Positions 1 to 41,003 of a stretch of 41,003 nt of DNA are shown piece after piece. The stretch is from Phenylobacterium sp. Its GTDB lineage: Bacteria > Pseudomonadota > Alphaproteobacteria > Caulobacterales > Caulobacteraceae. How positions within the stretch are numbered: the stretch's first letter is position 1; the number at the start of each line of letters is the position of its first letter. Position numbers and translations under genes: made by a program. The notes beneath the pieces are model-generated. The model was given only the letters and a program-made list of their open reading frames with translations. It did not search any database and was not told the DNA's origin. The stretch spans positions 1 to 41,003 of the forward strand of contig NZ_JAEUMN010000018.1 of NCBI RefSeq assembly GCF_016793225.1. The letters run 5' to 3'.

Positions 1-150
1 GAGCTCACCGCCACAGTCGACGAACTGCGCCCGGGCGAGCTCTGGATCACCCACGGGCGCGAGGAGGCCCTGGCCCGCTGGGCCGCCCTGCACGACATCC
101 CCGCCCGCGCCCTGGCCCTGGTGGGCTACGAGGACGACGAGGACAGCTGA
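1..150 (+). CDS. Ligase-associated DNA exonuclease, C-terminal end (partial)
   Basis: Only the last 49 codons are present, open at the left edge and ending in TGA at 148-150. The tail reads ELWITHGREEALARWAA and ends in an acidic run (YEDDEDS). This matches the C-terminus of the metallo-beta-lactamase/beta-CASP nucleases annotated as ligase-associated DNA exonuclease. Those genes normally sit just upstream of an ATP-dependent DNA ligase, and such a ligase lies at 741-2363 on the same strand. The call rests on this tail and the neighbour, because the metal-binding motifs are outside the window. Another beta-CASP hydrolase remains possible. Confidence 0.7.
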   Translation, partial: ELTATVDELRPGELWITHGREEALARWAALHDIPARALALVGYEDDEDS

Positions 151-189
151 GCCGAAGCCACGCGGCTCCTCCACCGGTTCTCCCGAGGT

Positions 190-209
190 CGATCACGAAC
201 GCGTGATCG
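190..209. repeat. Perfect 8-bp inverted repeat, 4-nt loop
   Basis: CGATCACG and CGTGATCG are separated by AACG, between the exonuclease stop and the lipoprotein start at 252. No T-run follows on either strand, so a classical terminator is unlikely. An operator or a mRNA 5'-end hairpin for the lipoprotein gene is more plausible. Function is inferred. Confidence 0.5.
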
Positions 210-251
210 GCGCGCCCCTACCGTCACCCCGCGCCAACACGGAGGTGATCC

Positions 252-467
252 ATGCGCAAGACCCTGACCTTGACCACCGTCGCCCTCGTCGCGGGCGGGC
301 TCGTGGCCTGCAAGCCGTTCTGGCAGAAGGACCCCGCGCCCGAGCCGGCCCCCGAGGCGGCGACGACCGTGCCGCCGCAGCCCGCAGCGCCGGCGGCCGC
401 CGCGCCCACGGCGCCGCCCGGCACACCTGAGCAGCCGACGGCGCAGACCGAGCCTTCGAAGCGCTAG
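252..467 (+). CDS. Small proline/alanine-rich lipoprotein
   Basis: A 71-residue protein with a lipoprotein signal: MRK, a hydrophobic run, then a lipobox L17-V18-A19-C20, so the mature part starts at Cys20. The remainder is a Pro/Ala/Glu-rich, probably disordered tail with no recognised domain. Start choice is firm: the ATG is preceded at 241-251 by GGAGGTGATCC, which is complementary to the 3' end of 16S rRNA over 11 bases, with GGAGG six bases from the ATG. A hairpin at 190-209 lies upstream. The likely location is membrane-anchored in the periplasm. Function is unknown. Confidence 0.7.
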   Translation: MRKTLTLTTVALVAGGLVACKPFWQKDPAPEPAPEAATTVPPQPAAPAAAAPTAPPGTPEQPTAQTEPSKR

Positions 468-469
468 GC

Positions 470-494
470 GGAACGGTCGCGAAGGCGTGGCGTT
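470..494 (+). promoter_or_regulatory. EcfG/SigT-type general stress promoter
   Basis: GGAAC at 470-474 and CGTT at 491-494 are separated by exactly 16 bases. This is the consensus for the alphaproteobacterial general stress response sigma factor (EcfG; SigT in Caulobacter). It begins 3 bases after the lipoprotein stop and lies 25 bases before the ATG at 520, leaving room for a short 5' leader with a Shine-Dalgarno sequence. The motif is seen directly; use by EcfG is inferred. Confidence 0.6.
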
Positions 495-519
495 GGCTCC
501 CCGCAAGAGGAGCCGCGCC

Positions 520-705
520 ATGTCCGAACCCCATACGCCCCCCGACAGCCTCGGCGGTCCCCTGTCGCGCCCGTCCGGCGACGGCCTGCCTGCGGTGGAC
601 GGCGGGCGCGAGCCGCCCGGTCCCGGCGACGCGGTGGACCCGGGCCTGCTGGAGGGCGACGGCGATCGCGGGGTCGACACGCCCGGCCAGATTCCCGGCG
701 CCTGA
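520..705 (+). CDS. Small hypothetical protein, probable stress-regulon member
   Basis: A 61-residue protein, strongly acidic and rich in Pro, Gly and Asp, with no Cys, no hydrophobic segment and no known domain. It is probably an unstructured cytoplasmic protein. The frame opens at 487, but the ATG at 520 is chosen because AAGAGGAG lies just upstream and because the promoter-like motif at 470-494 would place transcription start downstream of 487. The stress-type promoter is the only clue to its role. The gene lies 35 bp before the DNA ligase but has no visible tie to it. Confidence 0.6.
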   Translation: MSEPHTPPDSLGGPLSRPSGDGLPAVDGGREPPGPGDAVDPGLLEGDGDRGVDTPGQIPGA

Positions 706-740
706 TTGGCGAACCGGCGTCCAGGGCCTAGCTGTCAGGC

Positions 741-2363
741 ATGCGGGCTTTCGCCGAGCTTCTGGACCGACTGTCGCTGACGCCGTCGCGCAACGCCAAG
801 CTGACGCTCGTCCGCGACTACCTGCGCGAGACGCCGGACCCTGACCGCGGCTGGGCGCTGGCGGCGCTCACCGGCGACCTGACCTTCGATGCCGCCAAGC
901 CGGCCTTCATCCGCAAGGCCGTCGAGGCGCGGATGGACCCCCAGCTCTTCTGGTGGTCGTACGACTACGTGGGCGACCTGGCCGAGGCGGTATCCCTGGT
1001 CTGGCCCGCGCGCCCCGGCGCCAACCGCGAGCCCGAGCTCTCCGAGGTGATCGAGGCCCTGCGCACCGCCTCGCGCAGCGAGGTGCAGCGGCTGATCGAA
1101 GGCTGGCTCGACGCCATGGCCGAGCCGCGCGAGCGCTGGGCGCTCCTCAAGCTGATGACCGGCGCCCTGCGGGTCGGCATGACCGCGCGCCTCGCCAAGC
1201 GCGCCGCCGCCGAGATGGGCGGCGTCGATCCCGCCGAGATCGAGGAGCTGTGGCATGCCCTCTCGCCGCCCTACGAGGACCTGTTCGCGTGGCTGGAGGG
1301 CCGCTCGGAGAAGCCCACCGCCGAGCATCCGGCGCGCTTCCGGCCCGTGATGCTGGCCCAGGCCCTCGACGAGGCCGTGGACTTCGGCAAGCTCGATCCC
1401 GCCGACTACGCCGCCGAATGGAAGTGGGACGGCATCCGGGTGCAGGCCGCCCATGAGGGCCTGCAGCGCCGGCTTTACACCCGCACCGGCGACGACATCA
1501 GCCGCACCTTCCCCGACGTCCTGGACGCGCTGGACGACGTGGGCGTGATCGACGGCGAGCTCCTGGTGATCCGCGACGGCCGGGTCGCCCCCTTCGCCGA
1601 CCTGCAGCAGCGCCTGAACCGCAAGACCGTGGATGCGAGGATGATGGCGCAGTTCCCCGCCGCGATCCGGGTCTACGACCTGTTGCAGGAGGGCGACGAG
1701 GACCTGCGAAGCCGGCCCTTCGCCGAGCGCCGGGCGCGCCTGGAGGCCTTCGTGGCGCGGCAGGCCAGTCCGCGGATCGACCTGTCGCCGCTGCAGCCGT
1801 TCGAGACGTGGGCCGAACTCACCGCCCTGCGCGCGGATCCCCCCGCGGGCGACCCGCAGATCGCCGAGGGCGTGATGCTGAAGCGCTGGGACAGCCGCTA
1901 CGAGGCCGGACGGCCCAAGGGGCCCTGGTTCAAGTGGAAGCGCGACCCGTTCCTGGTGGACGCGGTCCTGATGTACGCCCAGCGGGGGCACGGGAAGCGC
2001 TCGAGCTTCTATTCCGACTACACCTTCGGCGTCTGGACGCAGGACGGCGCAGGCCAGCGGATGCTGACGCCCGTCGGCAAGGCCTACTTCGGCTTCACCG
2101 ACGAGGAGCTGCTGCAGATCGACAAGTTCGTGCGCGACAACACGATCGAGCGGTTCGGCCCCGTGCGCTCGGTGCGCGCCGAGCCGCACCACGGCCTGGT
2201 GTTCGAGGTGGCGTTCGAGGGCCTGCAGCGCTCCACGCGCCACAAATCGGGCGTCGCCATGCGCTTTCCCCGCATCAACCGGATCCGCTGGGACAAGCCG
2301 CCCGGCGAGGCCGACGAGATCGACGCCCTGGAGCGCCTGCTGCGGAAGATCGAAGCCCGCTAG
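741..2363 (+). CDS. ATP-dependent DNA ligase
   Basis: A 540-residue ligase that seals nicks using ATP. An N-terminal DNA-binding region (about 1-200) precedes the nucleotidyltransferase core. Motif I is K228-W-D-G-I-R, where K228 is the expected AMP-accepting lysine. Further ligase motifs follow (DGELLV; EGVMLKR; WFKWKRD), then an OB-fold (about 400-540) with HHGLVFEVAFEG. Length and order match the bacterial ligase co-occurring with the metallo-beta-lactamase exonuclease, whose end is at 1-150. In related organisms this pair often sits with a DEAD/DEAH helicase; that part lies outside the window. It is accessory to the NAD-dependent LigA and probably a repair enzyme. Two small genes separate it from the exonuclease here. 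Confidence 0.93.
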   Translation: MRAFAELLDRLSLTPSRNAKLTLVRDYLRETPDPDRGWALAALTGDLTFDAAKPAFIRKAVEARMDPQLFWWSYDYVGDLAEAVSLVWPARPGANREPELSEVIEALRTASRSEVQRLIEGWLDAMAEPRERWALLKLMTGALRVGMTARLAKRAAAEMGGVDPAEIEELWHALSPPYEDLFAWLEGRSEKPTAEHPARFRPVMLAQALDEAVDFGKLDPADYAAEWKWDGIRVQAAHEGLQRRLYTRTGDDISRTFPDVLDALDDVGVIDGELLVIRDGRVAPFADLQQRLNRKTVDARMMAQFPAAIRVYDLLQEGDEDLRSRPFAERRARLEAFVARQASPRIDLSPLQPFETWAELTALRADPPAGDPQIAEGVMLKRWDSRYEAGRPKGPWFKWKRDPFLVDAVLMYAQRGHGKRSSFYSDYTFGVWTQDGAGQRMLTPVGKAYFGFTDEELLQIDKFVRDNTIERFGPVRSVRAEPHHGLVFEVAFEGLQRSTRHKSGVAMRFPRINRIRWDKPPGEADEIDALERLLRKIEAR

Positions 2364-2379
2364 AGTCGCCCACTCAACA

Positions 2380-2505
2380 CCCGGTCATCCCGGCGAAAGC
2401 CGGGATCCAGATGGAATGGCTTAGGCGCGGCTTCGGTAGGTTCGGAGCCCTTCCCATCACGACCCCGCACGTGGATCTGGGTCCCGGCATTCGCCGGGAC
2501 GGTCG
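2380..2505. repeat. Dispersed palindromic repeat doublet (REP/BIME-like)
   Basis: There are two short hairpins: ATCCCGGC-GAAA-GCCGGGAT at 2387-2406 and GTCCCGGC-ATTC-GCCGGGAC at 2481-2500. Their flanks (GGGATCCAGAT and ATCTGGGTCCC) are near-complementary, so the two units face each other and could form one larger cruciform. A related unit occurs at 9948-9984. It fills the gap between the ligase stop and the convergent methyltransferase stop. It could act in mRNA 3'-end stabilisation or termination. Confidence 0.8.
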
Positions 2506-2545
2506 GAAGCTGTTGAAATCGCTGATACAGAATACAGTTCGAACC

Positions 2546-3181
2546 CTAGGCGCGGAGGTAGTAGCCCTCGCGCGCGAAGGTGGCCCCGAACTTCGCCTCG
2601 CGCGCCGGGTCGGCGATCAGCAGGCCGGGGTTGTCGGCGCGGAACGCGCGGATCGCCTCCATCGGACCCGGTCCGTGGTCGGGCCGGACGGGATGGCCGT
2701 TCACCACGGTGTCCTCGACCACGAGGTAGTCGCCCGACCGCAGCCGGGGCGCCCAGAGGTCGAGCTCCCGCCGCACGTGGGCCGCCGCATGGTCGGAGTC
2801 GAGGATCAGGAACAGCGGCGCCCGATCCGCGGGCAGGCCGTCCAGGATGCGCGCGGCGATCGCCGGGTCGGCGCTGTCGCCGGTGATGAAGTCGATCAGG
2901 GGGTCGGCGGCCGCGCGCGGGTCGAGCGCCGGCCGGAAGTCGATCGAGAACACGCGTCCGGGCGCGCCGCTGTTGCGCAGCAGGTCGGCGAAGTAGAGCG
3001 CCGAGCCGCCGTGCCGCGAGCCGGTCTCGACCACCCAGCCCACGCCGTGGCCGGTGATGATCTCCTGGTAGTTCCACATGTCGGACGGAAGCTTCAGCGT
3101 CCGCACGCCGCGCCAGGTCACCTGCTTCCAGACGTTCGTCTGGTGGTACCACTTCAAGTATTCAAGCGCCGGCGGATGCAT
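2546..3181 (-). CDS. CmcI-family methyltransferase (sugar/antibiotic O-methyltransferase-like)
   Basis: A 211-residue protein of the CmcI/rhamnosyl O-methyltransferase family, often annotated as cephalosporin hydroxylase. It has a conserved N-terminal part (LKWYHQTNVWKQ), a glycine-rich SAM loop VVETGSRHGGSA near residue 50, an acidic strand end FSIDF, LILDSDHA, and DYLVVEDT in the second half. The protein is predicted soluble. Its start overlaps the end of the next methyltransferase by 20 bp, making it the last gene of a four-gene overlapping cassette with a glycosyltransferase and a heptose-phosphatase-like protein. Methylation of a surface sugar is more likely than cephalosporin chemistry; the substrate is unknown. 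Confidence 0.8.
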   Translation of the reverse strand: MHPPALEYLKWYHQTNVWKQVTWRGVRTLKLPSDMWNYQEIITGHGVGWVVETGSRHGGSALYFADLLRNSGAPGRVFSIDFRPALDPRAAADPLIDFITGDSADPAIAARILDGLPADRAPLFLILDSDHAAAHVRRELDLWAPRLRSGDYLVVEDTVVNGHPVRPDHGPGPMEAIRAFRADNPGLLIADPAREAKFGATFAREGYYLRA

Positions 3182-3707
3182 CGGCCTGCCTGGGCTTGAT
3201 CCCGGTGATGCGCATGTCGCGCGGCTCGCGCAGCTTGAACTGCGCCGGCTCCTGGCGGAGCTCCACGAGACCCGCCTCGTGCATCACGAAGGCGAGGCTG
3301 CGCGGTGTGTAGCCCCAGCGGTGGACCATGAGCGGGTCCTTCCACTGCGGGTCGCCGTAGAAGACCCACATGCTGCGTTGCCCTTCGCCGCCCGGCCCCG
3401 AGGCCCGGTCCGGATCGGCCAGCAGCGCCTGGGCGGCGGAGATCAGGTTCGGGCACTCCAGGATCATCTTCCCGCCCGGCTTCAGGACCCGCACCCACTC
3501 CTTGAGCACGTCGACCACCTCCCAGCGCCAGAAGTGCTCGACCACGTGGATCGCCATCACCTCGTCGGCATGGTCGTCGGGGAACGGGGTCAGCTGGTGA
3601 AGGTCGCAGATGACGTCCGGCCGCTTCCCGGCGCGGCTCTCCACCACGTCCACGTTGACGTAGCCGTCCAGGATCTTGTCGCCGCAGCCGAGATTGAGCC
3701 GGATCAT
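3162..3707 (-). CDS. Class I SAM-dependent methyltransferase
   Basis: A 181-residue methyltransferase. Motif I is LNLGCGDKILDGYVNVD near the N-terminus, followed by an acidic strand end, PFPDDHADEVMAIHVVEHF (motif II region) and LKPGGKMILECPN (motif III). A longer open frame runs upstream to 4040, but it only reads the glycosyltransferase in the wrong frame. The ATG at 3707 places the SAM motif at the N-terminus as usual and overlaps the glycosyltransferase stop as ATGA. It is translationally coupled on both sides (4 bp upstream, 20 bp downstream). Modification of a sugar or lipid-linked glycan is likely; the substrate is unknown. Confidence 0.85.
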   Translation of the reverse strand: MIRLNLGCGDKILDGYVNVDVVESRAGKRPDVICDLHQLTPFPDDHADEVMAIHVVEHFWRWEVVDVLKEWVRVLKPGGKMILECPNLISAAQALLADPDRASGPGGEGQRSMWVFYGDPQWKDPLMVHRWGYTPRSLAFVMHEAGLVELRQEPAQFKLREPRDMRITGIKPRQADASAGA

Positions 3708-4708
3708 GCGCGGGCTGCTAGCACGGACGCCCACTGTCGCGCGATGGCGCGGGGCGCGAAGTCGGCGGCGATCAGCGCCTGGGCGGCCTCGATCCGCGCC
3801 GGAACGGCGGCCGGGTCGGCCAGGAGGTCCGAAAGGCCTTCGGCGAGCGTCGGCCGCACCGGCGTGTGGGCCGCGAAGGGCGCGTAGGCCGGCATGGGCT
3901 GGGCGGCCACGGGCCGTCCGGCCCAGAGCGCCTCGACCATGCGGTTGGCCGACTTCACGCGCTTCCCGGGCGTGGCCCGGCTGGGAATCACCACGGCGTC
4001 GCAGGCGGCGAGCGCGGACCATTGCGCGGGCAGCGACCACGGGGCGGCGGTCATCGCCAGCGCGCCTTGCGAGGCGGCGGAGACCTGGGCGCAGACCTCG
4101 ACGATCCGCGGCGTCAGCGCCGTGAGCACGCTGAGCGAGAGCGGCCTGGCGCGGGCGAAGGCGATGAGCCCCGGGAGCTCGGCCTGCAGGCTGTCGAGGT
4201 TCGACGGATGCCCGAACCAGAGCAGCTTCAGGCGCGCGCCGGGCGCGAACCGTGCCGCGCCCCCGGGGCCTTCGTAGGGATCGGGGATCACCACCGGCGG
4301 CCGCGCGGCGAACGGCGCGGCCGCCTCGGCCATGGCGGGCGTGTTGCAGACGACCTGATCCGCGAGACCGGCCATCCGCCGGTAGTGGGCGCCCAGGCGC
4401 GGGTGGCCGAAGTGGTCGTCGCAGATGTCGAAGATCACGCGGCGGCCGGCGGTGCGGGCCCGCTCCGTGATCGCCTCGTTGCCGACGGCGACGCTCTTGG
4501 AGAAGACCAGCACGTCGGCGTCCGCAGCGGCGTCGCGCGCGGCCGCGTCGACCCCCGTGTTGGCGACGATCGCGTGGCTCCAGTCCGCTTCCGCCAGCCC
4601 CCGTGCGGGCGCCAGGACGCGGTAGCGGAGGCTGGCCACGTCGGAGGTGAGGCCGCCCGCCGGGTCGCGGATCGGCGCGGCGAAGGTGATCCAGGCGACC
4701 CGGGTCAC
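3704..4708 (-). CDS. Glycosyltransferase (GT-B fold, family 1/4-like)
   Basis: A 334-residue glycosyltransferase. The N-terminal half has a GT-B start (VAWITFAAP), a conserved LRYRVLAPARGL segment and VIFDICDDHF. The C-terminal half has KLLWFGHPSNLDSL (start of the nucleotide-sugar domain), CDAVVIPS, and SANRMVEALWAGRPV, where the Glu in E-A-L-W-A-G matches the donor-binding acidic residue of these families. It overlaps gmhB-like upstream (ATGA at 4705-4708) and a methyltransferase downstream (ATGA at 3704-3707). The context suggests transfer of a sugar onto a surface polysaccharide or LPS; donor and acceptor are unknown. Confidence 0.85.
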   Translation of the reverse strand: MTRVAWITFAAPIRDPAGGLTSDVASLRYRVLAPARGLAEADWSHAIVANTGVDAAARDAAADADVLVFSKSVAVGNEAITERARTAGRRVIFDICDDHFGHPRLGAHYRRMAGLADQVVCNTPAMAEAAAPFAARPPVVIPDPYEGPGGAARFAPGARLKLLWFGHPSNLDSLQAELPGLIAFARARPLSLSVLTALTPRIVEVCAQVSAASQGALAMTAAPWSLPAQWSALAACDAVVIPSRATPGKRVKSANRMVEALWAGRPVAAQPMPAYAPFAAHTPVRPTLAEGLSDLLADPAAVPARIEAAQALIAADFAPRAIARQWASVLAARA

Positions 4709-5238
4709 GGTCCGCCGGCGCCGTCCGGCCAGAGGGCTTCCGACTGCAGGAACGCCGCCAGGTCGCCCCCGCCGAAGAGGACGGCGCGCACGCCCGCCCG
4801 CAGGGCCGCCTCCAGGTCGGACGGCTTGTCGCCCACCAGGAGCGAGGCCTCGCGGTCGATCGGCCAGTCCTGGAGCGCCTGCAGGATCATGCCGGGGTTC
4901 GGCTTGCGGAGCGGCGGGTCGGGGTGGCGGTAGGCCTCGAGCGGAGCCTCGGGGTGATGCGGCGCGTGGTAGAAGGCGTCGATCCGTCCGCCCGCCTCGG
5001 CCAGGTCGGCCTGCATCCGCGCGTGCAGGGCGTGCATGGCGTCCTCGGTGTAGTAGCCGCGCCCGATCCCCGACTGGTTGGTGACCACCAGCACGATCCA
5101 GCCGGCGCGGTTGAACGCCGCCACCGTCTCGCGCGCCCCCGGGATCCAGCGGAAGTCCGCCCAGCTATGGACGTAGCCGCGGTCCTCGTTCAGCACGCCG
5201 TCGCGGTCCAGGAACAGGGCGGGTTTCTGGTGGGGCAT
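4705..5238 (-). CDS. gmhB: D-glycero-D-manno-heptose-1,7-bisphosphate 7-phosphatase-like HAD protein (GmhB family)
   Basis: A 177-residue HAD-IIIA phosphatase. It has D11-x-D13 in FLDRDGVLN (nucleophile and acid/base), TNQSGIGRGY (motif II), RKPNPGM (motif III lysine) and LLVGDKPSDLEAA (motif IV). The family removes the 7-phosphate from heptose bisphosphate in ADP-heptose or GDP-heptose synthesis. The loop that carries four zinc ligands in E. coli GmhB reads APHHP and PPLRKP, so the three cysteines are absent. The frame can open with TTG at 5250, but the ATG at 5238 is preferred, with GGGAAG upstream and the HAD motif in its usual place. It is the first gene of the overlapping glycan cassette. 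Confidence 0.85.
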   Translation of the reverse strand: MPHQKPALFLDRDGVLNEDRGYVHSWADFRWIPGARETVAAFNRAGWIVLVVTNQSGIGRGYYTEDAMHALHARMQADLAEAGGRIDAFYHAPHHPEAPLEAYRHPDPPLRKPNPGMILQALQDWPIDREASLLVGDKPSDLEAALRAGVRAVLFGGGDLAAFLQSEALWPDGAGGP

Positions 5239-5379
5239 CCCGCTTCCCAATGCCCGATTCAGCGGCGGCCTCCAAACCCTCGCGACTCACCGCCGCGCCG
5301 GGCCGACCGACGCTGCGTTGCGGCATGGGCGCGGCGCCGCTAGGTTGCGCCGCCTTTTGCAGACCCGGCCGCCGCAGAC

Positions 5380-6588
5380 ATGAGCCTCGCCTTCGACGAC
5401 ATCCTCGCCGCCCAGGAGCGGTTGCGGGGCCATATCGAGCGCACCCCGTGCCGCCGGTCACGCACCCTGTCCGAGATCACCGGGGCCGAGGTCTGGGTGA
5501 AGTTCGAGAACCTGCAGTTCACCGCCGCCTACAAGGAGCGCGGGGCGCTCAACAAGCTGCTGCTGCTCGGCGAGAACGTCCGTGCGCGCGGCGTGATCGC
5601 CGCTTCGGCCGGCAACCACAGCCAGGGGCTGGCCTACCACGCCGCCCGCCTGGGCATCCCGGTCACCATCGTGATGCCCAAGGGCACGCCCTTCATGAAG
5701 GTGCAGCAGACCCGGGCCCACGGCGCCGAGGTGGTCATCGACGGCGAGAGCTACGACGAGGCGGCGGCGCACGCCCGCAAGGTCTGCGACGAGCGCGAGC
5801 TGACCTTCGTCCACCCCTTCGACGACATGGACGTCATGGCCGGCCAGGGGACCGTGGCGCTCGAGATGCTCGAGGACGTCCCCGACCTCGAGGTCCTGCC
5901 GATCCCGATCGGCGGCGGCGGCCTGATCGCCGGCATGGCGACGGCGGCCAAGCACCTGAACAAGGACATCCGTATCGTCGGGCTGGAGCCGGCGATGTTC
6001 CCGTCGTTCACGGCCAAGATGCGCGGCGTGCGCACCGCCGCCAACAACGGCGCCTCGACCATCGCCGAGGGCATCGCGGTGAAGGAGGTGGGCGGCCTCA
6101 CCTATTCGATCGCGCGCCCGCTGATCGACGAGGTCCTGCTGGTGGAGGAGCCCTTCTTCGAACGCGGCATCGCTCTCTACTGCAACGTCGAGAAGACGGT
6201 GGCCGAAGGCGCCGGCGCGGCCTCGCTGGCCGGGCTGCTGGCCTATCCCGAGCGGTTCCGCGGCAAGAAGTGCGGCCTGGTCATCACGGGCGGCAATATC
6301 GACACGCGCCTGCTGGCCTCGGTCCTCACCCGAGAACTGGTCCGCGAGAGCCGGATCGTCTCCCTGCGGATCATCGGCGACGACCGGCCGGGCCTGCTGG
6401 CCAACGTCTCGGCCACCATCGGGCAGATGGGCGCGAACATCATCGAGGTGGCGCACAACCGCCTCGCGCTCGACGTGCCGGCCAAGGGCGCCGAGTTCGA
6501 CGTGATGATCGAGACCCGCGACGCCCAGCACACCCAGGAAGTCATGGACGCCCTGCGCGAGCGCGGCTACCCGCCCCGGGTCGTGTAA
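5380..6588 (+). CDS. ilvA: Threonine ammonia-lyase with C-terminal ACT domain
   Basis: A 402-residue PLP enzyme that deaminates L-threonine to 2-oxobutanoate. The PLP lysine is K52 in AAYKERGALNKL. SAGNHSQG binds the substrate carboxylate, and GGGGLIAG near residue 180 is the phosphate-binding loop. After about residue 325 a single ACT domain begins (RIIGDDRPGLLANVSATI), as in the short catabolic/biosynthetic forms rather than the E. coli IlvA with two ACT-like modules. The ACT domain suggests allosteric control by an amino acid. The next gene, an FKBP lipoprotein, starts 11 bp downstream and is probably cotranscribed but unrelated in function. Confidence 0.93.
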   Translation: MSLAFDDILAAQERLRGHIERTPCRRSRTLSEITGAEVWVKFENLQFTAAYKERGALNKLLLLGENVRARGVIAASAGNHSQGLAYHAARLGIPVTIVMPKGTPFMKVQQTRAHGAEVVIDGESYDEAAAHARKVCDERELTFVHPFDDMDVMAGQGTVALEMLEDVPDLEVLPIPIGGGGLIAGMATAAKHLNKDIRIVGLEPAMFPSFTAKMRGVRTAANNGASTIAEGIAVKEVGGLTYSIARPLIDEVLLVEEPFFERGIALYCNVEKTVAEGAGAASLAGLLAYPERFRGKKCGLVITGGNIDTRLLASVLTRELVRESRIVSLRIIGDDRPGLLANVSATIGQMGANIIEVAHNRLALDVPAKGAEFDVMIETRDAQHTQEVMDALRERGYPPRVV

Positions 6589-6599
6589 GGACTGTTCAG

Positions 6600-7109
6600 A
6601 TGAAACGCCTCGCCGTTCTCGCGCTCGCCGTCGTCGCGCTCGCCGCCTGCCAGGACAAGCCGGCCGCGAAGGGCGACGACCTGGCCCAGCAGAAGCCCTC
6701 GGCCCAGAGCACCGCCTACATGGCCAAGGTCGCCAAGGAGCCGGGCGTGAAGGTCCTGCCCTCGGGCCTGGCCTACAAGGTCGTCCGATCCGGCCCCGCC
6801 ACCGGCCTCAAGCCGCAGGCGCAGGACGAGGTGAAGGTCCACTACGAAGGCAAGCTCGAGAACGGCACGGTGTTCGACTCGTCCTACGAGCGCGGCCAGC
6901 CGGCCGCCATGCCGCTCAGGGGCCTGATCCCGGCGTGGCAGGAGGCCTTGCCGATGATGCGGCCCGGCGACGAGTGGATCCTCTACGTCCCGTCCAACCT
7001 GGGCTACGGCGAGGAAGGCCAGGGGCCCATCCCGCCCGGCGCCCCGCTCATCTTCCGCATCGAGCTGATCGACGTCCTCGCCGGTCCGGGCCGCATCCAG
7101 CAGGGCTGA
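6600..7109 (+). CDS. FKBP-type peptidyl-prolyl cis-trans isomerase, lipoprotein
   Basis: A 169-residue lipoprotein. It has a signal MKRLAVLALAVVALAAC with the lipid-accepting Cys17, a short helical linker (about 20-55), then one FKBP domain: VKVHYEGKLENGTVFDSSYERG, LRGLIPAWQEALPMMRPG, YVPSNLGYGEEG, IPPGAPLIFRIELIDV. These are the standard active-site and flap segments. It catalyses proline isomerisation in proteins of the cell envelope. The ATG at 6600 is the start that gives the lipoprotein signal; the same frame is open further upstream only antisense-like through ilvA. It lies 11 bp after ilvA. Confidence 0.93.
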   Translation: MKRLAVLALAVVALAACQDKPAAKGDDLAQQKPSAQSTAYMAKVAKEPGVKVLPSGLAYKVVRSGPATGLKPQAQDEVKVHYEGKLENGTVFDSSYERGQPAAMPLRGLIPAWQEALPMMRPGDEWILYVPSNLGYGEEGQGPIPPGAPLIFRIELIDVLAGPGRIQQG

Positions 7110-7159
7110 GGCGCCGCCGAGGGGTTCACCGGGAGGCCGCCCGGGTCTAAGCCTGGACG

Positions 7160-8329
7160 ATGACCGACCTCTATCCCGACGCGCGCGAGCTGCTGGCCAG
7201 GCTGGTGAGCTTCGACACCACGTCGCGCGGGTCGAACCTGCCGCTGATCGCGTGGGTCGAGGGCTACCTCGACGACCTGAAGATCGCCCACCGCCGCGTC
7301 CCCAACGCCGACGGCACGAAGTCGAACCTGCTGGCGACCATCGGCCCGGCGATCGAGGGCGGCGTCGTGTTGTCGGGCCACACCGACGTGGTCCCGGTGG
7401 ACGGGCAGCCGTGGACGACCGACCCCTTCGCGGTCGTCGAGGCCGACGGCCGGCTCTACGGGCGCGGGACCTGCGACATGAAGGGGTTCCTGGCGCTCGC
7501 CCTCGCCGCCGCCCCGGAACTCGCCCGCACCGCGCGACGGCCGGTGCATCTGGCCTTCTCGTACGACGAGGAGATCGGCTGCCTGGGCGCGCCGGCCATG
7601 ATCGAGGTGATCCGCCGCGAACTGCCGAAGCCCGCCCTCGTCGTCGTGGGCGAACCCACCGACATGGTGGCCGTGAACGGCCATAAGGGGATCGCCACCT
7701 TCCACGTGACCGTCACGGGGCGCGAGTGCCACTCCAGCCAGCCCCATCTGGGCGTCTCGGCCGTGATGGAGGCGGTGAAGCTGATGGCCGCGCTGAACGG
7801 GCTGGCCGGGCGGCTGCAGGACGAGGCCGACCCCGGCTCGCCCTTCACGCCGAAGGGGCCCTCCCTCACTATCGGGATGGTCAACGGCGGGACGGCGCAC
7901 AACATCATCGCGCGCGAGTGCCGCTTCGTGTTCGACGTCCGCTCGCCGGGACCCCGGACGCCGAAGGAGATCGTGGCGCCGTTCCTGGCCGAGGCCGAGG
8001 CCATGGACAAGGCGCTGAAGGCGCGCTTCCCCGAATGCGGCGTCGTCGTGGAGATGCGCACGGACGTGCCGCCGTTCGTCCCCGAACGCGACGGCCCGGC
8101 CGAGGCCTTCGCCCGGCGGCTCGCCGGCGACAACGGCCCGCCGCGCGTGGTGGCCTACGCCGCCGAGGCGGGCCAGTTCCAGCAGGCCGGTTTCTCCACC
8201 GTGATCTGCGGCCCCGGCTCCATCGACCAGGCCCACCAGCCGAACGAGTACGTCGAGGTGAGCCAGATGCAGCGCGGCGCGCAGTTCATGCGCCGCCTGA
8301 TCGAGTGGGCCGCGGCCGAAGAGGCCTGA
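7160..8329 (+). CDS. argE: Acetylornithine deacetylase (M20 family)
   Basis: A 389-residue zinc amidohydrolase that releases ornithine from N-acetylornithine in arginine synthesis. M20 signatures are complete: GHTDVVPVDGQPW (first His ligand), GRGTCDMKGF (bridging Asp), YDEEIGCLG (catalytic Glu pair), VGEPTDM, a dimerisation domain with GRECHSSQP, and the final His ligand in SIDQAHQPNEYV. Length is typical. The 3' end overlaps the convergent glycosyltransferase gene by 44 bp, an unusually long 3'-3' overlap. Succinyl-diaminopimelate desuccinylase is the close relative to exclude, but PVDGQPWTTDPF and the overall form favour ArgE. Confidence 0.88.
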   Translation: MTDLYPDARELLARLVSFDTTSRGSNLPLIAWVEGYLDDLKIAHRRVPNADGTKSNLLATIGPAIEGGVVLSGHTDVVPVDGQPWTTDPFAVVEADGRLYGRGTCDMKGFLALALAAAPELARTARRPVHLAFSYDEEIGCLGAPAMIEVIRRELPKPALVVVGEPTDMVAVNGHKGIATFHVTVTGRECHSSQPHLGVSAVMEAVKLMAALNGLAGRLQDEADPGSPFTPKGPSLTIGMVNGGTAHNIIARECRFVFDVRSPGPRTPKEIVAPFLAEAEAMDKALKARFPECGVVVEMRTDVPPFVPERDGPAEAFARRLAGDNGPPRVVAYAAEAGQFQQAGFSTVICGPGSIDQAHQPNEYVEVSQMQRGAQFMRRLIEWAAAEEA

Positions 8330-9338
8330 TCACGGGCCGGCGTCCGGACAGGTCGCGCGGATTCCAGGTCATGGCGCGGGCGATCTCGCCCAGGGTGGCG
8401 CGGCGCTGGGCCTGGACGCGCCGCCGCGCGCGGAACATGGCCGGGGCCCCGGCGAAGGCCGCCCGCACCGCCCGCAGGATCAGCCGGATGTGCGGCCGGT
8501 TCTCGCGCCGCAGGTAGATCAGGACCAGCGCCATCAGGTGCAGCGGCACGACCAGCGGCAGGAGCGGGGCCGGCGTGTTCTTGAACAGCACCCAGAACCG
8601 GTTGCGTGTGCCGTGGAAGACGGCGAACTCCGACTTGCGCCCGCCGGTGGACGCCGAGCCGACATGGCGGATGGTCGCCGCCGGGACCAGCAGCGTCGGC
8701 TCCCCCGCGAGCTGCAGACGGTAGCCCAGGTCGACGTCCTCGCCGTAGCAGAAGAAGGCCTCGTCGAAGCCGCCGAGGCGCAGGAAGAGCTCGCGGTCGA
8801 TCATCATCGCCGCGCCGCAGGGGCTGAACACCTCGCCCTCGCGCGCCTGGCCGCGGTCGGGGTTGAGGTAGCCGCCGCGGTAGGGGATGCCGGTGATGCT
8901 CATCACGTCGCCCAGGCCGTCCAGCAGCCCGGGATCCTCGGCCACCACCTGGCGCGAGGTGAAGGCCCGGACGTCCGGATGCCGCCCGGCCGCCGCCATC
9001 AGCCCCGCCAACCAGTCGGGCTCGGCGTAGGCGTCGGGGTTCAGGAGCACGTACCATCGCCCCCGCCCCTCCCGCGCGCCCTGGTTGCCCGCGCCGGTGA
9101 AGCCGAGGTTTTCCGGGTTGCGGATCAGCCGCGCGCCGGCGTGCGACCGGACGAACGCCTCCGCGATCGCCGCGTCGCCCGGGTCGGGGGAGGCGTTGTC
9201 GATGATCAGCGTCTCGAAGTCGCGGAAGGCCTGGGCGCCCAGGTGCTGCAGACAGGCGCGCAGCGTCGGTCCCGAGTTGTAGGCGATGACGCACACCGTG
9301 GCGGCGGGGGCCTTGTCATCGCTCGGTCCGTGCGCCAT
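8286..9338 (-). CDS. Glycosyltransferase family 2
   Basis: A 350-residue GT-A glycosyltransferase. ATVCVIAYNSGPTLRACLQHL opens the nucleotide-binding fold. LIIDNASPDPGD, ENLGFTGAGNQGA and YVLLNPDAY (the metal-binding DxD position) follow, then GEDVDLGYRLQLAG (acceptor site ED). The C-terminal region has a moderately hydrophobic stretch (LLPLVVPLHLMALVLIYL) that may associate with the membrane, followed by a basic tail. These features match rhamnosyl-type GT2 enzymes (WbbL-like). It is divergent from rfbC, a dTDP-rhamnose pathway gene, with only 32 bp between the start codons, so a link to rhamnose-containing glycan is plausible. Confidence 0.88.
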   Translation of the reverse strand: MAHGPSDDKAPAATVCVIAYNSGPTLRACLQHLGAQAFRDFETLIIDNASPDPGDAAIAEAFVRSHAGARLIRNPENLGFTGAGNQGAREGRGRWYVLLNPDAYAEPDWLAGLMAAAGRHPDVRAFTSRQVVAEDPGLLDGLGDVMSITGIPYRGGYLNPDRGQAREGEVFSPCGAAMMIDRELFLRLGGFDEAFFCYGEDVDLGYRLQLAGEPTLLVPAATIRHVGSASTGGRKSEFAVFHGTRNRFWVLFKNTPAPLLPLVVPLHLMALVLIYLRRENRPHIRLILRAVRAAFAGAPAMFRARRRVQAQRRATLGEIARAMTWNPRDLSGRRPVIRPLRPRPTRSGGA

Positions 9339-9370
9339 GCGAGCGCTTCACCTGTCCTGCTGGAATCGAA

Positions 9371-9925
9371 ATGACGACGATCACGCCGCTCGCCATCCCC
9401 GACGTCCTGCTTATCACGCCCAAGCGTCATGGCGATGCGCGCGGCTGGTTCGCCGAGACGTGGAGTCAGAAGGCGCTGGCCGGCAGCGTCGCCGACACGA
9501 CGTTCGTGCAGGACAACCAGGCCTTCAGCGCCGCGAAGGGCACCCTGCGCGGCCTGCATTTCCAGCTGGCCCCGAACGCGCAGGGCAAGCTGATCCGGGC
9601 GCTGCGGGGCGCGATCTTCGACGTGGCCGTCGACATCCGCGCCGGCTCGCCCACCTACGGGCGGTGGGTCTCGGCCGAGCTCACCGCCGAGGGCGGCGAG
9701 CAGCTGTGGGTGCCCCGGGGCTTCGCCCACGGCTACTGCACGATCACCGACGACTGCGAGATCTTCTACAAGGTCGACGGGCCCTACGCCCCGCAGAGCG
9801 AGGGCGGGATCATCTGGAACGACCCGGACCTCGCGATCCCCTGGCCGGTGGCGGGCGAGCCGATCCTCTCCGGCAAGGACCAGGTCCTGCCCCGCCTGAA
9901 GGACCTGGACCCCGTCGCTTTCTGA
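9371..9925 (+). CDS. rfbC: dTDP-4-dehydrorhamnose 3,5-epimerase
   Basis: A 184-residue cupin epimerase that makes dTDP-4-dehydro-L-rhamnose. Family marks are RGWFAETW, FVQDNQAFS, GTLRGLHFQ (catalytic His), VDIRAGSPTYGRW, VPRGFAHGYC, and YAPQSEGGIIWNDPDLAIPWP. Length matches RmlC. The companion genes rmlA, rmlB and rmlD are not in the window. It is divergent from a GT2 glycosyltransferase and is followed by a palindromic repeat at 9948-9984. Confidence 0.93.
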   Translation: MTTITPLAIPDVLLITPKRHGDARGWFAETWSQKALAGSVADTTFVQDNQAFSAAKGTLRGLHFQLAPNAQGKLIRALRGAIFDVAVDIRAGSPTYGRWVSAELTAEGGEQLWVPRGFAHGYCTITDDCEIFYKVDGPYAPQSEGGIIWNDPDLAIPWPVAGEPILSGKDQVLPRLKDLDPVAF

Positions 9926-9947
9926 AGGGCTGCTCTCAACCGGGCTG

Positions 9948-9984
9948 TCATCCCGGTTTCGCCGCAGGGCGAAGACCGGGACCC
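9948..9984. repeat. Dispersed palindromic repeat, single unit
   Basis: It begins GTCATCCCGG like the doublet at 2380-2505. TCCCGGT-TTCGCC pairs with GGCGAA-GACCGGGA around a GCAG loop, with a small bulge. It sits 22 bp after the rfbC stop, before the convergent queG gene. It may help end or protect the rfbC transcript. Confidence 0.75.
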
Positions 9985-10076
9985 ATACGCGCCCGATGGC
10001 GGAGGCGGCCCGCGGCGTCGCCGCCGCGCCTCGCTGATCTAGAGATCCCCGTGGTACGCGGGCGCGGAACCCGGCA

Positions 10077-11216
10077 TCACAGCGGCGTCCACTCCTCCTG
10101 CACCCCGGCGTCGGGCTCCTGGGCCAGACGCGCGGCCCGCAGCGCCGCGAACGTCTCGGCCGGCAGCAGCCGCGACAGCGCCCAGACCGCCGCGCCCCGC
10201 ACCAGCGGGGCCGGGTCGTCCAGCAGCCGCTCGGCCTCCGCCGCCAGCCTCGGCTCCCCCGAGTTGCCGATGGCGTAGAGGACGTTGCGGAGGAAGCGGT
10301 CGCGGCCGATGCGCTTGACCGGGCTCTTGCGGAACAGCTCGCGGAACGCCGCATCGTCCAGCCGGGCCAGCTCGGCCAGGGTCGGCGACCGCAGCGCCGC
10401 CCGCGCCGCCAGCTTCTGTTCGCGCGCGGTCGTCGCGAACTTGTTCCATGGACAGACCGCCAGGCAGTCGTCGCAGCCGTAGATGCGGTTGCCCAGGGCC
10501 TCGCGGAACGCCCGCGGGACCGGGCCCTTGAGTTCGATGGTCAGGTAGCTGATGCAGCGCCGCGCATCGAGCTGGAACGGCGCGGGAAAGGCGTTGGTGG
10601 GGCAGACGTCCAGGCACGCCCGGCAGGTCCCGCAGGTCGTCGGCTCGGGCGGGTCGGGCGAAAGCTCCAGCGTGGTCAGGATCGAGCCCAGGAACAGCCA
10701 CGAGCCGAACTCGCGGCTCACCAGGTTGGTGTGCTTGCCCTGCCAGCCGGCGCCGGCGCGCTCCGCCAGGGGCTTCTCGAGCAGGGGCGCGGTGTCGACG
10801 AACACCTTCAGCTCGCCGCCGAACCTGTGCTGCAGCCATCCGCCCAGCCGCTTGAGCCGCCCCTTGATGACCTCGTGGTAGTCGTCGCCCTGGGCGTAGA
10901 CGCTGATCGCGCCGCGGTCGGGCCGCGCCAGGATCTCCAGCGGATCGCGGTCGGGGCCGTAGTTCACGCCCAGCACGATCGCCGAGCGCGCGCCGGACCA
11001 CATCGCGCGGGGGTGCCGGTGCCGCGCGGCGGTCTCGGCCATCCAGGTCATCTCGCCGTGGCGCCCGGCGCCCACGAAGTCCATCAGCCGATCGCCGGCC
11101 GGCCAGGCCTCGTCGATGTCGGTGAAGCGGCAGAGGTCGAAGCCGAGGGCCAGCGCCTCGGCGCGGATCGGGTCGCGCGGGTCCGGGCTGGCGCGCTCAG
11201 AAATCGAGGTCGTCAT
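10077..11216 (-). CDS. queG: Epoxyqueuosine reductase
   Basis: A 379-residue cobalamin and iron-sulfur enzyme that reduces epoxyqueuosine to queuosine at the tRNA wobble position. The N-terminal domain has [13 protein letters not shown] and [27 protein letters not shown] and [19 protein letters not shown] are typical QueG segments. Two 4Fe-4S clusters are formed by [12 protein letters not shown] and [18 protein letters not shown]-like helical C-terminus follows (about 300-379). Its start overlaps the upstream GST gene by 20 bp, so the two are translated from one mRNA. Confidence 0.95.
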
Positions 11217-11889
11217 AGTGCCCGGCCGGGTGCAGGCCCGGCCAGCGGTCCGACAGGAGCGGCCGGAACGCCGGCCGCGACTTGAGCTTCATGTACCAGG
11301 TCTTCACCGCCGGGAAATCGCGCCAGGGCATGTCGCCGAAGTAGTCGATGACCGATATGTGGGCCGCCGCGGCGAAGTCCGCCAGCGACAGGCGCTTTCC
11401 GGCGAGCCACTCGCGCGCCTGCAGCAGGTCGTCCAGCATGAAGAGGTGCGACTTCAGCCCGTCGCGCCCCTGGCGCAGGTTCGACAGGTCGGGCGGGCCC
11501 AGGCTGAGCAGCCGCTTCTCGATCTTCTCGTGAAGGATGTAGGCCGAGGCCTCGAACTCGAACTTGCGGTCGAACCAGGTGAGCAGCCGGCGCGCCTCGG
11601 CCCGCTCGGCCGGGTCCGCGCCGAGCAGCGCGGGGTCGGGATAGGTCTCCTCGAGATGGTCGAGGATGGCGCGGGTCTCGCAGAGCACGAGGGGCTGGCC
11701 CCCGCCCTGCGGCGCCTCCACCAGCACCGGCACCATGCCCGACGGGTTCAGCCGCGTGAGCTCCTTCGGTCGCTCCCAGTAGCGGGTCGGCGCGTCGGCG
11801 AACGCCAGCCGCTTCTCGCCCAGGGCGAGCCGCACCTGGCGCGAGGCCGGGTCGAGCGGGAAGTGGTAGAGGGTGCGGTCGATGGTCAT
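11197..11889 (-). CDS. Glutathione S-transferase family protein
   Basis: A 230-residue protein. The N-terminal thioredoxin-like domain has [22 protein letters not shown], the cis-Pro region GMVPVLVE, and [12 protein letters not shown], where glutathione is bound. The C-terminal helical domain contains [20 protein letters not shown], the N-capping-box region of GSTs. The first loop has Ser rather than Cys or Tyr at the likely catalytic position. The substrate is unknown. It overlaps queG by 20 bp, with no obvious functional tie. Confidence 0.85.
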
Positions 11890-12033
11890 GGCGGCTTCTG
11901 GCGGCGCGCTTCCATAGGCGAATCAGAAGGCGACCAACAGACGCCGCGGGGATTAAGGGCGCGTTTACTGTGTCGCGGGTGGCGGCTTGAGCCAGATCAC
12001 GCCCCTCCCGGCGGCTCGGTGTAGACTGCGGCC

Positions 12034-13026
12034 ATGCTCGGCATGGTGCTCAAGACGCCCCGCCATCCCCTCGTGGCCGAGGCGCTCCCGGACCCTGAGC
12101 CGGGACCTGGGGAACTGCGGCTGCGCATCCGCGCCTGCGGCGTGTGCCGCACTGACCTCCACATCGCGGACGGCGAGCTCGAGCCGCGCCGCGCCGGCGT
12201 CATCCCCGGGCACGAGATCGTCGGCGTCGTCGACGCGATCGGGCCGGGGGTGACGGGCGTCACCCTCGGGGAGCGACGTGGCGCGCCCTGGCTGGGCGGC
12301 GCCTGCGGCACCTGCCGCTACTGCCGCGAGGGCCGCGAGAATCTCTGTGACGCGCCCGAGTTCACCGGCTGGACCCGCGACGGAGGCTACGCCGAGGCCG
12401 TCGTTGCGCGCGCCGATTTCACCTTCCCGTTGCCTGAGGGCCTGTCGGACGTCGACGCCGCGCCGCTGCTCTGCGCGGGCCTGATCGGGTTCCGCGCCTG
12501 GCGCATGGCCTGCGAGGGCGGCGGCGTGCAGCGGCTCGGGCTGTACGGCTTCGGCGCGGCCGCGCATCTGCTGGCCCAGCTGGCCATCCACGAGGGCCAG
12601 GCCGTCTACGCCTTCACCCGCCACGGCGACGAGCCGGCCCAGCGTCTGGCGCGCGAGCTCGGCTGCGTCTGGGCCGGGCCCTCCGAGGCGCGCCCGCCCG
12701 ACGAGCTGGACGCCGCCATCCTGTTCGCCCCGGTGGGAGACCTGGTCCCGCTGGCGCTGGCCGCGGTGCGCAAGGGCGGGTCGGTCGTATGCGGCGGCAT
12801 CCACATGAGCGACATCCCGCGGTTCGCCTACGACCTCCTGTGGGGCGAGCGGCGCCTGGTGTCGGTGGCCAACCTCACCCGCCAGGACGCCATCGACTAC
12901 CTGCCGCGGGCGGTGGCGGACGGCGTGCGGGCGCACGTGACCGCCTATCCGCTGGCCGAGGCCAACGCCGCCCTCGACGACCTGCGCGCCGGCCGCGTGG
13001 TGGGCGCCGCCGTCCTGACGCCGTAG
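12034..13026 (+). CDS. Zinc-dependent alcohol dehydrogenase
   Basis: A 330-residue medium-chain dehydrogenase. Catalytic-zinc residues lie in ACGVCRTDLH (C38) and PGHE (H60-E61). The structural zinc site C91, C94, C97 and C105 is complete. The Rossmann turn reads LYGFGAAAHL. The C-terminal part has GGSVVCGGIHMSDIP and SVANLTRQDA, resembling the AdhA-like subgroup of zinc-binding alcohol dehydrogenases. It oxidises alcohols or reduces aldehydes with NAD(P); the substrate is unknown. It stands alone and converges on citrate synthase with a 7-bp gap. Upstream, TTAA-N7-TTTAC at 11953-11968 is one base from a CtrA box. Confidence 0.88.
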   Translation: MLGMVLKTPRHPLVAEALPDPEPGPGELRLRIRACGVCRTDLHIADGELEPRRAGVIPGHEIVGVVDAIGPGVTGVTLGERRGAPWLGGACGTCRYCREGRENLCDAPEFTGWTRDGGYAEAVVARADFTFPLPEGLSDVDAAPLLCAGLIGFRAWRMACEGGGVQRLGLYGFGAAAHLLAQLAIHEGQAVYAFTRHGDEPAQRLARELGCVWAGPSEARPPDELDAAILFAPVGDLVPLALAAVRKGGSVVCGGIHMSDIPRFAYDLLWGERRLVSVANLTRQDAIDYLPRAVADGVRAHVTAYPLAEANAALDDLRAGRVVGAAVLTP

Positions 13027-13033
13027 CGCGGCC

Positions 13034-14128
13034 TCAGGCCGCCTTGCGCGGCATCGGCCCCACGTAGACGCTGGCGGGCCGGATCAGGCGGCCGCCGGCC
13101 AGCTGCTCGCGGGCGTGGGCCAGCCAGCCGGCCACGCGGCCCATGGCGAAGACGCAGGTGAACGCGCTGGGCGGAAACGCGAGCGCCTCCAGCAGCAGCG
13201 CCGTGTAGAACTCGACGTTGGTCTGCAGGCTGCGGCTCGGCTTGCGCTCGCGCAGGATCGCCAGGGCCGCCGCCTCCACGGCCTCGGCGAACTCCAGCCG
13301 CCCCTGGCGCGCGTCCAGCCAGCGCACGGCCTGCTTCAGCGCGTCGGCGCGCGGGTCGCGCACCTTGTAGACCCGGTGGCCGAAGCCCATCAGCCGGTCG
13401 CCCCGATCCAGCGCCTGCTCGATCCAGGCGCGGGCGTTCGCGGGCTCGCCGATCTCGTCCAGCATGTCGATGATCGGCCCCGGCGCGCCGCCGTGCAGCG
13501 GGCCCTTCAGCGCGCTGATCCCGGCCAGCACCGCCGACGTCAGCCCCGCGCGGGTCGAGGCCACGACACGCGCCGCGAACGTCGAGGCGTTCAGGCCGTG
13601 GTCGCTGACCGTGACAAGGTAGGTGTCCAGGGCGTCCGCCTCGGCGTCGCCGGCGGGCGCGCCGCGCAGCATGCGAAGGACGTCGGCGGCGTGTCGCAGC
13701 GCGGGGTCGGGCGCCACCGGGGCTTCGCCGGCTTGCGCGCGGACCACCGCGGCGGTGAACACGGCCGGCGCGGCGACCAGGCGAAGGGCGGTCGCGGCGT
13801 CGTCGCCGTCGGCCAGCCGCGCGGTCAGCGCGCGCATCGCCTCGATGGGCGCACGGTCGAGCAGCCCCGTGTCCAGCGCGGCGACCTCTGCGAAGACCTC
13901 GGCGCGGGCCTGGCCCAGCGCGGCCGGGAGATCCGGCGGCAGGTCGTCGTAGAAGCCGCCCATCAGCAGGGCGACGAGGTCTTCGTAGCGCGTGCGGCCG
14001 GCCAGTTCGTCGAGCGAATAGCCGCGGATGATCAGGCGCCCCGCGGCGCCGTCGACCTCGCTCAGCACCGTGTGGGCGGCGATCACGCGCTCCAGTCCGT
14101 CGGAGCCATCGGTCAGCGGTTCGGTCAT
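13034..14128 (-). CDS. Citrate synthase/methylcitrate synthase family protein
   Basis: A 364-residue short citrate synthase. Catalytic histidines are present in LHGGAPG (H212) and GFGHRVYK (H251). The usual catalytic Asp of NVDF is Glu (E306 in TNVEFY). The frame extends upstream to 14203, but the ATG at 14128 is chosen because GGAG lies six bases before it and the upstream part runs through an AT-rich operator. It condenses acetyl-CoA or propionyl-CoA with oxaloacetate; which one cannot be read by eye. It is divergent from a DNA-binding citrate synthase homologue at 14209, and the shared 80-bp region holds a perfect palindrome. Confidence 0.88.
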   Translation of the reverse strand: MTEPLTDGSDGLERVIAAHTVLSEVDGAAGRLIIRGYSLDELAGRTRYEDLVALLMGGFYDDLPPDLPAALGQARAEVFAEVAALDTGLLDRAPIEAMRALTARLADGDDAATALRLVAAPAVFTAAVVRAQAGEAPVAPDPALRHAADVLRMLRGAPAGDAEADALDTYLVTVSDHGLNASTFAARVVASTRAGLTSAVLAGISALKGPLHGGAPGPIIDMLDEIGEPANARAWIEQALDRGDRLMGFGHRVYKVRDPRADALKQAVRWLDARQGRLEFAEAVEAAALAILRERKPSRSLQTNVEFYTALLLEALAFPPSAFTCVFAMGRVAGWLAHAREQLAGGRLIRPASVYVGPMPRKAA

Positions 14129-14186
14129 GGCTGTCTCCATCTCTCTTGTAAGGCGACGGAACAGCTGCGAAGCTAAGGCGTCAATC

Positions 14187-14203
14187 TTGATCAATATGAT
14201 CAA
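14187..14203. promoter_or_regulatory. Palindromic operator between divergent citrate synthase genes
   Basis: TTGATCA and TGATCAA are perfect complements around ATA. The site is AT-rich in a very GC-rich setting and ends 5 bp before the ATG at 14209. A candidate -10 hexamer TATGAT (14195-14200) lies inside it. No Shine-Dalgarno precedes the 14209 ATG, so that mRNA may be leaderless. The obvious candidate binder is the HTH domain of the protein at 14209, which would make this an autoregulatory and divergent control site. Binding is inferred. Confidence 0.6.
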
Positions 14204-14208
14204 TATAA

Positions 14209-15372
14209 ATGCCCCAGACGGACTGGATCGCCGCCGATGACGCCTGCGCCCGCCTGAAGGTGCGGCCGCAGACGCTGTACGCCTACGTCAGCCGCGGCCG
14301 CGTCAGCGTGCGGCCAGACCCCGGCGATCCCCGGCGCAGCCTCTACCGGGCGGCCGACATCGTGGCCCTCACCGAGAGGAAGAGCCGCAGCCGCAAGGTC
14401 TCGGACGTGGCGGCGGGCGCGATCAGCTGGGGCGAGCCCGTGCTGGCCTCGGAGATCACCACGGTGCAGGGAGGCCGCCTCTACTACCGGGGCCGCGACG
14501 CCATCCGCCTGGCCGAGACCGAGACCCTCGAGGCGGTGGCGCGGCTCCTTCGCGGGGGCCATGGCGCGGCGCTCAAGCAATCCGACCGCCCACGGCCGCC
14601 GCAGGCGGGCGACATGCGCAGCCGGGCGTTCCTGGCGCTCGCGGCCCGCGCGGCGGCCGATCCTCCCATGCGCGGGCGCGCGCCTCTGGCGCTCGCGGTG
14701 GAGGCGGCCACCCTGCTCGACGTCCTGACCGACGCCGTGGCCGGGGCGGTGGGCGGCGGGCCCATCCACAACCGGTTGGCGATGGCCTGGGGCCAGGGGC
14801 CGGGCGGGCCGGGGGCCGACCTCATCCGCCGCATCCTGGTGCTCGTGGCCGACCATGAGCTGAACGCCTCGGCGTTCGCGGCCCGGGTGGCCGCGTCCAC
14901 GGGCGCCAGCCTGTCCGCCGCCGCCCTGGCGGGGCTGGCCACGCTGTCGGGCCCACGCCACGGCGGGGCCACCGCGGCGGTCCGCCGCTTCGTCGCCGAA
15001 GCCGACGACCTTGGCCCGCGCGCGGCGATCCAGGCCCGGCTGGCGGACGACAGGGCCCTGCCCGGCTTCGGCCACAACCTGTATCCCGACGGCGACCCGC
15101 GCGCGGCCGCCCTGCTGGAGCGCTTCGCCCCGCCCGAGCCCCTCGCGCGCCTGCAGGCGCTGGTGGAGGCCACGACCGGCCAGGCCGCCAACGTGGACTT
15201 CGCCCTGCTCGCCGCCTGCGAGGCCCTGAGGCTGCCCGACGACGCGCCGTTCGCCCTGTTCGCCGTCGCCCGCTGCGCCGGCTGGATCGCCCACGCGATT
15301 GAGCAGGGCCAGTCCGACGCCCTGATCCGCCCGCGGGCGCGCTACGTGGGGCCCGAGCCCATGACGGACTGA
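14209..15372 (+). CDS. Citrate synthase family protein with N-terminal HTH DNA-binding domain
   Basis: A 387-residue fusion. Residues 1-60 form an excisionase/MerR-like winged helix (ADDACARLKVRPQTLYAYVS, then RRSLYRAADIVAL). Residues about 70-387 are a citrate synthase fold that keeps the catalytic triad: H251 (RHGG), H289 (GFGH) and D330 (NVD). This architecture is known in proteobacteria as citrate synthase family protein, beside a plain citrate synthase. It may be an active enzyme, a metabolite-sensing regulator, or both. It is divergent from citrate synthase at 13034-14128. Lack of a Shine-Dalgarno suggests low or leaderless translation. Confidence 0.85.
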   Translation: MPQTDWIAADDACARLKVRPQTLYAYVSRGRVSVRPDPGDPRRSLYRAADIVALTERKSRSRKVSDVAAGAISWGEPVLASEITTVQGGRLYYRGRDAIRLAETETLEAVARLLRGGHGAALKQSDRPRPPQAGDMRSRAFLALAARAAADPPMRGRAPLALAVEAATLLDVLTDAVAGAVGGGPIHNRLAMAWGQGPGGPGADLIRRILVLVADHELNASAFAARVAASTGASLSAAALAGLATLSGPRHGGATAAVRRFVAEADDLGPRAAIQARLADDRALPGFGHNLYPDGDPRAAALLERFAPPEPLARLQALVEATTGQAANVDFALLAACEALRLPDDAPFALFAVARCAGWIAHAIEQGQSDALIRPRARYVGPEPMTD

Positions 15373-15402
15373 CCGCCGCCCAGACCGCCGCCCAGGGGCG
15401 CT

Positions 15403-15431
15403 TTGAGATCGGCAGATTCGCAGCCTATGGT
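15403..15431 (+). promoter_or_regulatory. Probable sigma-70-type promoter for uppP
   Basis: TTGAGA (15403-15408) and TATGGT (15426-15431) are 17 bases apart, 27 bases before the GTG start of uppP. Each box has a partial match to consensus. This suits an independently expressed gene following the upstream citrate synthase stop. Confidence 0.5.
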
Positions 15432-15458
15432 CCGCGCCTGCGAAGCGGAGAGGTTTTC

Positions 15459-16262
15459 GTGCTGCCGGATTGGGTCTACGCGGTCATTCTCGGCGTCATC
15501 GAAGGCCTGACGGAGTTCATTCCGGTCTCCTCCACGGGGATGATGCTGCTCGCCAAGCAGGCGATGGGCCTGCCCAGCGGCTTCTGGGACACCTTCGCGG
15601 TGATGGTCCAGCTGGGCGCGATCCTCGCGGTGGTCGTGCTCTACTTCCGCAAGCTCTGGGACCAGGTCGTGCGCCTGCCGACCGACCCCGAGGCGCGCAA
15701 GTTCGCGCTCACTGTGATCGTGGCCTTCATCCCCTCGGTGGTCCTCGGGCTGCTCTTCCACGACTTCATCAAGGCGGTGCTGTTCGACAGCCCCATGGTG
15801 CAGTGCATCTCGCTGATCCTCGGCGGGATCGTGCTCCTGTTCATCGACCGCATGGCGCCGCCGCCGGTCGAGCACGACCCGTTCCGGCTGACCCTGAAGC
15901 GCGCGCTGGCCATCGGTCTCTTCCAGGTGCTGGCGATGATGCCGGGGGTTTCGCGGTCGGGCGCCACCATCGTCGGCGGCATGCTCTTCGGGGTGGAGAA
16001 GCGCGCGGCGGCCGAGTTCACCTTCTTCCTGGCCATCCCGACCATGCTGGGCGCCTTCGTGCTCGACGCCTGGGAGAGCCGCGACCAGCTGACGGCCGAG
16101 ACCCTGCCGCTGATCGGCATCGGCTTCGCCGTGTCCTTCGTCGTGGCGATCGTGGTCATCCGCACGATGCTGGCGGTGGTCACCAGCCGGGGGCTCGCGC
16201 CCTTCGGCTGGATCCGCATCGCCATCGGCAGCGCCGGGCTGGCGCTGCTGACGTTCGCCTGA
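15459..16262 (+). CDS. uppP: Undecaprenyl-diphosphatase
   Basis: A 267-residue polytopic membrane protein (BacA/UppP) that recycles the undecaprenyl carrier for peptidoglycan and surface glycans. Signatures are EGLTEFIPVSSTG (residues 15-27, with E15 and E19) and PGVSRSGATIVGGMLFG, plus several hydrophobic helices. The start is GTG at 15459 with GGAGAGG a few bases upstream. One oddity: the residue after SSTG, which is His in E. coli UppP (His30, proposed catalytic), is Met28 here. Its 3' end is 4 bp from the convergent sulfotransferase stop. Confidence 0.93.
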   Translation: MLPDWVYAVILGVIEGLTEFIPVSSTGMMLLAKQAMGLPSGFWDTFAVMVQLGAILAVVVLYFRKLWDQVVRLPTDPEARKFALTVIVAFIPSVVLGLLFHDFIKAVLFDSPMVQCISLILGGIVLLFIDRMAPPPVEHDPFRLTLKRALAIGLFQVLAMMPGVSRSGATIVGGMLFGVEKRAAAEFTFFLAIPTMLGAFVLDAWESRDQLTAETLPLIGIGFAVSFVVAIVVIRTMLAVVTSRGLAPFGWIRIAIGSAGLALLTFA

Positions 16263-16266
16263 GGCT

Positions 16267-17178
16267 CTAAAGACCCTCGCCCGTGGCGAGCCAGCGGGCG
16301 CAGGCGGGGCCCAGTTCGGCCACGGCGCGCCGCTCGTAGGCCGCGCTTTCGGCCGGCGTGAGCACGTCCTTCCAGCGGCCGTTCACCCCCTTGTTGATGA
16401 AGGCGTCGGCGCCGCGTTCCCAGGGATCGCCGCCCAGCGGCGCCACCTTCGGCGCATTGGCCTTCATCCAGTCGAAGGTGCAGTGCCGGACGGCGTCGGC
16501 CCACTCGGCCGGGGTGAGCTCGATCTCCAGGAACTCGGCGACCTTCCGCATCTCGCCCTCGAGATCGGCCTTCAGGTTCGCGAAGTGGAGCAGCTTCACA
16601 TTGGCCTGGTCGCGCAGCGCCCACCAGGTGGCGGTGTTCTCCCAGAAGGGCCAGAACGGATGCCCGTCCCGCGCCAGCCAGGTCTGGAAGTAGCGCCGGA
16701 TGTCGGGGTCGGCCGGGCCGAAACGCTCGCCCACCAGCGGGCCGGGGGCGTTGTTGAACAGGTCGTAGATTTCCGGCCGGAAGCCCGCGTGGTGGTTGTG
16801 CATGCTCCACACCACGTCGCGACCGTCGCGGGCGACGTAGAGGTACTTGGCGCGGTTCGACATCGCCAGCGCGTCGGCCGGCAGGTGGGTCTTGATGATG
16901 CGGCGGTGGGCCTGGGCGCGGACGAGGTCACGCACCTCCTCGGGCACGATGCGCATGTCCCACCAGGGCGAGATGGCGCCCACCGAGACGTCGGGGTCGC
17001 CGCGGAAGATCAGCTGCGCGCAGATCTGCTGCGTCCAGGTCGTGCCCGACTTGGCGTAGCTCGCCACGATCACGTCGTCGTCGCGGAACTGGAACCCGTC
17101 CCAGTAGGTCGAGTCCATGTGGTGGTTCTGGAATTCGCGCACCTTGCGCGGAAGGTCGAGTAGTACGGATGCGGACAC
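16267..17178 (-). CDS. Sulfotransferase domain protein
   Basis: A 303-residue cytosolic-type sulfotransferase that would move sulfate from PAPS to a hydroxyl group. It has the 5'-phosphosulfate loop [21 protein letters not shown] (catalytic His region), the 3'-phosphate site [15 protein letters not shown], and FDWMKAN near the C-terminus. The start is GTG at 17178, with AAGAGGAG six bases upstream, so it is well supported. The acceptor is unknown. It lies between uppP and the NDUFA9-like gene. Confidence 0.87.
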
Positions 17179-17259
17179 GTCAGGCTCCTCTTGGAGCCCA
17201 ATTTACTTTCCGCGGCGTCGCCTGGATGTCGGCGATCCTGCAGACCGGTGCTGCAGGGT

Positions 17260-18231
17260 TCAGGAGCCGGCGAGCGCCCGCGCCTCCTGGTCGGCGTACT
17301 GGCCCCCCCGGCGGTAGGTGTAGAGGTAGGTCGGCAGCACCGCCTCCAGCGTGGTGGGCGTGACGCCAAGCTCCGCCAGGCCGGGGAAGCGCCCGCTCGC
17401 CACGTTGTCGACGCGCAGGCTTTCCACCTGGTCGGCGGTGACCGGCGGCGGGATGAGGAACGAGGCGAAGTCCCCGACCGCGCCCAGGGCCCGCGCCACC
17501 GGCCACGGCGTCGGGACCAGCAGCCGCCGCTGGCCCGTCTCGGCCAGCATCATCTCCATGAGCTCGCGGAAGCTGTAGGCGGCAGGACCGGCCAGCTCGT
17601 AGGTCTGGCCCGCCGTCGCGGCGTCGCCCACGATCCGCGCCAGAGCCTGGCCCACGTCGCCCACGAAGACCGGCTGGAAGCGCGTGCGCCCGCCACCGAT
17701 CAGGGGCAGAGCCGGCGAGAACTGGGCCATGGTCGCGAAGCGGTTGAAGAAGCCGTCGCCCTGGCCGAACACGATGGACGGCCGCACGATGGTCGCGTCG
17801 GGATAGATGGCCCGCACGGCCGCCTCGCCCTCGCCCTTGGTGCGCGCGTACTTCGAACCCACCGCGGGATCCGCCCCGATCGCCGAGACCTGGACGAAGC
17901 GCTCCACGCCCTGGGCGCGGGCCGCCTCGGCCACGTTCTTCGCCCCCATGACGTGCAGCGCCTGGAAGCCCTGGCGGCCGGTTTCGTAGAGCACCGCCAC
18001 CAGGTTCACCGCCGCGGCCGCGCCGTCCAGCGCACGCTCCAGCGAGGGCTTGTCCCGCACATTGGCCTGGACCACGTCCACCTGCCCCACGTCGCCCAGC
18101 AGGCGCATCTTGTAGGCGAGGTTCGGATTGCGCACGGCCACCCGCACGCGCCAGCCGGCCTTGGCCAGATACCGGACAGCCTGGGAGCCCACGAAGCCGG
18201 AGCCGCCGAACACGGTGACGAGGTTCTGCAT
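17260..18231 (-). CDS. Complex I NDUFA9 subunit family protein (atypical SDR)
   Basis: A 323-residue NAD(P)-binding protein of the extended/atypical SDR type. TVFGGSGFVGSQAVRYLA is the Rossmann loop. The middle part has VNLVAVLYETGRQGF, RFVQVSAIGAD and SKYARTKGEGEAAV (Tyr and Lys at SDR positions), then TIVRPSIVFGQGD and PVFVGDVGQAL. In alphaproteobacteria these proteins are annotated as homologues of the NDUFA9 accessory subunit of respiratory complex I. The frame extends 23 codons upstream; the ATG at 18231 is chosen because the Rossmann loop then begins near residue 6. The quinone-biosynthesis role known for some relatives (UbiX/Coq11-like) is also possible. Confidence 0.82.
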   Translation of the reverse strand: MQNLVTVFGGSGFVGSQAVRYLAKAGWRVRVAVRNPNLAYKMRLLGDVGQVDVVQANVRDKPSLERALDGAAAAVNLVAVLYETGRQGFQALHVMGAKNVAEAARAQGVERFVQVSAIGADPAVGSKYARTKGEGEAAVRAIYPDATIVRPSIVFGQGDGFFNRFATMAQFSPALPLIGGGRTRFQPVFVGDVGQALARIVGDAATAGQTYELAGPAAYSFRELMEMMLAETGQRRLLVPTPWPVARALGAVGDFASFLIPPPVTADQVESLRVDNVASGRFPGLAELGVTPTTLEAVLPTYLYTYRRGGQYADQEARALAGS

Positions 18232-18276
18232 GGGCGCGGGATTAGACGATGCGGCGCGCCCTCGCAATGGAGGCCG

Positions 18277-18305
18277 TTGACCCCGCCGGGGCCTTGCCAT
18301 ATGTA
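18277..18305 (+). promoter_or_regulatory. Strong housekeeping promoter for tRNA-Leu
   Basis: TTGACC (18277-18282) and TATGTA (18300-18305) have a 17-base spacer and lie 26 bases before the mature tRNA 5' end. This is good agreement with a sigma-70-type promoter. Confidence 0.7.
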
Positions 18306-18330
18306 GCCGCCTCCCGATCCGACGGACCGG

Positions 18331-18416
18331 GCCCAGGTGGCGGAATTGGTAGACGCGCTGGTTTCAGGTACCAGTGGTTAATAGCCGTGGAGGTTCGAGT
18401 CCTCTCCTGGGCACCA
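18331..18416 (+). tRNA. tRNA-Leu (anticodon CAG)
   Basis: An 86-base class II tRNA with encoded CCA (18414-18416). The acceptor stem pairs GCCCAGG with CCTGGGC. The D-arm region has GGTAGACGC. The anticodon stem CTGGT/ACCAG (18358-18362/18370-18374) encloses loop TTCAGGT with anticodon CAG at 18365-18367. A long variable arm follows, then the T-arm with GGTTCGAGTCC. It decodes CUG, the most used leucine codon in this GC-rich genome. It has its own promoter and converges on the P450 gene 19 bp away. Confidence 0.98.
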
Positions 18417-18435
18417 CCGTCGGGGACGGGGGCTC

Positions 18436-19707
18436 CTAATGCATCCTGAAGCGGATCGGCACGGCCTTCGGGCCGCACACGAAGCTGGCCTCCATCCGGC
18501 GGGGCTGCCCGTCCAGCTCCACCGACTCCAGCCGGGCGAACAGTTCCTCCCAGAGGATGCGCATCTCCATGCGGGCCAGGTGCTGGCCCAGGCAGACGTG
18601 GGCGCCGTAGCCGAAGGCCACGTGCTTGTTCGGCGTGCGGGTCACGTCGAACTCGAAGGGCCGTTCGAAGACGGCCTCGTCGCGGTTGCCGGACGGATAG
18701 CTCAACATCAGCCAATCGCCGGCGGCGATCTTCCGGCCGCCGAGCTCGGCGTCGGCGGTGGCGGTGCGCATGAAGTGCTTCACCGGGGTCTCCCAGCGGA
18801 TCGATTCTTCGATCAGCCCGCGGATCAGGCCGGGGTCGGCCTTCACGGCCCGGAACTGCGCCGGGTTCTCGGCCAGCGCCCACAGCGCGCCGGCGGTGGT
18901 GCTGGAGGTGGTGTCGTGGCCCGCGGTGGCGGCGATGATGTAGTAGCTCATCGCCTCGAGGTGGCCGAGCGGCTGGCCCTCGATCTGCCCGTTGGCGATG
19001 ACGCTGGCCAGGTCCTCCCGCGGCTTGCGCCGCCGGTCCTCGGTCATCTCGTTGAAGTAGGTGATGAAGTCGGCCACCGTCCCCTGCAGGGCCGCCAGCG
19101 CCTGGTCGGTGTCGTCGGTCCGCGCGCCGGTGCGGTTCAGCTCGGGGTCAGAGCTGCCGAACAGCTCCTGGGTGAGCTTGAGCATCCGCGGCTCGTCGCA
19201 CTCGGGCACCCCCAGCACCTCCATCACCACGTGCAGGGGGTAGAGGAAGGCCACGTCCTTGGCGAAGTCGCAGCGCTCGCCGTGGGCCGCCATCCGGTCG
19301 ACGAAGCCGCGGGCGATCTCGCGGATCCGCGCCTCCAGCCCCCGCAGGCTCTGCGGGGCGAAGAACGACTGGGTGAGGCGGCGGTAGGCGCCGTGGTCGG
19401 GGTTGTCCATCTGCACCAGCGAACGGACCAGGTGCGGCGAGCCGCCCATCATCGCGCGCACCTTGCGGTCGGCCTCGATGGTGGTGAGCACGGTCGAGCG
19501 GTCGCCGTTGTGGAACAGGTCGTTCTTGAGCTCGACCTCGCGGATGTCGTCCTGGCGGGTGACCACCCAGAAGGGGTCGAAGCCCTCGGGATGCGCCACG
19601 TCCAGGGGCGCCTCGCGGCGCAGGGTGGCGAAGGCCTCGTCGATCGGCGTCCAGGCCGAATAGGCCTTGGGGTCGATGATGGTGCGGGCGATCTCCTGCG
19701 GGATCAT
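18436..19707 (-). CDS. Cytochrome P450
   Basis: A 423-residue soluble bacterial P450. The I-helix has AGHDTTSS, the K-helix ExxR is ESIRWETP, and the haem loop FGYGAHVCLGQHLARME carries the thiolate Cys. Length and lack of a membrane anchor are typical of class I bacterial enzymes that take electrons from a ferredoxin. The start is an ATG preceded by GAGGA. No ferredoxin or ferredoxin reductase is adjacent. The divergent neighbour, 110 bp away, is a rubredoxin. The substrate is unknown; lipid, terpenoid or steroid hydroxylation is plausible. Confidence 0.93.
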   Translation of the reverse strand: MIPQEIARTIIDPKAYSAWTPIDEAFATLRREAPLDVAHPEGFDPFWVVTRQDDIREVELKNDLFHNGDRSTVLTTIEADRKVRAMMGGSPHLVRSLVQMDNPDHGAYRRLTQSFFAPQSLRGLEARIREIARGFVDRMAAHGERCDFAKDVAFLYPLHVVMEVLGVPECDEPRMLKLTQELFGSSDPELNRTGARTDDTDQALAALQGTVADFITYFNEMTEDRRRKPREDLASVIANGQIEGQPLGHLEAMSYYIIAATAGHDTTSSTTAGALWALAENPAQFRAVKADPGLIRGLIEESIRWETPVKHFMRTATADAELGGRKIAAGDWLMLSYPSGNRDEAVFERPFEFDVTRTPNKHVAFGYGAHVCLGQHLARMEMRILWEELFARLESVELDGQPRRMEASFVCGPKAVPIRFRMH

Positions 19708-19817
19708 GGCGGGGTCCTCGTGAGCGGGCGTCGTCGGAAGCCCAGCATGGCGCGCGCGGCGCCGGAAATGACAGGGATCAATGCGGGCGCGCCGGGCGGC
19801 GCGGTTCTGATGGCGCC

Positions 19818-19997
19818 ATGAGCGACGCGCCTTACAAGACCTGGCAGTGCCGCACCTGCGGCTACCTCTACGACGAAGAGGCGGGCGACCCGGCCGAGGG
19901 CCTGGCGCCGGGCACGCGCTGGTCCGATCTGCCCGACAGCTGGATCTGCCCCCTGTGCGGCACGCCGAAGTCGGATTTCGACATGGTGGAGATCTGA
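19818..19997 (+). CDS. Rubredoxin
   Basis: A 59-residue one-iron redox protein. The four Cys ligands are in CRTCGYLYD (C11, C14) and CPLCG (C44, C47). The conserved spacer includes GDPAEGLAPGTRW and LPDSWICP. Rubredoxins pass single electrons, for example to AlkB-type alkane hydroxylases or rubrerythrin. It is easily missed because it is shorter than 60 codons. Its start is 110 bp from the divergent P450 start, so they may share control. Direct pairing with the P450 is speculative. Confidence 0.95.
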   Translation: MSDAPYKTWQCRTCGYLYDEEAGDPAEGLAPGTRWSDLPDSWICPLCGTPKSDFDMVEI

Positions 19998-20009
19998 GGG
20001 GCCCCAGAC

Positions 20010-20038
20010 AAAAAGAGCCTCCGCTCGCGCGGAGGCTC
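20010..20038 (-). terminator. Intrinsic terminator of the minus-strand SDR gene
   Basis: GAGCCTCCGC (20015-20024) and GCGGAGGCTC (20029-20038) form a perfect 10-bp stem with a 4-base loop. On the minus strand it is followed by five T (AAAAA at 20010-20014 on plus). It lies 23 bp past the stop of the SDR gene at 20062. There is no T-run on the plus strand, so it mainly serves the minus strand. Confidence 0.85.
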
Positions 20039-20061
20039 CATCGTCGCGTCAGACGTGGCGC

Positions 20062-20844
<783 letters not shown>

Positions 20845-20898
20845 GGAACGCCCGCTCCCATATGATGGCGTGAGTAAAACCGGCGAAGCCTTACCCCC

Positions 20899-21312
20899 AT
20901 GAGCCGCGGCGAAAAAGTCTCACCCGACGTCACCTTCGACGCCAGCCAGGTGATTTCGAAGGACCGGGCCCTGGTCCCCAGCGTCATGCGCGTGAACGAG
21001 CAGCGCGTGGCGAAGGGCTTCTGGCCCAAGATCGCCCGGGTGGCCGCGCACATTCCGTTCGCCCGCGACGCGCTCAGCGTCTGGTACTGCGCCAAGGACG
21101 ACGACACGCCCATCGCGGCCAAGGGGATGATGCTGGCGGCGCTCGCCTACTTCGTCCTGCCGGTCGACGCGATCCCCGACCTGATCGCCGGACTGGGCTA
21201 CACCGACGACGCCGCCGTGTTCGCCGCGCTGATGGCCGTGATCGGCCGCAACCTGAAGCCGAAGCACAAGGACGCCGCGGCGCGGGACATCGAGCGGCTG
21301 CGGGGCGACTAG
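20899..21312 (+). CDS. YkvA family protein (DUF1232)
   Basis: A 137-residue protein with a DUF1232 core in the C-terminal half: AALAYFVLPVDAIPDLIAGLGYTDDAAV, giving one or two hydrophobic helices around an IPD motif. The N-terminal half is charged. Function of the family is not established; association with the membrane is likely. The TAG stop overlaps the first bases of the palindrome at 21312-21359. Confidence 0.87.
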   Translation: MSRGEKVSPDVTFDASQVISKDRALVPSVMRVNEQRVAKGFWPKIARVAAHIPFARDALSVWYCAKDDDTPIAAKGMMLAALAYFVLPVDAIPDLIAGLGYTDDAAVFAALMAVIGRNLKPKHKDAAARDIERLRGD

Positions 21313-21359
21313 AGCGCGTTCCGAAAAGTGGGAACCGGTTTTCGGATCCGAACGCGCTC
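21312..21359. repeat. Alphaproteobacterial dispersed palindrome
   Basis: GAGCGCGTT (21312-21320) pairs with AACGCGCTC (21351-21359). Inside, CCGAAAA (21321-21327) pairs with TTTTCGG (21339-21345), with ATCCG bulged on the right arm. I recall closely similar elements as dispersed repeats in many Rhizobiales and Caulobacterales genomes. It starts at the ykvA stop codon and may act as its 3' hairpin. Confidence 0.75.
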
Positions 21360-21370
21360 AAGCTATTGAT

Positions 21371-21424
21371 CTAGAGCCTCATTTTCCCGTTCAGACGGTT
21401 CCGTCTGAACGGGTGAGGCTCTAG
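21371..21424. repeat. Long nested hairpin at the transporter stop codon
   Basis: The inner stem is CCCGTTCAGACGG/CCGTCTGAACGGG (13 bp, 21386-21398 and 21401-21413) with a 2-base gap. The outer stem is CTAGAGCCTCA/TGAGGCTCTAG (11 bp). TTTT (21382-21385) is the only unpaired stretch on the left arm. That gives 24 paired positions in 54 bases. It overlaps the TAG of the EamA gene and could end transcription from both sides. Confidence 0.75.
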
Positions 21425-22344
21425 CGCTCGCCCTCGGGCTCGGCGCTCAGCCGCGCCGAGCGGGCCAGCTGTTGTTCGCGCAGGGTGATGAAGAGGGTCG
21501 AGGCGACCACGACCGCGGCGCCGGCGAGCGTCCACACGGTCGGGATCTCGTTGAACATCAGGAAGCCGATGGCGGCGGCGAAGACGAGGCGGGTGTAGTC
21601 GATCGGCGCCATCGCGGCGGCGTCGCCGAGCTGCATCCCCTTGATGTAGCAGGCCTGGTTGGCGGTCGCGATCGCGCCCATGGCGCACAGCAGGGCCAGA
21701 TCCATCGGCTCGGGCCAGCGCCAGGTCAGCACCGCGCCCGGGATCGCCAGCACCAGCCCGAGCACCGCCGACCAGACCAGGATCACCGTCGTGGAGTGGT
21801 CCCGGGTGAGCACCTTCATGCCCGTGACCGTGAAGGCGAACAGCAGCGACGCCGCCAGCATGGCCAGCGCCGGGAGCCCCACGGCGAACTCGCCGCCGGC
21901 GCCGGGCCGGACCATCAGGAGAACGCCCGCGAAGCCCACCACCGCCGCGCCGATCCGCAAGGCCCCCACGGACTCCTTCACCACGATGGCGGCCAGAGGC
22001 ACGAGCCACAGCGTGCGGGTGAACGACAGCGCGTTGGCGTCGGCCAGCGGCATCTCCTGGAAGGCGTAGAAGCTGAGGATCATCCCCACCGTGCCGGTCA
22101 GGGAGCGGAAGATCATGATGCCGGGCCGCGTGGTGGCGAACGCCGCGCTGCGGTGGCGGATGATCAACGGCAGCAGAACGACCATGCCGGCCGCCTGGCG
22201 GTAGAAGGTCTGCAGGGCCGCCGGGTAGTCGTCGCCCAGGAACTTGATGAGCGTCGTCATCGCCGAGAACGTCAGCGCCGACAGCAGCATCCAGAGCGCG
22301 CCCTGGAGGTTCGAACTGCTGGGTCTCGGAGCCGCGCCGGCCAT
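21421..22344 (-). CDS. EamA/DMT-family transporter
   Basis: A 307-residue membrane protein with about ten hydrophobic helices in two EamA repeats. Repeat 1 starts at GALWMLLSALTFSAMTTLIK and repeat 2 at LPALAMLAASLLFAFTVTGMKVL. Conserved pieces include FRSLTGTVGMILSFYAFQ and ALSFTRTLWLVPLAAIVVKE. The family exports or takes up small metabolites; the substrate is unknown. It is probably cotranscribed with the small exported protein at 22357, which ends 12 bp upstream. The stop lies in a long hairpin. Confidence 0.88.
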   Translation of the reverse strand: MAGAAPRPSSSNLQGALWMLLSALTFSAMTTLIKFLGDDYPAALQTFYRQAAGMVVLLPLIIRHRSAAFATTRPGIMIFRSLTGTVGMILSFYAFQEMPLADANALSFTRTLWLVPLAAIVVKESVGALRIGAAVVGFAGVLLMVRPGAGGEFAVGLPALAMLAASLLFAFTVTGMKVLTRDHSTTVILVWSAVLGLVLAIPGAVLTWRWPEPMDLALLCAMGAIATANQACYIKGMQLGDAAAMAPIDYTRLVFAAAIGFLMFNEIPTVWTLAGAAVVVASTLFITLREQQLARSARLSAEPEGER

Positions 22345-22356
22345 GCCCGCGGCGGG

Positions 22357-22680
22357 TCAGGGGTTCGCGCGCGCAGGCGCGGCGTCGGCTGTCGCGGGCG
22401 GGTTGTCGCGCGCGACGCGGGCCGGCTTGGGCGCCGTATGCGGATCGGTCCTTGCCGCGGGCGGCGGGGCCACGTTCACCCGCCGGGACAGGCGCTCGGG
22501 CTTCATGGGCAGCGCCGTCGGGGGCGGCGGCGCGGAGGCCGCAGGCCCGGAGGCTTCCACCCGTGCGGGTTTCGCGCACGCCGCGCCGGCCGCGCCGGCC
22601 AGCGCGATCACGGCGGCCAAGACCACGGCCACGCGCCGGTCCCCGACCTGCCCCCGCATCGTGTCCGCGCGCCTGATCAT
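22357..22680 (-). CDS. Small exported proline/alanine-rich protein (putative lipoprotein)
   Basis: A 107-residue protein. A hydrophobic run (VAVVLAAVIALAGAAGAAC) ends in a lipobox-like GAAC. The rest is Pro/Ala/Arg-rich with no domain, probably disordered in the periplasm. The start is uncertain: ATG at 22680, or ATG at 22659, which gives a shorter and more typical signal. Neither has a strong Shine-Dalgarno. Low-complexity GC-rich frames can be spurious, but the clear signal sequence and the 12-bp spacing to the transporter gene support it. Confidence 0.55.
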   Translation of the reverse strand: MIRRADTMRGQVGDRRVAVVLAAVIALAGAAGAACAKPARVEASGPAASAPPPPTALPMKPERLSRRVNVAPPPAARTDPHTAPKPARVARDNPPATADAAPARANP

Positions 22681-22805
22681 CGGCGACCATCGGTAAGGGC
22701 GCGCGCCGCTGGCCGCAAGTTTCCCCGCCGTCCGCCGCGAAGGGCCTTGGCCTGCGGCCGCGCCCCGGCCAGCGTCGGCGCCACGGGATCAGAGGGTGTG
22801 CGCAC

Positions 22806-23501
22806 ATGCCGGACCGGCGGACCATCATCGGCGGGATGCTCGCGGCGGCCGGGGCGGGCCCGGCGGCCGCCCAGCCGGCCCCGACCGGCGAGGCGCTGGC
22901 GGCCAGGCTGGTGGAGGCCATGGGCGGCGCGGCCGCTTGGCGCGCGGCGCGGGGCCTGCGGATCGCCGCCGTCCACTTCGAGCCGCAGCTTCCGGGCGCC
23001 TACGACAACGTGCTGGCGATCGCCCTGGACGCGCCGCGCATGCGCTTCGAGGGCCGCAGCGCCTGGGGCATGCGGCGCGTCCGGGCCGTGGTGGGCGACC
23101 GCGGCTGGCGGGTCAGCGAGGTGTCGCCGCTGGGTCCCATGACGCCCGCGCAGGTGAAGGGCGACCTCGACTGGTGGGAGGCCCATCCCTACCGGAACGT
23201 CCGCCGCCTGGCCGTAGCCGATCCCGGCGTGCGGCCGCGGCTCGGGGAAGGGGGCCGGCTGGAACTGGTCCGGTCCGATGGGACGCAGCTGATGTGGTAC
23301 CGCCTGAACGAGGCCGGCGAACCCTACGCGTTCGGCGTGGGCGATGCCGCCGCCGGCGTGGTGCTGGGTCCGCTGGAGACGGTCCCGGGCGGGGTGCGGC
23401 TCCCGATCTGGTCGACGCGGATGGACGGCGCGTTCCGCGCCAGCGGCCAGAAGGGGCAGGTCTTCCCCGACTGGCCGCAGGTGGACTGGGAAAAGCCCTA
23501 G
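22806..23501 (+). CDS. Exported protein of unknown function
   Basis: A 231-residue protein. The N-terminus has an RR pair and a short hydrophobic stretch (PDRRTIIGGMLAAAG) ending in AAAQPA, consistent with a signal peptide, perhaps Tat-type. The mature part has GEALAARLVEAMGGAAAWRAARGLRI, then alternating beta-like segments with many Trp (DLDWWEAHP, DGTQLMWYRLNEAG) and ends WPQVDWEKP. The pattern of an early helix and repeated strands recalls lipoprotein-carrier-like folds, but I do not recognise a family. Its TAG stop abuts the convergent quinone oxidoreductase stop with no spacer. Confidence 0.75.
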   Translation: MPDRRTIIGGMLAAAGAGPAAAQPAPTGEALAARLVEAMGGAAAWRAARGLRIAAVHFEPQLPGAYDNVLAIALDAPRMRFEGRSAWGMRRVRAVVGDRGWRVSEVSPLGPMTPAQVKGDLDWWEAHPYRNVRRLAVADPGVRPRLGEGGRLELVRSDGTQLMWYRLNEAGEPYAFGVGDAAAGVVLGPLETVPGGVRLPIWSTRMDGAFRASGQKGQVFPDWPQVDWEKP

Positions 23502-24500
23502 CTAGACGGTCACCACCACCTTGCCCATGGCCTTGCGGCTGGCGAGGTGGGCGATGGCCTCAGAGGCGCGCGACAGCGGGAAGCGCTCGGAGACGTGCGG
23601 CTTGATCTTGCCGTCGACGTACATCTGCATCAGCTCGGCGACGCTCTCCTGGTGCCGCTTCGGATTGCGGCTCACCCACGAGCCCCAGAAGACGCCCACG
23701 ATCTGGCAGCCCTTCAGCAGGGCCAGGTTCAGCGGGATCTTCGGGATCTCGCCGGCGGCGAAGCCCACCACCAGGTACTTGCCCTCCCAGGCGATCGAAC
23801 GCAGCGCCGGCTCGGCGTAGGCGTCGCCGATGGCGTCGTAGATCACGTCGGCGCCGTCCGGGCCGCAGGCGTCCTTGAACAGGGCCGCCAGCGCCTTCTG
23901 GCCGTCGCGGTCGAACGGGCCCTTGGGATAGACCACGCCCGAGGCCGCGCCGCGCGACAGGCAGAGGTCCACCTTCTCCTGGCTGGAGGCCGCGGCGATC
24001 ACCCGCGCGCCCATGGCCTTGCCCAGCTCGACGGCCGCCAGGCCGACGCCGCCCGCGGCGCCCAGCACCAGCAGCGACTGGCCGGGCTGCAGGTCGGCGC
24101 GGTCCTTCAGCGCGTGCCAGCTCGTGCCATAGGTCATGATGAAGGCGGCCGCGTCGTCGAAGGGCATCGAGTCCGGGATCTTCACCAGGCGGTGCGCCTC
24201 GAGCGCCAGTTCCTCGGCCATGCCGCCCCAGCCCGTGTTGCCCAGCACGCGGTCGCCCGGCTTCACGTGCGTGACGCCCTCGCCCACAGACTTCACGATC
24301 CCCGAGATCTCGCCGCCCGGCGCGAATGGGCGCTCGGGCTTGAACTGGTACTTGTCCTCGATGATCAGCACGTCGGGGAAGTTCACGCCCACGGCCTTCA
24401 CCTCGACCACCGCCTGGCCGGGCTTGGCCACGGGCGAGGGCACGTCCTCCAGCACCAGGGTCTCCGGCCCGCCGACGGCCTTGCTGAGCAGCGCTTTCAT
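23502..24500 (-). CDS. NADPH:quinone oxidoreductase family protein (zinc-less MDR)
   Basis: A 332-residue medium-chain reductase. It has GVNFPDVLIIEDKYQ near residue 45, PFAPGGEISGIV, DRVLGNTGWGGMAEE, the catalytic-domain link FIMTYGTSWHAL, and the nucleotide loop LVLGAAGGVGLAAVELGKAMGA. The structural zinc cysteines are absent, as expected for QOR-type enzymes. It probably reduces quinones or enoyl compounds with NADPH. The frame continues 22 codons upstream; the ATG at 24500 with GGAGAACGTCC before it is preferred. Confidence 0.9.
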   Translation of the reverse strand: MKALLSKAVGGPETLVLEDVPSPVAKPGQAVVEVKAVGVNFPDVLIIEDKYQFKPERPFAPGGEISGIVKSVGEGVTHVKPGDRVLGNTGWGGMAEELALEAHRLVKIPDSMPFDDAAAFIMTYGTSWHALKDRADLQPGQSLLVLGAAGGVGLAAVELGKAMGARVIAAASSQEKVDLCLSRGAASGVVYPKGPFDRDGQKALAALFKDACGPDGADVIYDAIGDAYAEPALRSIAWEGKYLVVGFAAGEIPKIPLNLALLKGCQIVGVFWGSWVSRNPKRHQESVAELMQMYVDGKIKPHVSERFPLSRASEAIAHLASRKAMGKVVVTV

Positions 24501-24576
24501 GGACGTTCTCCCGAATGTGTGGCGCGACCCTAGCCGGGCCGAACGGATGTTTGAAGCCGTCCGCAACGTCAGGGAT

Positions 24577-24605
24577 TTGGTGACCGAAGCGCGCTCCCCT
24601 ATATT
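24577..24605 (+). promoter_or_regulatory. Probable sigma-70-type promoter for rlmN
   Basis: TTGGTG (24577-24582) and TATATT (24600-24605) are 17 bases apart and 26 bases before the rlmN start. TATATT stands out from the GC-rich background. Confidence 0.6.
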
Positions 24606-24631
24606 CGCCGCCTCTCCGGAAGGACCGACCC

Positions 24632-25798
24632 TTGGGCGTGACCCTCGACCTCAGCCGCGCGGCCGCGGCGCCGCTCGCGCCGAAGGCGCCGAACCTGACG
24701 GGGCTGTCCCGCCGGGAACTCGCCGCTGCGCTCGTCGACGCGGGCGGCGTGCCGGCCGAGAAGGCGAAGATGCGCGCGAGCCAGGTCTGGCGCTGGATCC
24801 ACCACTACGGCGTCACCGACTTCGAGCGGATGACCGACATCGCCAAGGAGCAGCGCGCCCGCCTCGCCGAGGCCTTCACGCTGGCGCGGCCCGAGGTGGT
24901 CGAGCGGCAGGTGTCCAAGGACGGCACCCGCAAGTGGCTGATCCGCATGGCCCCGGGCGTCGAGGTCGAGACCGTCTACATCCCCGACGTCGGCCGCGCC
25001 GGCGCGCTGTGCGTCTCCAGCCAGGTGGGCTGCACGCTCAACTGCACCTTCTGCCACACCGGCACCCAGCCCCTGGTCCGCAACCTCACCGCCGCCGAGA
25101 TCGTGGCCCAGGTGCAGGTGGCCCGGGACGACCTGGGCGAATGGCCGAGCCCCAAGGAGGACCGCCGGCTCTCGAACATCGTGTTCATGGGCATGGGCGA
25201 GCCGCTCTACAATCTCGACAGCGTGGCCCAGGCCATCGACATCATCGCCGACCACGAAGGCATCGCGATCTCGCGCCGGCGGATCACCGTCTCGACATCG
25301 GGCGTCGTCCCGCAACTGGGCGAACTGGGCGAGAAGACGCAGGCCATGCTGGCGATCAGCCTGCACGCCACCAACGACGCGCTGCGCGAGAAGCTGGTGC
25401 CGCTCAACAGGAAGTACCCGATCGCCGAGCTCATGGCCGCGATCCGCGCCTACCCGGGCCTCTCCAACGCCAAGCGGGTGACGTTCGAGTACGTGATGCT
25501 GAAGGGCGTCAACGACAGCCCGGCCGACGCCAAGGCGCTGGTGAAGCTGCTGGCCGGGATCCCGGCCAAGATCAACCTGATCCCGTTCAACCCCTGGCCG
25601 GGGACCGAGTATGAGTGCTCTTCCTGGTCCACGATCGAGGCCTTCGCCGCGATCCTGAACCGCGCGGGCTACGCCTCCCCCATCCGCACGCCGCGCGGCC
25701 GCGACATCCTCGCCGCGTGCGGCCAGCTCAAGAGCGAGAGCGAGAAGCTGCGCGCCAGCGCCCGCCGCAAGGCCGCGGCGAACGCAGACCCCGCCTAG
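24632..25798 (+). CDS. rlmN: Dual-specificity 23S rRNA/tRNA adenine-C2 methyltransferase
   Basis: A 388-residue radical SAM enzyme that methylates A2503 of 23S rRNA and A37 of some tRNAs. The CxxxCxxC cluster motif is in [14 protein letters not shown]. Other marks are [39 protein letters not shown] and YVMLKGVND. The catalytic Cys pair of RlmN is accounted for near the C-terminus (DILAACGQL) with its partner upstream. The start is TTG at 24632 with GGAAGGA seven bases upstream; GTG at 24638 is the alternative. Confidence 0.96.
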
Positions 25799-25805
25799 GC
25801 TCCCC

Positions 25806-26228
25806 CTACACCCCGAACGTCACGCGTCCCTCGGCGTCGATCGGCCACGCCGGGTTCCAGGCGATCTCCCAGGCATGGTCGTCCGGGTCGGCCACATAGC
25901 CCCGGAAGCCGCCGTGCGGCGGGGCGTCGGCCTGGCGCAGGACCGTCCCGCCCGCCCCGGCGAGGCGGTCGACCAGCGGCTGCACCTCGGCCTGCGCGCC
26001 GACGTTGTGGGCCAGCGCGTAGGCGCCCGGCCGGCTGAGACCGCTGCGCTGCATGTCCGCCTCGAGGCCCGGCTGCAGCCACAGGCCCAGCATGAGGCCG
26101 TTCATCTGGAAGAAGACGATCTCGTCGCTCTCGAACACCGGGGTCCAGCCGAAGCCGTCGGCATAGAAGCGCCTGGCGCGCGCGAGATCGACGACGCCCA
26201 GGGTGATGACGGATATCTGCTGCTGCAT
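25806..26228 (-). CDS. VOC superfamily protein (glyoxalase/bleomycin-resistance-like)
   Basis: A 140-residue protein with two beta-alpha-beta-beta-beta modules. The first is VITLGVVDLARARRFYADGFGWTPVFES. The second ends in GGFRGYVADPDDHAWEIAWNP, where the Glu is a usual metal ligand. The function in this superfamily is diverse (lyases, dioxygenases, resistance proteins), so none is assigned. It converges on rlmN with a 7-bp gap. Confidence 0.85.
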   Translation of the reverse strand: MQQQISVITLGVVDLARARRFYADGFGWTPVFESDEIVFFQMNGLMLGLWLQPGLEADMQRSGLSRPGAYALAHNVGAQAEVQPLVDRLAGAGGTVLRQADAPPHGGFRGYVADPDDHAWEIAWNPAWPIDAEGRVTFGV

Positions 26229-26356
26229 GGTCCACGTTCTCCTCTCCGGGGGAAACGCGCCGGCGGTGAGACGCGTGGCCGCGGCGGCCGCGGGCCGCGT
26301 TCTGCAAAGCTCTGCCGCCGTGCTAACGGTGCGCCCGGCAAATCAGGGACGTGCGC

Positions 26357-26776
26357 ATGCCCACACCTTCGCCCGAGATCCAGGCCTTCGCGGCCGGCTT
26401 CCCGGTCTTCCTGCTCCACGTCTCGGTGACGATGGCGATCCTGGTCGCGGCCGCCGCGGCCTATGTGCTGCTGACGCCGCACAAGGAGATCACCCTGATC
26501 CGCGAGGGCAACACGGCGGCGGCGCTGTCGCTGGGCGGCGTCCTCCTGGGCCTGGCGATCCCCCTGTCGGCCTCGCTGAAGGCCTCGACTAACGTGATCG
26601 AGATCGGCCTGTGGGGGGCGGTGACCGTGGTCGTCCAGCTGCTGATCTTCCGGCTGGTGGACCTGATCCTGCGCGGGCTGCCGCGTCGGATCCAGGACGG
26701 CGAGGTGTCGGCGGCGGCCCTGCTCGTCGGCGCGAAGCTCGCCACGGCCATCATCCTGGCGGCCGCGCGCTCGTAG
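26357..26776 (+). CDS. DUF350 (YjfL-like) membrane protein
   Basis: A 139-residue protein with about four hydrophobic helices: FPVFLLHVSVTMAILVAAAAAYV, LSLGGVLLGLAIPLSAS, LWGAVTVVVQLLIFRLV, and ALLVGAKLATAIILAAA. The ITLIREGNTAAALSLGG segment is the DUF350 hallmark. Function is unknown. The start could be GTG at 26351; the ATG at 26357 is at better distance from AGGGAC. Its stop is one base before the start of the protease-like gene, so the two are translationally coupled. Confidence 0.85.
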   Translation: MPTPSPEIQAFAAGFPVFLLHVSVTMAILVAAAAAYVLLTPHKEITLIREGNTAAALSLGGVLLGLAIPLSASLKASTNVIEIGLWGAVTVVVQLLIFRLVDLILRGLPRRIQDGEVSAAALLVGAKLATAIILAAARS

Positions 26777-26777
26777 C

Positions 26778-27608
26778 ATGAAGTTCCCGCGGCTGCCGGA
26801 CTGGGTGGTCTACGCCGCGATCATCGTGGTGGTGCTGGCGGCTGCGCTGGGCCGCAACGAGCGCACCGACGCGCCGCCGCCGCCGCCCAAGAGCGCCGAT
26901 CCGCTGGGCGAGGCCCTGGGACCCGCCTCCCCCTTCGACCCGGCGATCGTGGTGGACGTGCCCGACCGGCCCGGCCCCGCGGCGGGCACCGCCTTCTCCA
27001 TCGCCCGCTCGGGCGTGTGGCTGACCGCGCGCCACGTGGTCGACGGCTGCCGCCGCGTGGCCCTGGTGGTGGGGCCGGGCACGGGCGTCGCCGTCACGGT
27101 GCGCATCGATCCCAAGGGCGAGGCGGCGCTGCTCTACACCGAGGGCGGCGCGGCGCCCCTGCCGCTGGCGCTGTCCGAGCCCCTGCGCCGCGGCCAGCGC
27201 GCCTTCCATCCCGGCTTCCCCCAGGGCGAGCCGGGCGAGGCCTCGTCGCGCCTGCTGGGCCGGGAGAACCTGGTCGTCCGCGGGCACGGCGCGCGCACCG
27301 AGCCGGTGCTGGTCTGGGCCGAGACGGGGCGGACCGAGGGCCTGAACGGCACCCTGGGCGGCCTCTCCGGCGCGCCGGCGCTGGATGCGCAGGGCCGCGT
27401 GCTGGGGGTCACGATCGCCGAGAGCCCGCGGCGCGGGCGCATCTACACCACCGCGCCCGAGATCGTCAGCGCCACGCTCACCACCGCCGGGCGCCGCGCC
27501 GACGCCAGCGCCGCCAGCGAGGTGATCACGCCGCAGAACTACTTCTACGTGGCCGATGACCTGCGCCGCGAGCTGCAGGTGGCGCAGGTGGTCTGCCTGG
27601 AGAACTAG
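26778..27608 (+). CDS. Membrane-anchored trypsin-like serine protease homologue
   Basis: A 276-residue protein. One N-terminal helix (VVYAAIIVVVLAAALG) acts as a signal anchor, followed by a Pro-rich linker and a chymotrypsin-fold domain in the periplasm. The catalytic His is H86 in WLTARHVVDGC; the nucleophile is S197 in GGLSGAPAL. The usual Asp segment (D-x-A-L-L) reads KGEAALLY, so the acid may be E115 or lacking. It is coupled to the DUF350 gene (1-bp gap). Its stop shares CTAG with the convergent transporter stop. Confidence 0.82.
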   Translation: MKFPRLPDWVVYAAIIVVVLAAALGRNERTDAPPPPPKSADPLGEALGPASPFDPAIVVDVPDRPGPAAGTAFSIARSGVWLTARHVVDGCRRVALVVGPGTGVAVTVRIDPKGEAALLYTEGGAAPLPLALSEPLRRGQRAFHPGFPQGEPGEASSRLLGRENLVVRGHGARTEPVLVWAETGRTEGLNGTLGGLSGAPALDAQGRVLGVTIAESPRRGRIYTTAPEIVSATLTTAGRRADASAASEVITPQNYFYVADDLRRELQVAQVVCLEN

Positions 27609-29308
27609 CTTTCCGGCGCCGGCTGGCTCTCTGGGGTGCGGCGGGCCACCGCGAACGCCAGGAAGACGGCCACCACGCCGATCAGCGAGGAGTAGAGGAA
27701 GAAGACCAGGTAGCCGGCCCCGAGCGCGCCCGGCGTCACCTGGGACTTCGCCATGGCCCCGGCGAAGGCGTCGGGCGGCATGCCGGCGAAGAGGGCCTTC
27801 AGCCCGGCCATCGGCCCCCCCGCGTCGGCCGCCGCCGCCGAGGACTCCACGATCCGTCCCGACTGCGAGGCGATCAGCTTGCCCGGCAGGGCGTAGAGCG
27901 AGGAGAAGAGCGCGTACTGCGTGGCCGTGAACCCCGCGGACGTCAGGCTCGACATGTAGGCGATCAGGCAGGTGCCCGAGACGCCGCCGGCGATGTTGTC
28001 GATGCCGATGGCCACGAAGAGGGCCCACAGCTCCGGCCCCTGCAGCGCCAGCCAGGCGAAGGCGAGGTTGCTGATCGGGCCGGCGAACGCGCCGATCACC
28101 AGCGCGCGCATCATCCCGAGCCGCGCCACCAGGAAGCCGCCCAGCCCCACCCCGATGACGGTCATCACCACGCCGAACACCTTCCGCGCCTCGGCGATCT
28201 CGGTCTTGGAGAAGCCGAGGTCGGCGTAGAACGGGTTCATGATGTTGAGGACGAAATCCGACAGCCGGTAGAGGCAGATCAGCGCCAGGATGAGCGCGGC
28301 CACGCCCCGGTAGCGCGCCAGGAAGTCGCGCAGCGGATCGCCCAGGGCGGCGAACAGGTAGACGCCGGGCCGCGTCCTCACGCGCGGGATCGGGCAGACG
28401 GCCAGGACGATCACCGCCAGGCCCGCGGCCACCGCCAGCAGCTGGACGTAGACGCCCTGCGGCTTCATCGCCCAGGCGGCGGTCACGGCGCCGGCCGCGT
28501 CGGGCAGGCCGATCCCGTTCAGGCCGGCGGCCAGCAGCGAGGCGTCGGCGGCGAGGCCCGACCCCAGGAACAGGGCCCCCAGGGCGAAGACGGCGAGGCG
28601 TGCGATCCATTCCGGCAGCTCGAGCGCCGGGCGGCTCGGCACGCCCTCGGCATGGATCGGGCGGATCGCGTGCGCCGTCTCCCGCGGCGCCCCCAGCACG
28701 CCCAGGACGCCCGCCAGCATCAGGCCGGCCATCACGGCGTACGACGTGCTCCAGCCGTAGGTTTCGGCGATCAGCAGCGGCGCGGCGCCCGCCACGATCA
28801 TGGCGATGCGGTAGCCCCACTGGTACGCGGCGGCCATGGCGCCCTGCTTCTCGACCTCGGCCGCCTCGATCCGCCAGGCGTCGATAACGATGTCCTGGGT
28901 CGCGGAGACGAACGCCACCAGCGCCGCGAACGCGGCCATGAGGCCCAGGTCGCGCGCCGGGTCGACGCCCGAGATCATCCACAGGCCGATCATCAGCAGA
29001 ACCTGCAGCACGATCATCCAGCTGCGCCGGTGCCCCAGCAGCCGGGTCAGGCCCGGTACGCGGGTGCGGTCGATCAGCGGCGCCCACAGGAACTTCAGGG
29101 AATAGGACAGCGTCGCCAGGGCGAAGATCGAGATCACCTGCAGCGACAGGCCGGCCTCGCGCAGCCACAGCGACAGGGTGTCGAAGATGAGCAGGTTGGG
29201 CAGGCCCGAGGCGAAGCCCAGCGCCAGCATCACCAGCGCCCGGCGCTCCACGAAGACGGCCAGCGCGCTCAACGCGCCCCGCCTGGGTTCCGCCGCATCT
29301 GCGCTCAT
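27605..29308 (-). CDS. AmpG-type muropeptide/MFS transporter
   Basis: A 567-residue protein with about 14 hydrophobic helices. The family marks are LALGFASGLPNLLIFDTLSLWLRE at the N-terminus, LKFLWAPLIDRTRVPGL, GHRRSWMI, SATQDIVIDAWRIE and a late segment AYMSSLTSAGFTATQYALFSSLYALPGK. AmpG imports anhydromuropeptides for cell-wall recycling. Start: ATG at 29308 with GGAG five bases upstream, although the frame is open to 29590. The neighbouring DUF350/protease pair on the other strand is also envelope-related. Confidence 0.9.
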   Translation of the reverse strand: MSADAAEPRRGALSALAVFVERRALVMLALGFASGLPNLLIFDTLSLWLREAGLSLQVISIFALATLSYSLKFLWAPLIDRTRVPGLTRLLGHRRSWMIVLQVLLMIGLWMISGVDPARDLGLMAAFAALVAFVSATQDIVIDAWRIEAAEVEKQGAMAAAYQWGYRIAMIVAGAAPLLIAETYGWSTSYAVMAGLMLAGVLGVLGAPRETAHAIRPIHAEGVPSRPALELPEWIARLAVFALGALFLGSGLAADASLLAAGLNGIGLPDAAGAVTAAWAMKPQGVYVQLLAVAAGLAVIVLAVCPIPRVRTRPGVYLFAALGDPLRDFLARYRGVAALILALICLYRLSDFVLNIMNPFYADLGFSKTEIAEARKVFGVVMTVIGVGLGGFLVARLGMMRALVIGAFAGPISNLAFAWLALQGPELWALFVAIGIDNIAGGVSGTCLIAYMSSLTSAGFTATQYALFSSLYALPGKLIASQSGRIVESSAAAADAGGPMAGLKALFAGMPPDAFAGAMAKSQVTPGALGAGYLVFFLYSSLIGVVAVFLAFAVARRTPESQPAPES

Positions 29309-29460
29309 CGCGACTCCGGATCGAAGGGCGCCCCGCCTCCCTAGTGCCCGTCCCGGCTGGTTTGGTCCAGGCCGGCCCGGGAGAACGGGCTCGTCGTCCT
29401 CTACCTGGAGCGCAACCTGATCGCCTGCGGGCGCCTCATCCTCGGCGGGATGCGCTCCAG

Positions 29461-31005
29461 TCAGCCGACCTTGAAGCGCTTGGCAGGCTTCGTCCAGTTG
29501 GCGCGGACGGCCCAGCGCGTGAGCGCCCCGCGCAGCGCGTCGGGCGACAGCGGCTTGACCAGGAAGTCGTTCATGCCCGCCGCCAGGCACGCCCGGCGGT
29601 CGTCCTCGAAGGCGTTGGCGGTCAGCGCCACGATGGGGGTGTCGATGCCCGCCTCGCGCAGCCGACGAGCGGTCTCCTCGCCCGAAAGCACCGGCATGCG
29701 CATGTCCATGAGGATCAGGTCGTAGACCTCCACATCCGCGGCCTTCAGCGCCTCGGGGCCGCTGACCACGTGCTCCACGTGGCAGCCCTCCCGGGTCAGC
29801 AGCGTGCGGGCCAGGAGCGCGTTGATGGGGTTGTCCTCCACCAGCAGCACGCGCGCGCCGGGGGCGGCGGCCGTCACGATCCGCTCGTCCTCGGGCTCGG
29901 GCGCCGCCAGCGGCGTCGCGCCCGCCGCGATCAGCACGCGCTCGGCCAGCGAGGCGCGGCGCAGCGGCTTGATGAGGTAGCCCGCGAAGCCGGAGCGGCG
30001 GTAGCGGGTGATGCGGTCGCGCTCGTCGGGCGCGAGGAGCACGATGCCCTTGCGCTGCAGCGGCGGCCTCAGCGCGCCGCTGGGCGACGCCAGGCTCGCA
30101 TCCACCAGGATCACGTCGCCGGGGCGCGTGCGCGCGATGGCGGCCGGCAGGGCGTCGGCGACGATCGCCTCGCCGCCGCTGGCCTCGATCTGCCGGCGCG
30201 CGGCTTCACGGACGATCCCGCTGGGCGACGCCACGGCGACCCTTCGGCCGGCGAGCGGGCCGTGCGTACGTGCGGCCGCGCGTGGCGTCGGGAAGGCCGC
30301 CTCGAACCAGAAGGCCGCGCCGCCGCCGGCGGCGGCTTCGACACCCACCTCGCCGCCCATGGCGCGCGCGATCCGCCGCGCGATGGCGAGCCCAAGGCCC
30401 GAGCCGCCGAGGTCGGCGTGCGCGTTGTCCGCCTGGGCGAAGGCTTCGAAGATCCGGTCGCGGTCGGACTCCGACACGCCGGGGCCGGTGTCGGCGACGG
30501 TGAAGCGCACCACGCCGGGCGCCGACGACTCGGCGGTGATGAGGACGCCCCCCGCCTCGGTGAACTTGACGGCGTTGCCGGCGAAGTTGAGCAGGATCTG
30601 GCGGAGCCGGCTCTCGTCCGCATGGATCGTCGCCGGCGCGGCCGGAGCGGCCCAGGCGATCTCGAGGTCCTTCTCGCGGGCGCGCGGCGAGAGCAGTTCG
30701 GCGACGCTCTGCAGCAGCGATTCCAGGTCGGTCTCGGCCGGGTGCAGCTCGACGCGGCCGGCGCCCAGCTTGGCGAAGTCCAGCACGTCGTTGACCAGCG
30801 TCAGCAGGTGCTGGCCGCTGTCGCGCAGCGCGGCGACATAGGTCTGCTGTTCGGCGGTGAGCCGGGTGCCTTCCAGGAGGCGCGCCATGCCCAGCACGCC
30901 GTTGAGCGGCGTCCGGAATTCGTGGCTCAGCGACGCGAGTTGTTCGGCGCTGATCTGGGCGCGCGCCGGCCGGCGCTCTGAGAGGGAACGTACGGGTCTG
31001 CGCAT
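29461..31005 (-). CDS. Soluble hybrid histidine kinase with two receiver domains
   Basis: A 514-residue protein with no membrane helix and no visible sensor domain. The DHp helix with H28 (SHEFRTPLNG) begins almost at the N-terminus. The ATPase domain follows: NFAGNAVKFTE (N box), DTGPGVSESD (G1), GGSGLGLAIA (G2). A first receiver-like domain lacks the acidic pair (VAVASPSG) but keeps VILVDAS and IKPL. A canonical receiver ends the protein: LLVEDNPINA, D434 in LMDMRMP, T462, K484 in VKPL. The ATG at 31005 is chosen; the frame is open to 31116. It is divergent from the LuxR-type gene at 31167. Confidence 0.88.
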   Translation of the reverse strand: MRRPVRSLSERRPARAQISAEQLASLSHEFRTPLNGVLGMARLLEGTRLTAEQQTYVAALRDSGQHLLTLVNDVLDFAKLGAGRVELHPAETDLESLLQSVAELLSPRAREKDLEIAWAAPAAPATIHADESRLRQILLNFAGNAVKFTEAGGVLITAESSAPGVVRFTVADTGPGVSESDRDRIFEAFAQADNAHADLGGSGLGLAIARRIARAMGGEVGVEAAAGGGAAFWFEAAFPTPRAAARTHGPLAGRRVAVASPSGIVREAARRQIEASGGEAIVADALPAAIARTRPGDVILVDASLASPSGALRPPLQRKGIVLLAPDERDRITRYRRSGFAGYLIKPLRRASLAERVLIAAGATPLAAPEPEDERIVTAAAPGARVLLVEDNPINALLARTLLTREGCHVEHVVSGPEALKAADVEVYDLILMDMRMPVLSGEETARRLREAGIDTPIVALTANAFEDDRRACLAAGMNDFLVKPLSPDALRGALTRWAVRANWTKPAKRFKVG

Positions 31006-31166
31006 GGGGCGCCGAAGTAGCCGCAAACCGCTTAACGGCCCGTCAAGCGGCGAAACGACGCGACGCGGCGCCGCGCGAACGGCCCTAGACCTCGCGGCAA
31101 AGTAGACGCGGCGCAAAAGCCGTCGTTTACTACGATTATGGATGGCGTGCGCTGAGGGGAGCGTCC

Positions 31167-31919
31167 ATGAACCCGGTCGAGCTATTGACGCAGCGGGAGC
31201 GGGACTGCCTTCGACTGGTCGACCAGCATCTCAGCTCCAAGCAGATCGCGCGTGAACTTGGGATGTCGAAGACGTCGGTCGACACCTATTGTGACCGCGC
31301 GCGCCGCAAGCTCGGCGTGGACGACCGCTTCCAGGCGGCCCGGCTGCTGCGCCAGCAGGGCGACGGTTCTGTCCTGATCGGATCAGGACACGACGCGATC
31401 AGGACAGACACGGTTAATGCAAGCTGGCCGGATGACCTCGCAACGGAGGAGGCATCCAATGGGCGAGTGGCCGAGTTTCGAGAACAGAGCGGTGATTGGC
31501 AGGGCGCTCCGCCTTCGCCGGGAGATCGACGACTTCGAAGCGCGTTGGCCGGCCTTGGCGAAGAGGGAGGAACTCCTCCCGGGCTTCTCCTGGACGCAGC
31601 TCGAGCGGCAGCTCGTCGATCTCTCGGCGACGCCGGCTCAGGCGGACATGGCGCGGCACCTGGTTTCCGCCACGCGGAAGCTGGCCCCGTTCAAGCCGCC
31701 CGAGATGGTGCTGCGGGAGATCCTCTGCCTCACCTGGGTTCTCCTGGACGAGAACTTCAAGGGCGAGTCGGAGCCTGGACCCGCAGAAATGACCTGAGCC
31801 CGACCGCGCGGATCGCGGCGATCCTCGTAATCGCCGTCGTCACGGTCCTCGCCTTCGGGGGCATGCTGGCGGGGCTCCACGCCCTCAACGATCTGGCGGC
31901 GAATTTACTAAAGGCCTGA
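31167..31919 (+). CDS. LuxR-type HTH regulator with C-terminal membrane helix (interrupted frame)
   Basis: A continuous 250-codon frame. Residues 1-66 are a LuxR/GerE-type HTH (LLTQRERDCLRLVDQHLSSKQIARELG, then RRKLGV). Residues about 206-250 are RNDLSPTARIAAIL followed by one membrane helix, a tail I recall from membrane-tethered LuxR-type proteins of Caulobacterales and Sphingomonadales. GAGGGGAG precedes the ATG. The middle (about 68-205) looks non-coding in this frame: mixed third-base use and no resemblance to a protein. The same DNA carries an operator-like repeat (31370-31406) and another gene (31459-31797) in a different frame. Either an inserted cassette stayed in frame, or the true product differs. 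Confidence 0.6.
   Translation: MNPVELLTQRERDCLRLVDQHLSSKQIARELGMSKTSVDTYCDRARRKLGVDDRFQAARLLRQQGDGSVLIGSGHDAIRTDTVNASWPDDLATEEASNGRVAEFREQSGDWQGAPPSPGDRRLRSALAGLGEEGGTPPGLLLDAARAAARRSLGDAGSGGHGAAPGFRHAEAGPVQAARDGAAGDPLPHLGSPGRELQGRVGAWTRRNDLSPTARIAAILVIAVVTVLAFGGMLAGLHALNDLAANLLKA
31370..31406. promoter_or_regulatory. Operator-like repeat: palindrome plus third half-site
   Basis: TGTCCTGATC and GATCAGGACA form a perfect 10-bp inverted repeat with one base between (31370-31390). A third identical half, GATCAGGACA, follows at 31397-31406. It begins right after the HTH-coding part and lies 52 bp before the ATG at 31459. Clustered half-sites suggest binding by a dimeric regulator, possibly the adjacent HTH protein. 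Function is inferred. Confidence 0.55.
31459..31797 (+). CDS. Hypothetical 112-residue protein nested in the LuxR-type gene
   Basis: The ATG is preceded by GGAGGAGG at a good distance, one of the strongest ribosome binding sites in the window. About 15 of 112 codons end in A or T, a third-base pattern typical of genes here; the overlapping regulator frame lacks it. The protein is charged and mostly helical: RALRLRREIDDFEARWPALAKREELLP, WTQLERQLVDLS, then MVLREILCLTWVLLDENFKG. It has no signal, no membrane helix and no family I recognise. It lies wholly inside 31167-31919 in another frame. A -1 shift near its end would join it to the membrane tail, which is an alternative reading. Confidence 0.65.
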   Translation: MGEWPSFENRAVIGRALRLRREIDDFEARWPALAKREELLPGFSWTQLERQLVDLSATPAQADMARHLVSATRKLAPFKPPEMVLREILCLTWVLLDENFKGESEPGPAEMT

Positions 31920-31987
31920 ACGGCCGAGAAACCCTGACCTGAGACCATCAAGGCGCGTCGTCTGTACGCCGCGCATGGAGAGACGTC

Positions 31988-32353
31988 ATGCTTAAGGAAC
32001 GCCGCCTGGCCGCCCAAGAGGTCGCCACCGCACTCTTCGACGCTGAGACCGCCATCGACGCGGCCCTCAGCAAGACTGCCGCGCTCACCGGTGTGATGCC
32101 GGCGCTGCGCAAGGCCGCCGGCGCCTCGGCGCTGATCGGCCAGGACGCCGTCGAGCGGGCCAGCCAGGCCATCGTGGCCCTCGCTGAAGCCCGCCGCGCC
32201 ATCGTCGAGACCCACAAGGAGCTCAGCGTCGTCCAGGGCCAGATCGGCCTCGGCGCCGTGAAGCTCTCGGGCGACCCGGGCACGGACAAGCCGCCGCCGA
32301 CCGGCGTCGAGCTCGAGCGGACGCGCATGCGGAACCTCCGCATCGCATCCTGA
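31988..32353 (+). CDS. Hypothetical helical protein
   Basis: A 121-residue protein, Ala-rich and largely helical, with long heptad-like stretches (about 5-85: TALFDAETAIDAALSKTAAL; RASQAIVALAEARRAIVE), suggesting a coiled-coil bundle. There is no signal or membrane helix, and the C-terminus is Pro-rich then basic. GGAGAG lies five bases before the ATG. A terminator-like hairpin follows at 32387-32421. I do not recognise a family; phage-associated small proteins have similar helical profiles, but nothing else phage-like is nearby. Confidence 0.7.
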   Translation: MLKERRLAAQEVATALFDAETAIDAALSKTAALTGVMPALRKAAGASALIGQDAVERASQAIVALAEARRAIVETHKELSVVQGQIGLGAVKLSGDPGTDKPPPTGVELERTRMRNLRIAS

Positions 32354-32386
32354 CGGTTTCAAGGAGGCCTGGCCTCTGACAGATTG

Positions 32387-32421
32387 CGGCCCTCGGAGAC
32401 CTCCGGGGGCCGTATTTGTAT
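32387..32421 (+). terminator. Intrinsic terminator-like hairpin
   Basis: CGGCCCTCGGAG (32387-32398) and CTCCGGGGGCCG (32401-32412) form a 12-bp stem with one G-T pair. It is followed by TATTTGTAT. It would end the transcript of the 31988 gene. Its T-rich tail overlaps the only nearby start codon (TTG at 32416) of the next membrane protein. Confidence 0.65.
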
Positions 32422-32844
32422 CAGTTGCCGCATTGGGTCTGGCCGACAGCGCTCCTGACCGTCTGCGCGCTCGCCGTCTGGCGGGGCGGCGATGATGAAC
32501 GTCTGGCCGCGGGCGGCCAGCTCGCCAACTGGGCGCTGACGATCCTCCTCGTCCGCGCCAACGGCGGGACCACCAGCGACGAGACCCAATGGGGCGTGCT
32601 CGCGGCCGACGTCGCGCTGCTGAGCCTTCTGCTCTGGATCGCCCTGCGCAGCCGCCGCTACTGGCCGCTGTTCGCCACCGCCTTCCACCTCCTCGTCGTA
32701 CTGGTCCACTTCGGCAGGATCGTGGACCCGCGCGTCAGCGGGTGGGCCTACCTGACCGCCGGGCTGATCTTCGCCTACCTCGTGCTGATCGCGATCGCCT
32801 ATGGCGCGTGGACCGCGCCGCGCGCGGAGCGCCCGGGCTCCTGA
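32416..32844 (+). CDS. Hypothetical multi-pass membrane protein
   Basis: A 142-residue protein with four to five hydrophobic helices: WVWPTALLTVCALAVW, a weaker segment at LANWALTILLV, VLAADVALLSLLLWIAL, YWPLFATAFHLLVVLVHFG and YLTAGLIFAYLVLIAIAYG. No family is recognised. The start is uncertain: no ATG or GTG is available near the N-terminus, only TTG at 32416 or 32425, and no Shine-Dalgarno is seen. Third-base use supports the frame. It sits directly after a terminator-like hairpin. Confidence 0.62.
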   Translation: MYQLPHWVWPTALLTVCALAVWRGGDDERLAAGGQLANWALTILLVRANGGTTSDETQWGVLAADVALLSLLLWIALRSRRYWPLFATAFHLLVVLVHFGRIVDPRVSGWAYLTAGLIFAYLVLIAIAYGAWTAPRAERPGS

Positions 32845-32924
32845 CCCCTCCCGGCGCCGCGGCGAGGTCGCGGAACAACGGCGCCCCTGGCTGGTTGACG
32901 CCTGTGGATTTGCCGGAGACCCCG

Positions 32925-33716
32925 ATGACGCGTGTTCGAGTTGGCGTGGACGGGGGGCTGCGGATCCTTCGGCTGACCGCCGCCGCCCTGGCCGTCACCG
33001 GCTGCGCGAGCGGCCAAGGCGTCTTCATTGCGGGCGCCGCCGCCGCCGGCGAACGGGCCCAGGAGGACCCGGCGTCGGAGGACGGCGCCATGGGCCCGGG
33101 CGCCTCCACGGTCCTGGCGTCCTCGGGCAATGTGCTGCTGCCGTTCCCGGCGGATGTCGGCGGTCGGCCGGTCGCCTCTGTCCCCGGTCCGGGGCTGGGC
33201 GGAGCCGTCGCCGGGCTGACCGGCCGTGCGCCGGCGGGCGGGGGCCTGGGCGCGGCCGCCGGACCGGGTTCCGCCGCCGTGGGCGTTGCGGCCGGTTCGA
33301 CCCTCGGCTCCACCCTGACCGCCCGCGCCGACCTCCCCGCGGGGCGGGCCGGCGTCGGCGCCGCAGCGACGACGCCCCTGGGCCCCGTGGGCGTAACGGC
33401 GCAGCTCGGCGCGGCGCAGGCCGCGGTCGGGCTGACCGCGCCGGCCGTCTCGGCGGCGGGGGCCCCGCTGGTGACGCTGGCGGGCGGCGCCCTGGGGCGC
33501 GGCGGCGCGCCCGGGGTCATCGCCGGCCCGCGGGTCAGCGGCGCGGCCAACCCCAATGCGATCGTCGGGACGGTGGTGACCAACGCCGCCGGCGCGGTCA
33601 TGCGGATGCAGCCGCCGGCCGGGGGGCAGACCCCTGCGCCGGCTATGTCCGCGGGCGTCCCCGGCAGCCAGACGCTGCGCGCCGTCGTGGGCCGGCTCAC
33701 GCCGCCCGGCGGCTGA
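32925..33716 (+). CDS. Alanine/glycine-rich lipoprotein, possible partner of the TpsB protein
   Basis: A 263-residue protein. The signal LRLTAAALAVTGC ends in a lipobox. The mature part is low-complexity: Ala, Gly, Val, Pro and Thr with loose repeats (GVGAAATTPLGPVGV; AAQAAVGLTAPAV) and a distinct C-terminal piece, NPNAIVGTVVTN. There is no TPS secretion domain. ATG chosen by the signal and by GGAG six bases upstream; the frame is open further 5'. It lies 25 bp before a TpsB-type gene, so an operon is likely. It could be a surface or periplasmic accessory, or an unusual cargo. Confidence 0.72.
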   Translation: MTRVRVGVDGGLRILRLTAAALAVTGCASGQGVFIAGAAAAGERAQEDPASEDGAMGPGASTVLASSGNVLLPFPADVGGRPVASVPGPGLGGAVAGLTGRAPAGGGLGAAAGPGSAAVGVAAGSTLGSTLTARADLPAGRAGVGAAATTPLGPVGVTAQLGAAQAAVGLTAPAVSAAGAPLVTLAGGALGRGGAPGVIAGPRVSGAANPNAIVGTVVTNAAGAVMRMQPPAGGQTPAPAMSAGVPGSQTLRAVVGRLTPPGG

Positions 33717-33741
33717 CGGTACTCCCGCGACAAGGACCGCC

Positions 33742-35358
33742 ATGGCCGCCAAGCTCCTCATTGCGCTCGCGCTCATCTGTGCGCCTGGACTGGCCCTGGC
33801 CCAGACCGCCCCGTCGCGGGTGGTCCCGCCGAACCGCCCGGACCAGACCGCGCCGCCCCGCGCCCCGCGCGGCGGGACGCCCCCGGCGCCGCCCGCCGCC
33901 GCGGCCACCCCGCAGGTCCAGCCGTTCCTGCTGCGGTCGGTCGCCGTCGCAGGGTCCAGCCTTCCGCCGGCGCAGCTCGAGGCCGGCTACCGCCCGTTCA
34001 TCGGCCGGACCGTCGGGGTCGCCGAGCTGCAGCAGATCGCCGACGCGGTCGCCGGCGTCTACGGCGGCAGCGACATCGCGCTCTACACGATCCTCGTCCC
34101 CGACCAGACCTTCGAGGGCGGTCGGCTCGAACTCACCGCGGTCGAGGGGTACGTCGAGGCCGTGACGATCCACGGTGAGCCGGGGCGGGCCCGAGGCCTG
34201 GCCCAGTCGTACCTGCGCCGCCTGGAGGGCCAGCGCCCCCTGAAGCGCAGCACGCTCCAGCGCAGCATCTCGCTCGTCCGGGACATCCCGGGCCTCACCT
34301 CCGACGTCCAGCTGCAGAACGGCGGCCAGCCGGGCGCCGTGCGCGTCGCCGCCACGCTCGACCATCGTCCCGTGCAGTTCGGCCTGGCCGTGAACAACCG
34401 GGGCACGGCCTTCCTGGGCCGCACCCAGGTGCAGGCCGATGTGTACTTCAACAGCCTGCTGCGGCCCGGCGACCAGACGCGGCTCACCTATGCGACGCCC
34501 ACCCGGCCGCGCCGCTTCCAGTTCTATGCGCTCGGCCACAGCCAGCCGCTGAACGCCGACGGCGCGACGCTGCAGGTCAATGCGATCGCCCTGCGCACGC
34601 GGCCGAAGGACACCGCGCTCCTGGGACACGCCTACTCGGCCGGGGTGCAGGTCACCCATCCGATCATCCGCAGTTTCGACCGGGACCTGAGCGTCGGCCT
34701 GGGCCTGGACGGGGTGGACAGCGACAACGCCTTCTTCGGCTTCACGTTCTCGGACGACCGCACCCGGGCGTTGCGCCTGTCGCTGGCCTATTCGCGCTCG
34801 ACCGACAGGAGCCTCTTCGGCGCGAGCGGCGCCGTCAGCCGCGGCATCGCCGGCCTGGGCGCGCGCGCCACCGTGCCCGAGGCCAGCAGGCTCGACTTCA
34901 CCAAGGCCAACGGACGGCTCACCTTTAACCGCACCCTGGCCCAGCCGATCACGCTGCGGCTGACGGGCGCCGGTCAGTACACGGGCGACCGGCTGCCGGC
35001 GTCGGAGCAGTTCGCCCTCGGGGGCGAGGAGTTCGGACGCGCCTTCGAGGCCTCGTTCATCGCCGGCGACTACGGCTACGGCGCCGTCGCCGAGCTGGCC
35101 TGGCGGCCCCCCGCCCCCGTCTCGCTGGCGGGGTCGGAGGCCTACGTCTACGTCGACAGCGGCAAGGTCTGGTACCGCGGCCGCTTCGATCTTCCCACGC
35201 AGTCGGCGAGGCTCTCGTCGGCGGGCGGCGGCGTCCGCGTCGTGGTGGCGTCCCGGGCGATCGTGCAGCTCGAGGCCACCAAGGCGCTGACGAACCCGAT
35301 CCCGGCGCTGGACCGCAGCGACTGGCGGGGCGTCTTCAACATCCGCACGCTGTTCTGA
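33742..35358 (+). CDS. ShlB/FhaC/HecB-family outer-membrane transporter (TpsB)
   Basis: A 538-residue protein. A signal peptide ends at GLALAQ, followed by a Pro-rich stretch (about 22-55). POTRA-type domains follow: PFLLRSVAVAGSSLPPAQLE..., then YTILVPDQTFEGGRLELTAVEGYVEAVTIHG. The C-terminal half is a 16-strand beta-barrel ending in Phe. The L6 loop motif is LGGEEFGRAF with R433. The family secretes large beta-helical TpsA proteins across the outer membrane. No TpsA gene is within the window; the only close partner is the lipoprotein 25 bp upstream. Confidence 0.88.
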   Translation: MAAKLLIALALICAPGLALAQTAPSRVVPPNRPDQTAPPRAPRGGTPPAPPAAAATPQVQPFLLRSVAVAGSSLPPAQLEAGYRPFIGRTVGVAELQQIADAVAGVYGGSDIALYTILVPDQTFEGGRLELTAVEGYVEAVTIHGEPGRARGLAQSYLRRLEGQRPLKRSTLQRSISLVRDIPGLTSDVQLQNGGQPGAVRVAATLDHRPVQFGLAVNNRGTAFLGRTQVQADVYFNSLLRPGDQTRLTYATPTRPRRFQFYALGHSQPLNADGATLQVNAIALRTRPKDTALLGHAYSAGVQVTHPIIRSFDRDLSVGLGLDGVDSDNAFFGFTFSDDRTRALRLSLAYSRSTDRSLFGASGAVSRGIAGLGARATVPEASRLDFTKANGRLTFNRTLAQPITLRLTGAGQYTGDRLPASEQFALGGEEFGRAFEASFIAGDYGYGAVAELAWRPPAPVSLAGSEAYVYVDSGKVWYRGRFDLPTQSARLSSAGGGVRVVVASRAIVQLEATKALTNPIPALDRSDWRGVFNIRTLF

Positions 35359-35385
35359 GCCGCCGGCGCCTGCCGTGGCGGCTCA
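35356..35385. terminator. Palindrome joining two convergent stop codons
   Basis: TGAGCCGCC (35356-35364) and GGCGGCTCA (35377-35385) are perfect complements around 12 bases. The left arm starts with the TpsB TGA; the right arm ends with the comM TGA on the other strand. No T-run follows, so factor-independent termination is uncertain. It may act as a two-way 3' hairpin. Confidence 0.45.
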
Positions 35386-36918
35386 GACCGCGCCGACGGC
35401 GGCGCCCGTCACGCCGCCCGGAGCGACACGGCGGTAGATCAGCGCCTCGGCGACGTGCACCCGGCGCACGGGGCCCGAGCCCTCCAGGTCGGCGATGGTG
35501 CGGGCCAGCCTGAGGGTGCGCGTCCAGCCCCGCGCGGAGAGGCCGCCGACCTCGGCGGCGCGGGCGAGCAGGGCGCGGGCCGGCGGGTCCAGGTCGCAGA
35601 TCGCCTCGAGGAAGTCCCCCTCGGCCTGGGCGTTCAGCGGCGGGCCCCGGTCTCCGGCCCGGTCCGCCATCTGCGAGCGTGCGGCGGCGACCCGGGCGGC
35701 GGCCTCGGCCGTGCCTTCCGCCGGCGGCGGCAGCGCGAGGTCGGCGGCGGTCACCGGCGGGACCTCCACCTGCAGGTCGATCCGGTCCATCAGCGGTCCC
35801 GAGATCCGGCCCTGGTAGTCGGTCTGGCAGCGCGGCGCCCGCCCGCAGGCCCCGCGCCCCGGCCCGCCGTGGCCGCACCGGCAGGGGTTCATGGCCGCCA
35901 CGAGCTGGAACCGCGCCGGATAGCGCACGTGCGCGTTGGCCCGCGCCACCACCACCTCGCCCGTCTCCAGCGGCTGGCGCAGCGAGTCCAGGGCCTGGGC
36001 GCTGAACTCGGGCAGTTCGTCGAGGAACAGGACGCCGTTGTGCGCCAGCGACACCTCGCCGGGCTTGGCCTTCGCGCCGCCGCCCGTGAGCGCCGCCATG
36101 CTGGCCGAGTGATGCGGACTGCGGAACGGCCGCGCGCGGCTGAGCTGGCCCTTGGCGATCAGGCCGGCGATGGAATGGACCATCGAGGTCTCGAGGAGTT
36201 CCGCCGGCGTGAGCGGCGGCAGCAGCCCCGGCAGCCGCGCCGCCATCATCGACTTGCCCGACCCCGGCGGCCCGATGAACGACAGGTTGTGGCCGCCGGC
36301 CGCGGCGATCTCGAGCGCCCGCTTGGCGTTCTCCTGGCCCTTCACATCGCGCAGGTCGGGGACACGGTCGGCGTCCAGCATGTCGCCGGCCCTTGGCGGC
36401 GCCAGAACCTGCGTGCCGCGGAAGTGGTTCACCAGGGCGATCAGCGACGGCGCGGCGATGATCCGCGCGTCCCCCGCCCACGCCGCCTCGGGCCCGCAGG
36501 CCTCCGGGCAGATCAGGCCCAGGCCCAGGCCGCTCGCCGCGACCGCGGCCGGCAGCGCGCCGGCCACCGGCACGATGCGCCCGTCCAGCGAGAGCTCGCC
36601 GACCGCCGCCCAGCCGTCCAGCGCGTCGGCCGGGATGATCCCCATGGCCGCCATCAGGGCCAGCGCGATCGGCAGGTCGTAATGGCTGCCCACCTTCGGC
36701 AGATCGGCGGGCGCGAGATTGGCGACGATGCGCTTGTAGGGCAGCGCCAGCCCCATGCCGGTGAACGCGGCGCGCACCCGCTCGCGGCTCTCGCCCACGG
36801 CCTTGTCGCCCAGACCCACCAGGATGAACGCGCTCTCGCCCCCGACGATCTGGACCTCGCAGTCCACGCGCACGGCCTCGACGCCGCTGAAGGCCAGCGT
36901 CACCACGCGTGCGGCCAT
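35383..36918 (-). CDS. comM: YifB/ComM-family Mg-chelatase-like AAA+ ATPase
   Basis: A 511-residue protein. The N-terminal Lon-protease-like/ChlI domain (about 1-170) has IVGLGDKAVGESRERV-type sequence. The AAA+ core has Walker A GPPGSGKS, Walker B GVLFLDELPEF and the zinc-like NPCRCGHGG loop. A C-terminal lid follows, with SARGWTRTLRLARTIADLEG. ComM is a helicase that drives branch migration during natural transformation. The first codon is the ATG at 36918, with GAGGGG six bases upstream, rather than a TTG at 36924. It is in line with gshB but separated by 132 bp. Confidence 0.94.
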   Translation of the reverse strand: MAARVVTLAFSGVEAVRVDCEVQIVGGESAFILVGLGDKAVGESRERVRAAFTGMGLALPYKRIVANLAPADLPKVGSHYDLPIALALMAAMGIIPADALDGWAAVGELSLDGRIVPVAGALPAAVAASGLGLGLICPEACGPEAAWAGDARIIAAPSLIALVNHFRGTQVLAPPRAGDMLDADRVPDLRDVKGQENAKRALEIAAAGGHNLSFIGPPGSGKSMMAARLPGLLPPLTPAELLETSMVHSIAGLIAKGQLSRARPFRSPHHSASMAALTGGGAKAKPGEVSLAHNGVLFLDELPEFSAQALDSLRQPLETGEVVVARANAHVRYPARFQLVAAMNPCRCGHGGPGRGACGRAPRCQTDYQGRISGPLMDRIDLQVEVPPVTAADLALPPPAEGTAEAAARVAAARSQMADRAGDRGPPLNAQAEGDFLEAICDLDPPARALLARAAEVGGLSARGWTRTLRLARTIADLEGSGPVRRVHVAEALIYRRVAPGGVTGAAVGAV

Positions 36919-36945
36919 CTTCAACCCCTCGTGGACCGGCGAAAG

Positions 36946-36954
36946 TTATCCACA
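36946..36954 (+). promoter_or_regulatory. Perfect DnaA-box consensus (single)
   Basis: TTATCCACA lies in the 132-bp space between comM and gshB. One isolated box does not make an origin; it could be a regulatory or DnaA-titration site. A 9-base match may also be chance. Confidence 0.35.
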
Positions 36955-36992
36955 ACCGAGCATACCGGCAGGGTCAGATCAAGAACAAATTG

Positions 36993-37017
36993 GGAACTTC
37001 GAGGAAACTGATACGTT
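36993..37017 (+). promoter_or_regulatory. EcfG-type promoter motif pointing antisense to gshB
   Basis: GGAAC (36993-36997), 16 bases, CGTT (37014-37017): the same form as at 470-494. It points toward the 3' end of gshB, which lies on the other strand, and no plus-strand gene follows. A stress-induced antisense or small RNA is possible; chance occurrence is also realistic. Confidence 0.35.
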
Positions 37018-37050
37018 TCCGTGACTTCTCGGAGTCTCTTCGACGACGGC

Positions 37051-37998
37051 CTAAGCCTTCCGCCGTAGCGCCTCGACGCGCGCCCACATTACGTCCGTCG
37101 CATCGACGCCGGTGAACCGCTTCAAGGCGACCGCGCCCGTGGGCGACGTGACGTTGATCTCGGTCAGCCACTCGCCGATCACGTCGATGCCGACGAACAT
37201 CAGCCCGCGCGCCTTGAGCTCCGGGCCGATGGTGGCGCAGATCTCCCGGTCCCGCGCCGACAGCTCCACCGGGTGCGCCTCGCCGCCGACGGCGAGGTTG
37301 GAACGGATCTGCCCCTTGGCCGGCACGCGGTTGATGGCGCCCACCGGCTCGCCGTCCACCAGCAGGATGCGCTTGTCGCCCTTGGTCACCGACGGCAGGA
37401 ACTTCTGGACGATGACCGGCTCGCGGCTCAGCTCGGCGTGGATCTCGAGCAGGGCCGACAGGTTGGGGTCGTCCTTCAGGTGCCGCGTGACGCCCGAGCC
37501 GCCCTTGCCGTTCAGCGGCTTCAGCACGATGTCGCCGTGCTTTTCCCGGAACGCGCGGATCGCCTCGCGGTCGTTGGTGATCAGGGTCGGCGGCTGCAGC
37601 TGGGGGAACCGGGTGACGAACAGCTTCTCGGGCGCGCTGCGCACCTCGCGCGGGTTGTTCAGCACCAGCACCTGCGGATGCACGGCCTCCAGGAAGAAGG
37701 TGGCGTCGATGTAGTGCATGTCGAAGGGCGGGTCCTGGCGCATCAGCACCACGTCGAACTCGGTGAGTTCGGCGCGCCGCACCGGCCCGGCCTTGAAGTG
37801 GTCGCCCTTCACGCGGTCGACGGTGATGTCCCGTCCGCGGGCGAAGACGCGGCCTTCCTCCAGCGCCAGCGAGTCCGTCAGGTACACGAACAGCGAATGC
37901 CCCCGCGCCTGGGCCGACTCCATCATCAGGAAGGTCGTGTCGCCCTCGATGTTGATCCCCTCGATGGGGTCCATCTGCACGGCGACCTTGAGCGGCAT
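37051..37998 (-). CDS. gshB: Glutathione synthase
   Basis: A 315-residue ATP-grasp ligase joining gamma-glutamylcysteine and glycine. Family marks are [22 protein letters not shown] at the N-terminus, [45 protein letters not shown] (ATP-binding loop), [29 protein letters not shown], and [17 protein letters not shown] (metal-binding Glu/Asn). Length is standard. It belongs to the conserved minus-strand series rsmI, yraN, SirB1-like, gshB, comM. Confidence 0.97.
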
Positions 37999-38112
37999 GC
38001 GGGCGTCCTTCGGCGTTGAGGCTCAGCCGACATAGGCCGTCGCGCGGACGAGCGCCACCCAGGAGCCGTCGGGGAAGACGGCCTGCCGCTTGTCGGCAGC
38101 GCGGGCTGGCGC

Positions 38113-38928
38113 TCAGTTCAGCCGCAGCCTCACCCGCTCCCGCTGCGCGCGGGCCGCGAGGGCCGCGCCGCCGTCGAGCGTCGTGGCGCGCTGCAGGGCC
38201 TCCAGGGCCCCCGCCAGCGCCCCCTGCCCCTCGCGCGCCGCGGCCACGTCGAGCCAGGGACGGTGGTCCAGCGGATCCAGCAGGGCGCGGCGCAGGGCGG
38301 CCCGTTCGGCGCGGGCGAAGTCGCCGCCGTTCGTGGCGGTGGCGAAGCAGATGTTCTGCAGCCGCAGCAGGACCGCACGGTCGCTCACGGGCGTCATCAG
38401 CCGGTCCAGGCGGTCGGCGACGTTCGGCGTCAGCCCCGCATGGAGCGCCCGGCGGGTCAGTTCCGACGGCAGCACCACGCGACCTTCCGAGAACGGGTCC
38501 AGCGCCAGCGGCCCTTCGTCGGTCTCGATCCGCAGCAGGAAGTGCCCCGGGAAGTCGACGCCCTGCACCGAGAGCCCGCACCGCCGCGCCGCGTGCAGGT
38601 AGAAGAGCCCGATGGTCACCGCCAGGCCGCGCCGCTTGCCGGCCACCGCCAGCACGTCGGCGTTGTCGGGGTCCTCGAGGGTGAAGAGATCTCCGGACAG
38701 GCCCAGGTCGCCGGCCATGGTCTCGGCGATCGCCTCCTCGGGGCTCTCGCGCTTCAGGCGCTCGCCCAGCCGCTCCACGCCGCGGGCGGCCATCTCCCGC
38801 GCCTGGGCCGGGTCGCGCACCGGGTCCTCGTGGATGGCGCAGGCGATGGCGGCTTCCAGCAGCGGGAACTCCGCGTCGGGCGCGGCCCCCGCTTGCGACA
38901 GGATGGTCTCGGCTTCCTCGCGGTCCAT
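38113..38928 (-). CDS. SirB1/transglutaminase-like family protein with TPR-like tail
   Basis: A 271-residue protein. The N-terminal half is helical, with EFPLLEAAIACAIHEDP. The central SirB1 domain has LAVAGKRRGLAVTIGLFYLHAARRCGLSVQGVDFPGHFLLRI, with the His at the transglutaminase-like site; no matching Cys is evident. The tail (about 190-271) has TPR-like helices (ALLDPLDHRPWLDVAAAREGQG). Function is unclear. The start is ATG at 38928 after GGGGAAC. Another 29 sense codons follow its TGA in frame, down to 38023. Confidence 0.82.
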   Translation of the reverse strand: MDREEAETILSQAGAAPDAEFPLLEAAIACAIHEDPVRDPAQAREMAARGVERLGERLKRESPEEAIAETMAGDLGLSGDLFTLEDPDNADVLAVAGKRRGLAVTIGLFYLHAARRCGLSVQGVDFPGHFLLRIETDEGPLALDPFSEGRVVLPSELTRRALHAGLTPNVADRLDRLMTPVSDRAVLLRLQNICFATATNGGDFARAERAALRRALLDPLDHRPWLDVAAAREGQGALAGALEALQRATTLDGGAALAARAQRERVRLRLN

Positions 38929-38951
38929 GTTCCCCAGGCCCACCGACGGAC

Positions 38952-39323
38952 TCAGCCGCCTCTCCAGGCGTCGGGAATATGCCGGGGAAGGCGGCCGGGC
39001 GCGAGGGCCAGCAGATCGAGCCGAACGCCGCACCCCCTGAGCGCAGGACGATTCGCCGCGATCCCCGCCCCGGCGCGGCGCAGCCGCTCGCGCTGGTCGG
39101 CCGTCACGGTCTCGATCGCCGCCTGCAGGCTCGTCCGGCTCTTCACCTCCACGACGGCAAGCACGTCCCCGCGCTTGGCCAGGAGGTCGATCTCGGCCTG
39201 CGGCGTCTTCAGGCGGAAGCCCAGGATGCGGTAGCCCTTGGCCATCAGCCACACCGCCGCCCACGCCTCGGCCCGGCGGCCCGACCGGCGCGCCTGGGCG
39301 CCGCGCGCCACCCGCACGTTCAT
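38952..39323 (-). CDS. yraN: YraN family protein (UPF0102)
   Basis: A 123-residue nuclease-fold protein. The signature GRRAEAWAAVWLMAKGYRIL, then AEIDLLAKRGDVLAVVEVKSR, gives the restriction-endonuclease-like Asp, Glu and Lys arrangement. Role uncertain, possibly Holliday-junction or DNA-repair related. It starts in an ATGA overlap with rsmI (39320-39323), a very common neighbour in proteobacteria. The start places the conserved block at the normal distance; longer frames upstream are rsmI in another frame. Confidence 0.93.
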   Translation of the reverse strand: MNVRVARGAQARRSGRRAEAWAAVWLMAKGYRILGFRLKTPQAEIDLLAKRGDVLAVVEVKSRTSLQAAIETVTADQRERLRRAGAGIAANRPALRGCGVRLDLLALAPGRLPRHIPDAWRGG

Positions 39324-40198
39324 CGCTTCGGTCCTCCGGGCTTCATGTCCAGCGCCCGCCGGTAGAGCTCGCGGCGGGGCAGCCCCAGGGCCTTGGCGAC
39401 CTCCGCGGCCGCGTCGGCGGGCTTCAGCCGCGAGAGCGCCTCGGCCAGGGCGGCGTCGGCGTCGGCGGCGGTGGCCTCCGCCTCGCGGCCCGGCGCCACC
39501 AGGATCACGATCTCGCCCTTGGGCGCGTCGAGCCGCGGGTCGGCGGCCAGCTCGGCCAGCGGTCCCCTGTAGAAGGTCTCGTACAGCTTGGTGAGCTCGC
39601 GGCAGACCACCGCCTCGCGCGCGCCCAGCACCGCCGCCATGTCCGCCAGGCACTCGGCCAGGCGCGAACCCCCCTCGAAGAACACCAGGGTGGCGCGGAG
39701 TCCCGCCACCTCCTCCAGGAAGGCGCGGCGGGCGGCGGACCGCGACGGCGGAAAGCCCAGGAACAGGAAGCGGTCCGTCGGCAGGCCCGCCGCCGAAAGC
39801 CCCGCCAGCAGGGCCGAGGCGCCGGGGATCGGATGCACCGCGTGGCCCGCCGCGGCGGCCTCCCGCACCAGCCGGTAGCCCGGGTCCGAGATCAGCGGCG
39901 TCCCGGCGTCGCTCACCAGGGCCACGCGGCCGCCGTCGCCGAGCTGCGCCATGGCCTTGGCCCGAGCCCGCTCGGCCGCATGCTCGTCGTGCCGCTCCAG
40001 CCGCGCCGACAGCCCGAAGGCCGACAGCAGCTTGCCCGTCACCCGCGTGTCCTCCGCCAGCACCAGGTCGGCCTGGGCCAGCACGTCCAGGGCGCGCAGG
40101 GTGATGTCCCGCAGGTTCCCGATCGGCGTCGCCACCACGTACAGGCCGGGCGCGAGCGGCGCGTCGTCGAGCGTCGGGGGCGGAAGCGCGCGGGCCAT
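39320..40198 (-). CDS. rsmI: 16S rRNA (cytidine-1402-2'-O)-methyltransferase
   Basis: A 292-residue member of the tetrapyrrole-methylase fold. Marks are GLYVVATPIGNLRDITLRALD, LAEDTRVTGKLL, SDAGTPLISDPGYRLV, PIPGASALLAGL and FLGFPPSRSAARR. It methylates the ribose of C1402 at the decoding centre. The frame opens with TTG at 40234, but the ATG at 40198 is preferred by family start position. It overlaps yraN by ATGA. Confidence 0.95.
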   Translation of the reverse strand: MARALPPPTLDDAPLAPGLYVVATPIGNLRDITLRALDVLAQADLVLAEDTRVTGKLLSAFGLSARLERHDEHAAERARAKAMAQLGDGGRVALVSDAGTPLISDPGYRLVREAAAAGHAVHPIPGASALLAGLSAAGLPTDRFLFLGFPPSRSAARRAFLEEVAGLRATLVFFEGGSRLAECLADMAAVLGAREAVVCRELTKLYETFYRGPLAELAADPRLDAPKGEIVILVAPGREAEATAADADAALAEALSRLKPADAAAEVAKALGLPRRELYRRALDMKPGGPKR

Positions 40199-40284
40199 GG
40201 CGCGAGGGTTCGCCGGAAACGCAACCGCGATCAAGCGGCGCGGACTGGCGCGGGCGAGAAGGTCGGCGTTTCGTAGGAGTCGCC

Positions 40285-41003
40285 ATGGACCCCGTGCAGC
40301 GCGCCATCTGGTTCGTCGAAGGCCACCTCGGCGAGGAGATCACCCTCGACGACGTGGCGCAGGTGGCCGGCCTGTCGCGCCACCACATGGTCCGCGCCTT
40401 CGGCCAGGTCACCGGCCGGTCGGTGATGCGCTACGTCCGCGCGCGCCGGCTCACCGAGGCCGCCCGCGCGCTGGCGGCCGGGGCCCCGGACATCCTGTCG
40501 GTGGCGCTCGACGCCGGCTACGGCTCCCACGAGGCGTTCACCCGCGCCTTCCGCGACCAGTTCGGGGCCACCCCGGAGCAGGTCCGTGCGGCAGGCCGCA
40601 TCACCGACCTCGCGCTCGTGGAGCCCCTCACCTTGGAACAGATCATCGGCCTGGAACTCGCCCCGCCGCGCTTCGTCGACCGCGGCCCCCTGCTGTTCGC
40701 GGGCCTGCTGGAGCACTACCGCGACGGCGACATGTCGGGGATTCCGGGCCAGTGGCAGCGCTTCGCCCCCTGGCTCGGCGCCATTCCCGGCCAGGTCCCG
40801 CAGGCGACCTACGGGGTCGTCTTCAACGGCGACGACGACGGGGCCACGGACTACCTCGCGGCCGTGGAGGTAACCGACTTCTCCGACCTGCCGCCGGCCC
40901 TGTCGCGCCTGCGGGTCGGCGCCCGGCGCTACGCCGTCTGGAGCCACGCGGGCCACGTGTCCGAGATCCGCAGCGTCTGGGCGGCGATCTGGGGCGGCTG
41001 GGT
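40285..41003 (+). CDS. AraC-family regulator with GyrI-like effector domain (partial)
   Basis: It is open at the right edge; 239 full codons are visible. Residues 1-100 are an AraC DNA-binding domain at the N-terminus: two HTHs (ITLDDVAQVAGLSRHHMVRAF; ILSVALDAGYGSHEAFTRAFRDQFG). The following part (ALVEPLTLEQIIGLELAPPRF, LLFAGLLEHY, YGVVFNGDDDGATDYLAAVEV, RRYAVWSHAGH) fits a GyrI/SOUL-like ligand-binding domain, as in Rob and related regulators. TAGGAG lies just before the ATG. It is divergent from rsmI, 86 bp away. Targets unknown. Confidence 0.9.
   Translation, partial: MDPVQRAIWFVEGHLGEEITLDDVAQVAGLSRHHMVRAFGQVTGRSVMRYVRARRLTEAARALAAGAPDILSVALDAGYGSHEAFTRAFRDQFGATPEQVRAAGRITDLALVEPLTLEQIIGLELAPPRFVDRGPLLFAGLLEHYRDGDMSGIPGQWQRFAPWLGAIPGQVPQATYGVVFNGDDDGATDYLAAVEVTDFSDLPPALSRLRVGARRYAVWSHAGHVSEIRSVWAAIWGGW

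Follow-up and report, generated by a model that had tools for sequence, protein, structure and literature searches.

Long genes nested on the same strand within another gene are, to our knowledge, few in bacterial chromosomes. In the Rz and Rz1 spanin genes of phage lambda, as presented in PMC6139136, one gene lies wholly inside the other in the +1 frame, both are kept, and the two products act together. In Bacillus subtilis, according to PMC12915044, comS encodes a small regulatory protein in a distinct frame inside a bacterial host gene, srfAB. The window analysed here, a whole stretch of 41,003 nucleotides from Phenylobacterium sp., contains a regulator gene, the host, with a second reading frame nested in its linker (Table 1). 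Both reading frames are present as the initial annotation had described them, with a 112-codon gene inside the regulator, and they recur in 70 loci of the genus, the host spanning the nested frame in 68 of these. Sequence comparison identifies a genuine nested pair of same-strand genes, and an old one. In Phenylobacterium, Caulobacter and relatives, the same piece of DNA appears to encode two proteins in two frames, and the pair appears to have been kept across much of the family.

Table 1. Positions of the host gene, the nested gene and associated features in the window.
Feature	Coordinates	Strand	Remarks
Host gene	31167-31919	+	GerE/LuxR-type HTH, linker, C-terminal membrane helix; 250 aa
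GerE HTH domain, host codons 6-60	31182-31346	+	PF00196, 53.6 bits vs cut-off 23.5
Conserved DNA/RNA element TGTCCTGA-N5-TCAGGACA and direct copy ATCAGGACAGAC	31370-31409	+	inside host codons 68-81; 70 Phenylobacterium loci aligned
Shine-Dalgarno GGAGGAGG of nested gene	31445-31452	+	6 bases upstream of ATG 31459
Nested gene	31459-31797	+	frame +1 relative to host; 112-aa helical protein, orphan family
Host C-terminal tail with membrane helix	31797-31916	+	shares one base with nested stop
D1 downstream gene, 121 aa	31988-32353	+	no Pfam family above cut-off
D2 downstream gene, 142 aa	32416-32844	+	hydrophobic stretches by eye; no Pfam family above cut-off

The explanation that we prefer, at a probability of about 0.86, is that two proteins arise from one stretch of mRNA through two independent starts, the nested gene lying in the host linker and having been added to a probably older HTH-TM/D1/D2 module. 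Translation from 31167 would yield a tail-anchored GerE-type regulator with a cytoplasmic HTH, a long low-complexity linker and one C-terminal membrane helix, and a second start at 31459, preceded by a strong Shine-Dalgarno site inside the same mRNA, would yield, in the +1 frame, a protein that is helical and probably soluble. The segment linking HTH and membrane helix would be selected as the nested gene, the host requiring of its linker only that it be stop-free and long enough to connect the two ends of the protein. The nested gene would have been gained within the lineage of the Caulobacteraceae, through either insertion or overprinting, and both products are presumably made in cells.

The pair is widely distributed. 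In 149 genomes searched at E 0.001, the host query matched 111, many of these matches reaching only the common HTH, and the nested query matched 72. A profile of the nested family matched 216 of 390 Caulobacteraceae genomes and 9 of the 22 genera sampled, the named relatives among the matches being mostly Phenylobacterium with some Caulobacter. Among the matches listed, 166 loci were read, comprising 70 genus orthologues, 5 genus paralogues and 91 others. An inner frame conserved inside an outer frame at a fixed offset, the mark of an embedded gene, was found in 158 of the 166 loci: an HTH host spans the nested frame in 68/70 genus orthologues, 5/5 genus paralogues and 85/91 of the rest, and the offset is +1 in all 158. 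There are eight exceptions. In L234, L235 and L289 a nested-type gene is present and an HTH host was not found; in L240 and L275 the host frame is broken in an indel-like manner; L279 has a host-frame stop upstream of the nested start; L101 is truncated by a contig end; and in L100 (identical to L185, genome G032) the HTH and the nested domain share one reading frame, with the tail in another. The arrangement in L100 may be a natural fusion or an indel. In L021 there is a TAG within the nested frame and the host is open. A short conserved cysteine-containing reading frame (LKRLICRHQ.WWSERR.AE.CYRCG) follows the nested-type genes of both L234 and L235. In the class-level sample the nested family was found in 2 of 385 genomes, both Caulobacteraceae, and because at most 12 candidates per genome were scored, distant relatives may have been missed. 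An order-level nested match (G142, E 1.5e-4; L109) was not confirmed by the family profile and was not counted, and two further candidates (L107, L110) had no nested match and were excluded from the loci. A search for plasmid-borne copies found none.

Since the GerE HTH scores above its curated cut-off (PF00196, 53.6 bits), the host classes with the GerE/LuxR-type HTH regulators, from which it departs in having the HTH at the N-terminus and a membrane helix at the other end. Neither an autoinducer-binding nor a receiver domain appeared among its 15 Pfam matches up to E 1, and the lack of an autoinducer-binding domain among these matches sets the host apart from quorum-sensing LuxR receptors. 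The tail lies in the host frame in 68/70 genus loci, the exceptions being L100 (other frame) and L101 (cut), and in 38 spanning loci it contains a 19-residue stretch with a mean hydropathy of 1.95 to 3.18. Third-position G/C in the host frame is 0.864 in codons 1-66, 0.468 inside the overlap and 0.875 in the tail, and in the nested frame it is 0.866, in line with the roughly 87% and the coding-like host ends recorded in the initial annotation. A divergent histidine kinase/receiver gene (about 29461-31005, minus strand) adjoins the host in 68/70 Phenylobacterium loci and in 1/96 others.

The nested frame encodes 112 residues from the ATG at 31459, or 126 from an in-frame ATG at 31417. A ribosome binding site of its own, as first proposed from the window, is a feature of the family: a Shine-Dalgarno energy of -6 kcal/mol or lower precedes a start in the nested frame in 110/119 loci, in the host frame in 24/119 and in the third frame in 8/119, the value being the best over all starts in the region, which favours frames with more starts, and the set omitting six exceptions and the final 41 loci. 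A Shine-Dalgarno site is present in only 24.6% of C. crescentus genes, according to PMC4117421. The nested protein was assigned to no confident Pfam or NCBIfam family, with weak matches only, the most recurrent of which occurred in 4 of 34 members, and eight PDB sequence matches to the family were all weak, five of them to designed repeat proteins. An AlphaFold2 model from 26 aligned sequences predicts helices at residues 6-29, 45-55, 59-78 and 81-96, with a mean pLDDT of 79.2, values above 90 in the core and a pTM of 0.51; a PDB fold search with this model returned nothing at E 0.001 or better. The nested protein is probably helical and soluble. We favour a role in the cytoplasm as a partner dedicated to the regulator, such as an antagonist or co-regulator, whose co-expression with the regulator would be fixed by the linkage of the two genes.

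Selection acts differently on the two frames. As a null model, synonymous codons were shuffled within each nested gene, leaving the protein and its codon use unchanged. In 67 Phenylobacterium loci the overlap contains 0 host-frame stops, as against 119 after shuffling. Across all 166 loci, including the eight exceptions and counting within the profile-matching part of the nested frame, none is seen where 205.1 would be expected, and the third frame of this overlap has 431 for an expected 396.2. With one locus per 70%-identity cluster (31 loci from 119), there are 0 host-frame stops against 34.1 expected. At the codon level, 0 of 3134 nested codons followed by AA, AG or GA end in T, compared with 980 of 11311 elsewhere. 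Control stretches of the same loci, counted in the like frame, are mildly depleted in stops as well, at 0.73 to 0.85 of expectation (D1, 135 vs 158.6; D2, 85 vs 114.5; HTH, 76 vs 103.7). The complete lack of stops in the overlap, set against this mild depletion, therefore argues that the host frame is kept open.

Substitution rates were compared by site class, the published approach to overlapping frames, with simplified counting of our own on pairs of moderate divergence from 67 loci; dSN/dSS, with 3 sites per pair, was left unused. The nested gene has a dNN/dSN of 0.209 (CI 0.15-0.28), which indicates the purifying selection expected of an embedded gene, and the HTH and tail of the host give 0.116 and 0.289. 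For the host frame in the overlap dNN/dNS is 1.245 (CI 1.01-1.56), consistent with no amino-acid constraint. Non-coding control frames gave 0.83 (third frame of the overlap), 0.95 and 1.17 (HTH) and 1.44 and 0.65 (tail). Because the host value falls within this control range of 0.65-1.44, it is openness and not residue conservation that supports host translation, and the outer frame is likely read through the overlap on this indirect evidence. Conservation of the regulator frame through codons 68-205 had been named in advance as an observation that would count against the nested gene; the frame is indeed conserved in its openness, and its amino acids are not.

Between the HTH and the nested start, the Phenylobacterium loci carry a palindrome (31371-31389) of 9-base arms around one base, with a third half-site beside it. 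Within 2 mismatches of the 16 arm bases the element is present in 66/70 genus loci, the remaining four being at 3 or 4 mismatches and the element being degraded in L100. None of the 96 other loci has it within 2 mismatches, and one has it at 3 or 4. One arm pair, over the 70 loci, is T-A in 54, C-G in 14 and C-A in 2. Codons that are rare in the HTH part are fixed in the element: Arg is AGG in 68/70 loci against 7/728 Arg codons of the HTH part, and Thr is ACA in 69/70 against 7/227. The element thus looks selected at the nucleic-acid level, as either an operator or an RNA stem. The region 31355-31475 has an RNA fold z of -4.48, and the nested Shine-Dalgarno is paired in the model for the window. 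A function as operator of a wider regulon was rejected, since the 17-base core has a single match at up to 2 mismatches in the 4.6-Mb genome and the element occurs in 0/96 non-orthologous loci within 2 mismatches. The operator suggested in the initial annotation is thus real as a DNA element, specific to the genus, and putative in its role. A variant of our explanation, which keeps both frames and has the nested gene expressed mainly from its own internal promoter with the palindrome as its operator, draws support from the symmetric changes in the arms and from the fixed rare codons. It is nevertheless unlikely, given an element that is single in the genome and absent, within 2 mismatches, from the 96 other loci, and an RNA role would fit the same observations equally well.

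Programmed frameshifting offers another account, in which a +1 shift after the HTH would produce an HTH-nested fusion, or a -1 shift near the nested stop would append the membrane tail to the nested protein, the linker as read in the host frame then being non-functional. The single reading frame for HTH and nested domain in G032, and the conserved stem between HTH and nested start in Phenylobacterium, would suit such a mechanism. However, neither shift requires a stop-free host frame, which is what all 166 loci have in the overlap, so that the -1 shift raised in the initial annotation leaves this feature without a reason. Nested starts also carry a strong Shine-Dalgarno site in 110/119 loci, the element is confined to the genus at the threshold used, and in 54/70 genus loci it contains a TGA in the nested frame. 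We regard frameshifting as unnecessary and improbable.

More doubtful still is the view that the nested gene alone is real in the overlap, the long host reading frame having arisen by chance from high G+C, with HTH protein and tail made as separate products. The relaxed amino-acid sequence of the host linker would be expected on this view, and chance alone would leave about 51 of the 166 loci free of stops (115.1 expected with a stop). Yet no locus has a stop in the overlap, 158/166 have none between HTH and tail, and in nested-free homologues the HTH and the membrane helix share one reading frame. A tail restarted as a separate protein at the nested stop was rejected, as no conserved start codon is found there: the nested stops are a mixture of TGA (56), TAG (46) and TAA (17) in 119 loci, and the preceding base is C in 102/119, so that no host-frame start is kept. 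The indel-like breaks in L240 and L275 might be cited for an error of sequencing or assembly, in which an indel split or joined two ordinary adjacent genes. Such an error is excluded because the arrangement recurs across loci, with an identical offset in 158/166 and with the pair present in L008, L064 and L086 (isolates P. kunshanense BUT-10, P. deserti YIM 73061 and P. haematophilum DSM 21793).

Under the two-start explanation, the surroundings of the pair bear on its origin. In 148/166 loci D1 is found downstream in the same orientation, and D2 is present in 159/166, downstream on the same strand in 158 and elsewhere in the stretch in one. The D1 profile matched 6 of 289 genomes of the class, three of them Caulobacteraceae and three of one other family (f17), where D1 and D2 also travel with an HTH-TM regulator. 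Hosts without a nested gene were found in Caulobacteraceae (L108, two in tandem in G019; L334; L335; L364) and in f17 (L340/L359, L360, L361), the membrane helix of L360, L361 and L364 being judged by eye. D1 and D2 are both present on the same strand in L335, L364, L359, L360 and L361; L334 has D2 without D1, and L108 has only D2, on the opposite strand. In the frame +1 to the host, stops follow the HTH in L359 (6), L360 (4), L361 (5) and L364 (1). The tandem regulators of L108 (G019:C16) have linkers of 28 and 34 aa, and the same genome carries a nested pair. The genome of the window itself has a second D1-type gene (L362, G000:C118:8809-9081); in the surrounding stretch D2 is matched weakly and the HTH not at all.

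Linkers measure 28-89 aa in five nested-free hosts against 112-167 aa in 11 nested hosts, reading frames with the HTH beyond residue 120 being omitted. Shorter homologues lacking the segment, which the initial annotation had named as the sign of an insertion, do exist, with linkers of 28-50 aa within the family and 89 aa in one host outside it. Nested-free hosts that have a shorter linker and share the downstream genes occur both inside and outside the family, which argues that the nested gene was probably added later, and the HTH-TM/D1/D2 module is probably the older. The original proposal of a cassette inserted without breaking the host frame is largely supported by the second gene in an open linker and by the short homologues, although overprinting in place may account for the segment instead. 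The orphan status of the nested family in the searches made and the nested-free module in another family are what overprinting would leave, and insertion also fits; the segment may have originated in either way. In a nested-gene tree, which has few columns and is weak, the three nested-type genes that stand alone branch among those inside hosts. The HTH tree, also of few columns, does not separate short from nested hosts and places the short L108 near nested hosts; because some short hosts adjoin nested ones in this way, the nested gene may have been lost locally. We tentatively suggest, at somewhat less than even odds, a fuller history in which the nested family originated within, or entered, the linker of a tail-anchored regulator in the Caulobacteraceae ancestor, has resided there since, and was duplicated along with its host to give several paralogues, the linker being selected only for openness and the nested protein serving as a dedicated partner. 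On that history one gene would use the coding sequence of another as a spacer.

The pair has paralogues and nested-free relatives for comparison, and it separates the openness of a frame from the importance of its residues. The birth of a gene within a gene, and the cost of overlap, can thus be put to direct test in genera to which the model Caulobacter belongs. The arrangement further raises the possibility that annotation overlooks one of the two genes. A literature search, mostly at the level of bibliographic records, found no account of this nested pair. The embedded-gene kind is already known from Rz/Rz1 and comS/srfAB. Rz and Rz1 are a phage lysis pair of unrelated proteins with membrane signals, whereas the present pair joins a bacterial chromosomal regulator to an orphan protein encoded in its linker. 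The host of comS, set beside this pair by description only, is part of the operon for surfactin synthesis and does not encode a transcription regulator. What makes the Caulobacteraceae pair a new variant within this known kind is how deeply it is conserved, together with its orphan inner family and passive host linker.
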